Below, piece after piece: positions 1 through 43,619 of a DNA stretch of 43,619 bases. The stretch spans positions 1-43,619 of the forward strand of contig JAQUPS010000013.1 in assembly GCA_028716485.1 (NCBI GenBank). Reading direction: 5' to 3'. A program made the translations under genes and the position numbers. The stretch's first letter is position 1. Each line of letters begins with the position of its first letter. Source of the stretch: Patescibacteria group bacterium. Its GTDB lineage: Bacteria > Patescibacteriota > Patescibacteriia > Patescibacteriales > WJLG01. The notes below the pieces were generated by a model. The model was given only the letters and a program-made list of their open reading frames with translations, was not told the DNA's origin and did not search any database.

Positions 1-2
1 AA

Positions 3-116
3 AAGTACATCGATGACCAGCGGCAAGCGGATGAGCGGGAATTTTTGAACAAATGGGAAGATACGCAGGGCGAAGCCCGTTACCTAACTAATTCCACCGG
101 CGAAGCCGGTGTGTAA
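3..116 (+). CDS. C-terminal end of an unknown protein (partial at window edge)
   Basis: An open frame enters from the left edge and ends at TAA 114-116, giving 37 residues rich in charged amino acids (KYIDDQRQADEREFLNKWED...). The other two plus frames are closed early. It converges on pnp with an 8-bp gap. The last codons lie in a small palindrome (ACCGGCGAAGCCGGT), so the tail may be repeat-derived or part of a terminator-like hairpin. No family can be assigned from this fragment, and it could also be chance coding. Confidence 0.4.
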   Translation, partial: KYIDDQRQADEREFLNKWEDTQGEARYLTNSTGEAGV

Positions 117-123
117 TTTAATT

Positions 124-2388
124 TTATCTCCGGTCCCGTCTCGGGCCGCGATTGCCGCCGCGGTCGCCGAAATCACGGCGAGGTCGGAAGCCGGTGCCAA
201 AGTCGCCTTTCTGTTCGCCTTTGCGGTCCACATAGAGGTGAGTGTTTTCCGGACAATCTTTCATTGATAAATTAATTCTGCCCATCTCGTCGATTTCGTC
301 GATTTTGACGGTAACCATCATTCCCGGGTCAAGCAAATCGGTCGGATGGCCGACGCGGTACGGAGCAATCTTGGAAACATGAACCATGCCGTCGTTGCCC
401 GGAGTCAATTCGACAAAAGCGCCGAAGTCCAGGATGCGAGCCACCGGACCGGTGAAAGTTTCGCCGACTTGAAATTCGTGGGCGATATTTTTGATCCACT
501 CCACCGCCTTGGCCACTTGTTCGGCCTTGGAGCCGGTGACAAACACCGAGCCATCATCTTCGATGTCGATTTCCACCTCATGTTCCTCGATAATTTGATT
601 GATGACTTTGCCGCCCGAGCCGACCACATCGCGGATTTTGTCCGGATTAATGGAGAAGCTGACGACGCGCGGCGCGTATTTGGATAATTCGGCGCGGGGC
701 GCGGGAATCGCCTTAGTCATCACTTCTAAAATTTGCATTCTGCCCTGGCGTCCGCGGGTGAGAGCTTCTTTAATTATTTCCGCGGTCAAGCCGTCGGTCT
801 TGGTGTCAAGCTGAATGGCGGTAATGCCTTCGGTGGTGCCGGTGATTTTAAAATCCATTCCGCCTTCGCCATCTTCCAGATCCTGGATATCAGTCAAAAC
901 TTTCCAGCGGCTCATGTCGGCATTGGAAGCCAAGCCGATGGCAATGCCGGCGACCGGGCGCTTGATCGGCACGCCTGCATCCATCAAAGACAAAGAGGCG
1001 CAACAGGTCGAGCCCATCGAAGAAGAGCCGTTCGATCCCATGGTTTCGGAAACAACACGAATGGTGTAAGGGAAATCGATTTTAGCGGGGATGACGGGCA
1101 ACAAAGCTTTTTCCGCCAAGGCGCCATGACCGATTTCACGCCGGCCAGGACCTCCCATCCGGCCGGTTTCGCCGACCGAGTAAGGCGGGAAATTGTAATG
1201 ATGCATAAAGCTCTTGGTGCTTTTGCCTTCCAGGCCTTCCAGATTTTGTTCCAAGCCCGGCGCGCCCAAAGTGACCACGGATAATATCTGGGTCTCGCCG
1301 CGCATAAATAAGGCGCTGCCATGATTGTGAGGCAGAAAAGCGACTTCCGACCAGAGCGAGCGGATTTCATCTAAGGCGCGGCCGTCGACGCGGCGGCCGT
1401 TCTCGATGATTTCCCGGCTGATGATTTCGTCCACCGCCGTTTCCACGGTTTTTCCGATTATCATTTTTCGCGCGTCATCGGCCAAGCCGTTGGCGAATAA
1501 AAATTTGTCCAAGCCGTCCTTGATGGCGCCGACCGCGGCCTTGCGCTCGCCCTTGGTATAATAAGTTTTGTCGAATAAAATTTTATTGATGTTTTTTTCA
1601 AGCCAGCCTTGCGCTAATTCGATCTGCGCCTGCTTTTTTCCTTCGGCCTCGATTTGTTCGGGCGTGAGCATTTTATTTTTGCTCGGATGTTCTTTGACGC
1701 CGACGGCGGCACGGAATTTCTTGATCAGCTCGATCGCCGGCTGCATTTCTTGCTGGCCGCCGGTGAGCGCCTGATAAAAAACATCTTCCGGAACTTCTTT
1801 GGCTCCGGCTTCAATCATGATTGATTTTTTATCCGTGCCGGCAACCATCAGATCCATCGCGCTGTTCTCCATTTGCGCGTAAGTCGGATTGAAAATTAAT
1901 TTATTGTCAGCATAGCCGACGCGGATACCGCCGATCGGCCCCTTCCAGTCCAAACCGGAAATCGCCAGCGCGGCTGAAGCGGCGACCAGCGCGACCACGT
2001 CGTAATTATTTTCGCCGTCAACCGTCAAAATGGTGAGAACCACCTGGGTTTCCTTGCGTGAGTCGCCGGCAAAAAGCGGACGGATGGCGCGGTCAATCAT
2101 CCGGCCGGTCAAGATGGCGTCATCGGTCGGGCGGCCTTCGCGCTTGATCCATCTGGAGCCCTTGATGATGCCGGCGGCGTAAAGCCGTTCTTCGAATTCC
2201 ACGGTGAGTGGAAAAAAATCCGTGTTTTTGTCTTCTTTGGCCTCAACGACCGTGGCCAAAACAATTGTTTCGCCGTATTGGGTCAAGACGGCGGCGTTGG
2301 CTTGCTGGGCAAGCTTGCCTGTTCTAAAAGAGAGTTCGCGGCCAAGCCAGGTTCCGGCAACGCGCTTCTCTTGAAATCTTTCGTTCAT
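124..2388 (-). CDS. pnp: Polyribonucleotide nucleotidyltransferase (PNPase)
   Basis: Phosphorolytic 3'-5' exoribonuclease of mRNA decay, normally a trimeric cytoplasmic ring. In order: first RNase PH-like core (GRELSFRTGKLA... near the N-terminus), helical linker, second catalytic core with FMRGETQ, HHYNFPPYSVGE and the GEGGMDFKITGT acidic motif, KH domain with VGSGGKVINQI, and an S1 domain (GPVARILDFGAFVELTPG). It ends in an Arg/Gly/Asp-rich tail (RPRRDFGDRGGNRGPRRDRR) beyond the usual S1 end, a likely disordered RNA-binding tail. I chose ATG at 2388 (MNERFQ); a TTG eight codons upstream (2412) is possible, and neither has a strong Shine-Dalgarno site. It follows rpsO and a NYN gene, an expanded form of the classic rpsO-pnp pairing. 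Confidence 0.96.
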   Translation of the reverse strand: MNERFQEKRVAGTWLGRELSFRTGKLAQQANAAVLTQYGETIVLATVVEAKEDKNTDFFPLTVEFEERLYAAGIIKGSRWIKREGRPTDDAILTGRMIDRAIRPLFAGDSRKETQVVLTILTVDGENNYDVVALVAASAALAISGLDWKGPIGGIRVGYADNKLIFNPTYAQMENSAMDLMVAGTDKKSIMIEAGAKEVPEDVFYQALTGGQQEMQPAIELIKKFRAAVGVKEHPSKNKMLTPEQIEAEGKKQAQIELAQGWLEKNINKILFDKTYYTKGERKAAVGAIKDGLDKFLFANGLADDARKMIIGKTVETAVDEIISREIIENGRRVDGRALDEIRSLWSEVAFLPHNHGSALFMRGETQILSVVTLGAPGLEQNLEGLEGKSTKSFMHHYNFPPYSVGETGRMGGPGRREIGHGALAEKALLPVIPAKIDFPYTIRVVSETMGSNGSSSMGSTCCASLSLMDAGVPIKRPVAGIAIGLASNADMSRWKVLTDIQDLEDGEGGMDFKITGTTEGITAIQLDTKTDGLTAEIIKEALTRGRQGRMQILEVMTKAIPAPRAELSKYAPRVVSFSINPDKIRDVVGSGGKVINQIIEEHEVEIDIEDDGSVFVTGSKAEQVAKAVEWIKNIAHEFQVGETFTGPVARILDFGAFVELTPGNDGMVHVSKIAPYRVGHPTDLLDPGMMVTVKIDEIDEMGRINLSMKDCPENTHLYVDRKGEQKGDFGTGFRPRRDFGDRGGNRGPRRDRR

Positions 2389-2497
2389 AATTTTTTTCTG
2401 CTTGGCCGACAAACTTCAGACCTGTGAAACAAGATTATTTTTTAATCTCATCTCAGCTCTGCTTGTTTGTTGGTCAAGGTTTTATTATAAATAATAT

Positions 2498-2995
2498 TTA
2501 TCTTATTAAGAATTTTTTATTTTCCGACAAGTCGGTGAAGTCATCAGCGGCTTCGACTAACTTGGACGAGGCGGATTTGCGGAAAGCCAGCACTTCAACC
2601 AGACAGCCTTTGGTGTTTTGCAGATATTCGACCAGCGGCAGATAATCGCCGTCGCCGGAAACCAAGATTACCACGTCCAATTTTTCTGATAATTTAACGG
2701 CATCAATCGTCAGCCCGACATCCCAGTCCCCTTTTTTGGTGCCGCCAGGGAAAATCTGCAAGTCTTTCATATTCACTTCAAATCCCAACTGCGACAAGGC
2801 CTCGAAAAACGGCGTTTCTTCTTCGCCTTCGGTTTTGACCACGTAGGCGATGGCGCGGATTAATTTCCGGCCCGCGACCGCCGCGTCCAAAACTTCTTTG
2901 TAATTCAGATGCGAATTAAAAAGATTTCTGGCCGAGTGATACATATTGGAAGCATCGACTAAAACGCCGACGCGCTGTTCTTTATGTTTAATCAT
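2498..2995 (-). CDS. NYN/LabA-like (DUF88) PIN-fold protein, putative RNase
   Basis: A 165-residue NYN-domain protein. The N-terminal VGVLVDASNMYHSARN carries the first acidic residue plus Asn of the PIN-like active site. GDWDVGLTIDAVKL and VILVSGDGDYLPLVEYL supply the remaining acidic positions and the SGDxDF/Y signature. The family is LabA/DUF88, thought to be metal-dependent ribonucleases, but the substrate is unknown. Lying between rpsO and pnp on one strand, it may share their transcript and take part in RNA turnover (inference). Start is the ATG at 2995; no clear ribosome binding site is visible. Confidence 0.85.
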   Translation of the reverse strand: MIKHKEQRVGVLVDASNMYHSARNLFNSHLNYKEVLDAAVAGRKLIRAIAYVVKTEGEEETPFFEALSQLGFEVNMKDLQIFPGGTKKGDWDVGLTIDAVKLSEKLDVVILVSGDGDYLPLVEYLQNTKGCLVEVLAFRKSASSKLVEAADDFTDLSENKKFLIR

Positions 2996-3011
2996 AAACG
3001 TTCATTAATAA

Positions 3012-3038
3012 ATATAGACCCAAAAATTGGGCCTATAT
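3012..3038 (-). terminator. Hairpin after rpsO (weak terminator or processing stem)
   Basis: An inverted repeat of about 12 bp pairs ATATAG(A/G)CCCA with its complement around an A/T loop just after the rpsO stop. On the minus strand it is followed by TATTTATT rather than a clean T-run. It may terminate weakly or act as a processing or stability stem between rpsO and the NYN gene. Confidence 0.45.
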
Positions 3039-3046
3039 TATAAAAA

Positions 3047-3427
3047 TTATCCATTTTTTTCTAAAGCAGCCTCTTCACGCAATGCTTCATCTTCGGCCGC
3101 GCCTTCGGCGGCGAGCTTGGCCAATTCATCCTCTCTTTCTTTATCGTCCTCCATCTTCTTGGCAATTTTTAATTTTAATTTTTCCGCTACATCTTTAAAG
3201 GCTTTTTCATTTTCTTTCTGCAGATATTTCAATAATTTTCTTCTTTCGCTGACTTTTTTCAGCAAGCCGCGGCGGGAAGAAAAATCTTTGCGGTGCTCCT
3301 GCAAGTGTTTGGTCAACTGTTTGATTTCTTCGCTTAAAATCGCGATTTGCACTTGTGGCGAGCCAGTGTCGTTGGCATGTTCCTGAAACTTTTTAATGAT
3401 TTTCTCTTTGATTTTTTTGTCTAACAT
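3047..3427 (-). CDS. rpsO: 30S ribosomal protein S15 with acidic C-terminal extension
   Basis: S15 binds the central domain of 16S rRNA. The first ~88 residues match the family: [38 protein letters not shown] and [11 protein letters not shown], with the conserved TGSPQVQ, H and SRRGL positions. The usual length is ~89, but this one has 126: residues ~89-126 are a Lys/Glu/Ala-rich extension ([20 protein letters not shown]...), probably a charged helix or disordered tail. First gene of the rpsO-NYN-pnp group. The start codon is preceded by GGGGAAAA next to a small hairpin (see leader). Confidence 0.96.
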
Positions 3428-3480
3428 TTGTCATTTTCCCCTAACCGAGAAGCGGTTTTGTGCCGAAACCAAGACAGGGT
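3428..3480 (-). promoter_or_regulatory. Candidate S15 autoregulatory leader
   Basis: On the minus strand the last ~50 nt before rpsO contain GGTTTCGGCACAAAACC and AACCGCTTCTCGGTT. These hairpins overlap at AACC, so they exclude each other, and the second ends next to the GGGGAAA Shine-Dalgarno-like site. S15 represses its own mRNA through various leader folds in several bacteria, so such a switch is plausible. The fold is my reading of the sequence, not a match to a known S15 leader class. Confidence 0.4.
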
Positions 3481-3540
3481 CGGTATTAATTATCAATTAA
3501 AAATTAAAAATTAAAAATATTTGGTTATTTGTGTGTTATG

Positions 3541-3569
3541 ACTTTATCATAATGTTTGATAAAAATCAA
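3541..3569 (-). promoter_or_regulatory. Promoter for rpsO operon
   Basis: On the minus strand TTGATT is separated by 17 nt from TAAAGT, preceded by TG one base upstream (extended -10). It lies ~115 bp upstream of rpsO, just after the terminator of the preceding membrane-protein gene. The same TAAAGT -10 occurs before that gene. Confidence 0.5.
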
Positions 3570-3575
3570 GGGCAT

Positions 3576-3607
3576 TAAAAAACAGATAGCTGGATTGCTA
3601 TCTGTTT
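3576..3607 (-). terminator. Rho-independent terminator of the membrane-protein gene
   Basis: On the minus strand AACAGATAGC and GCTATCTGTT form a perfect 10-bp stem with a 6-nt loop, followed by a T-run. It starts 11 bp after the stop at 3618. Confidence 0.85.
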
Positions 3608-3617
3608 GGCCGAAGAT

Positions 3618-4535
3618 TCATTCAACCATTGGAATTTTGGGCTTCTTTTTCTTGGCTCGCCGCTTGCTGATTAACACCGGCAATAAATCAATAATCAGGA
3701 ACGGCAAGAAGGCAAGAGCTAAATAAACTAAAGTCGCGGCGTAGCTCTTTGTTTGCAGGCCGACGTAGAGGATAAGCTCTATTAGCGTGAAAATGCCAAT
3801 TAAGACAACCCGATCTTTTATTTGGCCGCCCAATAAATATCGGATTGCCAGTAAAAAGAGCAGGGCTAAAGTCAAATGGATCCCCAGGATAAACGCCCAG
3901 AAAAGAGATTGGTGATAATACTGTATTGTTTCCGCGCCGATTACTACCAGCATTATCCCGACAATCCCCCCGCCGATTATCAGGCCGACCGATTTTCTGA
4001 CTCGCGCGTAGGCTGGAATTGAAATTGCGCAGAAAAAAGCAATTAAGAGAAGGGCGGACAGGCAGAGCAAGATGTTGATTGCCAGCCTGGGGCTTGAGTC
4101 AAAATATTTTTTCGCCCGTATTACCTTTTTCCCCGGCGGGTCGTCGTGGTAAATAATCCCCGAATAAGTTGTCTGAATCTTTTTTTCCAGCCAGAGGAAT
4201 CCCCCGTAAACTCGCGCGCTGTCAGCGGTAATTGAGGTTAAAATTATCGGCTGGCGCAAAGCCCTGGTAGCCTGCTCGGCCGTAATTCCCGTTTCCACGC
4301 TAACTTTATCAAGCGCTTCAAAATCCTTGCGGATTCCCTGAATCAGGTGAGAATTCACTTGACAGGTTTCGGCGCTGGAAATTTGCCGGTATGAATACCA
4401 GTCTCCGCCGCCGCTCGGCATAATTACGGTATCGGTTCGCGAGATCAGCGTGTCGCATTGCGGACAAGCGGGATTTTCCGCGGCCGCTAACGGCCAGGCG
4501 ATCAGCGAGCAGAGAACAATGAGTAGAAAAGGCAT
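3618..4535 (-). CDS. Secreted/multi-span membrane protein of unknown function
   Basis: 305 residues. The start is fixed at ATG 4535 by AAGGAGGG six bases upstream; an in-frame ATG 45 bp upstream lacks such a site. The N-terminus (MPFLLIVLCSLIAWPLAAAE) is a signal peptide. An extracytoplasmic region of ~130 residues follows, with a CPQC pair at Cys24/Cys27. About five hydrophobic segments fill roughly residues 155-290, and the tail is basic (KRRAKKKKPK). The layout of an exported domain plus a C-terminal membrane bundle suggests an envelope protein, but I do not recognise a family. The CxxC could bind metal or form a disulfide. Monocistronic, with its own promoter and terminator. Confidence 0.75.
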   Translation of the reverse strand: MPFLLIVLCSLIAWPLAAAENPACPQCDTLISRTDTVIMPSGGGDWYSYRQISSAETCQVNSHLIQGIRKDFEALDKVSVETGITAEQATRALRQPIILTSITADSARVYGGFLWLEKKIQTTYSGIIYHDDPPGKKVIRAKKYFDSSPRLAINILLCLSALLLIAFFCAISIPAYARVRKSVGLIIGGGIVGIMLVVIGAETIQYYHQSLFWAFILGIHLTLALLFLLAIRYLLGGQIKDRVVLIGIFTLIELILYVGLQTKSYAATLVYLALAFLPFLIIDLLPVLISKRRAKKKKPKIPMVE

Positions 4536-4597
4536 AAGCCCTCCTTTGGTTGGGTTAATTGGCAAAGTATTAATTGACAAGGAACGAAATTCTCCCT

Positions 4598-4626
4598 ACT
4601 TTATAATATTGAGCTAAGTCTGTCAA
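4598..4626 (-). promoter_or_regulatory. Promoter of the membrane-protein gene
   Basis: On the minus strand TTGACA (4621-4626) lies 17 nt from TAAAGT (4598-4603), upstream of the start at 4535. The opposite strand carries TATAAT at 4602-4607 toward elp3 with no well-spaced -35, so the divergent pair may share this 60-bp gap. Confidence 0.6.
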
Positions 4627-4668
4627 GCAATATTTGGCGGATTGGAAAGATGGGAATATACTTCATTT

Positions 4669-6309
4669 ATGATGATTGAGGAAATAATCAGGCAAAAGCC
4701 GAAAACCGCGGCCGAAATAATGGCGCTGAAGCGGAAATTGGTCAAAAAATCAGGAGGAAAAATACCCCGCCATTCGGAATTGTGGCGGGAATATTTGCTA
4801 TTGGTAAAAAGCGGGAAAATAAAGTTTGACGAGAAGTTCGCGCGGCTTTTGAAACGGCGGGCCGTGCGCACTCTTTCCGGCGTCGCGCCCGTGGCGGTTT
4901 TGACCAAACCCTGGCAATGCCCGGGCAAATGCGCTTTTTGTCCGACAGAAAAGAATGTGCCGAAAAGTTATTTGTCCAACGAGCCGGCGGTGATGCGGGC
5001 GATTCGTAATAAATATGATCCTTACGAGCAGGTGCGCACGCGCCTGGAAGCCTTAGAAATAAACGGCCACCGGCCGGAAAAAATAGAACTGATCGTCATC
5101 GGCGGAACTTGGAGCGTTCTGCCGGCGGCTTATAAATTTTGGTTTATCAAGGAATGTTTTCGGGCGGCCAATGAATTCGGATTTCGGAGGTCGGATTTCG
5201 GAGGTCGGATTTTGCGAAAAAAACCGTTAAGCGAATTAAAGAAACTTTTATCGCGGGAGCAAAATAAAAATGAAAAAGCCAGATATCGGATTGTCGGTAT
5301 AACTTTGGAAACGCGGCCAGATTATATTACGGAAAAAGAATTGATTGAGATGCGCGAGCTGGGCGCGACGCGCGTGGAATTGGGCGTGCAAGCGATTGAT
5401 GATCAGATTTTGGCGAAAAATCAGCGCGGGCATGGCGTGGCCGAAATCGCCGCGGCGACTAAATCGCTGAAAAATTTCGGTTTTAAAGTTACTTATCATC
5501 TGATGCCGGGGCTGCCCGGAGCAACGGCCAAAAAAGATTTGCTGATGTTCAAGAAATTGTTTGCCAATGAACGCTTCCAGCCTGATCAGCTGAAATTTTA
5601 TCCGACCGTGGTGACTCGCGGCTCGAAATTGTATTCTTGGTGGAAGGCCGGAAAATATCGGCCGTATTCGGATAAAGTTTTGCGCCGCTTGATTCTTGAT
5701 TGCAAGAAAGCCGTGCCTGAATATGTCCGCATCATCCGCCTGATCCGCGATATTCCCGAAGAATCGATCGAAGCCGGAAATATTATTACCAATTTGCGCC
5801 AGATTTTGCAGCAGGAAGGCGCGGTCTGCCGTTGTATCCGCTGTCGCGAAGCGCGTGAAATAAAAATCGCGCCGGGCGGCTTGAAATTAAACGTGAAAAA
5901 ATATCTCGCATCCGGCGGCCTGGAATATTTCATATCGCTCGACAGCAAAGATGGTCGGGCGCTGTTCGGGTTCTGTCGCTTAAGGCTGTCTGGCCAATTA
6001 AAAGTTACCTTGCCTACCGGCAGGCAGGAAAATGAAAAGTTAAAAATAAAAGATGAAAAGTTTTTGTTTTTAAATAGCTCGGCTATCGTGCGTGAGTTGC
6101 ATGTTTATGGCGATTTGGTTCCGGTCGGCGGGAAGAAAAAAACCCAGCATGCCGGCTTGGGTAAATTGCTTTTGGCCGAGGCGGAAAAAATCGCCCGGCA
6201 AAACGGCTATCAGGAAATCGCCGTCATTTCCGGCATCGGCGCCCGCGGCTATTATAAAAAGCTCGGTTATCGGTTGCGCGCAAATTATCTGATTAAAAAA
6301 ATTAAATAA
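4669..6309 (+). CDS. elp3: Elp3-type radical SAM / GNAT tRNA wobble-uridine modification enzyme
   Basis: Elp3 makes the cm5 group on U34 of tRNA from acetyl-CoA by radical SAM chemistry. Counting from the in-frame TTG at 4642, the cluster cysteines are C93, C97 and C100 (CPGKCAFCPTE). Family blocks follow: MRAIRNKYDPYEQVRTRLEA, ELIVIGGTWSVLP, ETRPDYITEKEL and RVELGVQAIDDQIL. The C-terminal acetyltransferase domain has HAGLGKLLLAEAEKIA and AVISGIGARGYYKKLGY. Length matches Elp3 (~550). I chose the first ATG (4669); TTG 4642 and ATG 4672 are alternatives and none has a Shine-Dalgarno site. Two repeat-like stretches interrupt the frame: a 14-bp tandem repeat near residue 180 and an LPTGRQ/ENEKLKIKDEKF segment near 456-474 between the two domains. 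Elp3 is near-universal in archaea and eukaryotes but patchy in bacteria. Confidence 0.93.
   Translation: MMIEEIIRQKPKTAAEIMALKRKLVKKSGGKIPRHSELWREYLLLVKSGKIKFDEKFARLLKRRAVRTLSGVAPVAVLTKPWQCPGKCAFCPTEKNVPKSYLSNEPAVMRAIRNKYDPYEQVRTRLEALEINGHRPEKIELIVIGGTWSVLPAAYKFWFIKECFRAANEFGFRRSDFGGRILRKKPLSELKKLLSREQNKNEKARYRIVGITLETRPDYITEKELIEMRELGATRVELGVQAIDDQILAKNQRGHGVAEIAAATKSLKNFGFKVTYHLMPGLPGATAKKDLLMFKKLFANERFQPDQLKFYPTVVTRGSKLYSWWKAGKYRPYSDKVLRRLILDCKKAVPEYVRIIRLIRDIPEESIEAGNIITNLRQILQQEGAVCRCIRCREAREIKIAPGGLKLNVKKYLASGGLEYFISLDSKDGRALFGFCRLRLSGQLKVTLPTGRQENEKLKIKDEKFLFLNSSAIVRELHVYGDLVPVGGKKKTQHAGLGKLLLAEAEKIARQNGYQEIAVISGIGARGYYKKLGYRLRANYLIKKIK
5181..5208 (+). repeat. 14-bp perfect tandem repeat inside elp3
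   Basis: ATTTCGGAGGTCGG occurs twice in direct succession and encodes part of FRRSDFGGR, a region where I see no counterpart in eukaryotic Elp3. The unit resembles the TCGGATTTCGGA words of nearby intergenic repeats. Confidence 0.8.
6005..6068 (+). repeat. Repeat-derived in-frame insertion in elp3
   Basis: The near-palindrome TGCCTACCGGCAGGCA (6011-6026) is followed by an A-rich stretch encoding ENEKLKIKDEKF. Almost the same peptide and DNA occur in recQ near 15760. The segment sits between the radical SAM and acetyltransferase domains, a tolerant linker position. Confidence 0.7.
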
Positions 6310-6411
6310 TTTGACGAAGGCGGCAGACTGGCTTAAGCTTTAAGCTTAACGGAAAAACAAAAATAAATTTATAAAATCGGACAGCTCTTTTTTTTAAAAA
6401 AGGAGGGGGAA

Positions 6412-6675
6412 ATGGCCAAAAAAAGCGCGCGCGAGAGGGTTATCGAGGCAATCGCCGAGATGTTGCAAATGGAACAGGCGGAAATAAACGATGAGCAATC
6501 GCTGGTTTATGACTTGGACGCGGACTCGCTGGACTTGATCCAATTGACGATTGATCTTAATGAAGAATTCGCCGAAGAACTTGGCGCCAATGAGCTGGAT
6601 AAAAATCAGTTTCCCCAGGGCGCTAAGATAAAAGACATTATTGAGTTAATCGAAAAAACTATTCAAACAAAATAA
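6412..6675 (+). CDS. acpP: Acyl carrier protein
   Basis: 87 residues, the usual ACP size. The phosphopantetheine attachment site is DADSLDLIQL with Ser39. The flanking helices fit (ERVIEAIAEMLQME, DLNEEFAEEL, IKDIIELIEKT). It would carry acyl groups as thioesters. No fatty-acid synthesis genes are nearby, so it may serve phospholipid remodelling or another acyl transfer (inference). The start is set by AAAAAAGGAGGGGG upstream of ATG 6412. CTCTTTTTT at ~6385-6393 can pair with AAAAAAGGAG and could mask that site. Monocistronic with its own terminator. Confidence 0.92.
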   Translation: MAKKSARERVIEAIAEMLQMEQAEINDEQSLVYDLDADSLDLIQLTIDLNEEFAEELGANELDKNQFPQGAKIKDIIELIEKTIQTK

Positions 6676-6690
6676 TGGCGCAAAAGTTAG

Positions 6691-6725
6691 GCCGCGATTT
6701 CCTTCTGGAACCGCGGCTTTTTTTG
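6691..6725 (+). terminator. Rho-independent terminator of acpP
   Basis: GCCGCG...CGCGGC outer stem with inner TTCC/GGAA pairing, followed by seven T. It begins 15 bp after the acpP stop. Confidence 0.9.
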
Positions 6726-6778
6726 TGGTATAATATCAAGTAGCAGGCATTTGTGGTATAATATCAAGTAGCAGGCAT
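6723..6778 (+). repeat. 28-bp perfect tandem duplication carrying a -10-like box
   Basis: Two exact 28-bp copies (6723-6750, 6751-6778) each contain TGGTATAAT, a good extended -10 element, and AAGTAGCAGGCAT. The second copy is also the left arm of a long inverted repeat (6758-6780 with 6826-6848). Confidence 0.9.
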
Positions 6779-6848
6779 CAGATAGCATGTAGCATGTATT
6801 ATCACGCGGCTTGTTACGCGATATTTGATGCTTGCTACTTGGTATTAT
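6758..6848. repeat. Long inverted repeat over the start of the lipocalin-like gene
   Basis: The 23-nt arms 6758-6780 and 6826-6848 are complementary except for two positions that become G-U pairs in RNA. The loop holds a smaller TATCACGCG/CGCGATA hairpin and repeated AGCATGTAGCATGTA words. The right arm ends on the first two bases of the likely start codon (ATG 6847). It may act as a terminator, a translation-masking stem or a relic repeat. Confidence 0.8.
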
Positions 6849-7887
6849 GCTACCTGTAAAAATCAAATTTCCTCAAGACGAGCAGGCGCACGACAAGATA
6901 ATCGAATGGTGGTATTGGAACGGCAATCTGCAAGACAAGGCGGGCAACCGCTATGCTTTTATGGACTGCCTTTTTCAGGTCAAGCCGATGAAGGTTAATT
7001 TGCCGTTCATAAAAATACCGCTCGAGAAGGCTTATTTTTCCCACTCCATCCTTTCCGATGTAAAAAAACAAAAAGCCTATCCGGCTATCGATTATGTTTC
7101 ATTTTTGTCCCGCGACAGTTTTCGCCGCCCGCTTTTATTCATCGATTACATCGACGCCAATTTTCTCGACGGCTACACCGTTTCATCGATGGCGGAAATC
7201 GCGCCGTTCAAATATCGCCTGATTGCCAAAAATTTTGATTTGCTTTTAACCGCGGTAAAAAAGCCTTTGCTGGAAGGCGGCAGCGGCTATCTGAATTTGG
7301 GCAAGCGCCGCACTTATTATTATTCCCTGACCAATTTGAAAACCGAAGGCGTAATAAAAATAAAAGGCAAAGAAATAAAAGTGACGGGCAAGTCGTGGAC
7401 GGATCATCAATGGGCGGACGCGCCTTATGCCAAAGATAAATGGAACTGGTTTTCTTTACAGCTCGACGACAACACGGAAATGGTTTGTTTTGAGCTGGAT
7501 ATCAAGGGAGAAAAGAAAACCCTGGCTGACATTTCTTATCCTAACGGCAAGACCGAGCATTTGACCGGAGTAATCTTCACGCCGATCGGCAAAGAATGGG
7601 CAAGCGCCAAAACCAAAGCCAAATATCCGCTCAACTGGCAGATTGAAATCCCGGCCAAGAAAATAAAATTGCAAGTCGCGCCGCTGGTAAAAAATCAGGA
7701 GCTGATTTTTGGGACGCTTAATTATTGGGAAGGGCCGCTGGCGGTGAGCGGCAAATTTGGCAATAAGCCGGCATCCGGATATGGATTTTTGGAATTGGTC
7801 GGTCGGCCGTCGCAATATGGAGCTTATGATTTTATGAAGGATAATCTGCGGCAGACGATTAAGAATTTTGGAAAAAAAATTAAATAA
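6847..7887 (+). CDS. Lipocalin-like / AttH (CrtC-type hydratase fold) protein
   Basis: 346 residues from ATG 6847; a TTG five codons earlier is possible, and no Shine-Dalgarno site is seen for either. The sequence shows the two-lipocalin signature of the AttH/carotenoid 1,2-hydratase superfamily: EWWYWNGNL with DKAGNRYAFMDCLFQ near the N-terminus, then GKSWTDHQWAD and WNWFSLQLDDNTEMVCFEL, and GYGFLELVGR at the end. No signal peptide is visible, so it may be cytoplasmic. The family contains hydratases and proteins of unknown role. No carotenoid genes are present, so a CrtC activity is not implied. Confidence 0.75.
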   Translation: MLPVKIKFPQDEQAHDKIIEWWYWNGNLQDKAGNRYAFMDCLFQVKPMKVNLPFIKIPLEKAYFSHSILSDVKKQKAYPAIDYVSFLSRDSFRRPLLFIDYIDANFLDGYTVSSMAEIAPFKYRLIAKNFDLLLTAVKKPLLEGGSGYLNLGKRRTYYYSLTNLKTEGVIKIKGKEIKVTGKSWTDHQWADAPYAKDKWNWFSLQLDDNTEMVCFELDIKGEKKTLADISYPNGKTEHLTGVIFTPIGKEWASAKTKAKYPLNWQIEIPAKKIKLQVAPLVKNQELIFGTLNYWEGPLAVSGKFGNKPASGYGFLELVGRPSQYGAYDFMKDNLRQTIKNFGKKIK

Positions 7888-8107
7888 AAACGCGGAAGTT
7901 CGAAGCCCGAAATCCGAAATCCTAAACAAATTCGAAATACAAAATTTGAAACGGCCGAAATTCCAAAAATCACACCCCATTTTTCCATTAATAATTAGTT
8001 TTGAGTTTTGTGCTTAGAATTTAGGACTTGTTTATGATTTAGTGTTTTTAATTTCGGATTTTAAATATAGTATTCGGGTATTTTGTAAATTAAGGCTGCT
8101 TTATTTT
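7888..8107. repeat. Intergenic repeat-word region
   Basis: The spacer is filled with variants of GAAATCC, AAATTCGAAAT and AATTTAGGA in both orientations (e.g. AGCCCGAAATCCGAAATCCT and TTTCGGATTTTAAATA). AAATCCTAAACAAATTC recurs exactly, inverted, at ~32550. No gene, RNA or clear promoter is seen. Confidence 0.65.
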
Positions 8108-9043
8108 ATGAATGTATATTTTATTTTGATCACTGTCGCCGGCCTTTGCCTGTTTGAAACTATTTCCAGCATTGATAATGCGATCATTAACGCCGAGGTG
8201 CTTTCGACGATGGGTCGAAAAGCCCGCCGGTGGTTTTTGCTTTGGGGGTTATTGTTTGCGGTTTTCGTGGTGAGGGGCTTGCTGCCCTGGGCGATCGTCT
8301 GGGCGGTAACGCCGTCGCTTGGGCCGGTCGGCGCCTTGCTCGCTTCTTTCTCCAGCGACCCTTCGGTCAAATCAGCAATCGAACTTTCGGCGCCGATGTT
8401 ATTGATCGGCGGCGGGGTGTTTTTAATCTTTTTGTTTTTTCATTGGCTTTTTCTGGAGCAGAAAAATTTCGGGCTGCACATCGAGCGTTATTTTATCTCC
8501 AAAGGAGTCTGGTTTTTCGCCGTCGCCTCGGTATTGCTCTCCGCGATTGTTTGGTTTGCCCTGAAACAAAGTCCGATGCTGGCCTTTGGCGCGGTCGTCG
8601 GCTCCAGCGCTTTTTTCATCACCCATGGCTTCAAACAAAATGCCGAGGAGAGCGAAAAAAAATTAGCCAAGAGCGAAATGTCCGATGTCAGCAAAATTTT
8701 ATTTTTGGAAATAATCGACGCGACATTTTCCGTCGATGGCGTGCTGGGCGCGTTTGCTTTCACTCTTTCCGTGCCGCTGATTATTCTGGGCAATGGTTTG
8801 GGCGCTTACGTGGTCAGACAAGTGACGGCCGGTAATGTCGAGCGGATAAAAAAATATCTGTTTTTAAAAAATGGCGCGATGTATTCCATCTTCATTCTTG
8901 GCGCCATTATGCTGGCCGACTCTTTTGGCGTAAAAATTCCCAGTTATCTTTCTCCTCTTGCAACTTTCGCGATTATCGGCTATTTTTTCATTAAGTCGCA
9001 TAAACATTTAAAAAAAATAAACTTCAAGACAGATGAAAAATAA
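8108..9043 (+). CDS. DUF475 / TerC-like integral membrane protein
   Basis: 311 residues with about eight hydrophobic spans. The N-terminal FETISSIDNAIINAEVLS and the internal LEIIDATFSVDGVLGAFAFT match the paired acidic-residue membrane motifs of the TerC/DUF475 superfamily, implicated in metal-ion homeostasis or export. Start is ATG 8108 (MNVYFILIT); the upstream in-frame stretch is repeat-derived. Its 3' end overlaps the downstream lipoprotein gene by 11 bp, suggesting translational coupling. Confidence 0.82.
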   Translation: MNVYFILITVAGLCLFETISSIDNAIINAEVLSTMGRKARRWFLLWGLLFAVFVVRGLLPWAIVWAVTPSLGPVGALLASFSSDPSVKSAIELSAPMLLIGGGVFLIFLFFHWLFLEQKNFGLHIERYFISKGVWFFAVASVLLSAIVWFALKQSPMLAFGAVVGSSAFFITHGFKQNAEESEKKLAKSEMSDVSKILFLEIIDATFSVDGVLGAFAFTLSVPLIILGNGLGAYVVRQVTAGNVERIKKYLFLKNGAMYSIFILGAIMLADSFGVKIPSYLSPLATFAIIGYFFIKSHKHLKKINFKTDEK

Positions 9044-9617
9044 AATTTTATTGGCAGTATTTTTTTTGTCAGCGATTGTTTTGACCGGTTGCGGCCGGAT
9101 TGCTTCCGCGCCGCCGCAACCAGCCGCGGGCTATAATTTCAAGGCGATTGCCAATCCGCAAAAGATGACGCATCGCACCCTGAATGTTTATAAGCCGGCT
9201 GATTGGCAAGAAGTGAAGAAAGACATGGTTCTTTATTACGCGCCGCCCGGCACGGTCGCCACTGATACCGTGGCCGAGAAAATCATAATCGCCGTTTATT
9301 CCGTGCCCAAAAACAGCACGACGACTTTGGCGCAATTTATGAAGAATGATTTTGACGCGAACCAAAAATTGATGGGCAGCCTGAAATTCATCGCCGGCGC
9401 CGAGCCGGTCAAGCTCGGTACGCTTTCCGGCCGGGAAGAAAAATACGAAAATCAGCTGGTAGGAAAAAAACTGATCATTACCGAAATCGAAGCGAGAACC
9501 GGTGATTTGCTGTATAAAATCCAGCACTCCTGCGCGGAGGGCGCGTGCCAAGCCGACGCTATTTTCGCGGAAATGGCGGCCAGCTTTGAAGTTGTCCCGC
9601 AATCCGCCGCGCAATAA
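9033..9617 (+). CDS. Predicted lipoprotein of unknown function
   Basis: 194 residues. MKNKILLAVFFLSAIVLTGC is a lipoprotein signal peptide with lipobox LTGC (Cys20 lipidated). The mature part has TLNVYKPADWQEVKKDMVLYY and TEIEARTGDLLYKIQHSCAEGAC, resembling PsbP-like or other small secreted beta proteins, but no family is certain. Cys residues near the end may form a disulfide. It overlaps the DUF475 gene by 11 bp and precedes a strong terminator, so the two form one unit. Confidence 0.75.
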   Translation: MKNKILLAVFFLSAIVLTGCGRIASAPPQPAAGYNFKAIANPQKMTHRTLNVYKPADWQEVKKDMVLYYAPPGTVATDTVAEKIIIAVYSVPKNSTTTLAQFMKNDFDANQKLMGSLKFIAGAEPVKLGTLSGREEKYENQLVGKKLIITEIEARTGDLLYKIQHSCAEGACQADAIFAEMAASFEVVPQSAAQ

Positions 9618-9636
9618 CAACTAATTTAAAAAAGAA

Positions 9637-9673
9637 AAAACCGTTAGGCCATTTTTTGGCTTAACGGTTTTAA
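9637..9673. terminator. Bidirectional rho-independent terminator
   Basis: AAACCGTTAGGCC and GGCTTAACGGTTT form a ~12-bp stem (one G-U) around a T-rich loop, with A-run upstream and T-rich sequence downstream. It fits both the plus-strand lipoprotein gene and the minus-strand genes ending from the right. Confidence 0.85.
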
Positions 9674-9697
9674 AATACTTTTAAGGAGTTGGCGGTT

Positions 9698-9790
9698 TCA
9701 TTTTTTTCTGAAAATTTCCCAAAAACCGCAGCAAAGAATGGAAAAAACGCAAAAAGCTTCTAAGCCGAGAAAAATATTTTCGAAATCCAT
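9698..9790 (-). CDS. Small hydrophobic protein (30 residues), hypothetical
   Basis: Minus-strand ATG 9790 to TGA 9698 encodes 30 residues: MDFENIFLGLEAFCVFSILC then CGFWEIFRKK. A GGGGGAACC purine stretch sits directly before the start. It has one hydrophobic stretch with a positive end, the profile of a small single-pass membrane peptide, and lies between an orphan gene and the shared terminator. No homologue is known to me. The support is the binding site, the hydrophobic profile and the fitting terminator. Confidence 0.45.
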   Translation of the reverse strand: MDFENIFLGLEAFCVFSILCCGFWEIFRKK

Positions 9791-9834
9791 GGTTCCCCCT
9801 GCCCGCTCAATCGCTGATTTTTAGGTGAAAAAGA

Positions 9835-10278
9835 TTAGCCCGTCCCGGAATTTTTTTGCCGGGCGACTTCGTCGGCCGCGACAGTCAAAGAAGCAATCAG
9901 GTCGTTGATATATTCTTCCCTTTTGCCTAAAAAGCAGTTGCCACTCACTTGTTTTACGGCTCTGGCCAATTTTCTTAACGATTGTTCTTCGGTTTGGGGC
10001 AAAAGCGCTAAAGTTTGGTTGATTTTGATTAATTCCGAGAACCTCTTTCGTAAATTTTTTTCAAAGTCATCCCCGATTTTTTCGTCATTTGTCAGCAGGT
10101 CGCAATCGGCAAGGTAAACCATCATCGCGACCAGGATGGCGTCGAATAAGAAAAAATCATCCGTTGCTTTTTCGCCCGCAAGAAGTTCGCTTAAAATAAG
10201 AGCGCATTTATTCACAAGACTGTCGACCTGATCCAGCCTGACGAGCAATTTTTCGGGAAGAATTGTTTTTAGGCGCAT
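9835..10278 (-). CDS. Hypothetical all-helical protein
   Basis: 147 residues, mostly amphipathic helix (LPEKLLVRLDQVDSLVNKCA, DDFEKNLRKRFSELIKINQT, SLRKLARAVKQVSGN). No membrane span or motif is recognised. The start is supported by AAGGAG seven bases before ATG 10278. A minus-strand promoter lies at 10336-10364, and the gene may be cotranscribed with the 30-residue ORF before the shared terminator. Confidence 0.7.
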   Translation of the reverse strand: MRLKTILPEKLLVRLDQVDSLVNKCALILSELLAGEKATDDFFLFDAILVAMMVYLADCDLLTNDEKIGDDFEKNLRKRFSELIKINQTLALLPQTEEQSLRKLARAVKQVSGNCFLGKREEYINDLIASLTVAADEVARQKNSGTG

Positions 10279-10335
10279 TTTTTCTCCTTGGCTTGTTAAG
10301 GTTTAAATAAATCGTGATAATGACGGTAACGGCTC

Positions 10336-10364
10336 ACTATTGCATAAAGAATCATAAAAGTCAA
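10336..10364 (-). promoter_or_regulatory. Promoter of the helical orphan gene
   Basis: Minus strand: TTGACT, 17-nt spacer, AATAGT; ~60 bp upstream of ATG 10278. It is back-to-back with the glyA promoter. Confidence 0.5.
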
Positions 10365-10375
10365 TGGTTTCGGTT

Positions 10376-10404
10376 TTGACATGGCAAGTTTTAGCCTGTA
10401 ATAT
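10376..10404 (+). promoter_or_regulatory. Promoter of glyA-folD
   Basis: TTGACA at 10376-10381, 17-nt spacer ending in TG, TAATAT at 10399-10404. It leaves an ~80-nt AT-rich leader before glyA. Confidence 0.65.
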
Positions 10405-10488
10405 TAAGATATTAGCTATAATTTTTCATCTTATGGCGTAGCCGGAGATAATTAAAAGGTTTTTATAAATTTTAATATTTTTTTATTT

Positions 10489-11739
10489 ATGATTAAATAT
10501 ACAGCTTTAAAAAAGGAGGACAAGGAAGTTTACGCGGCGATTGAGAAAGAGGCGGCGCGGCAGGCGGACGAGCTGGAAATGATCGCTTCGGAAAATTATG
10601 TTTCGCCGGCGGTTTTGGAGGCGATGGGTTCAGTGCTGACCAATAAATATTCCGAAGGTTATCCGGCGCACCGTTATTACGGCGGTAATCAGGTGATTGA
10701 TGAAGTGGAAACAATCGCCATCGAGCGCGCCAAAAAATTATTCAACGCCGAGCATGTGAATGTCCAGCCTTTGTCCGGCTCGCCGGCCAACGCCGCAATC
10801 TATTTCGCTTTCTTAAAGCCGGGCAATAAGGTTCTGGGCTTGCGTCTTGATCACGGCGGCCATTTGTCGCACGGGCATCCGGTGAATTTTTCCGGCCTGC
10901 TGTATAATTTTGTCCAATACGGCGTGGACGACAAAACCGGCTATATAGATATGAAGGCGGTGCGCGAAATCGCTTTGCGCGAAAAACCAAAAATGATTGT
11001 GGCCGGATTTTCCGCTTACAGCCGGGAAATTGACTGGCAGGAATTTAAGAATATCGCCGACGAAATCGGCGCTTATACTTTTGCCGATATCGCCCACATC
11101 GCCGGATTGGTGGCGGCGGGAATTGTCGGCAATCCAGTGCCGATTTTCGATGTCGTTTCCACCACGACTCATAAAACTTTGCGCGGCCCAAGAGGCGCGA
11201 TAATCATGTGCAAGGAAAAATACGCCAAGCAGATTGATCGGGCGGTTTTTCCGGGCATGCAGGGCGGCCCGCATGATCATATCACTGCGGCTAAAGCCGT
11301 GGCTTTCGGCGAAGCTTTGCGGCCGGAATTCAAGGAATATGCCAAGCAAGTCGTCGCTAATGCCAAATTTTTGGCGGCCGAATTCATCAAGCGCGGTTAT
11401 CGCGTCGTTTCCGGCGGCACGGACAATCATTTGCTGGTGGTCGATATGACCAGTAAAAATATCACCGGCCGCGATGCCGAAGAAGTATTGAATAAAATCG
11501 GCATTTCCGTGAACCGTTCCACCATCCCTAATGACCCTAACCCGCCGCTGAAACCGTCCGGCGTCCGCTTCGGCACGCCAGCGCTGACAACGCGCGGGAT
11601 GAAGGAAAAAGAAATTTCCTTGATTGCCGAATTGATTGATCGGGCGATAATGAACAAAGAAGACGAGACAAAGTTGGCGGAATTAAAAACAGAAGTTAAA
11701 AAGCTTTGTAAAAAATTTCCTTTGCCGACGGCAAAATAA
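10489..11739 (+). CDS. glyA: Serine hydroxymethyltransferase
   Basis: PLP enzyme interconverting serine and glycine and charging tetrahydrofolate with a one-carbon unit. 416 residues, the normal length. Signatures: ELEMIASENYVSPAVLEAMG, NKYSEGYPAHRYYGG, the PLP lysine in TTTHKTLRGPRG (Lys229), and GMQGGPHDH. Nothing is missing. Start is ATG 10489 without a clear Shine-Dalgarno site. folD follows after 9 bp, giving a one-carbon operon. Confidence 0.97.
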   Translation: MIKYTALKKEDKEVYAAIEKEAARQADELEMIASENYVSPAVLEAMGSVLTNKYSEGYPAHRYYGGNQVIDEVETIAIERAKKLFNAEHVNVQPLSGSPANAAIYFAFLKPGNKVLGLRLDHGGHLSHGHPVNFSGLLYNFVQYGVDDKTGYIDMKAVREIALREKPKMIVAGFSAYSREIDWQEFKNIADEIGAYTFADIAHIAGLVAAGIVGNPVPIFDVVSTTTHKTLRGPRGAIIMCKEKYAKQIDRAVFPGMQGGPHDHITAAKAVAFGEALRPEFKEYAKQVVANAKFLAAEFIKRGYRVVSGGTDNHLLVVDMTSKNITGRDAEEVLNKIGISVNRSTIPNDPNPPLKPSGVRFGTPALTTRGMKEKEISLIAELIDRAIMNKEDETKLAELKTEVKKLCKKFPLPTAK

Positions 11740-11748
11740 AAAACGAAC

Positions 11749-12600
11749 ATGAAATTAATTGATGGTAAAAAAATAGCCGATAAAATAAAAGATGAAATCG
11801 TTGCCGAGGTTTTGCTGCATAACCAGAATGATATTTGCGCGCCGCATCGGCCGATGCTGGCCATTATTTTAGTCGGTGAACGGCCGGATTCGGCGCTTTA
11901 TGTGTCGCTTAAAGAGCGGGAAGCGAAAAAAGTCGGCGTGGACACGACTTTATATAAATTATCCGCTTCTGCGGCCGAGGCCGAATTAAAGGAAACGATT
12001 AAATTTTTAAATAATGACGAAGCGACTGACGGAATTCTTTTACAACTGCCTCTGCCGGACAATTTTAACGCTGATAAGATAATCACCCTGATGAATCCGG
12101 CCAAAGACGTGGATCGCTTTCATCCGGAAAATTTAAAACTGCTAATGGATGGCAACGAAGAACTTTTGCCGCCGGTCTGCCAGGTGATTTTGGAAATTTT
12201 GGAAAATATAAAATACAATCCCGAGGGAAAATCAGCTTGCGTTATTGCTAATTCGGAAATTTTCGGCTTGTCACTGGCCAAGATTTTGGAATTGCACGGC
12301 GCGCTGACAAAAATTGTTTCGCCGGACGATGAAGATTTGGCCGAACAAACTGCCAAGGCGGATATTTTGGTAACAGCTGTCGGCCGCCCCGGGTTAATTA
12401 CCGCCGAATTTATCAAGAAAGACGCCGTAGTTATTGACATCGGCATTAGCAAAGTCGGCGAAAAAGTTTTAGGCGATGTTGATTCGCAAAGCGTTAAAGA
12501 CAAAGCCGGCTATCTTACTCCGGTGCCCGGCGGCGTCGGCCCGATCACTATTGCCGCGGCGCTCAAAAATACCGTGGAGATTTGGAAAAATAAAAAATAA
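11749..12600 (+). CDS. folD: FolD methylenetetrahydrofolate dehydrogenase/cyclohydrolase, with altered motifs
   Basis: Bifunctional folate enzyme making 10-formyl-THF from methylene-THF. 283 residues, as usual. Folate-site residues are present: LYVSLKEREAKKVG (Tyr, catalytic Lys), DGILLQLPLP (Gln) and KDVDRFHPEN (Asp). The C-terminal GYLTPVPGGVGPIT block is intact. Two normally conserved motifs differ: the PCTPxG block reads LLPPVCQVILEIL, and the GRSxxVGxP dinucleotide motif reads ANSEIFGLS (around residue 167), losing the Arg linked to NADP phosphate binding. It may prefer NAD or be reduced to cyclohydrolase activity (inference). Confidence 0.93.
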   Translation: MKLIDGKKIADKIKDEIVAEVLLHNQNDICAPHRPMLAIILVGERPDSALYVSLKEREAKKVGVDTTLYKLSASAAEAELKETIKFLNNDEATDGILLQLPLPDNFNADKIITLMNPAKDVDRFHPENLKLLMDGNEELLPPVCQVILEILENIKYNPEGKSACVIANSEIFGLSLAKILELHGALTKIVSPDDEDLAEQTAKADILVTAVGRPGLITAEFIKKDAVVIDIGISKVGEKVLGDVDSQSVKDKAGYLTPVPGGVGPITIAAALKNTVEIWKNKK

Positions 12601-12614
12601 TTAATTTTTAAAAT

Positions 12615-12782
12615 ATGTCGCGAGAAATTGAAGCGGAATTCATTTTGGAATGGGGCAATGAGGCTACGCAGTGCCGCCGCTGTACCAGCTTCCGGGATGA
12701 AGACGGAAAAACTTATTGCACGGAAGGGAATTTTGAGGTGCCGCCGGAGGCGCATTGCGATTTTTTCCAATCAATCGATTAA
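12615..12782 (+). CDS. Small Cys-rich protein (55 residues), possible zinc-binding
   Basis: ATG 12615 to TAA 12780-12782, directly abutting the next start codon. The sequence begins MSREIEAEFILEWGNEATQC and continues with a CRRC pair, then Cys at TYCTEG and AHCDFF, a four-cysteine pattern typical of small zinc ribbons. The stop touches the DUF2132 ATG, which argues for a real, coupled gene. I do not recognise a named family. Confidence 0.65.
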   Translation: MSREIEAEFILEWGNEATQCRRCTSFRDEDGKTYCTEGNFEVPPEAHCDFFQSID

Positions 12783-13094
12783 ATGGAAATAATAAAATCT
12801 AAAAATCCGCTGCACGGGATCACTCTGGAAAAAATCGTCACCGAATTGCAGGCCAAATACGGCTGGCAGAGATTGGGCGAGGAGATCCGCATCAAGTGTT
12901 TCAATGATAATCCCAGCCTTAAATCAAGCCTGGTATTTTTGCGCCGCACGCCGTGGGCCAGAAAAAAAGTCGAGAGCCTTTATCTGTTTTCCTTGGAGCA
13001 TGGCTTGTCAAAAGAAAAACCGCTAACTTTTAAGTTTGGGAAATTCGCCGCGGATGAACCCGATAAGACCAAATGGCCGGATTTGGAGCTGTAA
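12783..13094 (+). CDS. DUF2132 (VF530-like) DNA-binding-fold protein
   Basis: 103 residues matching the VF530/DUF2132 family: [42 protein letters not shown] and [16 protein letters not shown] are nearly the family consensus. The family is small and helical with unknown function, suspected nucleic-acid binding. The start abuts the stop of the Cys-rich gene, and the next gene starts 2 bp after its stop, so the three are probably cotranslated. Confidence 0.85.
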
Positions 13095-13095
13095 A

Positions 13096-13362
13096 ATGTA
13101 TTATCTTTATCTTCTCAAATGCGCGGACAAGACTTTGTATGCCGGCATCACGGTTGATTTGGCGCGCCGGCTGAAAGAACATAATGAATCGAAAAAAGGC
13201 GCGAAATATACCAGAGCGCGCCGACCGGTGAAAATTGTTTACGCTAAAATATTTCGCAACCGTTCGGCGGCGGCCAAAGCGGAAAGCAGAATTAAAAAAT
13301 TATCCCGCGCGGAGAAATTAGCCTTGATAAAAACGAAAACCGAAAAGCGTTTCGGCAGTTGA
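13096..13362 (+). CDS. GIY-YIG domain protein, UPF0213/YhbQ-like
   Basis: 88 residues. MYYLYLLKCADKTLYAGITV carries the GIY-YIG core (YLYLLKC...LYAGIT), followed by DLARRLKEHN and GAKYTRARRPVKIVY, ending AEKLALIKTKTEKRF. It is a single-domain member of the YhbQ/UPF0213 group, proposed structure-specific nucleases. Start is ATG 13096, 2 bp after the DUF2132 stop; an upstream in-frame ATG lies inside that gene and is unlikely. Confidence 0.9.
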   Translation: MYYLYLLKCADKTLYAGITVDLARRLKEHNESKKGAKYTRARRPVKIVYAKIFRNRSAAAKAESRIKKLSRAEKLALIKTKTEKRFGS

Positions 13363-13387
13363 CGAAAAACTTATTTTTTTGTAAGAT
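13359..13387 (+). promoter_or_regulatory. Promoter of the 182-residue orphan gene
   Basis: TTGACG, 17-nt spacer, TAAGAT within TTGTAAGATAAT. The identical TTGTAAGATAAT occurs upstream of ychF (39715-39726). It overlaps the end of the GIY-YIG gene. Confidence 0.55.
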
Positions 13388-13420
13388 AATCTGTCGGGCA
13401 ACAAACAAAAAGGAGGGGCT

Positions 13421-13969
13421 ATGAAAAAAAGAGAGGTTGTGGATTTTAAAAGCTCTTTAAAATTTTACCAGACAAAGTTGATCGCAATTTATGAGCGCCA
13501 TGGCTGGCATGCGGGAGAATTACCGAATCTTTTGCAAGACTGTCGCTTTTCCCGTATTTTTTCGGGTATTTCGGATATTATAACCGCGCCAAGCCAACAG
13601 GAAGTAATTATAGCGGAGAGAGAGTTGAAAAATTTTATAGAAAAGGCCGAGGAATTCAAGAAAAAAAATGATGATTTTGCGGATTGGTGGCCTCTGCCTT
13701 TATGGGGAATACCTACGGCGGAAGGGGAAGCAATGTTGAACCGGGCGTATAAAAGCATCCTTTCCCGCGAGGCAAGCGTTTATGAATATTTTGCCTTGTT
13801 TGTGGGAATCGCTCAAAAAATGTTGGATGTTATCAAGCAGTATGAGGCTCTTAATAATATTATTGAAAGCATGCAAAGGATACATTTGTCGCCGGGACGC
13901 CTGGTATCGCCAATAATAAAAATTTTCGATGAAAGATTTTTAATAGCAAGCAAATGCTTGGGCGATTGA
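13421..13969 (+). CDS. Hypothetical helical protein
   Basis: 182 residues, helix-rich, no recognised domain. The middle has a charged stretch (ELKNFIEKAEEFKKKNDDF) followed by a Trp/Pro-rich segment (DWWPLPLWGIP). No signal peptide or membrane span. The start is fixed by AAAAAGGAGGGG before ATG 13421. Own promoter and terminator make it monocistronic. Confidence 0.75.
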   Translation: MKKREVVDFKSSLKFYQTKLIAIYERHGWHAGELPNLLQDCRFSRIFSGISDIITAPSQQEVIIAERELKNFIEKAEEFKKKNDDFADWWPLPLWGIPTAEGEAMLNRAYKSILSREASVYEYFALFVGIAQKMLDVIKQYEALNNIIESMQRIHLSPGRLVSPIIKIFDERFLIASKCLGD

Positions 13970-13978
13970 TTTTTGAAT

Positions 13979-14010
13979 AACTGCGGCATATCAACAACCG
14001 CAGTTTTTTA
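13979..14010 (+). terminator. Rho-independent terminator
   Basis: AACTGCGG / CCGCAGTT 8-bp stem, 11-nt loop, then a T-run; 10 bp after the stop of the 182-residue orphan. Confidence 0.88.
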
Positions 14011-14015
14011 TTTGC

Positions 14016-14044
14016 TTGCGTGAAGACAAATTTTTTTATAGTAT
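14016..14044 (+). promoter_or_regulatory. recQ promoter, placed for a leaderless mRNA
   Basis: TTGCGT, 17-nt spacer, TAGTAT ending at 14044. The recQ ATG is at 14051, where transcription would be expected to start. No Shine-Dalgarno site precedes recQ. Confidence 0.5.
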
Positions 14045-14050
14045 GAACAC

Positions 14051-16243
14051 ATGAATAATGTTGATCACAAAAAACAGCAAGCTGTCGAGCTGCTCAAAAT
14101 CCATTATGGTTTTGAGAAGTTCAGGCCGGGCCAGGAAGAAGCGATCGATGCCATTTTGGACGGCAAGGATGTTTTGGTGGTGATGCCGACCGGCGGCGGC
14201 AAATCTTTAATTTACCAGCTGCCGGCTTTGGTGCTCGACGGCATAGCAATCGTCATCTCGCCGCTGATCGCCTTGATGAAAGATCAGGTGGACTCAATGA
14301 ATAAAATCGGCATTCCGGCGACCTTTATCAATTCTTCCATTTCGCCCGACGAAGCCAAGGAAAGATTGGAGCGGGTCAAAAATGAATTTTACAAAATTTT
14401 ATACATCGCGCCGGAAAGATTTTATAACGACGAATTCGTCAGCCAGCTGGCCGGACTGAAAGTGAAATTATTCGCCGTGGACGAAGCGCATTGCATTTCG
14501 CAATGGGGGCATGATTTCCGCCCCGCTTACATGCGTCTTAATCGGGCGATTGAATTATGCGGCCGCCCGCCGATTGCCGCTCTCACCGCCACGGCCACGC
14601 CGGAAGTGAAAGAAGATATTATGAAACAGCTGGGAATGTTGCAGGCGGAAAAAATCATCACCGGCTTTGCCCGACCCAATCTGCAATTCGGCGTGGTGAA
14701 AGCGCCGGACGCGCAAAAATTGACTTATATCGCTGATGCGGCGGAAAGCGTCGAGGGCTGCGGCATAATTTATACCGGCACGCGAGCCAAAGCCGAGGAA
14801 ATTACTGATTTGCTTTTGGAGCGCGGATTGCAAGCGGTTTTTTATCATGCCGGCATGGATCCGGAAAGCCGCAGCTGGACGCAGGAAAATTTTTTAAACG
14901 GCAAAACCAAGATAATTGTCGCCACTAACGCCTTCGGTTTGGGCATTGATAAAAAAGACGTCCGCTTTGTCATCCATCACGATATGCCGGGCACGATCGA
15001 GGCTTATTATCAGGAAGCCGGCCGCGCCGGCCGCGATGGAGCGTCGTCTTTGTGCTTATTATTTTTCGCGCCCAAAGATAGATTTTTGCGGGAATTTTTT
15101 ATCAAGGGCGATAATCCCGCGCCGGAAACAGTTTTGGAAATTTACGAAAATTTAAAAAATTACGAGACCGACCGGATTTTTACCACCTATGCCGAGCTGA
15201 TGGAAGGCTTGTCCGACCGCGTGCCGGATATGGCTGTCGGCACTTGCTTGAAAATTTTGGAGCGCGAAGGATATATCGCCCGTTCCAGTGAAAAAACCAG
15301 TCCGGCTTTTTTGCGGCTCGTCAATAATTTCCAAACCACGCTGGACTTTGTTTCCAAGCAAGCTAAAAAGCAAGTGGAGATTCTAAATAAATTAAACGCG
15401 CGTTTTGCCAAAGAATTATTTGCTGGCTGGGAATTTGACTTGGACGAAGTCGCCGGCATCATCGATGTTGGCCGCGAAGCTTTGGTGCGTTCGATCAATT
15501 CCTGGAAAAAAGCCGAGCTGGCCGAATACACTCCGCCCCGCCGCGGCACGGAAATCCAGATTTTAAAACGCGTTCCGTGCGAGGAAGTGGCGATTGATTT
15601 TTCCGCCCTGCGCGAAAAAGCCCAGCGCGCTTACCGCAAATTGGACGAGATGGAAGATTATGTTTATTCTTTCGGTTGCCGCCCGCAGAATATTTTAAAT
15701 TATTTCGGCGAGGACGATGTCGCGCCCTGCGGAAAATGCGACAATTGCCTTTCGGGCAATGAAAAATTAAAAATTAAAAATGAAAAATTTGAGAGCGGAG
15801 AAGAAAAAATTTATTCTCGCCGAGGCGAAGGCGGGCGATTCCCCTCCCGGGGAGGGGTGGCTCGCGCCTCGCGAGACGGGGTGGGTTTCCATAAAAAGTT
15901 TACCGATTTTGACGATATAAAAGTGGAGAAGAAAACTTTAAATACCAAATTGACCCAGTTAGAAACTTTGGATTTGTTCAATAAAAATTATGATGTGGCC
16001 GGAATCGCCGGCGCGCGCGGCCTGACGGTCAACACGATTTGCGAACACCTGGCCTTTCTGGTGGAAAAAGGGTTGATAAAAGATATTGGCAAATTAGTGA
16101 ATCCCAAGAAACAAGAGAAGATTTTCGCCGCCATCAAAAAAGCCGGGTTTGAAAAATTAACCCCGATTAAGGATGAATTGGGCGACGATTATTCCTGGGA
16201 AGAAATAAAAATCGCACGAGCGAAGTTTTTAAGCAAGGGGTGA
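14051..16243 (+). CDS. recQ: RecQ-family ATP-dependent DNA helicase
   Basis: 3'-5' DNA helicase for recombination and fork repair. 730 residues. Walker A is PTGGGKS (GGGKS ~48-52), motif Ia SPLIALMKDQV, Walker B DEAH (144-147) with the RecQ aromatic-loop block HCISQWGHDFRP. Motifs V and VI are ATNAFGLGIDKKDVRFVIHH and YYQEAGRAGRDG. The zinc site has four Cys (C543, then CGKCDNC). A C-terminal helix-turn-helix region (LETLDLFNKNYDVAGIAGARGL...) replaces a clear HRDC domain. Between zinc site and C-terminus, residues ~570-614 are low-complexity and repeat-derived (NEKLKIKNEKF, then FPSRGGVARASRDGVGF). It ends with TGA. The mRNA is probably leaderless. Confidence 0.95.
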   Translation: MNNVDHKKQQAVELLKIHYGFEKFRPGQEEAIDAILDGKDVLVVMPTGGGKSLIYQLPALVLDGIAIVISPLIALMKDQVDSMNKIGIPATFINSSISPDEAKERLERVKNEFYKILYIAPERFYNDEFVSQLAGLKVKLFAVDEAHCISQWGHDFRPAYMRLNRAIELCGRPPIAALTATATPEVKEDIMKQLGMLQAEKIITGFARPNLQFGVVKAPDAQKLTYIADAAESVEGCGIIYTGTRAKAEEITDLLLERGLQAVFYHAGMDPESRSWTQENFLNGKTKIIVATNAFGLGIDKKDVRFVIHHDMPGTIEAYYQEAGRAGRDGASSLCLLFFAPKDRFLREFFIKGDNPAPETVLEIYENLKNYETDRIFTTYAELMEGLSDRVPDMAVGTCLKILEREGYIARSSEKTSPAFLRLVNNFQTTLDFVSKQAKKQVEILNKLNARFAKELFAGWEFDLDEVAGIIDVGREALVRSINSWKKAELAEYTPPRRGTEIQILKRVPCEEVAIDFSALREKAQRAYRKLDEMEDYVYSFGCRPQNILNYFGEDDVAPCGKCDNCLSGNEKLKIKNEKFESGEEKIYSRRGEGGRFPSRGGVARASRDGVGFHKKFTDFDDIKVEKKTLNTKLTQLETLDLFNKNYDVAGIAGARGLTVNTICEHLAFLVEKGLIKDIGKLVNPKKQEKIFAAIKKAGFEKLTPIKDELGDDYSWEEIKIARAKFLSKG
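15759..15893 (+). repeat. Repeat-derived in-frame insertion in recQ
   Basis: The first part (GAAAAATTAAAAATTAAAAA...) encodes NEKLKIKNEKF, nearly identical to the insert in elp3. The second part has CCCCTCCCGGGGAGGGG and CTCGCGCCTCGCGAG, strong palindromes. The frame stays open throughout. The position between two folded regions suggests a tolerated linker. Confidence 0.75.
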
Positions 16244-16313
16244 TGCTTTGGGCGTCATTCCCCTGATGGGCTGGAAAATTGCTCTTTGCGCGATGTTTTG
16301 ATAATCTCTAATT

Positions 16314-17006
16314 ATGAATAAGGATACGCAGAAAGAATTATTGAAGATCGTGCGGAAGAATTATGAGGATGATGCGCGGACGTTCGACGAAACGCGGGAG
16401 AAAAATATCTGGCCGCCGCTTTTGGAATTGTTGAACAAAGTGGAATTGGGCGCGCGGGTTTTGGATGTGGGCTGCGGAAACGGGCGATTGCTGAAAGTTT
16501 TGGCCGAGCGGCGCGCCAAATATATCGGCATTGACCAGAGCGAGTCGCTCATCAAAATCTGCCGCGACAAATATCCGGAATATAAATTCGCCGTCGAAGA
16601 TATTTTGAATCTGGGCGAATTGCCCGAATATGATTTTAATTACGTTTTCTGCATTGCCGTTTTGCATCATCTGCCGGGCGCGGATTTGCGCTTGCAGGCT
16701 CTGCGGCAGCTGAAAAATAAAATCAAAACCAGCGGCAAAATAATTTTAACCGTCTGGAATATGTGGCCGCAAAAAAAATACCGAAAGATGGTTTATAAAT
16801 TCGCGATGTTAAAATTGGCCGGCAAAAATAAGATGGATTGGAACGATGTGTTGTTCGATTGGCGCGCGCCCAACAGCCAGATGAGTAAACGCTATTATCA
16901 CCTGTTCTACCGGCGCGAGCTTGTGAAATTGGTAAAAAAAGCCGGCCTTAAGCTGGAAAAAATCTTCAAAGACGATTTTAATTATTATTTGGTCTTGACA
17001 AAGTAA
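16314..17006 (+). CDS. Trm9/ALKBH8-like SAM-dependent tRNA methyltransferase
   Basis: 230-residue class I methyltransferase. Motif I is VLDVGCGNGRLLKVL, with YIGIDQSESLIKIC for the ribose-binding acidic residue and YVFCIAVLHHLPG for motif IV. The distal part matches the Trm9/ALKBH8 methyltransferase group rather than generic UbiE types: IILTVWNMWPQKK, DVLFDWRAP and KRYYHLFYRRELVKLVKKAG resemble the family's VWA..Q, D.LVPW and RYYH(L/V)(Y/F)..GEL blocks. Trm9 methylates cm5U34 to mcm5U34 in eukaryotes, and Elp3, which makes cm5U, is 10 kb away. Eukaryotic Trm9 needs Trm112; no such gene is in this window. The fold is certain, the substrate inferred. Confidence 0.75.
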   Translation: MNKDTQKELLKIVRKNYEDDARTFDETREKNIWPPLLELLNKVELGARVLDVGCGNGRLLKVLAERRAKYIGIDQSESLIKICRDKYPEYKFAVEDILNLGELPEYDFNYVFCIAVLHHLPGADLRLQALRQLKNKIKTSGKIILTVWNMWPQKKYRKMVYKFAMLKLAGKNKMDWNDVLFDWRAPNSQMSKRYYHLFYRRELVKLVKKAGLKLEKIFKDDFNYYLVLTK

Positions 17007-17023
17007 GCTGATTTTGATATTCT
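16995..17023 (+). promoter_or_regulatory. Promoter of the 100-residue orphan gene
   Basis: TTGACA (16995-17000), 17-nt spacer, TATTCT (17018-17023), overlapping the last codons of the methyltransferase gene. Confidence 0.6.
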
Positions 17024-17065
17024 ATTGGCACTTAATTATTTTTTGCACTTTTTAAAGGAGGACAA

Positions 17066-17368
17066 ATGGTTTTCAAAGCGGAAAAACGCAAGTCGATCAG
17101 TTTGAAAGGCTTGCTTCCCCTTGACCAATTATTTATCAATCCCGAAAGCCGGAAGATGAGTGTTTTCGGCGGACGTCAAGAAGGGTTGCTGGGATGGGAA
17201 GAGTTTTCATCCAGAGAGCAGGCTTATGAATCTGTTTTCGGATCCAAGAAGGTTTCCACCCGGGAAGCGATTGAAATAATAAAGGAGAAGGTGGACTTGG
17301 AAACGGAAATGGAAGTAGAGGGCAAGAGCGGTTATATTCTCCTCTCGGTAAAAGAAAAAACCTCTTGA
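17066..17368 (+). CDS. Hypothetical protein
   Basis: 100 residues, soluble, no recognised motif. The first half is mixed (SISLKGLLPLDQLFINPESR), the second half charged (STREAIEIIKEKVDLETEME). TTAAAGGAGGACAA before ATG 17066 is a near-perfect Shine-Dalgarno site. It has its own promoter and terminator, so it is a self-contained unit between the methyltransferase gene and nusA. Confidence 0.72.
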   Translation: MVFKAEKRKSISLKGLLPLDQLFINPESRKMSVFGGRQEGLLGWEEFSSREQAYESVFGSKKVSTREAIEIIKEKVDLETEMEVEGKSGYILLSVKEKTS

Positions 17369-17389
17369 ATAAGAATAAATCTTGTTGTT

Positions 17390-17415
17390 CCCCGGTGAAA
17401 AAGGCCGGGGTTTTT
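17390..17415 (+). terminator. Rho-independent terminator
   Basis: CCCCGG / CCGGGG stem with a 9-nt loop and five T, 20 bp after the stop at 17368. Confidence 0.85.
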
Positions 17416-17421
17416 GTTGAT

Positions 17422-17450
17422 TTGACAGCCGGTTTGGCCGGTGTTATCAT
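17422..17450 (+). promoter_or_regulatory. nusA promoter
   Basis: TTGACA (17422-17427), 17-nt GC-rich spacer, TATCAT (17445-17450), giving a ~125-nt leader before nusA that holds a terminator-like hairpin. Confidence 0.7.
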
Positions 17451-17459
17451 ATTGTTTCA

Positions 17460-17495
17460 GGCTAGTTGTTCTTCGGACAAGTAGCCATTTTTATT
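17460..17495 (+). promoter_or_regulatory. Terminator-like hairpin in the nusA leader (candidate attenuator)
   Basis: GGCTAGTTGTTC and GACAAGTAGCC pair through ~11 positions with one mismatch around a TTCG-containing loop, followed by ATTTTTATT. It lies ~10 bp after the likely transcription start and ~90 bp before nusA, where premature termination could be sensed by NusA itself. Confidence 0.55.
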
Positions 17496-17503
17496 AAAAA
17501 TAC

Positions 17504-17570
17504 AAATTTTAAAATAAATCAAAAATTTAAATTTGAAATTTTAAGCTTATTTTAAAATTTAGATTTGAGA
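17504..17570. repeat. AT-rich inverted repeat of the intergenic word family
   Basis: The 14-nt arms 17504-17517 and 17547-17560 are perfectly complementary. The 24-nt stretch 17547-17570 recurs exactly, inverted, at 25433-25456 upstream of the tmRNA gene. Confidence 0.8.
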
Positions 17571-17582
17571 TTTTAAAGCAAT

Positions 17583-18977
17583 ATGTCCGAACTATCCAGC
17601 GCTATCCGCGCGGTGTGCGAAGAAAAAGGCTTGAGCTATGAAGCCGTGGTGGAAACCATCGAGCTGTCTTTAGCCGCGGCCTACCGCAAGGATTTTGGCC
17701 AGAAAAACCAAAACATCAAAGTTAAATTCAATCCGGAAACCGGCGAATCGGAAATTATGGATGTTAAAACCGTCGTGGCCAATCTGCCCGAGGATTATTT
17801 CGATGAGGAAGGCAAAGTGAACGAAAAATACCGCCCCAAGCGCGAGGAAATTTTGATTACCGCGCCGATTGACGGCGGACTGCGGACTCCGGGTCAATTG
17901 CCAGCTCAGGAAATCGTCGGCGCTTCCATTGAGGGCGAAGAAAATTTGATTAAATTCAATCCCAAAACGGAAATCCAGCTTAAAGACGCTTTATTGCTCA
18001 AAGATAACTCCGAATTAGCTGAGGAAATTATCACCAATCTGGCCGTGCCCAAAGAATACGGCCGCATGGCCGCGCAGACCGCCAAGCAGGTGATCATCCA
18101 AAAATTAAGAGAAGCCGAACGCGAAATGGTCTTGAATGAATTCAAAGATAAAGAGCGCGAAGTCGTGACCGGCGTGGTTCAGCGCCGCGAGGGCCGGAAT
18201 GTCTTGGTTGATTTGGGCAAAGCAATCGGCCGCTTGCCGATGGAAGAGCAGATTTACGGCGAAAAATATGAAACCGGCGACAAGGTGAAAGTATATATCA
18301 AGGAAGTCCGCTCCGGTTCCAAGGGTCCGGAAATAATTCTGTCCCGCATCTCGGACGAGATTTTGAAAAAGATTTTCTTTTTTGAAATTCCGGAAATTTC
18401 CAACGGTTTGATCGAGATCAAGGCCGTCGCCCGCGAAGCCGGTTCCCGCTCCAAGGTGGCGATTTGGACTGACCAGGAAAATGTCGACCCGATCGGCTCT
18501 TGCGTCGGCCAGCGCGGCAGCCGCATCCAGACCATTATTTCTGAATTGGGCGGCGAGCGCATCGATATGGTCAAATATGACGATGACCCGGCCAGATTTG
18601 TTTCCAATGCCTTATCCCCGGCCAAAGTTATCAGCGTTGATTTGAATAAAGAAGAGAGGCGCGCTCTGGTGAAAGTTCTGCCCGAGCAATTATCTTTGGC
18701 GATCGGCAAGCGCGGGCAGAATGTCCGTTTAGCCGCCCGCTTAACCGGCTGGAAGATCGATATTATGGAAGAAGGCGCCGGCGCCGCGAAGAAATTAACC
18801 GCCGAAGAAGCCGCGGCCGAAGCTCCGGCGATAACCGCGGTGGCCGAAGCGGCTCCGATAGAAGATGTAAAATCCGCCTCCGCTGAAGCTTCCCCCTCCG
18901 CTAAAGCCGCGGAGGGCAAGGAGAAAAAAGAGAAGAAACCCAAGAAAGAAAAAGTGAAAAAAGAGAAAGCGAAATAA
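17583..18977 (+). CDS. nusA: Transcription termination/antitermination factor NusA
   Basis: RNA polymerase-binding factor for pausing, termination and antitermination. 464 residues. In order: N-terminal polymerase-binding domain, S1 domain (GVVQRREGRNVLVDLGKAIGR), KH1 (DPIGSCVGQRGSRIQTIISE) with the typical GERIDMVKYDDDPARFVSNAL, and KH2 (LAIGKRGQNVRLAARLTGWK). The tail (~425-464) is Ala/Glu then Lys-rich and includes SASAEASPSAKAAEG, encoded by a palindromic repeat, followed by a poly-KE stretch. The bacterial C-terminal acidic repeats are absent. Regulation may involve the leader hairpin at 17460-17495. A GIY-YIG gene begins 12 bp downstream. Confidence 0.96.
   Translation: MSELSSAIRAVCEEKGLSYEAVVETIELSLAAAYRKDFGQKNQNIKVKFNPETGESEIMDVKTVVANLPEDYFDEEGKVNEKYRPKREEILITAPIDGGLRTPGQLPAQEIVGASIEGEENLIKFNPKTEIQLKDALLLKDNSELAEEIITNLAVPKEYGRMAAQTAKQVIIQKLREAEREMVLNEFKDKEREVVTGVVQRREGRNVLVDLGKAIGRLPMEEQIYGEKYETGDKVKVYIKEVRSGSKGPEIILSRISDEILKKIFFFEIPEISNGLIEIKAVAREAGSRSKVAIWTDQENVDPIGSCVGQRGSRIQTIISELGGERIDMVKYDDDPARFVSNALSPAKVISVDLNKEERRALVKVLPEQLSLAIGKRGQNVRLAARLTGWKIDIMEEGAGAAKKLTAEEAAAEAPAITAVAEAAPIEDVKSASAEASPSAKAAEGKEKKEKKPKKEKVKKEKAK
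18894..18916 (+). repeat. Palindromic repeat within the nusA tail
   Basis: CCCTCCGC and GCGGAGGG form a perfect 8-bp inverted repeat around TAAAGCC, in frame, encoding SPSAKAAEG. A shorter CCTCCGCTGAAGC copy lies just upstream. Confidence 0.7.
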
Positions 18978-18989
18978 TTTAAAAAATTT

Positions 18990-19601
18990 ATGAATGAAAT
19001 TATTTACGTGCTGACAAATGAAGCGATGCCCGGTTTTGTAAAGGTTGGCAGAACTTCGACGAGTCTTGAACAGAGAATAAGAGAGCTTAATTCTTCAACG
19101 AGCGTTCCCCTGCCATTTACCGCTTTTTACGCCTGTACTGTAAAAGACACTTCCTTTGTCGAGCATCAGCTTCATGACGCTTTCGACGATAGCAGAGTCA
19201 ACCCGAGAAGAGAATTTTTTCATATTGCGCCCGAGCGTGTCGTCGCGGCGTTAAAATTGGCCGAGATTGAAAATATTACTCCAAAAAAAGATTTTGTTGA
19301 GACAAAAGAAGATCAGGAAGCGTTAAATGAGGCGCGGGAAAGAAGAGGCAGATTTAATTTTGGAATAGTTGATATTCCAATTGGAGCTGAACTTGTTTTC
19401 AGCCGGGACGAAAATACTAAAGCTAAGGTTATAGATATTTATTCGACCGATTCCATCGAGGTAAATGGCGAAATTACAAGTCTTTCCCGGTCGGCGCAAA
19501 AAATATTAGGATATGATTATGGAGTCGCCGGAACGGATTATTGGATGTATGAGGGCGAGACGCTCGATGAGCGAAGAAGAAGATTTGAAAGCGGAGAATA
19601 A
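18990..19601 (+). CDS. GIY-YIG (T5orf172/MUG113-like) protein with RAMA/DUF4357-like C-terminus
   Basis: 203 residues. The N-terminal ~90 residues have IIYVLTNEAMPGFVKVGRT, LEQRIRELNSSTSVP, FVEHQLHDAFDD and REFFHIAPERV, the T5orf172/MUG113 form of the GIY-YIG fold. The C-terminal ~75 residues (IPIGAELVFSRDENTKAKVI, then SLSRSAQKILGYDYGVAGTD) resemble small RAMA/DUF4357 domains found in restriction-modification proteins. It opens the island ahead of the EcoRV-like endonuclease, 13 bp upstream of its start. It may be a nuclease accessory or DNA-recognition partner (inference). Base composition is more AT-rich than nusA. Confidence 0.78.
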   Translation: MNEIIYVLTNEAMPGFVKVGRTSTSLEQRIRELNSSTSVPLPFTAFYACTVKDTSFVEHQLHDAFDDSRVNPRREFFHIAPERVVAALKLAEIENITPKKDFVETKEDQEALNEARERRGRFNFGIVDIPIGAELVFSRDENTKAKVIDIYSTDSIEVNGEITSLSRSAQKILGYDYGVAGTDYWMYEGETLDERRRRFESGE

Positions 19602-19614
19602 ATTAATAAATATT

Positions 19615-20400
19615 ATGGAATTAGATTATTTTCAAAAAAGCTTATTGAGGCACACGGAAGATTTTTGTAAAGTTTTGGCAACGCCGTCAGGCGATTGGGC
19701 GGTTAAGGGTTTTATCGATGTTGCGAAAAATATTTATACAATTTCCGTCGATACGAAGGTAGTTTCTAAAATTATTGAACTGATGATGTTCCCTGTTTTG
19801 CAAAAATTCGCCAAAGAAAACGGTTTTGAGATGCAATTTTGTACCGAGCAAAATCACTATCCTGACGTTACCTTTATAACAAAAAATAAACAAAAAATAG
19901 CGCTTGATTTGAAAAGTACTTACAGAAGAGAAAATGGGGATGTTTCAGGTTTCACCTTGGGCGCGTTTACCGGATATTTTAGATTTAGAGATTCAAAAAA
20001 GAACATAACCTTTCCGTACAAAAATTATAGCAAGCATTATATTCTCGGCGTTATTTATACTCAGCAGGAAGAGCTCATTGATGAAAATAAAGTTTATACG
20101 ATAGATGATCTTGAAGAAATTTTATCAGTGGTAAAAGATTTCGACTTCATTGTCCAAGAAAAATATAAGATTGCCAAAGACCGCCCCGGCAGCGGTAATA
20201 CCAAGAATATCGGCTCTTGCGTAAAAATTTCCGAATTGAAAGAAGGTGTCGGGCCATTTTCGAAATTGGGCGTGAAAATATTTGATGATTATTGGATGAA
20301 TTACATGACGGCGGAAATGTCGCGAAGCGCGAAATTAAGAAAACCGCCGTATAAAAATTTAAAAGAATATCTGAAATATAGAAATATCAAAAATGTATAG
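19615..20400 (+). CDS. EcoRV-like type II restriction endonuclease
   Basis: 261 residues (EcoRV has 245). Comparison with EcoRV from memory shows clear homology along the length: SVDTKVVSKIIELM with Glu55 (EcoRV Glu45), QNHYPDVTF with Asp84 (Asp74), KIALDLKSTY with Asp98 and Lys100 (Asp90, Lys92), FTLGAFTGYFRF, and RPGSGNTKNIGS (EcoRV recognition loop GSGNTTNIGS). The Q-loop (QNH) is also retained. The PD-(D/E)xK site is complete, so activity is expected, with GATATC the predicted target. ATG 19615 aligns with the EcoRV N-terminus; GGAGA lies ~14 bp upstream, and ATG 19567 inside the preceding gene is less likely. Overlaps the methyltransferase gene by 8 bp. Confidence 0.93.
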   Translation: MELDYFQKSLLRHTEDFCKVLATPSGDWAVKGFIDVAKNIYTISVDTKVVSKIIELMMFPVLQKFAKENGFEMQFCTEQNHYPDVTFITKNKQKIALDLKSTYRRENGDVSGFTLGAFTGYFRFRDSKKNITFPYKNYSKHYILGVIYTQQEELIDENKVYTIDDLEEILSVVKDFDFIVQEKYKIAKDRPGSGNTKNIGSCVKISELKEGVGPFSKLGVKIFDDYWMNYMTAEMSRSAKLRKPPYKNLKEYLKYRNIKNV

Positions 20401-21484
20401 CGTCATTACTAAAACAAGACAGCGGCAAACACGGCTATTCGGCGATTTATCCGCCGATAAGGCCGGTATTTTACCGTCAACTCGTTATCAGGGGAGCAAG
20501 TATAAAATAATCAAATGGATTGACTATTATACCAAGGATTTAAGATTTAATTCGGTTCTTGACGCTTTTGGCGGTACAGGCTGCGTTGGTTATATGTTTA
20601 AACAAAACGGCAAGCAGGTTTTATATAACGATTCTTTGAAGTTTAATTATTATGTCGGGCTTGCCATAATCGAGAATTCAAAAACAATTTTAAACGATAG
20701 CGACATCGATTTTGTTTTGGAAAAGCACGCGGATGTTGAATACCCGACTTTCATTTACGACACTTTTCATGATATTTACTTTACCGACGAAGAAAATAAA
20801 TGGCTTGATGTCGTAATTAAAAACATCGGGTTGCTAAAAGATAAATATAAACAAGCCTTGGCCTATTATGCCTTGTTTCAAGCATGCATAATCAAGCGTC
20901 CATATAATTTATTTCACAGAAAAAATTTATATATACGAACCGCGGAAGTTAAAAGAAGTTTCGGCAACAAAAAAACTTGGGACACCCCTTTCAAAGATCA
21001 TTTCAGAAAATTCGTCGAGGAAGGAAATAACGCGGTTTTTGACAATAAAAACGAAAATCAAGCTTTGCAGTCAGACATTTTTGATTTAGATGTTGAAACG
21101 GATTTGGTTTATATCGACACGCCTTATATTTCAGCGAAAGGAGCGGGGGTTAACTATTTTGATTTCTACCATTTTCTTGAAGGAATTGTTTTTTATGATC
21201 AATGGCCGAATTTAATAGATCAGAAATCAAAACATAAAAAAATTAAAAATGGCAAGAATGAATGGTGTAATAAAGGAGAAATACACCAAGCATTTGAAAA
21301 ATTATTTAAAAAATTCGAGAATTCAATTTTGGTCGTTTCTTATCGAGATGACGGTACGCCAACAATAGACGAATTGGTAGAGATGCTGAAAAAATACAAA
21401 AAAAATATTGAAGTTAAAAAACTCGAATACAAATATGTTCTAAGCAATGGAAGTTCGAAGGAAGTTTTGATTATCGCGAAGTAA
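20393..21484 (+). CDS. D12-class DNA adenine-N6 methyltransferase (cognate modification enzyme)
   Basis: 363 residues. TRYQGSKYKIIKWI matches the D12-class N-terminal block, DAFGGTGCVGYMF (D57-G63) is SAM motif I, and IDTPYIS (D242-Y245) is the catalytic (D/N)PPY motif, here with Thr for the first Pro. The order, motif I before DPPY with an insert of ~180 residues, fits the alpha group of adenine methyltransferases. It lies 8 bp inside the end of the EcoRV-like endonuclease gene (ATGTATAG overlap), the expected partner that protects host DNA. It is a different subfamily from M.EcoRV, so its site is inferred from its partner. AT-rich, suggesting acquisition. Confidence 0.88.
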   Translation: MYSVITKTRQRQTRLFGDLSADKAGILPSTRYQGSKYKIIKWIDYYTKDLRFNSVLDAFGGTGCVGYMFKQNGKQVLYNDSLKFNYYVGLAIIENSKTILNDSDIDFVLEKHADVEYPTFIYDTFHDIYFTDEENKWLDVVIKNIGLLKDKYKQALAYYALFQACIIKRPYNLFHRKNLYIRTAEVKRSFGNKKTWDTPFKDHFRKFVEEGNNAVFDNKNENQALQSDIFDLDVETDLVYIDTPYISAKGAGVNYFDFYHFLEGIVFYDQWPNLIDQKSKHKKIKNGKNEWCNKGEIHQAFEKLFKKFENSILVVSYRDDGTPTIDELVEMLKKYKKNIEVKKLEYKYVLSNGSSKEVLIIAK

Positions 21485-21510
21485 TTTTAATAATAAATCG
21501 TTGGGCGGAT

Positions 21511-21528
21511 TAATTGCTTAAGCAATTA
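21511..21528. repeat. 18-bp perfect palindrome upstream of hppA
   Basis: TAATTGCTTAAGCAATTA is fully self-complementary, between the methyltransferase stop and hppA. It may be a protein-binding site or part of a weak terminator; no T-run follows. Confidence 0.6.
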
Positions 21529-21553
21529 TGCGTTTCAACAAAATATTTCATCT

Positions 21554-23554
21554 ATGGCAACAACCATCCTGATCATCGGTAGCGCGCTCGCCGCTATCGT
21601 CTACGGAGCGATCTCCATCCTCGCCATCTTAAAATTGCCCGTCGGCAATGAAGTGATGCGCGAAATCGCCAAGGCCATCCAAGAAGGCGCCAAAGCGTTT
21701 TTAAATCGGCAATATAAAACCGTGGCTATGGTGGCCGTGGTTTTGTTCCTGTTAATCGGTTTCTTTTTGAGCTGGATGACTGCCGCCGCCTTTTTGGTCG
21801 GCGCGGTTCTTTCCGGTTTGACCGGCTACATCGGAATGTTTATTTCCGTTCGCGCCAATGTCCGAACAACCGAAGCGGCTCGCGGCGGGATGAGTAAAGC
21901 ATTAGGTGTCGCTGTCCGCGGCGGAAGCATCACCGGCTTATTGGTGGTCGGTTTGGCCTTGCTTGGCACAGCCGGTTTCTATTTGTTGACTCATGATTTG
22001 ACCGCGCTGATCGGCTTGGGATTCGGCGGTTCCTTGATTTCTATTTTTGCCCGTTTGGGCGGCGGCATTTACACCAAGGCCGCTGACGTGGGCGCGGATT
22101 TAGTCGGCAAAGTCGAAGCTGGAATTCCGGAAGACGACCCGCGCAACCCGGCCGTGATCGCCGATAATGTCGGCGATAACGTCGGCGATTGCGCCGGCAT
22201 GGCTGCCGATTTGTTCGAAACTTACGCCGTCACTTCGATCGCGACGATGATCTTGGGCAGTTTGCTGTTTGCCGCCAACCCGGCCGCGGTTTTGTTCCCG
22301 CTGGTTTTGGGCGGCGTTTCCATCCTCGCTTCCATTGCCGGAATCTTCTTCATCCGCTTGGGCAAGAGCCAGAATATTATGGGCGCGCTTTATAAAGGTT
22401 TGATCGCCGCCGGCGTTTTGAGCGCGATCGCTTTTTATCCGATTACCAATTGGCTGATGAAAGACAATGGCCAGTTCAGCGCGCTGAGCATTTATTTTTC
22501 TTCTCTGGTCGGCTTGGCTGTTACCGGTTTGCTGGTTTGCATCACCGAATATTATACTTCCACGGCTTATCGCCCGGTTAAATCAATCGCCGAAGCTTCC
22601 CGTACCGGCAGCGGCACGAACGTGATTGCCGGTTTGGCTGTTTCTTTGAAATCGACGGCTTTGCCGGTTCTGGTGATTGCCGCGGCGATTTTTACCGCTT
22701 ATCAATTCGCCGGAATTTACGGCGTGGCAGTGGCCGCGATGGCGATGCTTTCGATGGCCGGAATAATCGTTACGATCGATGCTTATGGTCCGATTACCGA
22801 TAATGCCGGAGGAATTGCCGAAATGGCTGACTTGGGCGATGATGTCCGCAACATCACTGATCCGTTAGACGCTGTCGGCAACACCACCAAAGCTGTCACT
22901 AAAGGCTATGCTATCGGTTCGGCTGCTTTGGCCGCGCTGGTTCTCTTTGCTGATTTCACTCACAATCTGACCGCTTTAGGCAGTGGCAAAGTTTTTTCTT
23001 TCGCGATTGATAATCCTTATGTCTTGATCGGCTTATTCATCGGCGGCCTGTTGCCTTATTATTTCGCCGCGTTATCGATGCAAGCGGTCGGCAAAGCGGC
23101 CGGTTCGGTCGTGGAAGATGTGCGCGCCCAGTTCAAGGAAAAACCGGGCATCATGACCCGCACGGAAAAACCGGATTATGGACGCACGGTCGATATCGTT
23201 ACCAAAGCGGCGATCAAGGAAATGATTTTGCCCGCTTTGATTCCGGTGGTTGCTCCGATTTTGGTCGGCGCCTTGCTCGGCGTGGAAGCTTTAGGCGGCT
23301 TGCTGGTCGGCGCGATTGTTACCGGCATCTTCGTGGCTGTCTCGATGACTTCCGGCGGCGGCGCTTGGGACAATGCCAAGAAATATATCGAACAGGGAAA
23401 TTTCGGCGGCAAAGGTTCGGACGCTCATAAAGCGGCGGTTACCGGCGACACGGTCGGCGACCCTTACAAAGATACTGCCGGTCCGGCTATCAACCCGATG
23501 ATCAAGATTTTAAACATCGTCGCGCTGCTCATCATCGGCTTGTTGCTCCGTTAA
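21554..23554 (+). CDS. hppA: Membrane-bound H+-translocating pyrophosphatase, K+-independent type
   Basis: Hydrolyses pyrophosphate and pumps protons across the cytoplasmic membrane. 666 residues with ~16 hydrophobic spans. Catalytic blocks: [40 protein letters not shown] with the DNVGDNVGD metal site, and [14 protein letters not shown] plus [18 protein letters not shown] near the end. [16 protein letters not shown] has Lys (K446) where K+-dependent enzymes have Ala, the known marker of the K+-independent class, so a proton pump without potassium need is predicted. Lies between the restriction island and tig; no clear Shine-Dalgarno site. Confidence 0.96.
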
Positions 23555-23579
23555 TTATCAATAATTATTTATTCGCAAT

Positions 23580-24881
23580 ATGAAAGTTGAGAAGAAAATT
23601 TTGGAGAAATCCCAAATAGAATTTGTCGTTGAGTTGCCATACGAGGAATTAAAGACTTTCGTCGCGCGTGCGGCCGAGGAGATTGCCAAAGAAATAAAAA
23701 TCGACGGCTTCCGTCCGGGCAAAGCGCCCTTGGATATGGTGAAGAAAAAAGTCGGCGAGATGAGCATTCTGGAAAAGGCCGCCAATCTGGCGATTAATAA
23801 ATCGTTTGCGAATATTTTGGAAGAAAACGCCAAAGACGACAAAATCATCGGCCAGCCGATGGTGGATATTTTGAAATTGGCTCCGGAAAATCCGCTGGAA
23901 TTCAAAATCGTTTTATCAATTTTGCCGGCGGTGACTTTGGGCGAATACAAAAATCTGGGCGTGAAAGCGACTGAGGCGAAGATCGACGAGAAAGAAGTGG
24001 GGCGAGTGCTTGATTATCTGCGCGAAACCCGCGTCAAAGAAGCGGCCGTGGATCGTGAAGTGAAAGATGGCGATAAAGTCGTGGCTAATATCAATATGTA
24101 TCTGGATAGCGTGCCGGTGGAAGGCGGACAGACACAGTCGGCTACCGTTATCATCGGCAAAGAATATTTCGTGCCGGGGTTTGATGGAAAAATTATCGGC
24201 GCCAAAAAAGGCGAGGTGAAAGAATTTTCTCTTCCCTATCCGAAAGATTTCCATCAGAAAAATCTGGCCGGCAAAAATGTCGAATTCAAAGTTGAGCTAA
24301 AAGATATTTTTGAGCGCATCGTGCCGGAGATGGATGACGAGCTTGCCAAGAATTTCGGCGGCAAGGATCTGGCCGATTTGAAAGCGATGATCGAGAAAGA
24401 TATTCTCGGCCAGAAAAGTTCCGAGGCCGAGCGCAAAACCGAATTGGATATGCTGGAAAAAGTTTTGGCCAAGACCAAATTCGGCGAATTGCCGGAAATG
24501 CTCGTTTCCAATGAAACGGAAAAAATGCTGATCGAATTGGAAGAAAATATTTCGCGCCAAGGCGGCAAGATGGAAGATTATTTATCCAGCCTGAAAAAAT
24601 CCCGCAATCAGCTGGCGCTGGATTTGTTGCCGGAAGCGGTGAAGCGCGTCAAGACCGCCTTGCTTATCCGCGAAATCGGTGAACTGGAAAAAATCGCGCC
24701 CACGGAAAACGACGTTGAAGAAAAAATAAAACAACTTCTTGAACAATACAAAGGTTACGCCAAAGTCGAGGAGCGGGTCAAAGATCCCGGCTATCGAGCT
24801 TACCTCAAGAATTCTCTGGCTTCGCAAAAGGTCGTGGAGAAGTTGAAAGAGTGGAATGTCGTTGATAGAGATAAAAAATAA
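23580..24881 (+). CDS. tig: Trigger factor (ribosome-associated chaperone / prolyl isomerase)
   Basis: 433 residues, standard length. The N-terminal ribosome-binding domain has the signature DGFRPGKAPLDMVKK (GFRxGKxP). The central FKBP-like domain has DGDKVVANINMYLDS and FVPGFDGKIIGAKKGEVKEF, and the C-terminal helical chaperone domain fills the rest (DELAKNFGGKDLADLKAMIE onward). It binds L23 and shields nascent chains. Start is ATG 23580 with no Shine-Dalgarno site. A repeat-bearing gap and smpB follow. Confidence 0.95.
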   Translation: MKVEKKILEKSQIEFVVELPYEELKTFVARAAEEIAKEIKIDGFRPGKAPLDMVKKKVGEMSILEKAANLAINKSFANILEENAKDDKIIGQPMVDILKLAPENPLEFKIVLSILPAVTLGEYKNLGVKATEAKIDEKEVGRVLDYLRETRVKEAAVDREVKDGDKVVANINMYLDSVPVEGGQTQSATVIIGKEYFVPGFDGKIIGAKKGEVKEFSLPYPKDFHQKNLAGKNVEFKVELKDIFERIVPEMDDELAKNFGGKDLADLKAMIEKDILGQKSSEAERKTELDMLEKVLAKTKFGELPEMLVSNETEKMLIELEENISRQGGKMEDYLSSLKKSRNQLALDLLPEAVKRVKTALLIREIGELEKIAPTENDVEEKIKQLLEQYKGYAKVEERVKDPGYRAYLKNSLASQKVVEKLKEWNVVDRDKK

Positions 24882-24882
24882 T

Positions 24883-24940
24883 CCGCCTTTGCCAGGGGCT
24901 TCGGCGGACGCGGTAAATGCCCGGCTCAGCTCGGGTATTT
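24883..24940 (+). repeat. Palindromic repeats after tig (possible terminator)
   Basis: TCCGCC...GGCGGA flanks TTTGCCAGGGGCTTC, then AAATGCCCG pairs with CGGGTATTT (one G-U) across an 8-nt loop. The second hairpin is followed by ATTTGATAAA, a poor T-run, so termination is uncertain. Confidence 0.5.
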
Positions 24941-24965
24941 ATTTGATAAAAAAGAATATCCGGTT

Positions 24966-25430
24966 ATGTCAGTTTTGGCCATTAACAAACGCGCGAGCTT
25001 TGATTATGAGGTTCTGGATAAATATGAAGCCGGGATTGTTTTGGCTGGCTATGAAGTCAAAGCGGTGCGCGCCGGCAATGTCAATTTAAAATCAGCTTAT
25101 GTCGCTTTGAGAACCGATCATGGCGGTTTGCCCGAAGCCTATCTGATTAACGCCCACATCTCTCTTTATAAATACGCCAGCACAGTGAAGGATTATGATC
25201 CGACCCGCTCGCGCAAATTATTACTGAAAGCCAAGGAAATAAATTATTTATTGGGCAAAAGCAAAGAGCAGGGCTTGACGCTGGTGCCGCTTCGTATCTA
25301 TACTAAGAGCAGATTTTTAAAATTGGAATTAGCGCTGGCTAAAGGCAAGAAAAAATATGACAAGCGCGAAGACCTGAAAAAGAAAGACCTGGATCGCGAG
25401 GCAAGGGCTTATTTAAAAAGAACGGGTTAA
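24966..25430 (+). CDS. smpB: SsrA-binding protein SmpB
   Basis: 154 residues, typical length. Family blocks: NKRASFDYEVLDKYEAGIVL, GYEVKAVRAGNVNLKSAYV, PTRSRKLLLKAKEINYLLGK and LTLVPLRIYTKSRFLKLELA, ending in the basic tail GKKKYDKREDLKKKDLDREA that enters the mRNA channel. It delivers tmRNA to stalled ribosomes. The tmRNA gene begins 78 bp downstream, so both parts of trans-translation sit together. Start is ATG 24966. Confidence 0.96.
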   Translation: MSVLAINKRASFDYEVLDKYEAGIVLAGYEVKAVRAGNVNLKSAYVALRTDHGGLPEAYLINAHISLYKYASTVKDYDPTRSRKLLLKAKEINYLLGKSKEQGLTLVPLRIYTKSRFLKLELALAKGKKKYDKREDLKKKDLDREARAYLKRTG

Positions 25431-25432
25431 AA

Positions 25433-25505
25433 TCTCAAATCTAAATTTTAAAATAAATTTAAATTTAAAATTTTAAAATTTGGATTTGTAATTTTAAAAT
25501 TTATT
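25433..25505. repeat. AT-rich intergenic repeat words upstream of ssrA
   Basis: Starts with the exact 24-nt reverse complement of 17547-17570, then repeats AAATTTAAATTTAAAATTTTAAA-type words that can fold back on themselves. No gene is seen. Confidence 0.7.
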
Positions 25506-25508
25506 ATT

Positions 25509-25886
25509 GGGGATGCCAGGGATCGATGACGAGATTTTTTGTTAATACTCAAGGCGTGCCGGGCACCACGTAAAAATGTCCAAAATCACAATTGCGAATA
25601 AAATCGCTCGCGGAGCCGCCTTCACTTGGAAGGTTCCGGCTTTTGCGCTTGTTGCCGCTTAATACCGGCAGCCATTTCGCCTTCTGACTCCTCTGGGAAG
25701 GTGGGAGTGTCATTTTAGAGGATCAGGTTGCCAGTGTCGGCTCTTAGACTGGCAGCTAAAACTAAATAGGGCTCGCCATTATTTTTTCGCCTTGCTTTTA
25801 GGTAATGGTTAAACCCAAGCTGGGCTAAACTTGTAGCAGTATTAACCTAAACTTGCCAGACGCGGGTTCAATTCCCGCCATCTCCA
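25509..25886 (+). ncRNA. ssrA: tmRNA (transfer-messenger RNA)
   Basis: GGGGAUG at the 5' end pairs with CAUCUCC before the 3' discriminator (one G-U), and the T-arm is CGGGTTCAATTCCCG. CCA is not encoded in full. The tag reading frame runs through TCCAAAATCACAATTGCGAA at ~25579 to TAA 25660-25662. It would encode a tag ending in FALVAA, longer (about 26 residues) than the usual 8-15 and basic in the middle (ANKIARGAAFTWKVPAFALVAA). The exact resume codon is uncertain. Several paired segments consistent with pseudoknots follow the tag stop. Directly downstream of smpB. Confidence 0.9.
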
Positions 25887-25890
25887 CAAT

Positions 25891-25913
25891 TCAAATTTCG
25901 AAGTGCGAAGTTC
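25891..25913. repeat. Left arm of 23-bp perfect inverted repeat
   Basis: Starts 4 bp after the tmRNA 3' end; exact reverse complement of 26322-26344. Built from TTCGAAGTGCGAAGTTC words. Confidence 0.95.
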
Positions 25914-25943
25914 AAAGTGCGAATCATAATTCCCGAATAATTT

Positions 25944-26318
25944 ATGTTTAAGGAGGAGTTTAAGGATAGGACAAAAAAATTTTCCTTGCGGATAATTAAA
26001 TTAATCGAAGCTTTGCCCAAAACTAAAACGGGCGAGATTGTTGGCAAACAATTATTAAGATGCGGAACTTCGGTCGCGGCAAATTATCGTGCGGCTTGCC
26101 GGGGTAAATCTGACTTGGATTTTTTATCCAAGATGGGTATAGTGGAAGAAGAGGCCGATGAAAGCATTTTTTGGTTAGAGATTATTATTGATAGCGGGTT
26201 AATGCGGGAAGAATTAGTCTTTCCGTTATTGCAGGAAGGCAATGAAATTTTGGCCATCGTCATTTCTTCTAAAATTACTTTCAAAAAAAGATTAAAAGAC
26301 GGTAAAGACAATTTGTAA
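25944..26318 (+). CDS. Four-helix-bundle protein (S23/IVS-type, TIGR02436-like)
   Basis: 124 residues in four amphipathic helices: DRTKKFSLRIIKLIEALPKT, EIVGKQLLRCGTSVAANYRA, LDFLSKMGIVEEEADESIFW and the last ~40 residues. The block LLRCGTSVAANYRAACRGKS is the hallmark of the 23S rRNA intervening-sequence (IVS) protein family, structurally related to the Avd protein of diversity-generating retroelements. Function is unknown, with nucleic-acid binding suspected. Usually such genes sit inside rRNA genes or as solitary copies. Here the gene lies between tmRNA and tRNA-Leu, inside a 23-bp perfect inverted repeat (25891-26344). AAGGAGGAG lies inside the gene start, so the true ribosome binding site is unclear. 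Confidence 0.88.
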   Translation: MFKEEFKDRTKKFSLRIIKLIEALPKTKTGEIVGKQLLRCGTSVAANYRAACRGKSDLDFLSKMGIVEEEADESIFWLEIIIDSGLMREELVFPLLQEGNEILAIVISSKITFKKRLKDGKDNL

Positions 26319-26321
26319 TTC

Positions 26322-26344
26322 GAACTTCGCACTTCGAAATTTGA
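26322..26344. repeat. Right arm of 23-bp perfect inverted repeat
   Basis: Exact reverse complement of 25891-25913; ends 3 bp before tRNA-Leu. Together the arms bound a 454-bp unit holding one gene. Confidence 0.95.
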
Positions 26345-26347
26345 GAT

Positions 26348-26433
26348 GGTCCGGTGGCGGAACTGGCAGACGCGTTGGACTTAAAATCCAATTCCATTAA
26401 ACCGGAGTGAGGGTTCGATTCCCTCCCGGACCA
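26348..26433 (+). tRNA. tRNA-Leu (anticodon UAA)
   Basis: Acceptor GGTCCGG pairs with CCGGACC, discriminator A. The anticodon stem-loop is TTGGA-CTTAAAA-TCCAA with TAA at the anticodon position. A long variable arm (class II) and the T-arm AGGGTTCGATTCCCT are present. CCA is not encoded. Confidence 0.95.
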
Positions 26434-26440
26434 CAATCAA

Positions 26441-26472
26441 AGCGCGAAGTTCAAATTGCGAAGTGCGAATTT
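26441..26472. repeat. Repeat of the GCGAAGTTC family after tRNA-Leu
   Basis: GCGAAGTTCAAATTGCGAAG is a near copy of the sequence at 25905-25924, in direct orientation, directly after a tRNA gene. Confidence 0.75.
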
Positions 26473-26491
26473 CAAGTTAATTTATAGCACC

Positions 26492-26520
26492 TTGATTTTT
26501 TTGAAAACTATTGATATTAT
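26492..26520 (+). promoter_or_regulatory. Promoter of tRNA-Gly
   Basis: TTGATT (26492-26497), 17-nt spacer ending TGA, TATTAT (26515-26520), ~35 bp before the tRNA. Confidence 0.55.
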
Positions 26521-26522
26521 AT

Positions 26523-26551
26523 AATTCGAACTTCGCATTTCGAAATTCGAA
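26523..26551. repeat. Repeat of the TTCGAACTTCGC family before tRNA-Gly
   Basis: ATTCGAACTTCGCATTTCGA is an inverted relative of the arms around the four-helix-bundle gene, placed just 5' of tRNA-Gly. Confidence 0.75.
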
Positions 26552-26560
26552 TGTTGAGAG

Positions 26561-26634
26561 GCGGGTATCGTATACCGGTATTATGCCACCTTGCCATGGT
26601 GGAGAAACGGGTCCAATTCCCGTTACCCGCTCCA
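26561..26634 (+). tRNA. tRNA-Gly (anticodon GCC)
   Basis: Acceptor GCGGGTA pairs with TACCCGC. The anticodon stem-loop is CCACC-TTGCCAT-GGTGG with GCC. T-arm ACGGGTCCAATTCCCGT. Discriminator T and an encoded CCA, unlike the neighbouring tRNA-Leu and tmRNA. Confidence 0.95.
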
Positions 26635-26637
26635 AAA

Positions 26638-26669
26638 TAAAACAGCCCGAACGGGGCTGTTTTATTTTT
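26638..26669 (+). terminator. Rho-independent terminator of tRNA-Gly
   Basis: AAACAGCCC / GGGCTGTTT stem with a short loop followed by TTATTTTT. Confidence 0.85.
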
Positions 26670-26683
26670 CGTAAATGGTTAAT

Positions 26684-26846
26684 GCGGGAATTGGACTGGT
26701 CAGGAGCGAGGCAATGGCCGCGAGGGAACGAGCGGCCGGCAGCCGAGCGTCCGCCAAGCATTCGGGGAATGCTTGGCGCTGACCCTGGACGAAGGAGCAA
26801 ACCGCTTTCCGGCGGCGAGCGACTGAGCTACTCCCGTTACCCGCTC
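26684..26846. mobile_element. GC-rich structured element beside a duplicated tRNA-Gly 3' end
   Basis: A ~160-bp island, visibly GC-richer than its AT-rich surroundings. It contains a perfect 12-bp stem (26752-26763 / 26767-26778), GGCCGC/GCGGCC (26716-26737) and GGTCAG/CTGACC (26698-26703 / 26779-26784), compatible with a branched fold. Its left edge (26685-26696) is the exact reverse complement of the tRNA-Gly T-arm (26611-26622). Its right edge repeats the tRNA 3' end (15 bp, 26832-26846 = 26618-26632), and the following GGGCTGTTTT matches the tRNA terminator at the same 214-bp offset. No coding frame is convincing. It could be a non-autonomous mobile element, an integration scar or a structured RNA. 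Confidence 0.55.
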
Positions 26847-26879
26847 ACTAACGAAGATAGTCTGAAAGGGCTGTTTTTG

Positions 26880-27109
26880 TTTTGTATTTTGGCAATTTGG
26901 CAGACTTAAATTGATTTAGCGCTTTCTAAATGATAAAATGTTTCTATAAAACTTAGATAATGTTTGTGGCGGAAGAAGGGTTGTAATAACTGATGAATTT
27001 TAATATAAAGATAAAAAATATTATCTTTAAAAGTTGGTTTGCATGTTTGACAAGATATAAACTAAGTTATAATATAGTATCTATGTAGAGTTTAAAGCAA
27101 ACTATCTTT
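26880..27109. other. AT-rich gap upstream of fic
   Basis: No gene is seen. It contains the hairpin AAAGATAA/TTATCTTT (27007-27028) just before the fic promoter, possibly an operator. Confidence 0.5.
27047..27075 (+). promoter_or_regulatory. fic promoter
   Basis: TTGACA (27047-27052), 17-nt spacer, TAATAT (27070-27075). ATG is at 27110. A small hairpin lies just upstream (27007-27028). Confidence 0.65.
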
Positions 27110-28252
27110 ATGAATGTAGAAATTACTAGAAAAGTCCAGCAAAGTCAGGGGTTCGCAGCCTCTGTCCCACATCCTTTTCCACCAAAAGGTGTTTTTGCTT
27201 TTGAGCAAAAACTGCTTAATAAGGCCGCCGAAGCGGATCGCCTTGTCGGGAAATTAGACGGCATTACCCAAATTTTGCCGGACATAGACTTTTTTTTGAA
27301 AATGTATATAAGAAAAGATGCTACTTCCTCGGCGCAGATAGAAGGCACGAGGGCGACGATAATCGATGCCATAGAAATGGAAGCGAAAATCGACGGCAAG
27401 CAAAGCGATGCCCAAGATATTTTATTTTATATCAAGGCGCTGAATTACGGCATAAAGAGGATAGATGAATTTCCGATGTCATTGAGATTCATCAGGGAGG
27501 TGCATTCCAAGCTAATGACCGGCGCTCGCTCCACTCATTTTTCCGACCCGGGCGAGTTTCGCCATTCCCAAAATTGGATTGGCGGAACAACCCCAGCCGA
27601 CGCTTCTTTTGTCCCGCCTCCGGTTGGCAATATGAATGAAGCCCTTAATAATTTTGAGAAATTTTTGTATGACGAAGAATCTACCTTGCCGCTTATTCAA
27701 ATCGGCATAATCCATTCGCAGTTCGAAACAATCCACCCGTTTTTAGATGGCAACGGCCGAACCGGCCGGCTTCTAATTACGCTTCTTTTATATAAACGAG
27801 GATTGCTGGAGCACCCGGTATTGTTTTTATCTTCTTACTTTAAAAAACATCAAAAAGTATACTATGATAAATTAGACGGTTATCATAATGGCAAGGTTGA
27901 CGAGTGGATGGATTTTTTCTTGGGAGGAGTCATTGAAACCGCGAATGAAGCCATTGCAGTGTCTAAGAAGATAAGAAAGTTGCGCGACGATGATATGGCA
28001 AAACTTTTAGCTTTGGCAAAACGTGAATCAGAAAGCGGAGTTTTAGTTTTATCTAAGCTTTATGCCAATCCAATTGTCAATACTAGAATTATTATGCAGT
28101 GGACAGGTTTTTCCCGTGTCGGAGCCCAGAAGTTAATCAATCGTTTTGTCAAGATGAATATATTAAAAATGGCAGACAACGAAGACGGTTACGATAGAAA
28201 GTACCGATATGAAAAATATCTGGATTCTTTTTTTGGGATAGATAATGAGTAA
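27110..28252 (+). CDS. Fic-family protein (AMP-transferase type) with N-terminal inhibitory helix
   Basis: 380 residues. The Fic core motif is HPFLDGNGRTGRLL (His209), matching HPFx(D/E)GNGRxxR for AMP transfer from ATP to target hydroxyls. The N-terminal region carries SAQIEG (Ser74-Gly79), the (S/T)xxxE(G/N) inhibitory motif whose Glu blocks ATP until relieved, making this a class II Fic. The flap region and a C-terminal winged-helix-like segment (NTRIIMQWTGFSRVGAQKLI) follow, as in the common Fic/DUF4172-like proteins. Targets are unknown. Own promoter and terminator; no antitoxin partner is adjacent, consistent with built-in inhibition. Confidence 0.9.
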   Translation: MNVEITRKVQQSQGFAASVPHPFPPKGVFAFEQKLLNKAAEADRLVGKLDGITQILPDIDFFLKMYIRKDATSSAQIEGTRATIIDAIEMEAKIDGKQSDAQDILFYIKALNYGIKRIDEFPMSLRFIREVHSKLMTGARSTHFSDPGEFRHSQNWIGGTTPADASFVPPPVGNMNEALNNFEKFLYDEESTLPLIQIGIIHSQFETIHPFLDGNGRTGRLLITLLLYKRGLLEHPVLFLSSYFKKHQKVYYDKLDGYHNGKVDEWMDFFLGGVIETANEAIAVSKKIRKLRDDDMAKLLALAKRESESGVLVLSKLYANPIVNTRIIMQWTGFSRVGAQKLINRFVKMNILKMADNEDGYDRKYRYEKYLDSFFGIDNE

Positions 28253-28260
28253 AACAAAAA

Positions 28261-28282
28261 TCGGCCGCAATGGCCGGTTTTT
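28261..28282 (+). terminator. Rho-independent terminator of fic
   Basis: CGGCC / GGCCG stem around GCAAT, followed by six T. Confidence 0.82.
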
Positions 28283-28303
28283 TGTTTGGCAAAGCAGGAA
28301 AGC

Positions 28304-28332
28304 TTGACAGGCGGGAATTATTCTGATAATTT
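28304..28332 (+). promoter_or_regulatory. Promoter of the ArgB-like gene
   Basis: TTGACA (28304-28309), 17-nt spacer ending TGA, TAATTT (28327-28332). Confidence 0.62.
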
Positions 28333-28383
28333 CAGGTAATAAATCGAACCTTGAAAAAATGTAAGCAGAAAAAGGAGGTTAAT

Positions 28384-29214
28384 ATGAGTAATTGCGCTGA
28401 ACTAATAAGAGGGGCAGCAGCCCAAATGGCAGAATTACACGGCAAAACGGTGGTGATAAAGGTAAGCGGCAAAGTTTTCGCCAGCCCGCACCTCAAAGAA
28501 GTGCTCGAAGATGTCGTTAATTTGGCATTCTCGGGAATCCGCATCATTCTGGTCTGCGGCTCGCAAGTGCAGATTGATGAAAAGATGAAAGCGGCCGGAA
28601 TGGAAATTATGAAAAAAGACGGAATTAGGGTTACTCCGCCGGAAGTTATCGATCTGATGAAGATTGTCGACGTGGAAATCGGCGTTGAAATTTTAAAGGT
28701 CATTGAAAAAATGAAACATGTTCCCAAGATTCTAAGACCCGAAGCCGTTACGGCGGAGCCGATCAGCGAGGAGTTCAAAAGAACGGGCTCGGTTTGCTCT
28801 GTGGACACTGATTCTTTTTCCGTTGCTGACCGGACGATTTCCGCAATGCCGAAAATATTCATCGTGTCGGCGCTGGCCAAGGCGGCTGACGGCCAATTTT
28901 ACAACGTGAATGCTGATGAAATCGCGGCCGACATCGCTGTTTCATTGCAAGCGGAAAAAGTAATATTCCTCAGCGACAACGGAGTTCAGGATCGAAGCAA
29001 AGAGTTAACCTTTTTTCAGCTCAAAGCCAGCGAAGCCGCCAAACTCATGGAAAATAATACTGCCGGAGGCGGAATGATTCCCAAACTAAAGGCGGCGATT
29101 GAAGCGGTGGACGCCGGAGTCAAAGCGGCTCACATCGTCAGCTTTCATCCCGGGGAATTTTTAGCGGAGATATTATCGAACCTGGGCAAAGGGACGGTAA
29201 TTACCAAAGATTAA
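28384..29214 (+). CDS. ArgB-like amino-acid kinase
   Basis: 276 residues from ATG 28384, chosen because AAAAAGGAGG lies six bases upstream; an earlier in-frame ATG (28351) has none. It has the amino-acid kinase fold: VVIKVSGKVF, GIRIILVCGSQVQIDEKMKA, FYNVNADEIAADIAVSLQAE, KVIFLSDNGVQD and GGGMIPKLKAAIEAVDAGVK, closest to N-acetylglutamate kinase/synthase-type proteins. The usual HGGGPQI substrate loop reads CGSQVQI, so the substrate may differ. No other arginine genes are in the window. Flanked by its own promoter and terminator. Confidence 0.8.
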   Translation: MSNCAELIRGAAAQMAELHGKTVVIKVSGKVFASPHLKEVLEDVVNLAFSGIRIILVCGSQVQIDEKMKAAGMEIMKKDGIRVTPPEVIDLMKIVDVEIGVEILKVIEKMKHVPKILRPEAVTAEPISEEFKRTGSVCSVDTDSFSVADRTISAMPKIFIVSALAKAADGQFYNVNADEIAADIAVSLQAEKVIFLSDNGVQDRSKELTFFQLKASEAAKLMENNTAGGGMIPKLKAAIEAVDAGVKAAHIVSFHPGEFLAEILSNLGKGTVITKD

Positions 29215-29226
29215 AGAATAATGATA

Positions 29227-29257
29227 GCCGCCAGCATCGCAACTGGCGGCTTTTTTT
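29227..29257 (+). terminator. Rho-independent terminator of the ArgB-like gene
   Basis: GCCGCCAG / CTGGCGGC perfect 8-bp stem, 8-nt loop and seven T. Confidence 0.92.
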
Positions 29258-29298
29258 ATGCTATAATATACAAAGAAAGATAATAATTATTTTTTTAT

Positions 29299-30732
29299 AT
29301 GAAAATCAATCCTTATATTTTCCGCAATTACGATATCCGCGCCAAGGTGCCGGAAGATTTGGACGCGGCCAAAGCCGAGGCTATCGGCCGCGCTTATGGA
29401 ACTTTTTTGCGGAAACGGAATATTCCCGTGGCGGTAGTCGGCCATGATTGCCGCCTTTCCGGCCCGGAATTTTCTCAGGCGTATATCAACGGTTTGGTTG
29501 AGACCGGAATAAACGTCATTAATATCGGCATGGTGATGACGCAGATGGCTTATTGCGCGCAATATTATTTCAAGACTCGCGGCGGCACGATGATTACGGC
29601 TTCGCACAATCCGGCTAATTACAATGGCTTTAAGATGGCGGTTAATTATTCGGAAACGACTTTGCCCGATGACGTGAAAGAAATAAAAAATACGGTCGAA
29701 ACCGAGAATTTTTTCGCGCCGCGAGAAAAAGGGAAAATCATTCAGGAAGATATTAAGGAAAAATACGCCGAAGATTTGCTGGGCAGGATAAAATTGAGCA
29801 AAAAATTCAAAATCATCGCGGATTTTCGGCATGGCACGCCGGGAGTTTTCGCGCCGGATATTTTGCGCCGCGCCGGCAATGAAGTTATCGAGAGGAGAAG
29901 CGACCCGGACGGATCTTTCCCCGCCGGCACGCCTGACCCTACCGATGAAAAGTTTATGCGGGAGCTGGGGCGGGAAGTTGTCAAAGCCAAAGCTGATTTG
30001 GGCTTGGCTTTTGACGGCGATGGCGACCGCGTGGGCATTGTCGACGAACAAGGCAATATTTCCTGGAACGATATTTTAGTGGCGATTTTCGCGCAGGAAA
30101 TTTTGGAAAAAACGCCGGGCGCCAAAATAGTTTTTAACACTCTTTCTTCGCAAATCGTGCCTTGGGTGATTAAAAAAAACGGCGGGGTGCCGATTATGTG
30201 GCTGGTCGGCCATTCTTTCATCAAAGAAAAAATCGCGTCTTCCGGCGCGGCTTTCGGCGGCGAACTTTCCGGCCACTTCTTTTTTAAAGACGGTTTTTAC
30301 GGCCACGACGACGGAGTCTATGCCGCTTTACGGCTCTTAAAATATTTAGAAGAGAAAAACAAAACTTTAAGCGAGATTTGCGAGAGCTTTCCCAAATATA
30401 TTTCTTCGCCGGAAATCAAGATCGGCTGTCCGGACGATAAAAAAGTAGAGGTCATCAGGACTTTGGCGGAAAAATTCAAGCAAGATTTTCCTGGCGGCAA
30501 GATAACTGACGCGCGAGACATTCCCGGCAATGACGGGGCGCGGATTGATTTTGAAGACGGGATGATGATTTTCCGTTACTCGCAGAATGGCCCTTATATT
30601 ACGGTAAGGTTTGAAGCAAAGGACGAAGAAGCGTATAATAAAAGAAAGAAATATGCCCGAGAGATTTTGGAAGCTTATTCGGAAATGATCTGGCAGGACG
30701 AATTATGCGTCAACCTTGACGCGTTGCGATAA
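29299..30732 (+). CDS. Phosphomannomutase/phosphoglucomutase
   Basis: 477-residue alpha-D-phosphohexomutase, ManB/AlgC-type. It interconverts hexose 6- and 1-phosphates to feed nucleotide-sugar synthesis for envelope glycans. FRNYDIRAKVPEDLD opens the first domain, TASHNPANYNGFKM holds the phosphoserine, AFDGDGDRVGIVD is the metal-binding loop, and GGELSGHFFFKDGFYGHDDG is the sugar-binding loop. The C-terminal RYSQNGPYITVRFEA is the phosphate-binding domain. Start ATG 29299 lies ~40 bp after the terminator, without a Shine-Dalgarno site. Confidence 0.94.
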   Translation: MKINPYIFRNYDIRAKVPEDLDAAKAEAIGRAYGTFLRKRNIPVAVVGHDCRLSGPEFSQAYINGLVETGINVINIGMVMTQMAYCAQYYFKTRGGTMITASHNPANYNGFKMAVNYSETTLPDDVKEIKNTVETENFFAPREKGKIIQEDIKEKYAEDLLGRIKLSKKFKIIADFRHGTPGVFAPDILRRAGNEVIERRSDPDGSFPAGTPDPTDEKFMRELGREVVKAKADLGLAFDGDGDRVGIVDEQGNISWNDILVAIFAQEILEKTPGAKIVFNTLSSQIVPWVIKKNGGVPIMWLVGHSFIKEKIASSGAAFGGELSGHFFFKDGFYGHDDGVYAALRLLKYLEEKNKTLSEICESFPKYISSPEIKIGCPDDKKVEVIRTLAEKFKQDFPGGKITDARDIPGNDGARIDFEDGMMIFRYSQNGPYITVRFEAKDEEAYNKRKKYAREILEAYSEMIWQDELCVNLDALR

Positions 30733-30768
30733 GTCAGTTATTGTAAAAATAGCCAAGATTAATTAAAT

Positions 30769-30797
30769 TTGATAAAAATAACGCGCCAGACTAAATA
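30769..30797 (+). promoter_or_regulatory. infC promoter, placed for a leaderless mRNA
   Basis: TTGATA (30769-30774), 17-nt spacer, TAAATA (30792-30797). ATG is at 30805, 8 nt after the -10 box, so transcription should begin at or next to the start codon. Confidence 0.55.
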
Positions 30798-30804
30798 TTA
30801 ATTT

Positions 30805-31362
30805 ATGAGACATCACTGGCAGAGATACAAACCGGTAGAGCCGGTAAAAGAATACATCGCTAACGACCGCATCCGCGTGCCGGAAGTTTTTTTGATTAAC
30901 GACGAGGGTGTCAGCGTCGGCCGGATTTCCACGTCCGAAGCTTTGCGCATGGCGCAGGAAGCCGATTTGGATCTGGCGATTATGAATCCGAAAGCCGAAC
31001 CGCCGGTGGCAAAGATGGTCAATCTCGGCCAATTGAAATACGAATCGGAGAAAAAGGCGCATCGGCAGAAAGTCGCCCAGAAAAAAATCGATACCAAAGA
31101 AATCCGTTTATCGGTCAGAATCGGCGAGCATGATTTTAATTTCCGCCTGAATCAGGCTATCGGCTTTCTTAAAGATGATGACAAAATCAAGATAGAGGTT
31201 GTTTTAAAGGGCCGCGAACGGCAGCATCCGGCTAAGGCCGAAGAGGTTATTTATAAGTTTATCGACCAATTAAAGGCGGCCGAAGGCATTAATGCCGTGG
31301 TTGAGCAGAACTTGACAAGAATGGGCGGAAGATATAATATAGTCATAATGAATAAGAAGTAA
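30805..31362 (+). CDS. infC: Translation initiation factor IF-3
   Basis: 185 residues. NDRIRVPEVFLINDEGVSVG is the typical N-terminal block, LDLAIMNPKAEPPVAKMVNLGQ its end, and the C-terminal domain has KEIRLSVRIGEHDFNFRLNQ and VLKGRERQHPAKAEEVIYKF. It proofreads initiator tRNA on the 30S subunit. The start is a plain ATG, unlike the AUU of enterobacteria. First gene of infC-rpmI-rplT, with a 218-bp folded spacer before rpmI. Confidence 0.96.
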   Translation: MRHHWQRYKPVEPVKEYIANDRIRVPEVFLINDEGVSVGRISTSEALRMAQEADLDLAIMNPKAEPPVAKMVNLGQLKYESEKKAHRQKVAQKKIDTKEIRLSVRIGEHDFNFRLNQAIGFLKDDDKIKIEVVLKGRERQHPAKAEEVIYKFIDQLKAAEGINAVVEQNLTRMGGRYNIVIMNKK

Positions 31363-31370
31363 TCGCCCTC

Positions 31371-31531
31371 GGGGCTGTCGTTGGGTGCCGTATTTGGCCT
31401 AAATCTCAAAATTTAGGCAAATTTTTTCTAAAATATTTTCGACGATACGGCCGTATCGCCTCAAAAATTTTATAAAAAATTTGCTCAAAATTTTGAAATT
31501 TATGCTCGAAAGAGCGCCCGACGACAGCCCC
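31371..31531 (+). promoter_or_regulatory. Large folded leader between infC and rpmI (candidate L20/L35 regulatory RNA)
   Basis: The 18-nt arms 31371-31388 (GGGGCTGTCGTTGGGTGC) and 31514-31531 (GCGCCCGACGACAGCCCC) pair fully with two G-U pairs. They close a ~125-nt loop with two further hairpins: GCCTAAAT/ATTTAGGC (31397-31418) and the perfect 16-nt palindrome CGATACGGCCGTATCG (31443-31458). A terminator follows at 31536. L20 controls its operon through leader structures in both E. coli and Bacillus; this element has the position of the E. coli one but a different design. Confidence 0.7.
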
Positions 31532-31535
31532 TTGT

Positions 31536-31556
31536 CAGGCATACAGCCTGTTTTTT
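31536..31556 (+). terminator. Terminator/attenuator before rpmI
   Basis: CAGGC / GCCTG stem with ATACA loop and six T, 25 bp upstream of the rpmI start. It ends the leader and would cut off rpmI-rplT unless read through. Confidence 0.75.
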
Positions 31557-31580
31557 AAATTATACGAAAAATACAATAAT

Positions 31581-31778
31581 ATGCCTAAAATAAAGACTCA
31601 TAAAGCGACCGCCAAAAGATACTTCATCACTAAAAAGGGAACGGTGAAAAAAAGAAGAGCCGGCCAGGATCATTTTAATGCCAAGGAAACCGGAAACATG
31701 GGCCGCAATAAGCGCCGCGATGTTAGCGTTCACAGCACTGAAACCGGCAATATCCAGAGCTTCATCCCTTATAATTAA
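31581..31778 (+). CDS. rpmI: 50S ribosomal protein L35
   Basis: 65 residues. MPKIKTHKATAKRYFITKKG and KKRRAGQDHFNAKETG follow the L35 pattern of KTHK.AAKRF...GK.KR..AG..H. It is basic, as expected. It lies between infC and rplT after an attenuator-like terminator; L20 follows after 26 bp. Confidence 0.93.
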   Translation: MPKIKTHKATAKRYFITKKGTVKKRRAGQDHFNAKETGNMGRNKRRDVSVHSTETGNIQSFIPYN

Positions 31779-31804
31779 TAAAATCAGAATTAAGCGAAAT
31801 ATTT

Positions 31805-32152
31805 ATGCCGAGAGTCAAACGAGGAACAATCCACGTCAAGAAAAGAAAGAAACTTTTTAAGAAAACCAAGGGTTTCAAGTGGAACCGCAAGAATACCATC
31901 CGCACCGGAGCCATCGCCGCCGTTAAGGCCGGCGTGCACGCCTTTGTCGACCGCCGCAAAAAGAAAAGAACCGCCCGGGCGCTCTGGCAGATCAAGATCG
32001 GCATTGCCGCGAAAGAATTGGGCATCTCTTATTCGAAATTAATCGGCGCTCTCCATACCGATAAAATTGAATTGGATAGAAAAGTTTTAGCCGATTTGGC
32101 CGAAAACAACAAAGAAATTTTCGCCAAGATTGTCGCGTCAGTCAAAAAATAA
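31805..32152 (+). CDS. rplT: 50S ribosomal protein L20
   Basis: 115 residues. MPRVKRGTIHVKKRKKLFKK, AVKAGVHAFVDRRKKKRTAR and LWQIKIGIAAKELGISYSKL match L20 (usual length ~117). It is an early assembly protein on 23S rRNA and in many bacteria the repressor of its own operon, making it the likely ligand of the leader at 31371-31531. Confidence 0.96.
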   Translation: MPRVKRGTIHVKKRKKLFKKTKGFKWNRKNTIRTGAIAAVKAGVHAFVDRRKKKRTARALWQIKIGIAAKELGISYSKLIGALHTDKIELDRKVLADLAENNKEIFAKIVASVKK

Positions 32153-32184
32153 ACTCAAAATATCCGCGGAATTCGCATTATAAT

Positions 32185-32397
32185 ATGTTTTTACTCAAAA
32201 TTGTCCAACTTATTTCCGCCGTTTTAATGATGCTCGCTATTTTATTGCAGAATAAAGGCGCGTCGCTTTCCGGAATTTTCGGCGGCTCGGGCAATGTTTA
32301 TCTTTCTAAACGCGGTTTTGATAAAGTTCTCTTTTACGGCTCCATCGTCGCGGCAGCCATATTTTTCGGCGTCTCTTTGATTATCTTTTTGGTTTAG
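32185..32397 (+). CDS. secG: Preprotein translocase subunit SecG
   Basis: 70 residues with two hydrophobic spans (VQLISAVLMMLAILLQNKGA and LFYGSIVAAAIFFGVSLIIF). The loop between them holds GASLSGIFGGSGNVYLSKRG, the SecG signature. It belongs to the SecYEG channel. It starts 32 bp after rplT; the bases just before ATG are TATAAT, but that is too close to serve as its own promoter. Confidence 0.92.
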   Translation: MFLLKIVQLISAVLMMLAILLQNKGASLSGIFGGSGNVYLSKRGFDKVLFYGSIVAAAIFFGVSLIIFLV

Positions 32398-32457
32398 CCC
32401 TATTTTTCGTTCTCAAAGTAAATTCAAATCAGGGTGAAATCGATTTTTATAGATCTG

Positions 32458-32588
32458 AAGCATAAAATCCGAAATCCGAAACAAATTTGAATACTCAAAA
32501 TCCTAAATTCAAAACGTTTCGAATTTTTGTCATTTGGATTTTGAATTTGTTTAGGATTTAGAGTTTGGGATTTCAAATTTTTGAATTA
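32458..32588. repeat. Intergenic repeat-word region with long fold-back
   Basis: AAATCCGAAATCCGAAACAA, then AAATTCAAAACGTTTCGAA and TTTGGATTTTGAATTTG, are partly complementary. GAATTTGTTTAGGATTT is the exact inverse of a word at ~7918. It runs right up to the start of the peptide-binding protein gene. Confidence 0.7.
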
Positions 32589-34592
32589 ATGGGACTGATA
32601 AAAAGCAAAATTTATCCTTTTTTCGCGCGGGTCAGAAAATTTTTCGCCGGCTCCTTGTTTTTTTTCGGCAAGATTTTCAGTTCCCGGCGGCCGAAAATCA
32701 TGGCCGATAACGCTCATTTGGACAAACAGCTGGTTTATTCCCTCTCCAAGTCGAAAATCCCCAATCTCCGGCAGCTGAAACATCTGGGCAAAATTTTGAA
32801 CAAGCGGGAAAGCCGGCTGATTAATTTTTTAATAGTTTTTATTATTCTTAATTTAGGCTGGCTGGGTTTTGCCGCGGCGCAAAAGCATTTGCGTTTGGTG
32901 CCGGTTTTCGGCGGGCAGTATGCGGAAGGATTGATCGGCAATCCGGCGCACATTAATCCGCTCTACGCCTCGCTTTCCGACGCTGATAATGATATCAGCC
33001 GTCTGGTTTATTCCTCGCTTTTCAAATACGACGTGAACGGCCAGCTGCAAAATGATTTGGCGGAAAGCTATCAGGTTTCTGCCGACGGAAAAACTTACAC
33101 CATAAAAATCAGGAATGACGCGCGCTGGCAGAATGGCGAAAAAATGACAGCCGATGATATTGTTTTCACTTTTGACGAAATTATCAACTCGGCTTTTAAT
33201 TCCCCGCTAAGATTCAGTTTTGCCGGAGTGGATGCCGCCAAGCAGGACGACCAAACGGTTATTTTTACTTTGTCGCAGAATTACGCTCCGTTTTTGGGCT
33301 TGCTCACTTTCGGCATTATGCCGCAGTCGGTTTGGGGGAATGTTTCACCCGAGTCGGCGCCGCTGGCCGAGCCCAATTTGAAACCGATCGGTTCCGGCCC
33401 TTATCAGTTCAAATCTTTGGTTAAAGATAAAAGCGGCAATATCAAGAGTTATACGGTAACGGCTAATAAAAATTATTATGGCAAAAAGCCGTACTTGAAA
33501 GATATTATTTTTAAATTTTATTCCGACTCCGCCTCGGCGCTCGCCGCTTTGAATGATAATAATGTCGATGGCTTGAGTTATTTGGCCAAAGGCGATCAGG
33601 AAAGTTTAATCGCTAAGAATTCTTTGAATATTTTCCAGCTTGATTTGCCCCAGATCAAGGCGATTTTTTTCAACCAAGTAAAAAATCCTTTATTAAAAGA
33701 CGTGAAAGTCCGGCAAGCTTTATCCTATGCCGCTCCCAAACAGAAAATAATCGATCAGGCGGAAGGCGGCGCCGCCCGGATCGTCAACGGACCGCTGCTT
33801 GATAATAATTACGCTTATAATCCCAATATTGAAAAATACAGTTTTGATTCGGCTCGAGCCGCGTCATTGTTGATCGCCGCCGGCTGGAAACAAGACGTAG
33901 TTACCGCGGAGAGCATTGCCGCGCTTAACGCCAAGCAGGCGACCACGAGCAAGGCCGCTTTAACCGATAACGAGAAAGCGGAAATCGCTTTGGGCCCCGG
34001 CACCTGGCTTTATCAAGAGCCGGCTCCGGCGAAGACAACTACCCCGGCTAAGACAACTACCCCGGCGGCCAGGAATTATCTGATTGTTAATCTGTCAATA
34101 ATCGATGACGAAGAAAATTCCCAAATCGCCGCGATAATCAAAGATAGCTGGGAAAAAATCGGCGTAAAGACGATTATCACCCCGGTAGCTCTTAAAGAAA
34201 TTCAGGACAGCGTCGTTAAGCCGAAAAATTACGAGGCGCTGCTATTCAGCGAACAAGTCGGCAACGATCCGGATGTTTATGTTTTTTGGGATTCGACCCA
34301 AACCGGAACCGGCGGTTTGAATTTATCAAATTATAAGAACGAAGAGGTCGATAAAGTTTTGGAAGATGGGCGTTTGAGCCTTGACCGCAACCAGCGGATC
34401 GCCGATTACCGGCAATTCCAGACCTTATTAACCAATGACGCGCCGGCAGTTTTCCTTTTTTCGCCCTATTATGCTTATGTGCAGAATAAAAAGATCAAAG
34501 GCTTCGCGGTCAAAAGTATTGTCGCGCCGGCCGACCGCTTCACCGACGTAACCGATTGGTATGCGAAGATGGGCGAGAGGTTAGAGTGGTAA
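32589..34592 (+). CDS. Membrane-anchored peptide-type ABC substrate-binding protein (SBP_bac_5)
   Basis: 667 residues from ATG 32589; an earlier in-frame start lies in repeat sequence. A basic cytoplasmic N-terminus of ~75 residues precedes one membrane span (LINFLIVFIILNLGWLGFAA). Then the extracellular binding domain: LIGNPAHINPLYASLSDADN, LVYSSLFKYD, GKTYTIKIRNDARWQNGEKM, TADDIVFTFDEI and LKPIGSGPYQFKSL, the family-5 oligopeptide/dipeptide-binding pattern. Near residue 490 is a direct repeat AKTTTPAKTTTPA. No permease or ATPase gene is adjacent, so transport partners must lie elsewhere or the protein acts otherwise. Confidence 0.9.
   Translation: MGLIKSKIYPFFARVRKFFAGSLFFFGKIFSSRRPKIMADNAHLDKQLVYSLSKSKIPNLRQLKHLGKILNKRESRLINFLIVFIILNLGWLGFAAAQKHLRLVPVFGGQYAEGLIGNPAHINPLYASLSDADNDISRLVYSSLFKYDVNGQLQNDLAESYQVSADGKTYTIKIRNDARWQNGEKMTADDIVFTFDEIINSAFNSPLRFSFAGVDAAKQDDQTVIFTLSQNYAPFLGLLTFGIMPQSVWGNVSPESAPLAEPNLKPIGSGPYQFKSLVKDKSGNIKSYTVTANKNYYGKKPYLKDIIFKFYSDSASALAALNDNNVDGLSYLAKGDQESLIAKNSLNIFQLDLPQIKAIFFNQVKNPLLKDVKVRQALSYAAPKQKIIDQAEGGAARIVNGPLLDNNYAYNPNIEKYSFDSARAASLLIAAGWKQDVVTAESIAALNAKQATTSKAALTDNEKAEIALGPGTWLYQEPAPAKTTTPAKTTTPAARNYLIVNLSIIDDEENSQIAAIIKDSWEKIGVKTIITPVALKEIQDSVVKPKNYEALLFSEQVGNDPDVYVFWDSTQTGTGGLNLSNYKNEEVDKVLEDGRLSLDRNQRIADYRQFQTLLTNDAPAVFLFSPYYAYVQNKKIKGFAVKSIVAPADRFTDVTDWYAKMGERLEW
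34032..34067 (+). repeat. 18-bp tandem repeat inside the peptide-binding protein gene
   Basis: AAGACAACTACCCCGGCT/G occurs twice in a row, encoding AKTTTP repeats in a probable linker. Confidence 0.75.
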
Positions 34593-34656
34593 AAGACGTT
34601 GATTACAAATAAAAATCGTTTTTATACTCTTGCAATATTAATAAATAATGCTTTTT

Positions 34657-34724
34657 CATTGCTAAATTGTTACATTGTTATGCAACGAAAAATAATCAAT
34701 AACGATTTAGCAATGTAATAATTT
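34657..34724. repeat. AT-rich inverted repeats between the binding protein and rnj
   Basis: ATTGCTAAAT (34658-34667) pairs with ATTTAGCAAT (from 34705), and AAATTGTTACATTG (34664-34677) pairs with CAATGTAATAATTT (34711-34724, one G-U). These nested fold-backs are the main content of a 210-bp gap without genes. Confidence 0.7.
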
Positions 34725-34802
34725 AACAACTAACTTTAATAATAAGCAATCTGGCTTAATATTCGAACTCTTTAAAATATTAACCGAAGTTGCTTCTAAT
34801 CT

Positions 34803-36629
34803 ATGATCACTAAGTATAAACCAAAAACACATCACCAGCCGGGGAAGAATCCAACCGCGGCCAGGGGGAAATTTTTTCCGTCTTATCAGCGTCCGGCTGA
34901 AGCGGCAAAAATTCCTAATCAAATTCCGGAAAAAATAATTGAGAGCGCCGATGGCAAATTAAAAATTATCGTTTTGGGCGGGCTGGAAGAAGTCGGGCGC
35001 AATATGACTCTCATCGAATATGAACGGGAAATTATTATTATCGACATGGGTCTGCAGTTTCCCGAAGAGGATATGCCGGGCATCGATTACATCATCCCCA
35101 ACATCAGCTATCTGAAAGACAAAGCCGAATGGATCAAGGGCGTGATCATCACCCATGGCCATTACGACCATATCGGCGGCATCCAGCACATCATGGGCGA
35201 GATCGGCAATCCGCCGATCTTCATGGGCAAACTTACCGCCGCGCTGGTCAAGAAAAAATGCGCCGAATATAAAAGCTGTCCGGTGCTGAACGATAAATTG
35301 ATCGACGAGAATGTCGTTTTGCGGCTCGGCCGCTCGTTCCGCGTCGGTTTTCTGCGCGTCAATCATTCCATCCCCGATTGTTTCGCCATTATCGTGGATA
35401 CGCCGGTCGGCCGCGTCATCCACACCGGCGATTTTAAAGTCGATTATTCTCCGGTCAATGACAAACCGGCGGATCTGCAGCGCATCGCCCAAATCGGTTC
35501 GGAGGGCGTTTTGCTTCTAATGTCCGATTCCACCGACTCAACTCATCCCGGCTATCAGGTTTCCGAATCAGCCATCGGCACGGAAATGGATAAGATTTTC
35601 GAGAAAATAGAAGGCCGTATCATCATCGGCACTTTCGCTTCGCAGCTGGCGCGCGTCCAGAAATTGTTCGACTTGGCGGAAAAGCACGGCCGCCGCATTT
35701 ATCTGCAAGGCCGCAGTATGAACGACAATGTGGAAATCGCCCACCAGATCGGCTATATGAAATTCAATCCGCGCATTTTGGTGCAGGACAATGAATTGAG
35801 CCGCTTGCCGGACAATAAAGTGATGATCATCGGCACGGGCGCGCAGGGCGAATCCAATGCTTTCCTGGCGCGCGTGGTTTCGCACGAGCACAAAACCATC
35901 CAGCTAAAAGAAGGCGATACCGTGATTTTTTCTTCCTCGGTCATTCCGGGCAATGAGCGCACCATCCAAAGCTTGATGGATATGATTACCCGGCAAGGAG
36001 CCGATGTCATCAATTATGAAATGATGGATGTGCATGCCGGCGGACATGCCAAGCAGGAAGATTTGAAATTAATGATGCGCTTATTGAAGCCGGAGTATAT
36101 CATGCCGATCGAAGGCAATCATTATATGTTGAAAGCCGAAGGAGTTCTGGCTGAAAAAGTCGGCATACCCAAAGAAAAAATTTTCATCGCCGATAACGGC
36201 CAAGTCGCGGAGTTCAGTAAAAATGCCGCTGGCATTACCGTCGGCCGTTTGACTAAAGAAAAAGTGATGACCGACTACGTGATGGTCGATGGTTTGGGCG
36301 TGGGTGATGTTTCCAATATCGTTTTGCGCGATCGCCGCGTGATGGCCGAAGACGGGATGATTGTCATTATTGCCACTATCGATTCCGAGCAGGGCAAGAC
36401 AATCGGCAACCCGGATATTATTTCCCGCGGCTTTGTCTATATGAAAGACAGCCGCGAACTGATCGAAGCGACCCGGATGAAAGTGAAGAAATTAGTGGAG
36501 TCGCACGACTCGCGCACTTCCGCCGACGTCGACCATATTAAGAACCGCATCCGCGACGAGGTCGGCCAATTCCTTTTCTCCAAAACCAAGCGCCGCCCGA
36601 TGGTTTTGCCGGTCGTTATTAAAGTGTAA
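34803..36629 (+). CDS. rnj: Ribonuclease J (metallo-beta-lactamase / beta-CASP)
   Basis: 608 residues. Metal site THGHYDHIGG (HxHxDH), further His in RVNHSIPDC, and Asp in VIHTGDFKVD. beta-CASP blocks are GTFASQLARVQKLFDLAEKH and GTGAQGESNAFLAR, and HAGGHAKQEDLKLMMRLLKP is the typical late His motif. It combines 5'-3' exonuclease and endonuclease roles in RNA maturation and decay; with PNPase in the same window it defines an RNase J-type degradation system. The first ~40 residues are a basic, Pro-rich extension. Start is ATG 34803, no Shine-Dalgarno site. Confidence 0.96.
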   Translation: MITKYKPKTHHQPGKNPTAARGKFFPSYQRPAEAAKIPNQIPEKIIESADGKLKIIVLGGLEEVGRNMTLIEYEREIIIIDMGLQFPEEDMPGIDYIIPNISYLKDKAEWIKGVIITHGHYDHIGGIQHIMGEIGNPPIFMGKLTAALVKKKCAEYKSCPVLNDKLIDENVVLRLGRSFRVGFLRVNHSIPDCFAIIVDTPVGRVIHTGDFKVDYSPVNDKPADLQRIAQIGSEGVLLLMSDSTDSTHPGYQVSESAIGTEMDKIFEKIEGRIIIGTFASQLARVQKLFDLAEKHGRRIYLQGRSMNDNVEIAHQIGYMKFNPRILVQDNELSRLPDNKVMIIGTGAQGESNAFLARVVSHEHKTIQLKEGDTVIFSSSVIPGNERTIQSLMDMITRQGADVINYEMMDVHAGGHAKQEDLKLMMRLLKPEYIMPIEGNHYMLKAEGVLAEKVGIPKEKIFIADNGQVAEFSKNAAGITVGRLTKEKVMTDYVMVDGLGVGDVSNIVLRDRRVMAEDGMIVIIATIDSEQGKTIGNPDIISRGFVYMKDSRELIEATRMKVKKLVESHDSRTSADVDHIKNRIRDEVGQFLFSKTKRRPMVLPVVIKV

Positions 36630-36650
36630 AGTAAAAGGTTAGAAATTAGC

Positions 36651-36690
36651 AAAAATCGTCCAAAATTTGGGCGGTTTTTGTGTTTTTTGG
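36651..36690 (+). terminator. Rho-independent terminator of rnj
   Basis: AAAAATCGTCC pairs with GGGCGGTTTTT (with G-U pairs) around AAAATTT, then TGTTTTTT. Confidence 0.75.
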
Positions 36691-36694
36691 CTGG

Positions 36695-36723
36695 TTGACA
36701 GAATTTTCCTTTTTTGCTAATTT
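36695..36723 (+). promoter_or_regulatory. Promoter of the radical SAM cassette
   Basis: TTGACA (36695-36700), 17-nt spacer, TAATTT (36718-36723), ~85 bp upstream of the radical SAM start. Confidence 0.6.
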
Positions 36724-36807
36724 TAAATCGTAATATCAGCGGTATTACAGTCATGCCACGGATAGTTTGGGCTGACAATGTTCATTTACAAATAAAAGGA
36801 GGTAATT

Positions 36808-37590
36808 ATGGCAAGAAACTGTAAGATGAATATTTCTCCGGAAATAAAAAAAGTTGTTTTTGAATTGTTGACTCATTGCAATTTAGGATGCCGTTACTGC
36901 CTGTACCACGACAAAAAACATGCTAAAGCGCCACTGCCGATTGATGAAATTTGTAAGTTGATTGATAAATTTTATGCAGATGGTATTGATAGGCTTGTTT
37001 TGACTGGAGGTGAGCCCACGTTACATCCAGACTTTACTGATATTTCAAAGTATGCGATGCTGAAAATTCCAAGAGTGTCGGTGTGTACTAATGGTGTTAT
37101 TTTAAGCGAATCATTGGAAGAAAAAATTGTTAATTTAAATTTTTCTTCATACACCGTCAGTGTCGATTCGCATATCAGGGAGATCCATGATAAAATTCGA
37201 GGGTTAAACGGCTCCTTTGAGCAAGTAGTCAATTTTTTAAAAAAACTCCGTCGCGAGAGTAAAAATATTTCAATTCACATCACTCTCGATGCTGAGAATA
37301 TCTATTCTATAAGTAGTACCATTGACTTTGCTAGAAAGTTTGCTAAGGAGATTGTCGTCTCGACAATTTATTATGAGAAGAACAACCTTATACGGATGCA
37401 CGACAGGCATTGTTACGGTGAAAAAGTAAAGGAGATTTTTTCAATTTACCAAGATCAGCCAGATATTGTTTTAGTTGGTTTCGGTAACTCTTGTTCCATG
37501 GAGCATTGTTTAGACAAAAAAAATGTTTTTATGGTAAACCAATATGGTAAAATAGTCGACTGCTATTGGAAAAATTGTAATCAAATCTAA
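36808..37590 (+). CDS. Radical SAM enzyme, possible truncated SPASM/Twitch C-terminus
   Basis: 260 residues. CNLGCRYC (CxxxCxxC) binds the 4Fe-4S cluster, LVLTGGEPTLHPDF is the GGE motif for SAM, and SVDSHIREIHDKIRG is the expected strand-4 region. The C-terminal part has Cys at GNSCSMEHCLDKK and IVDCYWKNCNQI, resembling a short auxiliary-cluster (SPASM-like) region. The start is supported by AAAAGGAGG. It opens a three-gene unit with a DegT aminotransferase and a Nudix hydrolase, so it may modify a sugar or small molecule, but the substrate is unknown. Codon use is more even and AT-rich than in the flanking genes, suggesting transfer. Confidence 0.82.
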   Translation: MARNCKMNISPEIKKVVFELLTHCNLGCRYCLYHDKKHAKAPLPIDEICKLIDKFYADGIDRLVLTGGEPTLHPDFTDISKYAMLKIPRVSVCTNGVILSESLEEKIVNLNFSSYTVSVDSHIREIHDKIRGLNGSFEQVVNFLKKLRRESKNISIHITLDAENIYSISSTIDFARKFAKEIVVSTIYYEKNNLIRMHDRHCYGEKVKEIFSIYQDQPDIVLVGFGNSCSMEHCLDKKNVFMVNQYGKIVDCYWKNCNQI

Positions 37591-37612
37591 TCAAGTAAAG
37601 GAGCGAGAGACA

Positions 37613-38689
37613 ATGAATATTTCTGATAAATATTTATTTTCAGGAGATAATGATCTTGAAAATATTACAAAAGCGTTGTTGAGTAAAAAATTGTCAGGTA
37701 CAAGCGACTTGGTTTTAGATTATGAAAAGCGTCTAGGAAAATTTTTTAACTCTAAACATGCCATCGCAACATCCTCCGGAACTTCAGCTATACAAACGGC
37801 CTTGTTTTCTGCCGGAGTTAGTAATGGGGACGAGGTTATTGTCCCTCCCACCTGTCCAGTCATGACAATTTTTCCTATCATACACGTCGGAGCTAAACCG
37901 ATTTTTTGCGACACATGTGTTGATAATTTTGGTCTGAATATTACTGATTTACGCTGCAAAATAAGCCCACGAACAAAGGCCGTCATTGAAGTGCCGATGT
38001 GGGGGTACCCAACTGATGTTATCGGGTTAAGGGAATTCCTTGGTCTCAAGGGAATCCCCTTAATTCTAGATTTAGCTCAGGCGCACGGAACTAAAATTAA
38101 CGAACGGTACTTATCGGCCTATGGCGATCTGTCATGCTTTAGTACGCATGACAGAAAAATTTTAGCTACCGGAGAAGGGGGCTTCATTCTGACCGATAGT
38201 GATCGTTACGAAATTGAGGCGCGAAGTTTTATCCAGTTTGGTAATATGGACGGAAAGTCCTTTGGACTTAATTTTAAACTTGGCGCTTTACAGGCATCTT
38301 TGGGTGCTGGCAGGATTAAGTTTATTCAGAATCAACTCAATCAGAGAAAGGATAATGCTCGCCGCGTGGCAGATGGGATAAAAAATAAAAAAGTAAAGGA
38401 ATTCGATATCATCAAGGGTGGTAACCCTAATTATTATGTATTGCTATTGAGGCTATCTTTCGATGATAACGGGCGTTTTATTGATTTTTTATCCCGAAAA
38501 GGAGTACCCTCAGATATTTTACGGTACGATTACAAAGTTTTGTACAAGTACCCAATACTTGAGGCGTTGGCAGTAGATTGTAGAAATGCCGAATTTTTAT
38601 CAAAAAGCATAACAACAATCCCTGTGCACCCCGGAATCAATATTGGCGAGCTTGATTATATCATCAGCCAAATCAATGCTTTTAAATAG
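37613..38689 (+). CDS. DegT/DnrJ/EryC1/StrS-family PLP aminotransferase
   Basis: 358 residues. HAIATSSGTSAIQTALFSAG binds PLP phosphate, GDEVIVPPTCPVMTIFPIIH and GAKPIFCDTCVDNFGLNITD are family blocks, LILDLAQAHGTK holds the ring-pairing Asp, and FSTHDRKILATGEGGFI contains the Schiff-base Lys. The family usually transfers an amino group to keto-sugars for antibiotics or surface glycans. The family norm of SFHxxK is here STHDRK. AAAGGAG lies before ATG 37613. It is 22 bp after the radical SAM gene and 14 bp before the Nudix ATG, forming one operon. Confidence 0.88.
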   Translation: MNISDKYLFSGDNDLENITKALLSKKLSGTSDLVLDYEKRLGKFFNSKHAIATSSGTSAIQTALFSAGVSNGDEVIVPPTCPVMTIFPIIHVGAKPIFCDTCVDNFGLNITDLRCKISPRTKAVIEVPMWGYPTDVIGLREFLGLKGIPLILDLAQAHGTKINERYLSAYGDLSCFSTHDRKILATGEGGFILTDSDRYEIEARSFIQFGNMDGKSFGLNFKLGALQASLGAGRIKFIQNQLNQRKDNARRVADGIKNKKVKEFDIIKGGNPNYYVLLLRLSFDDNGRFIDFLSRKGVPSDILRYDYKVLYKYPILEALAVDCRNAEFLSKSITTIPVHPGINIGELDYIISQINAFK

Positions 38690-38703
38690 GAGTGGGTAAA
38701 TTT

Positions 38704-39162
38704 ATGAACAACCAGCTTAATAAACACTTTACGGCATCGGCTATAATTGTCAAAGATAAGAAAGTTTTGTTAGTTCACCATAGGAAGCTCGGTGTTTGGC
38801 TTTATCCGGGCGGTCACGTGGAAAGCTATGAAACTCCGGATCAGACGGTTATTCGCGAAGTTAGAGAGGAAACAGGATTATCTGTTGAAATTATCGGTGA
38901 AAAAGATGAAAATTTAGCCGACGCCAGTGCAGATGTTTCGGTTTTAAATAATCCGTATGCCATCTTATGTGAATTGGTCGGAGATCATTACCACAGCGAT
39001 ATGGTTTATTTATGCAGGGTAACAGGAGAAAGCGCGCAAGTAAAACACAACACAATAGAATCAGAAGCAATCGGTTTTTTTGGGCTGGATGAGCTGGACG
39101 ATATTGATCTCTTTCCTAATTTTAAAGAACTTTTAAAAAAAGTTTTACACCAGGTCGCTTAA
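38704..39162 (+). CDS. Nudix hydrolase
   Basis: 152 residues. The Nudix box GGHVESYETPDQTVIREVRE continuing ETGL fits Gx5Ex7REUxEExGU exactly. FTASAIIVKDKKVLLVHHRK is the usual first strand pair. Substrates are nucleoside diphosphate derivatives. Start ATG 38704 is chosen over GTG 38692 because TAGGAG sits nine bases before it. Last gene of the radical SAM/DegT unit, so it may act on a nucleotide-linked intermediate (inference). A strong terminator follows. Confidence 0.9.
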   Translation: MNNQLNKHFTASAIIVKDKKVLLVHHRKLGVWLYPGGHVESYETPDQTVIREVREETGLSVEIIGEKDENLADASADVSVLNNPYAILCELVGDHYHSDMVYLCRVTGESAQVKHNTIESEAIGFFGLDELDDIDLFPNFKELLKKVLHQVA

Positions 39163-39195
39163 TAGCCCCCAAGGTTTCATTTAGCACAAAGGTAA

Positions 39196-39222
39196 GCCTC
39201 GATTAAAATCGAGGCTTTTTTA
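39196..39222. terminator. Rho-independent terminator after the Nudix gene
   Basis: GCCTCGAT / ATCGAGGC perfect 8-bp stem, AAA-rich loop and T-run. An A-run on the other side suggests it can also serve the convergent gene ending at 39275. Confidence 0.88.
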
Positions 39223-39274
39223 AACAAAAAACCGCCAACTTTTTCGCCGACAGTTTTTATGTTTTTCTGATTAA

Positions 39275-39565
39275 TTATTCTTCATCTTTCTCTTCTTCCA
39301 GTTCCTCGGCTTTTTCTTCGCGTCCGGCTTCTTCTTCATCGCTGATTTCGCGCTCCTCGACTTCCTCGCTTTCGATTTCAGTATACATTCCCAGCAGTTC
39401 TTCTTTGATCGCGTCCAAATCGTCTTCCTCGGAAAGGCGGCCGGTCTCGTAATAATGCTCGATGCTCTCTTCAATGAATTCCAGGAAAGCTTCGCGGGTA
39501 AAGGAGCCGGCTTCGCGCATTTTAGTCCTGGCCAATTCCAGGATGTCGTTTGATATTTCGTCCAT
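39275..39565 (-). CDS. Hypothetical acidic protein
   Basis: 96 residues. An N-terminal helical half (DILELARTKMREAGSFTREA, FLEFIEESIEHYYETGRLSE) is followed by a highly acidic tail (EEVEEREISDEEEAGREEKA and on), likely disordered. No family recognised. Start ATG 39565 with a minus-strand promoter at 39597-39624. It converges on the Nudix terminator. It could be a protein-binding or nucleic-acid-mimic protein, but there is no direct support. Confidence 0.7.
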   Translation of the reverse strand: MDEISNDILELARTKMREAGSFTREAFLEFIEESIEHYYETGRLSEEDDLDAIKEELLGMYTEIESEEVEEREISDEEEAGREEKAEELEEEKDEE

Positions 39566-39596
39566 AAAAAGACAAGTTAATTGATTACGACTCTAT

Positions 39597-39624
39597 TTTA
39601 TATCAATAATTGAGTTAAGGTCAA
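39597..39624 (-). promoter_or_regulatory. Promoter of the acidic protein gene
   Basis: Minus strand: TTGACC (39619-39624), 16-nt spacer ending TGA, TATAAA (39597-39602). Confidence 0.6.
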
Positions 39625-39642
39625 GCCTTGCCGACAGCCCCA

Positions 39643-39735
39643 AGATGACTAATGATAAATGATAGATGATAAATATTTTTCGGCAATCTCGGATTTGCAA
39701 TTTATCAAGAATAATTGTAAGATAATTTATCATTG
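39643..39735. repeat. ATGATAAATGAT-type repeat words upstream of ychF
   Basis: AATGATAAATGATAGATGAT forms short direct repeats. AATGATAAAT (39651-39660) is the perfect inverse of ATTTATCATT (39725-39734), bracketing the ychF promoter. Confidence 0.65.
39695..39723 (+). promoter_or_regulatory. ychF promoter
   Basis: TTGCAA (39695-39700), 17-nt spacer, TAAGAT (39718-39723) within TTGTAAGATAAT, the same -10 context as before the gene at 13421. Confidence 0.55.
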
Positions 39736-39739
39736 AAAT

Positions 39740-40804
39740 ATGTCTTTATCTATCGGTATCGTCGGCTTGCCCAATGTCGGCAAGTCCACCTTGTTTAACG
39801 CTATTACCAAGAAACAGGTTGAGGCGGCCAATTATCCTTTCTGTACCATCGATCCCAATGTCGGCGTCGTCAAAGTTCCTGACGCCCGGCTTTTGGCGTT
39901 GGCGGAAATTTCCCAGCCGGAAAAAATCATCAACACGACGATTGAATTCATCGATATCGCCGGCTTAGTGAAAGGCGCCAACGAAGGCGAAGGCCTGGGC
40001 AATAAATTTTTATCGCACATCCGGGAATGCGATGCGATCTGCGAAGTGGTCAGGGATTTCGAGAATTCCGACATTATTCATGTCAATAATAAGATTGATC
40101 CGGACGGAGACCGCGAAACGATCGATATGGAATTGGTTCTGGCGGATTTGGCTTCGGCGGAAAAAAGTTTTAAAAATTACGAAGGCGCGGCCAAGGGCGG
40201 CAACAAGGATGAAATAAAAAAACGCGACCTGATGCGAAAAGTCTGCGGCCATCTGGCGCAAGGCTTGCCGGTAAGAAGATTGGAATTGGACGAGGACGAG
40301 AAAAATATCGTAAAGCCGTTTTGTTTCCTGACCGCCAAGCCGATTATGTATGTGCTGAATATTTCCGATGTCGAAGCGCCGGTTGATCTGGCAAAATGGC
40401 CGCAAAACACCTTTAAGCTTAATGTTAAATTGGAAAGCGAGATAGCCGCGCTGCCCGAAGCCGAACAGGCCGAATATATCAAAGAGCTGGGCTTGAATGA
40501 AAGCGGATTGGACAAATTGATCGAAGAGGCGTATAGATTATTAGGCCTGATAACTTTCTTTACCACCGGCTCTGACGAAACCCGCGCCTGGACCGTTAAA
40601 AAAGGCTCGACCGCGCCCGAGGCGGCCGGAAAAATACATTCTGACATCGAAGAGGGATTTGTCCGCGCCGAAATCATCAACTGGAAAGATTTTATCGCCG
40701 CCGGTTCGGAAGCTCGCGCCCGCGAAAAGGGCTTATTGAGAACCGAGGGGCGGGAATATATCATCAAGGACGGAGACGTTTGCAATTTTTTACATAACAA
40801 ATAG
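39740..40804 (+). CDS. ychF: YchF/OLA1-type ribosome-associated P-loop ATPase
   Basis: 354 residues (family ~363). Obg-superfamily NTPase with P-loop GLPNVGKST (9-17), NYPFCTIDPNVGVV, DIAGLVKGANEGEGLGNKFL for G3, and a G4 region reading VLNISD instead of NKxD, consistent with ATP preference. The C-terminal TGS domain has LITFFTTGSDETRAWTVKKG, GKIHSDIEEGFVRAEIINW and LRTEGREYIIKDGDVCNFLH. Binds ribosomes and takes part in stress responses. An orphan gene with a good ribosome binding site begins 16 bp downstream. Confidence 0.96.
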   Translation: MSLSIGIVGLPNVGKSTLFNAITKKQVEAANYPFCTIDPNVGVVKVPDARLLALAEISQPEKIINTTIEFIDIAGLVKGANEGEGLGNKFLSHIRECDAICEVVRDFENSDIIHVNNKIDPDGDRETIDMELVLADLASAEKSFKNYEGAAKGGNKDEIKKRDLMRKVCGHLAQGLPVRRLELDEDEKNIVKPFCFLTAKPIMYVLNISDVEAPVDLAKWPQNTFKLNVKLESEIAALPEAEQAEYIKELGLNESGLDKLIEEAYRLLGLITFFTTGSDETRAWTVKKGSTAPEAAGKIHSDIEEGFVRAEIINWKDFIAAGSEARAREKGLLRTEGREYIIKDGDVCNFLHNK

Positions 40805-40819
40805 AAGAAGGAGGATGCG

Positions 40820-41197
40820 ATGCTTAAAGCTCTTTTCAAAAAAAGAAGCGCGCTGGAAGCCGTGCTGGACAGGATCAAGAGAGATCTGAAAAAAATCAAG
40901 CGGGAAAGATTCCAATTGCCCGAATCGGAAGAAAAACGGAAGCAAGCGAAAATTCCCCTGGGGTCTTTGCCTAAAAGATTGCGCGACAGCTATCTGCTAT
41001 CCGAGTATTATTCCGGCCAGCCGAACGAAGCCGGTATTTTCGGACGAACGGACATCGGCCTGAAACGCGAGATTATCCGGGCGGTTTTGGACAGATATTT
41101 GGTGGCCAAATTCGGCACGAATTCTTTCGACAAGCCATCTGATTTTTGGGTCGACCGCCATTGGGATTTGTGGCGGCTGAGAAAAAAAGAACACTAA
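40820..41197 (+). CDS. Hypothetical basic protein
   Basis: 125 residues. The first ~45 are a strongly basic helix (EAVLDRIKRDLKKIKRERFQ), then LPKRLRDSYLLSEYYSGQPN, and the end is Trp-rich (FWVDRHWDLWRLRKKEH). No motif recognised; nucleic-acid or ribosome binding would fit the charge (inference). AAGGAGG lies before ATG 40820. It sits 16 bp after ychF and 25 bp before another orphan, probably cotranscribed. Confidence 0.72.
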   Translation: MLKALFKKRSALEAVLDRIKRDLKKIKRERFQLPESEEKRKQAKIPLGSLPKRLRDSYLLSEYYSGQPNEAGIFGRTDIGLKREIIRAVLDRYLVAKFGTNSFDKPSDFWVDRHWDLWRLRKKEH

Positions 41198-41221
41198 CTT
41201 TGTAGCAGAAGGAGAGGACGA

Positions 41222-41614
41222 ATGGAAAAATTACACGAAGAAATCCGGGAGGATTTGGCCAAACTGAAGCCGGCGGATTTTATTCCTCCGCAGCGGAATC
41301 TGCCGGCCGTTCCCGGCATTAAGCCTTTGGGCGAGCTTTCTGAAGATTTAAAGCGGCTCTATACGCTGAAGCGGATTTATTGTGCCAAAGTCGAGCAGAT
41401 TCTGGCAAAAATGAACGATAGCCAGCGGAAAGTAAAAAATCCGCCCGAGGCGCCGGCAGATGAAGAATTCAATCTTTGGAACGAACTTAATGCCAAAATG
41501 AATACCGTAAACATCGCCTATCTTTTGCGGCTAGCCCAAAAATACGGCCGGGCTGAAACCATTTCACCTTATTCCGATTGGCATGTTTATAACGTGCCGG
41601 CTTATTACAAATAA
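41222..41614 (+). CDS. Hypothetical protein
   Basis: 130 residues, soluble. EKLHEEIREDLAKLKPADFI, a Pro-rich link (PPQRNLPAVPGIKPLGELSE), a helical middle (DLKRLYTLKRIYCAKVEQIL) and a tail YSDWHVYNVPAYYK. No family recognised. GAAGGAGAGG before ATG 41222 supports the start. Last gene of the ychF group; a terminator follows at once. Confidence 0.72.
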   Translation: MEKLHEEIREDLAKLKPADFIPPQRNLPAVPGIKPLGELSEDLKRLYTLKRIYCAKVEQILAKMNDSQRKVKNPPEAPADEEFNLWNELNAKMNTVNIAYLLRLAQKYGRAETISPYSDWHVYNVPAYYK

Positions 41615-41617
41615 GCA

Positions 41618-41646
41618 AAACCCCTTGTTGATCAAGGGGTTTTTAA
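41618..41646. terminator. Bidirectional rho-independent terminator
   Basis: AACCCCTTG / CAAGGGGTT perfect 9-bp stem with TTGAT loop, T-run on the plus strand and an A-run on the other side. It overlaps the end of the convergent methyltransferase gene by four bases. Confidence 0.9.
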
Positions 41647-42899
41647 TTTAGTTTCAGACAGACGATTTCCCGCCAGACTTTCTGTCCGGGGCGTCCATAG
41701 ACGATCGTGCCGCGGCGGGTGGTGCGCAGAATTTGCCGCAGGTTTTCCGGCAGAGGATTGACTACCTGCCAGCCGTCCAGGCTCGGATTGAGAAAATGAA
41801 AATCCGGCCGCTCGCCTTCGGCTCTAACCGGGAAAATCATCACGACCCGGCCATCCGGCTTCAAGATTTTTTTAAATTCGTTTAGCGCGGCGGAATATAA
41901 TTTTTCTAATTCAATTTTTGTTTTTACAGGATCTGGATTTCCTCTTTGCGGGCCGAGATACGGCTCGGTAACAATAGCATCTATGGAATTATGGGGAATA
42001 TTTTTTGAAATTTCCATTGCCGATATATTAAATAATTTGATATTGGATATTTGATATTGGATATTTAGTTTTTTTTCGCCGACCCAGGCAAGATTTTTTT
42101 TCGTATCAGCGATCGCCTTTTCGGAAATATCCGCGCCAACGACATTTTTTATTCCCAGCAAAAGAGCTTCCATTAAAATCGTTCCCGAACCGCAGAATGG
42201 GTCTAATAAATGAGTCCCCTCTTGGGAGGGTTGGCATTCGGGGTTGGTTTCGGCTGAATGGGATATATTATTATTAATTTTTCCTGACAGATTCAGCATT
42301 ATCTGCGCCAGTTTCGGCGGGATCATGCCTGATTGATCGTCGCGTTCCGGCCGGCCGAAATCGCGGAAAGATAATTCCTTAAACGGCTGAACCGCTTCAG
42401 TATATCCCAGATAAAGCGTATCGGCTTCTTCAATCAAAACAATTTCCGCGCCATGATGTTTCAAGATATTCTGCTCCACCACCACGCTGGATAAAGTTTT
42501 TTCTTTGCTCGTCACCAGCCGGCAGCTTACGCCTTTTTGTTTGAGGATTTTTTTAACTGCCAAGCCGATGGGAAAAACCGGCAGATTATTTTTGCCATAA
42601 TAGGAAAGTCCAAAACAATATTTGTTCGTTTCGCTCCGTTCTGCCAAGTCATCGCCAATTACTTTTAAAATCGCTTCTTTGATTTTTTCGTTATTATGCC
42701 GGTTGACTTCATCGGCGATAAAGCCGATTTTGATAGTTCCGCCCAGCCGCCTGATCAGCTTTGGCGCGTCAGTCGCCGGACTTTTCAAAATTAAAATATT
42801 GCCCGCCAAAAGGAGCGCTTCTTCTTCCGCGCCCAAAACCGCGGTTATTTCCGCGGCCGAAAGCGCCGGATTATTGCCTAAAACGAAAAAGTATTTCAT
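41643..42899 (-). CDS. Trm11/COG1041-like tRNA guanosine-N2 methyltransferase
   Basis: 418 residues. The N-terminal ~170 residues look like a THUMP-type RNA-binding region (SYYGKNNLPVFPIGLAVKKI, LKQKGVSCRLVTSKEKTLSS). The catalytic part has LDPFCGSGTILMEALLLGIK as SAM motif I and IVTEPYLGPQRG at the position of the (N/D)PPY motif, here EPY. The closest known activity is N2-methylation of G10 in tRNA by Trm11/Trm-G10 in archaea and eukaryotes. Two repeat-derived stretches interrupt it: NPECQPSQEGTH just before motif I, and NIQYQISNIKLFNIS after it. Start is ATG 42899; no Shine-Dalgarno site. Confidence 0.82.
   Translation of the reverse strand: MKYFFVLGNNPALSAAEITAVLGAEEEALLLAGNILILKSPATDAPKLIRRLGGTIKIGFIADEVNRHNNEKIKEAILKVIGDDLAERSETNKYCFGLSYYGKNNLPVFPIGLAVKKILKQKGVSCRLVTSKEKTLSSVVVEQNILKHHGAEIVLIEEADTLYLGYTEAVQPFKELSFRDFGRPERDDQSGMIPPKLAQIMLNLSGKINNNISHSAETNPECQPSQEGTHLLDPFCGSGTILMEALLLGIKNVVGADISEKAIADTKKNLAWVGEKKLNIQYQISNIKLFNISAMEISKNIPHNSIDAIVTEPYLGPQRGNPDPVKTKIELEKLYSAALNEFKKILKPDGRVVMIFPVRAEGERPDFHFLNPSLDGWQVVNPLPENLRQILRTTRRGTIVYGRPGQKVWREIVCLKLN
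42037..42064 (-). repeat. 14-bp perfect tandem repeat inside the Trm11-like gene
   Basis: TTGATATTGGATAT occurs twice in a row; on the coding strand it gives IQYQISNIKL-type residues. Confidence 0.85.
42210..42290 (-). repeat. Repeat-derived in-frame insertion in the Trm11-like gene
   Basis: The coding strand reads AACCCCGAATGCCAACCCTC then CCAAGAGGGG, with CCCTC/GAGGG pairing. It encodes NPECQPSQEGTH and neighbours, immediately before SAM motif I. It shares the CCCCTC/GAGGGG style with the recQ insertion. Confidence 0.65.
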
Positions 42900-42937
42900 A
42901 TCTCTATTATATAGTCAGCAGAGCAACTATACAAATA

Positions 42938-42972
42938 AAAAAATCCCCCGTCAATCTTGTCGATTTAGGGGG
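42938..42972 (-). terminator. Rho-independent terminator of the gene at 43002
   Basis: Minus strand: CCCCC and GGGGG with inner AATC/GATT pairing, followed by ATTTTTTT. Confidence 0.82.
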
Positions 42973-43001
42973 CGGGGATGATGAGCGGGAAAAATAGAAG
43001 A

Positions 43002-43412
43002 TTAATTTAAGTCGTGGCGGGGAAAGCCATTCAAATGCTGGCGTCGGCCATGCTCCGCGCCTTTTTGAAAGCTGTGGCAATTTTGCCGGCGGGGAATAAA
43101 ATTCCAGCTGCGTTTTTTCGGTTTCATAGGTTCGGCCTGTGGAGCATCGGTCAGCGTGGCAGAAACTTCATAAAAGGGAGTGCCGGACGAATTGGTCGAG
43201 GCCGAGATTGTCGTAGTCTCAATCGTGGCCGGAACGGAAATATCGTGGTTGAAATAAAATTTCGGCTTGGGCGTGCCAGGTGCCGTCCAACTTGTCATTT
43301 GCCGGGGACCGCCTTTTGATTCTTTGATAACCGGCCTAAGTTCGTACCCGGCTCGGCAGCGGTTGAAATTCAGTTCCAGAGCGTCCTTGGTGGCCATGAT
43401 GTTTTGTCGCAT
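43002..43412 (-). CDS. Hypothetical protein
   Basis: 136 residues, no recognised domain. A Ser/Thr-rich middle (PATIETTTISASTNSSGTPF) suggests beta structure, and the C-terminus is basic with His and Cys (PRRQNCHSFQKGAEHGRRQH). No signal peptide. AAGGAG lies eight bases before ATG 43412; an in-frame ATG five codons later is possible. A consensus promoter and a terminator flank it, so it is a single-gene unit. Confidence 0.68.
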   Translation of the reverse strand: MRQNIMATKDALELNFNRCRAGYELRPVIKESKGGPRQMTSWTAPGTPKPKFYFNHDISVPATIETTTISASTNSSGTPFYEVSATLTDAPQAEPMKPKKRSWNFIPRRQNCHSFQKGAEHGRRQHLNGFPRHDLN

Positions 43413-43459
43413 CAGCTTCTCCTTATGTAGGGTGAAAAATGAACGTTGATTATATTAAG

Positions 43460-43488
43460 ATAATAGCATAAATATATTATTTTGTCAA
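43460..43488 (-). promoter_or_regulatory. Promoter of the hypothetical gene
   Basis: Minus strand: TTGACA (43483-43488), 17-nt spacer, TATTAT (43460-43465); about 48 bp upstream of ATG 43412. Confidence 0.75.
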
Positions 43489-43515
43489 TTAAAACGTAAT
43501 AGCCCAATAGCTTGG

Positions 43516-43555
43516 AAACGTTTTGATATAATAAACAGATATCAAATTAACGTTT
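43516..43555. repeat. Inverted repeat over the promoter of the right-edge gene
   Basis: AAACGTTTTGATAT (43516-43529) is inverted as ATATCAAATTAACGTTT (43539-43555) with a small bulge. TGATATAAT in the left arm is an extended -10 element. It may be an operator or the terminal inverted repeat of an insertion sequence. Confidence 0.55.
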
Positions 43556-43561
43556 CTTCGT

Positions 43562-43619
43562 ATGGCTTACACAACCAATCCCCGGATGCCCAGACTGCGG
43601 GCTAAAGCGGTTAAACTGG
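43562..43619 (+). CDS. Start of a probable transposase/integrase (partial at window edge)
   Basis: ATG 43562 opens a frame to the window end: MAYTTNPRMPRLRAKAVKL. The opening MxYTTNPxxPRxRxxAV is one I associate with helix-turn-helix IS481-like transposases in Patescibacteria. Only 19 residues are visible, so this is tentative. It lies just after an inverted repeat holding a promoter-like box. Confidence 0.5.
   Translation, partial: MAYTTNPRMPRLRAKAVKL

Follow-up and report, generated by a model that had tools for sequence, protein, structure and literature searches.

What is the short, structured island that stands behind a tRNA-Gly gene and ends in a second copy of the 3′ end of that tRNA? 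The window, by which we mean the whole stretch of 43,619 nucleotides that was analyzed, is contig C13 of a 1.15-Mb genome whose order is shared with Candidatus Falkowbacteria S5_I03. We confirmed that TCCCGTTACCCGCTC, at the 3′ end of the gene (26618-26632), recurs at 26832-26846 and that the terminator motif GGGCTGTTTT at 26654 recurs at 26868, both at an offset of 214, as the initial annotation had claimed; a 15-bp repeat starting within the first 40 nt of the region appeared in 0 of 2000 dinucleotide shuffles. The annotation had also described the left edge of the island as the exact inverse of the T-arm and had noted a 12-bp perfect stem, and both readings held: GTCCAATTCCCG (26611-26622, T-arm) is the exact inverse of CGGGAATTGGAC (26685-26696), and the strands of the stem lie at 26752-26763 and 26767-26778. 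The features of the locus are as follows.

26561-26634, + strand: tRNA-Gly(gcc), the intact target (ARAGORN, Rfam RF00005)
26611-26622, + strand: T-arm segment GTCCAATTCCCG, mirrored by the left arm (inverted repeat, 100%)
26618-26632, + strand: left copy of the duplicated tRNA 3′ end (direct repeat)
26634-26668, + strand: perfect terminator-like palindrome (PT) between the tRNA and the element (inverted repeat, 15/15 bp)
26669-26683, + strand: linker, a mini-hairpin in many other copies (sequence, comparison)
26684-26696, + strand: left arm GCGGGAATTGGAC, reverse complement of the T-arm of the adjacent tRNA (inverted repeat; statistics over 110 copies)
26697-26827, + strand: conserved structured core P1-P4 (models R1/R2, 141 and 128 bits, the training set of R1 having included this copy)
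26698-26703, + strand: P1 5′ strand GGTCAG, pairing with 26779-26784 (helix 1, 96.8% of cells paired)
26706-26748, + strand: P2/P2b helices with tandem C-GA-G/C-GA-G internal loops (helices 2 and 3; alignment)
26752-26778, + strand: P3 hairpin with the 12-bp perfect stem (inverted repeat; helix 4)
26779-26784, + strand: P1 3′ strand CTGACC (helix 1)
26795-26825, + strand: P4 hairpin region (helix 5)
26832-26846, + strand: right arm, the second copy of the tRNA 3′ end (direct repeat)
26868-26883, + strand: terminator-like T-rich motif after the right arm (direct repeat, 88%)

The second terminator has only GGGCTGTTTT in common with the first and forms a poor hairpin. The sense strand of the island folded better than 200 of 200 shuffles (z = −3.0), and the antisense strand folded more weakly (z = −2.0). 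At the gathering threshold of Rfam 15, the tRNA alone scored and no family covered the island; at a permissive threshold, the best weak match inside the core had an E value of 3.1. From comparisons of sequence, we consider it probable that the island is a structured, non-autonomous mobile element whose insertion duplicates the invaded tRNA end, as developed below.

The surroundings of the island have features of their own. The hot spot is a smpB–tmRNA–tRNA-Leu–tRNA-Gly cluster (25509-25887 and 26348-26434), and SmpB-like genes lie near units at tRNA-Gly at about a dozen loci of the order. An 81% inverted repeat, with a GCGAAGT motif in its arms, separates tRNA-Leu from tRNA-Gly (26437-26543). 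Directly downstream of the island lies the gene for a Fic-like protein carrying the HPFLDGNGRTGR motif (27110-28252, + strand), and kin proteins are encoded near two units elsewhere (L088 and L102).

A search of the home genome and of relatives, the check proposed at the outset, uncovered kin copies beside many other tRNAs, so that the island clearly has relatives and signs of mobility. Two further copies lie in the same genome, on contig C11, in an array behind tRNA-Glu; they are 72% identical to the island over about 150 bp and 98.5% identical to each other. Copies beside other tRNAs were also found in a search of 60 relatives. A covariance model (R1) built from eight cores had about 120 matches, which fell in 42 of 111 genomes searched in the order, and a second covariance model matched 66 of 381 genomes in a sample of the class and 19 of 380 in a sample of the phylum, two samples that overlap. 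The genomes compared were mostly metagenome-assembled, and those with the element carried one to nine copies each. Among 166 distinct copies, 110 had a tRNA 3′ end within 100 nt, with 16 isotypes represented, and 34 had no tRNA within 700 nt, some of these being later units of arrays. In a pattern scan of named genomes, covariance-confirmed matches were restricted to Falkowbacteria, Buchananbacteria, and other Patescibacteria; pattern matches in Variovorax, Sphingomonadales, Acidobacteria, and archaea had no covariance match and were counted as chance. Phage and plasmid records contained no match to the element. Viral contigs gave three pattern matches, none coinciding with a covariance match, and the single covariance match elsewhere in L210 was at chance level. 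The island appears to belong to a family of very small, folded mobile elements that is distributed across Patescibacteria and apparently undescribed; we found no account of such elements in the open-access literature. Many copies do lie at contig ends, as repeats do in fragmented genomes, which would suit an assembly artefact or chance repeats beside an ordinary terminator; nevertheless, the shuffles never reproduced the repeat and copies lie within long contigs of unrelated assemblies, including the single-contig genomes G102 and G055. With related copies refuting it, the probability of this explanation is negligible.

We then compared the anatomy of the copies. The usual order is tRNA, terminator palindrome, linker, inverted T-arm copy, core, and direct copy of the tRNA from position 58, in a unit of about 215–240 bp. 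The palindrome behind the tRNA is present in most copies; in some genomes elsewhere in the phylum it is missing, and a short spacer takes its place. The linker measures about 12 nt and often forms a mini-hairpin. The left arm is normally GGGRATTCGAAC, the reverse complement of the T-loop and the 3′ strand of the T-stem, and junctions such as GCGGA or GCGATA connect the core to the right arm. The unit stands directly behind the tRNA and repeats, at its far end, everything in the tRNA from position 58 onward, so the tRNA remains intact.

Both arms fit the adjacent tRNA. The complement of the left arm equals the tRNA base at position 59 in 107 of 110 copies (40.3 expected if independent), and agreement also exceeds expectation at positions 55, 57, and 64 in these copies. 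In 61 of 109 cases, the right arm reproduces the tRNA perfectly from position 58 through to its 3′ end. Among these 61, the upstream limit is sharp, with no identity before position 58 in 57, and on the downstream side identity extends at most 2 nt past the tRNA end in 45. A58 is universal in tRNAs and the junction usually ends in A; the duplication may therefore start at 58 or at 59. At 38 positions where the right arm differs from the tRNA, some of them affected by indels, the left arm sides with the tRNA at 31 and with the right arm at 5, which disfavors pairing with the right arm as the sole reason for keeping the left arm. The extended inverted end seen in a few copies (e.g., L013 and L082) led us to consider snap-back copying of the tRNA end in full as well. 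The linker is fully complementary to the acceptor strand in only 1 of 110 copies, however, so simple snap-back fails to describe most of them and was rejected.

Between the arms lies a folded core of about 100–135 nt that is conserved by covariation. A MAFFT alignment of 56 divergent copies, made from sequence alone and folded with RNAalifold, yielded 23 pairs in five helices, with double compensatory changes at 23 of 23. Of the cells, 89.1% were paired, compared with 62.5% in the shuffled control and 29.5–43.5% in the slid control, and the covariation score was 0.731 versus 0.249. The branched fold suggested earlier for the island is thereby borne out. By inspection, tandem GA internal loops (C-GA-G/C-GA-G) recur in three helices. 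Coding capacity is absent: conservation tracks base pairing, indels separate the copies, and open frames overlap on both strands. On the tRNA-sense strand, G.U pairs are more numerous than A.C pairs, and the difference is clearest in P3 (15 versus 1 at one pair). This excess suggests a sense-strand fold, as RNA or single-stranded DNA alike.

An RNA-mediated origin, in which a core transcript is reverse-transcribed into the tRNA gene with the tRNA 3′ end as primer or template, could draw on this G.U excess and on the better folding of the sense strand, as well as on the limits of the copied segment, near position 58 on one side and the tRNA 3′ end on the other, and on terminator hairpins that are followed by an inverted tRNA end. 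We nonetheless consider it improbable: tRNA transcription is cut off from the unit by the terminator, a G.T mismatch is mild in DNA as well, and no RVT_1 match was detected in 8 of 20 element-rich genomes, some of them complete or near-complete. Accordingly, of the two insertion types initially put forward, an integrase-free, non-autonomous element at the 3′ end of a tRNA is supported, and RNA-mediated insertion is not established.

Several comparisons bear on mobility. Cores that are 94–98% identical stand at different tRNAs with arms fitting each, as at L023 (Gly) and L027 (Ser) and at L060 (His) and L090 (Val), and the cores at L193 (Asp) and L196 (Gln) form a further near-identical pair. 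In a tree of 109 cores, isotype changed 73 times versus 74.8 after shuffling (s.d. 2.4), that is, at random, whereas host genus changed 61 times versus 82.8 and host family 27 times versus 61.8, that is, both were conserved. Because the core tree tracks host lineage but not isotype, the elements seem to move from tRNA to tRNA inside a lineage. Three members of one genus differ at the tRNA-Gln(ctg) locus, in a comparison across species with diverged flanks rather than between strains: G103 carries a unit there, whereas the site is empty in G101 and G099, with just one tRNA 3′ end and similar sequence downstream. At the window's locus in the sister species G001, tRNA-Gly is immediately followed by a different unit; after this come another tRNA 3′ end and a truncated remnant that is 97.6% identical over 42 bp to the core of the window. 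Furthermore, tandem units, and units with cargo genes between them, are common.

These patterns also bear on whether the island could be immobile, either a functional RNA gene or a 3′ regulator that accompanies tRNA genes, with selection keeping the left arm complementary. Strong covariation and a left arm that sides with the tRNA over the right arm (indels affecting some of the positions compared) would both follow. We give this possibility little credence, given the patchy presence of the family and its varying copy number, the random association with isotypes, the empty orthologous sites, and the tandem arrays.

A rarer form of the element occupies the D-loop (L155, L196, and L203). Here, the tRNA 5′ half, cut after GG, is followed by a hairpin, the core, and the intact tRNA, so that 15–21 nt of the 5′ half are duplicated exactly; in L203, promoter-side sequence is duplicated too. 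The hairpin reads GTC-GA-...-GA-GAC in two of the three copies. In the tRNA elbow, T-loop 57/58 and D-loop 19/20 come together, and this proximity may be the reason for the two insertion sites.

No integrase, reverse transcriptase, HUH transposase, or resolvase was consistently tied to the element in the genomes searched. The unit has no room for a gene and carries no integrase. A PF00589 protein was present in 17 of 18 genomes searched, and several element-rich genomes had one such tyrosine recombinase only, usually far from the elements. PF00589 matches in the 18 genomes did not adjoin elements, with one exception in G043, whose sole match precedes the copy at C8:15292 by about 0.9 kb. RVT_1 was found in 12 of 20 element-rich and 9 of 20 element-free genomes, Y1 in 6 and 9, and resolvase in 16 and 12, respectively. 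These three families do not track the presence of the element, and they and PF00589 were all rejected as a required enzyme. Clustering of 414 flanking ORFs revealed no recurrent mobility protein, only conserved neighbor genes and varied cargo.

The near-ubiquity of PF00589 proteins fits a conventional tRNA island shrunk to its attachment site, for which a tyrosine recombinase acting in trans (a helper or a host Xer-like protein) integrates a circle at the T-arm and the tRNA 3′ end of the circle restores the gene. Islands are classically recognized by a tRNA with a displaced 3′ fragment (PMC4383910), and larger cargo units occur in the same arrays. An imported 3′ end, however, would bring the acceptor bases of the donor, yet right arms frequently copy the host tRNA exactly although cores change isotype; the lone PF00589 gene of several element-rich genomes is usually distant; the D-loop copies duplicate the 5′ half instead; and Xer as an integrase uses dif sites, not tRNA genes (PMC4383910). 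We regard this route as unlikely, though less so than an RNA-mediated one.

Within our preferred reading of a non-autonomous mobile element, an enzyme supplied in trans would recognize the folded core, probably as a single strand. The core would be inserted at a loop of the tRNA gene, at T-loop 57/58 or D-loop 19/20, and the tRNA end would be duplicated through a staggered break or recombination. The least certain step is the last: during insertion or shortly afterward, the new host tRNA would serve as the template from which the left arm is copied afresh, one conceivable route being hairpin-templated strand switching. Inverted repeats are known to have their arms homogenized by template switching (PMC7202029, PMC8794818), and such switching could act on the palindrome formed by the tRNA 3′ end, terminator, and left arm. 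It may be, though we think it less likely than not, that this amounts to a distinct mode of mobility, in which a folded core without its own recombinase targets T-loop 57/58 and D-loop 19/20, duplicates the tRNA half that must be restored for the tRNA to survive, and rewrites its complementary arm from the new tRNA at each move. There is a fair chance that such arm rewriting is new in kind.

The arrays merit separate description. At tRNA-Gln(ttg), L101 (G103:C52:61576-70693) contains a pair of identical 238-bp units that are separated by 6 kb and enclose two cargo blocks, one encoding ABC transporter and MarR-like genes and the other ArsR, thioredoxin-like, and CcdA-like genes; the blocks share GTTCGAAC motifs at their left ends and TTAGCCACAC..TTCGAACTT.GTCCACGA at their right ends. 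The array on contig C11 of the home genome (L009, behind tRNA-Glu(ttc)) holds short cargo genes whose right ends share GGGTGTAAATTCTCAATACAGT(A/G)GTCTA three times, and it resembles a gene-cassette array without a known recombinase. L193 (G268:C41:19490-26772) has three units at tRNA-Asp with cargo between them, the cargo right ends reading GTTCTAACATC(A/G)TCTATTACCCTCCGC. Another type of block, starting with a GGTGT..GACCGACA-like sequence, lies directly behind tRNAs at L144, L134, L123, and L076 and perhaps represents a further tRNA-targeting family.

If our reading holds, bacteria with very small genomes gain a phylum-wide family of mobile, structured, protein-free elements, whose size may be the smallest for a tRNA-site element. 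Since the elements sit in gene-cassette arrays, they would mark a route of gene gain in Patescibacteria. Standard island searches drop such elements by design, through minimum length and the demand for an integrase, and Rfam is without them. Moreover, arms that track the host tRNA pose a testable question, namely, how an element switches its target and rewrites its own ends.

Finally, we compared the element with known systems. Like tRNA-integrated genomic islands (Islander type; Williams), it uses a tRNA gene as its site, leaves the tRNA intact, has a tRNA fragment at the far end, and forms tandem arrays (PMC4383910). Those islands are multigene and 2–200 kb long, whereas the element measures about 0.2 kb, lacks an integrase gene, and has an inverted T-arm copy, arms fitting the new tRNA after a move, and a covarying core. 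Islander discards candidates that are shorter than 2 kb or without an integrase (PMC4383910) and would therefore miss this family. Tycheposons and their satellites likewise start at tRNAs and carry cargo, some without mobility genes of their own (general knowledge and PMC10872708); unlike the element, Tycheposons span 4–200 kb and have a tyrosine recombinase (PMC10872708).

Among short repeats, MITEs, REP/RAYT, and Rickettsia palindromic elements resemble the element in being protein-free, dispersed, foldable, and flanked by a duplicated target. The duplication known from MITEs is seen here as a doubled tRNA 3′ end (from 58) or 5′ half, with empty sites single. The terminal inverted repeats of MITEs are constant, whereas the terminal arms of the element vary with the host tRNA, and its specificity for tRNA loops sets it apart from MITEs and REP-type repeats alike. 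As for REP/RAYT, the Y1 (RAYT-type) transposase is absent from 14 of 20 element-rich genomes. Integron attC sites and cassette arrays offer a parallel in folded sites and in arrays with gene cargo between them, but by inspection the ends of the element have no GTTRRRY/RYYYAAC boxes, its right end has no GTTRRRY, and it is anchored at tRNAs rather than at attI. Regarding an integron-type integrase, most element-rich genomes tested have a single PF00589 protein, in a search at the level of PF00589 as one family. Quasipalindromes homogenized by template switching share the conversion of imperfect inverted-repeat arms into identical ones (PMC7202029, PMC8794818); they reflect a mutational process, not an element, and we invoke that process only as one route by which the left arm could come to match the tRNA. 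On these comparisons, we class the element as a non-autonomous site-specific mobile element, of an apparently undescribed variant.
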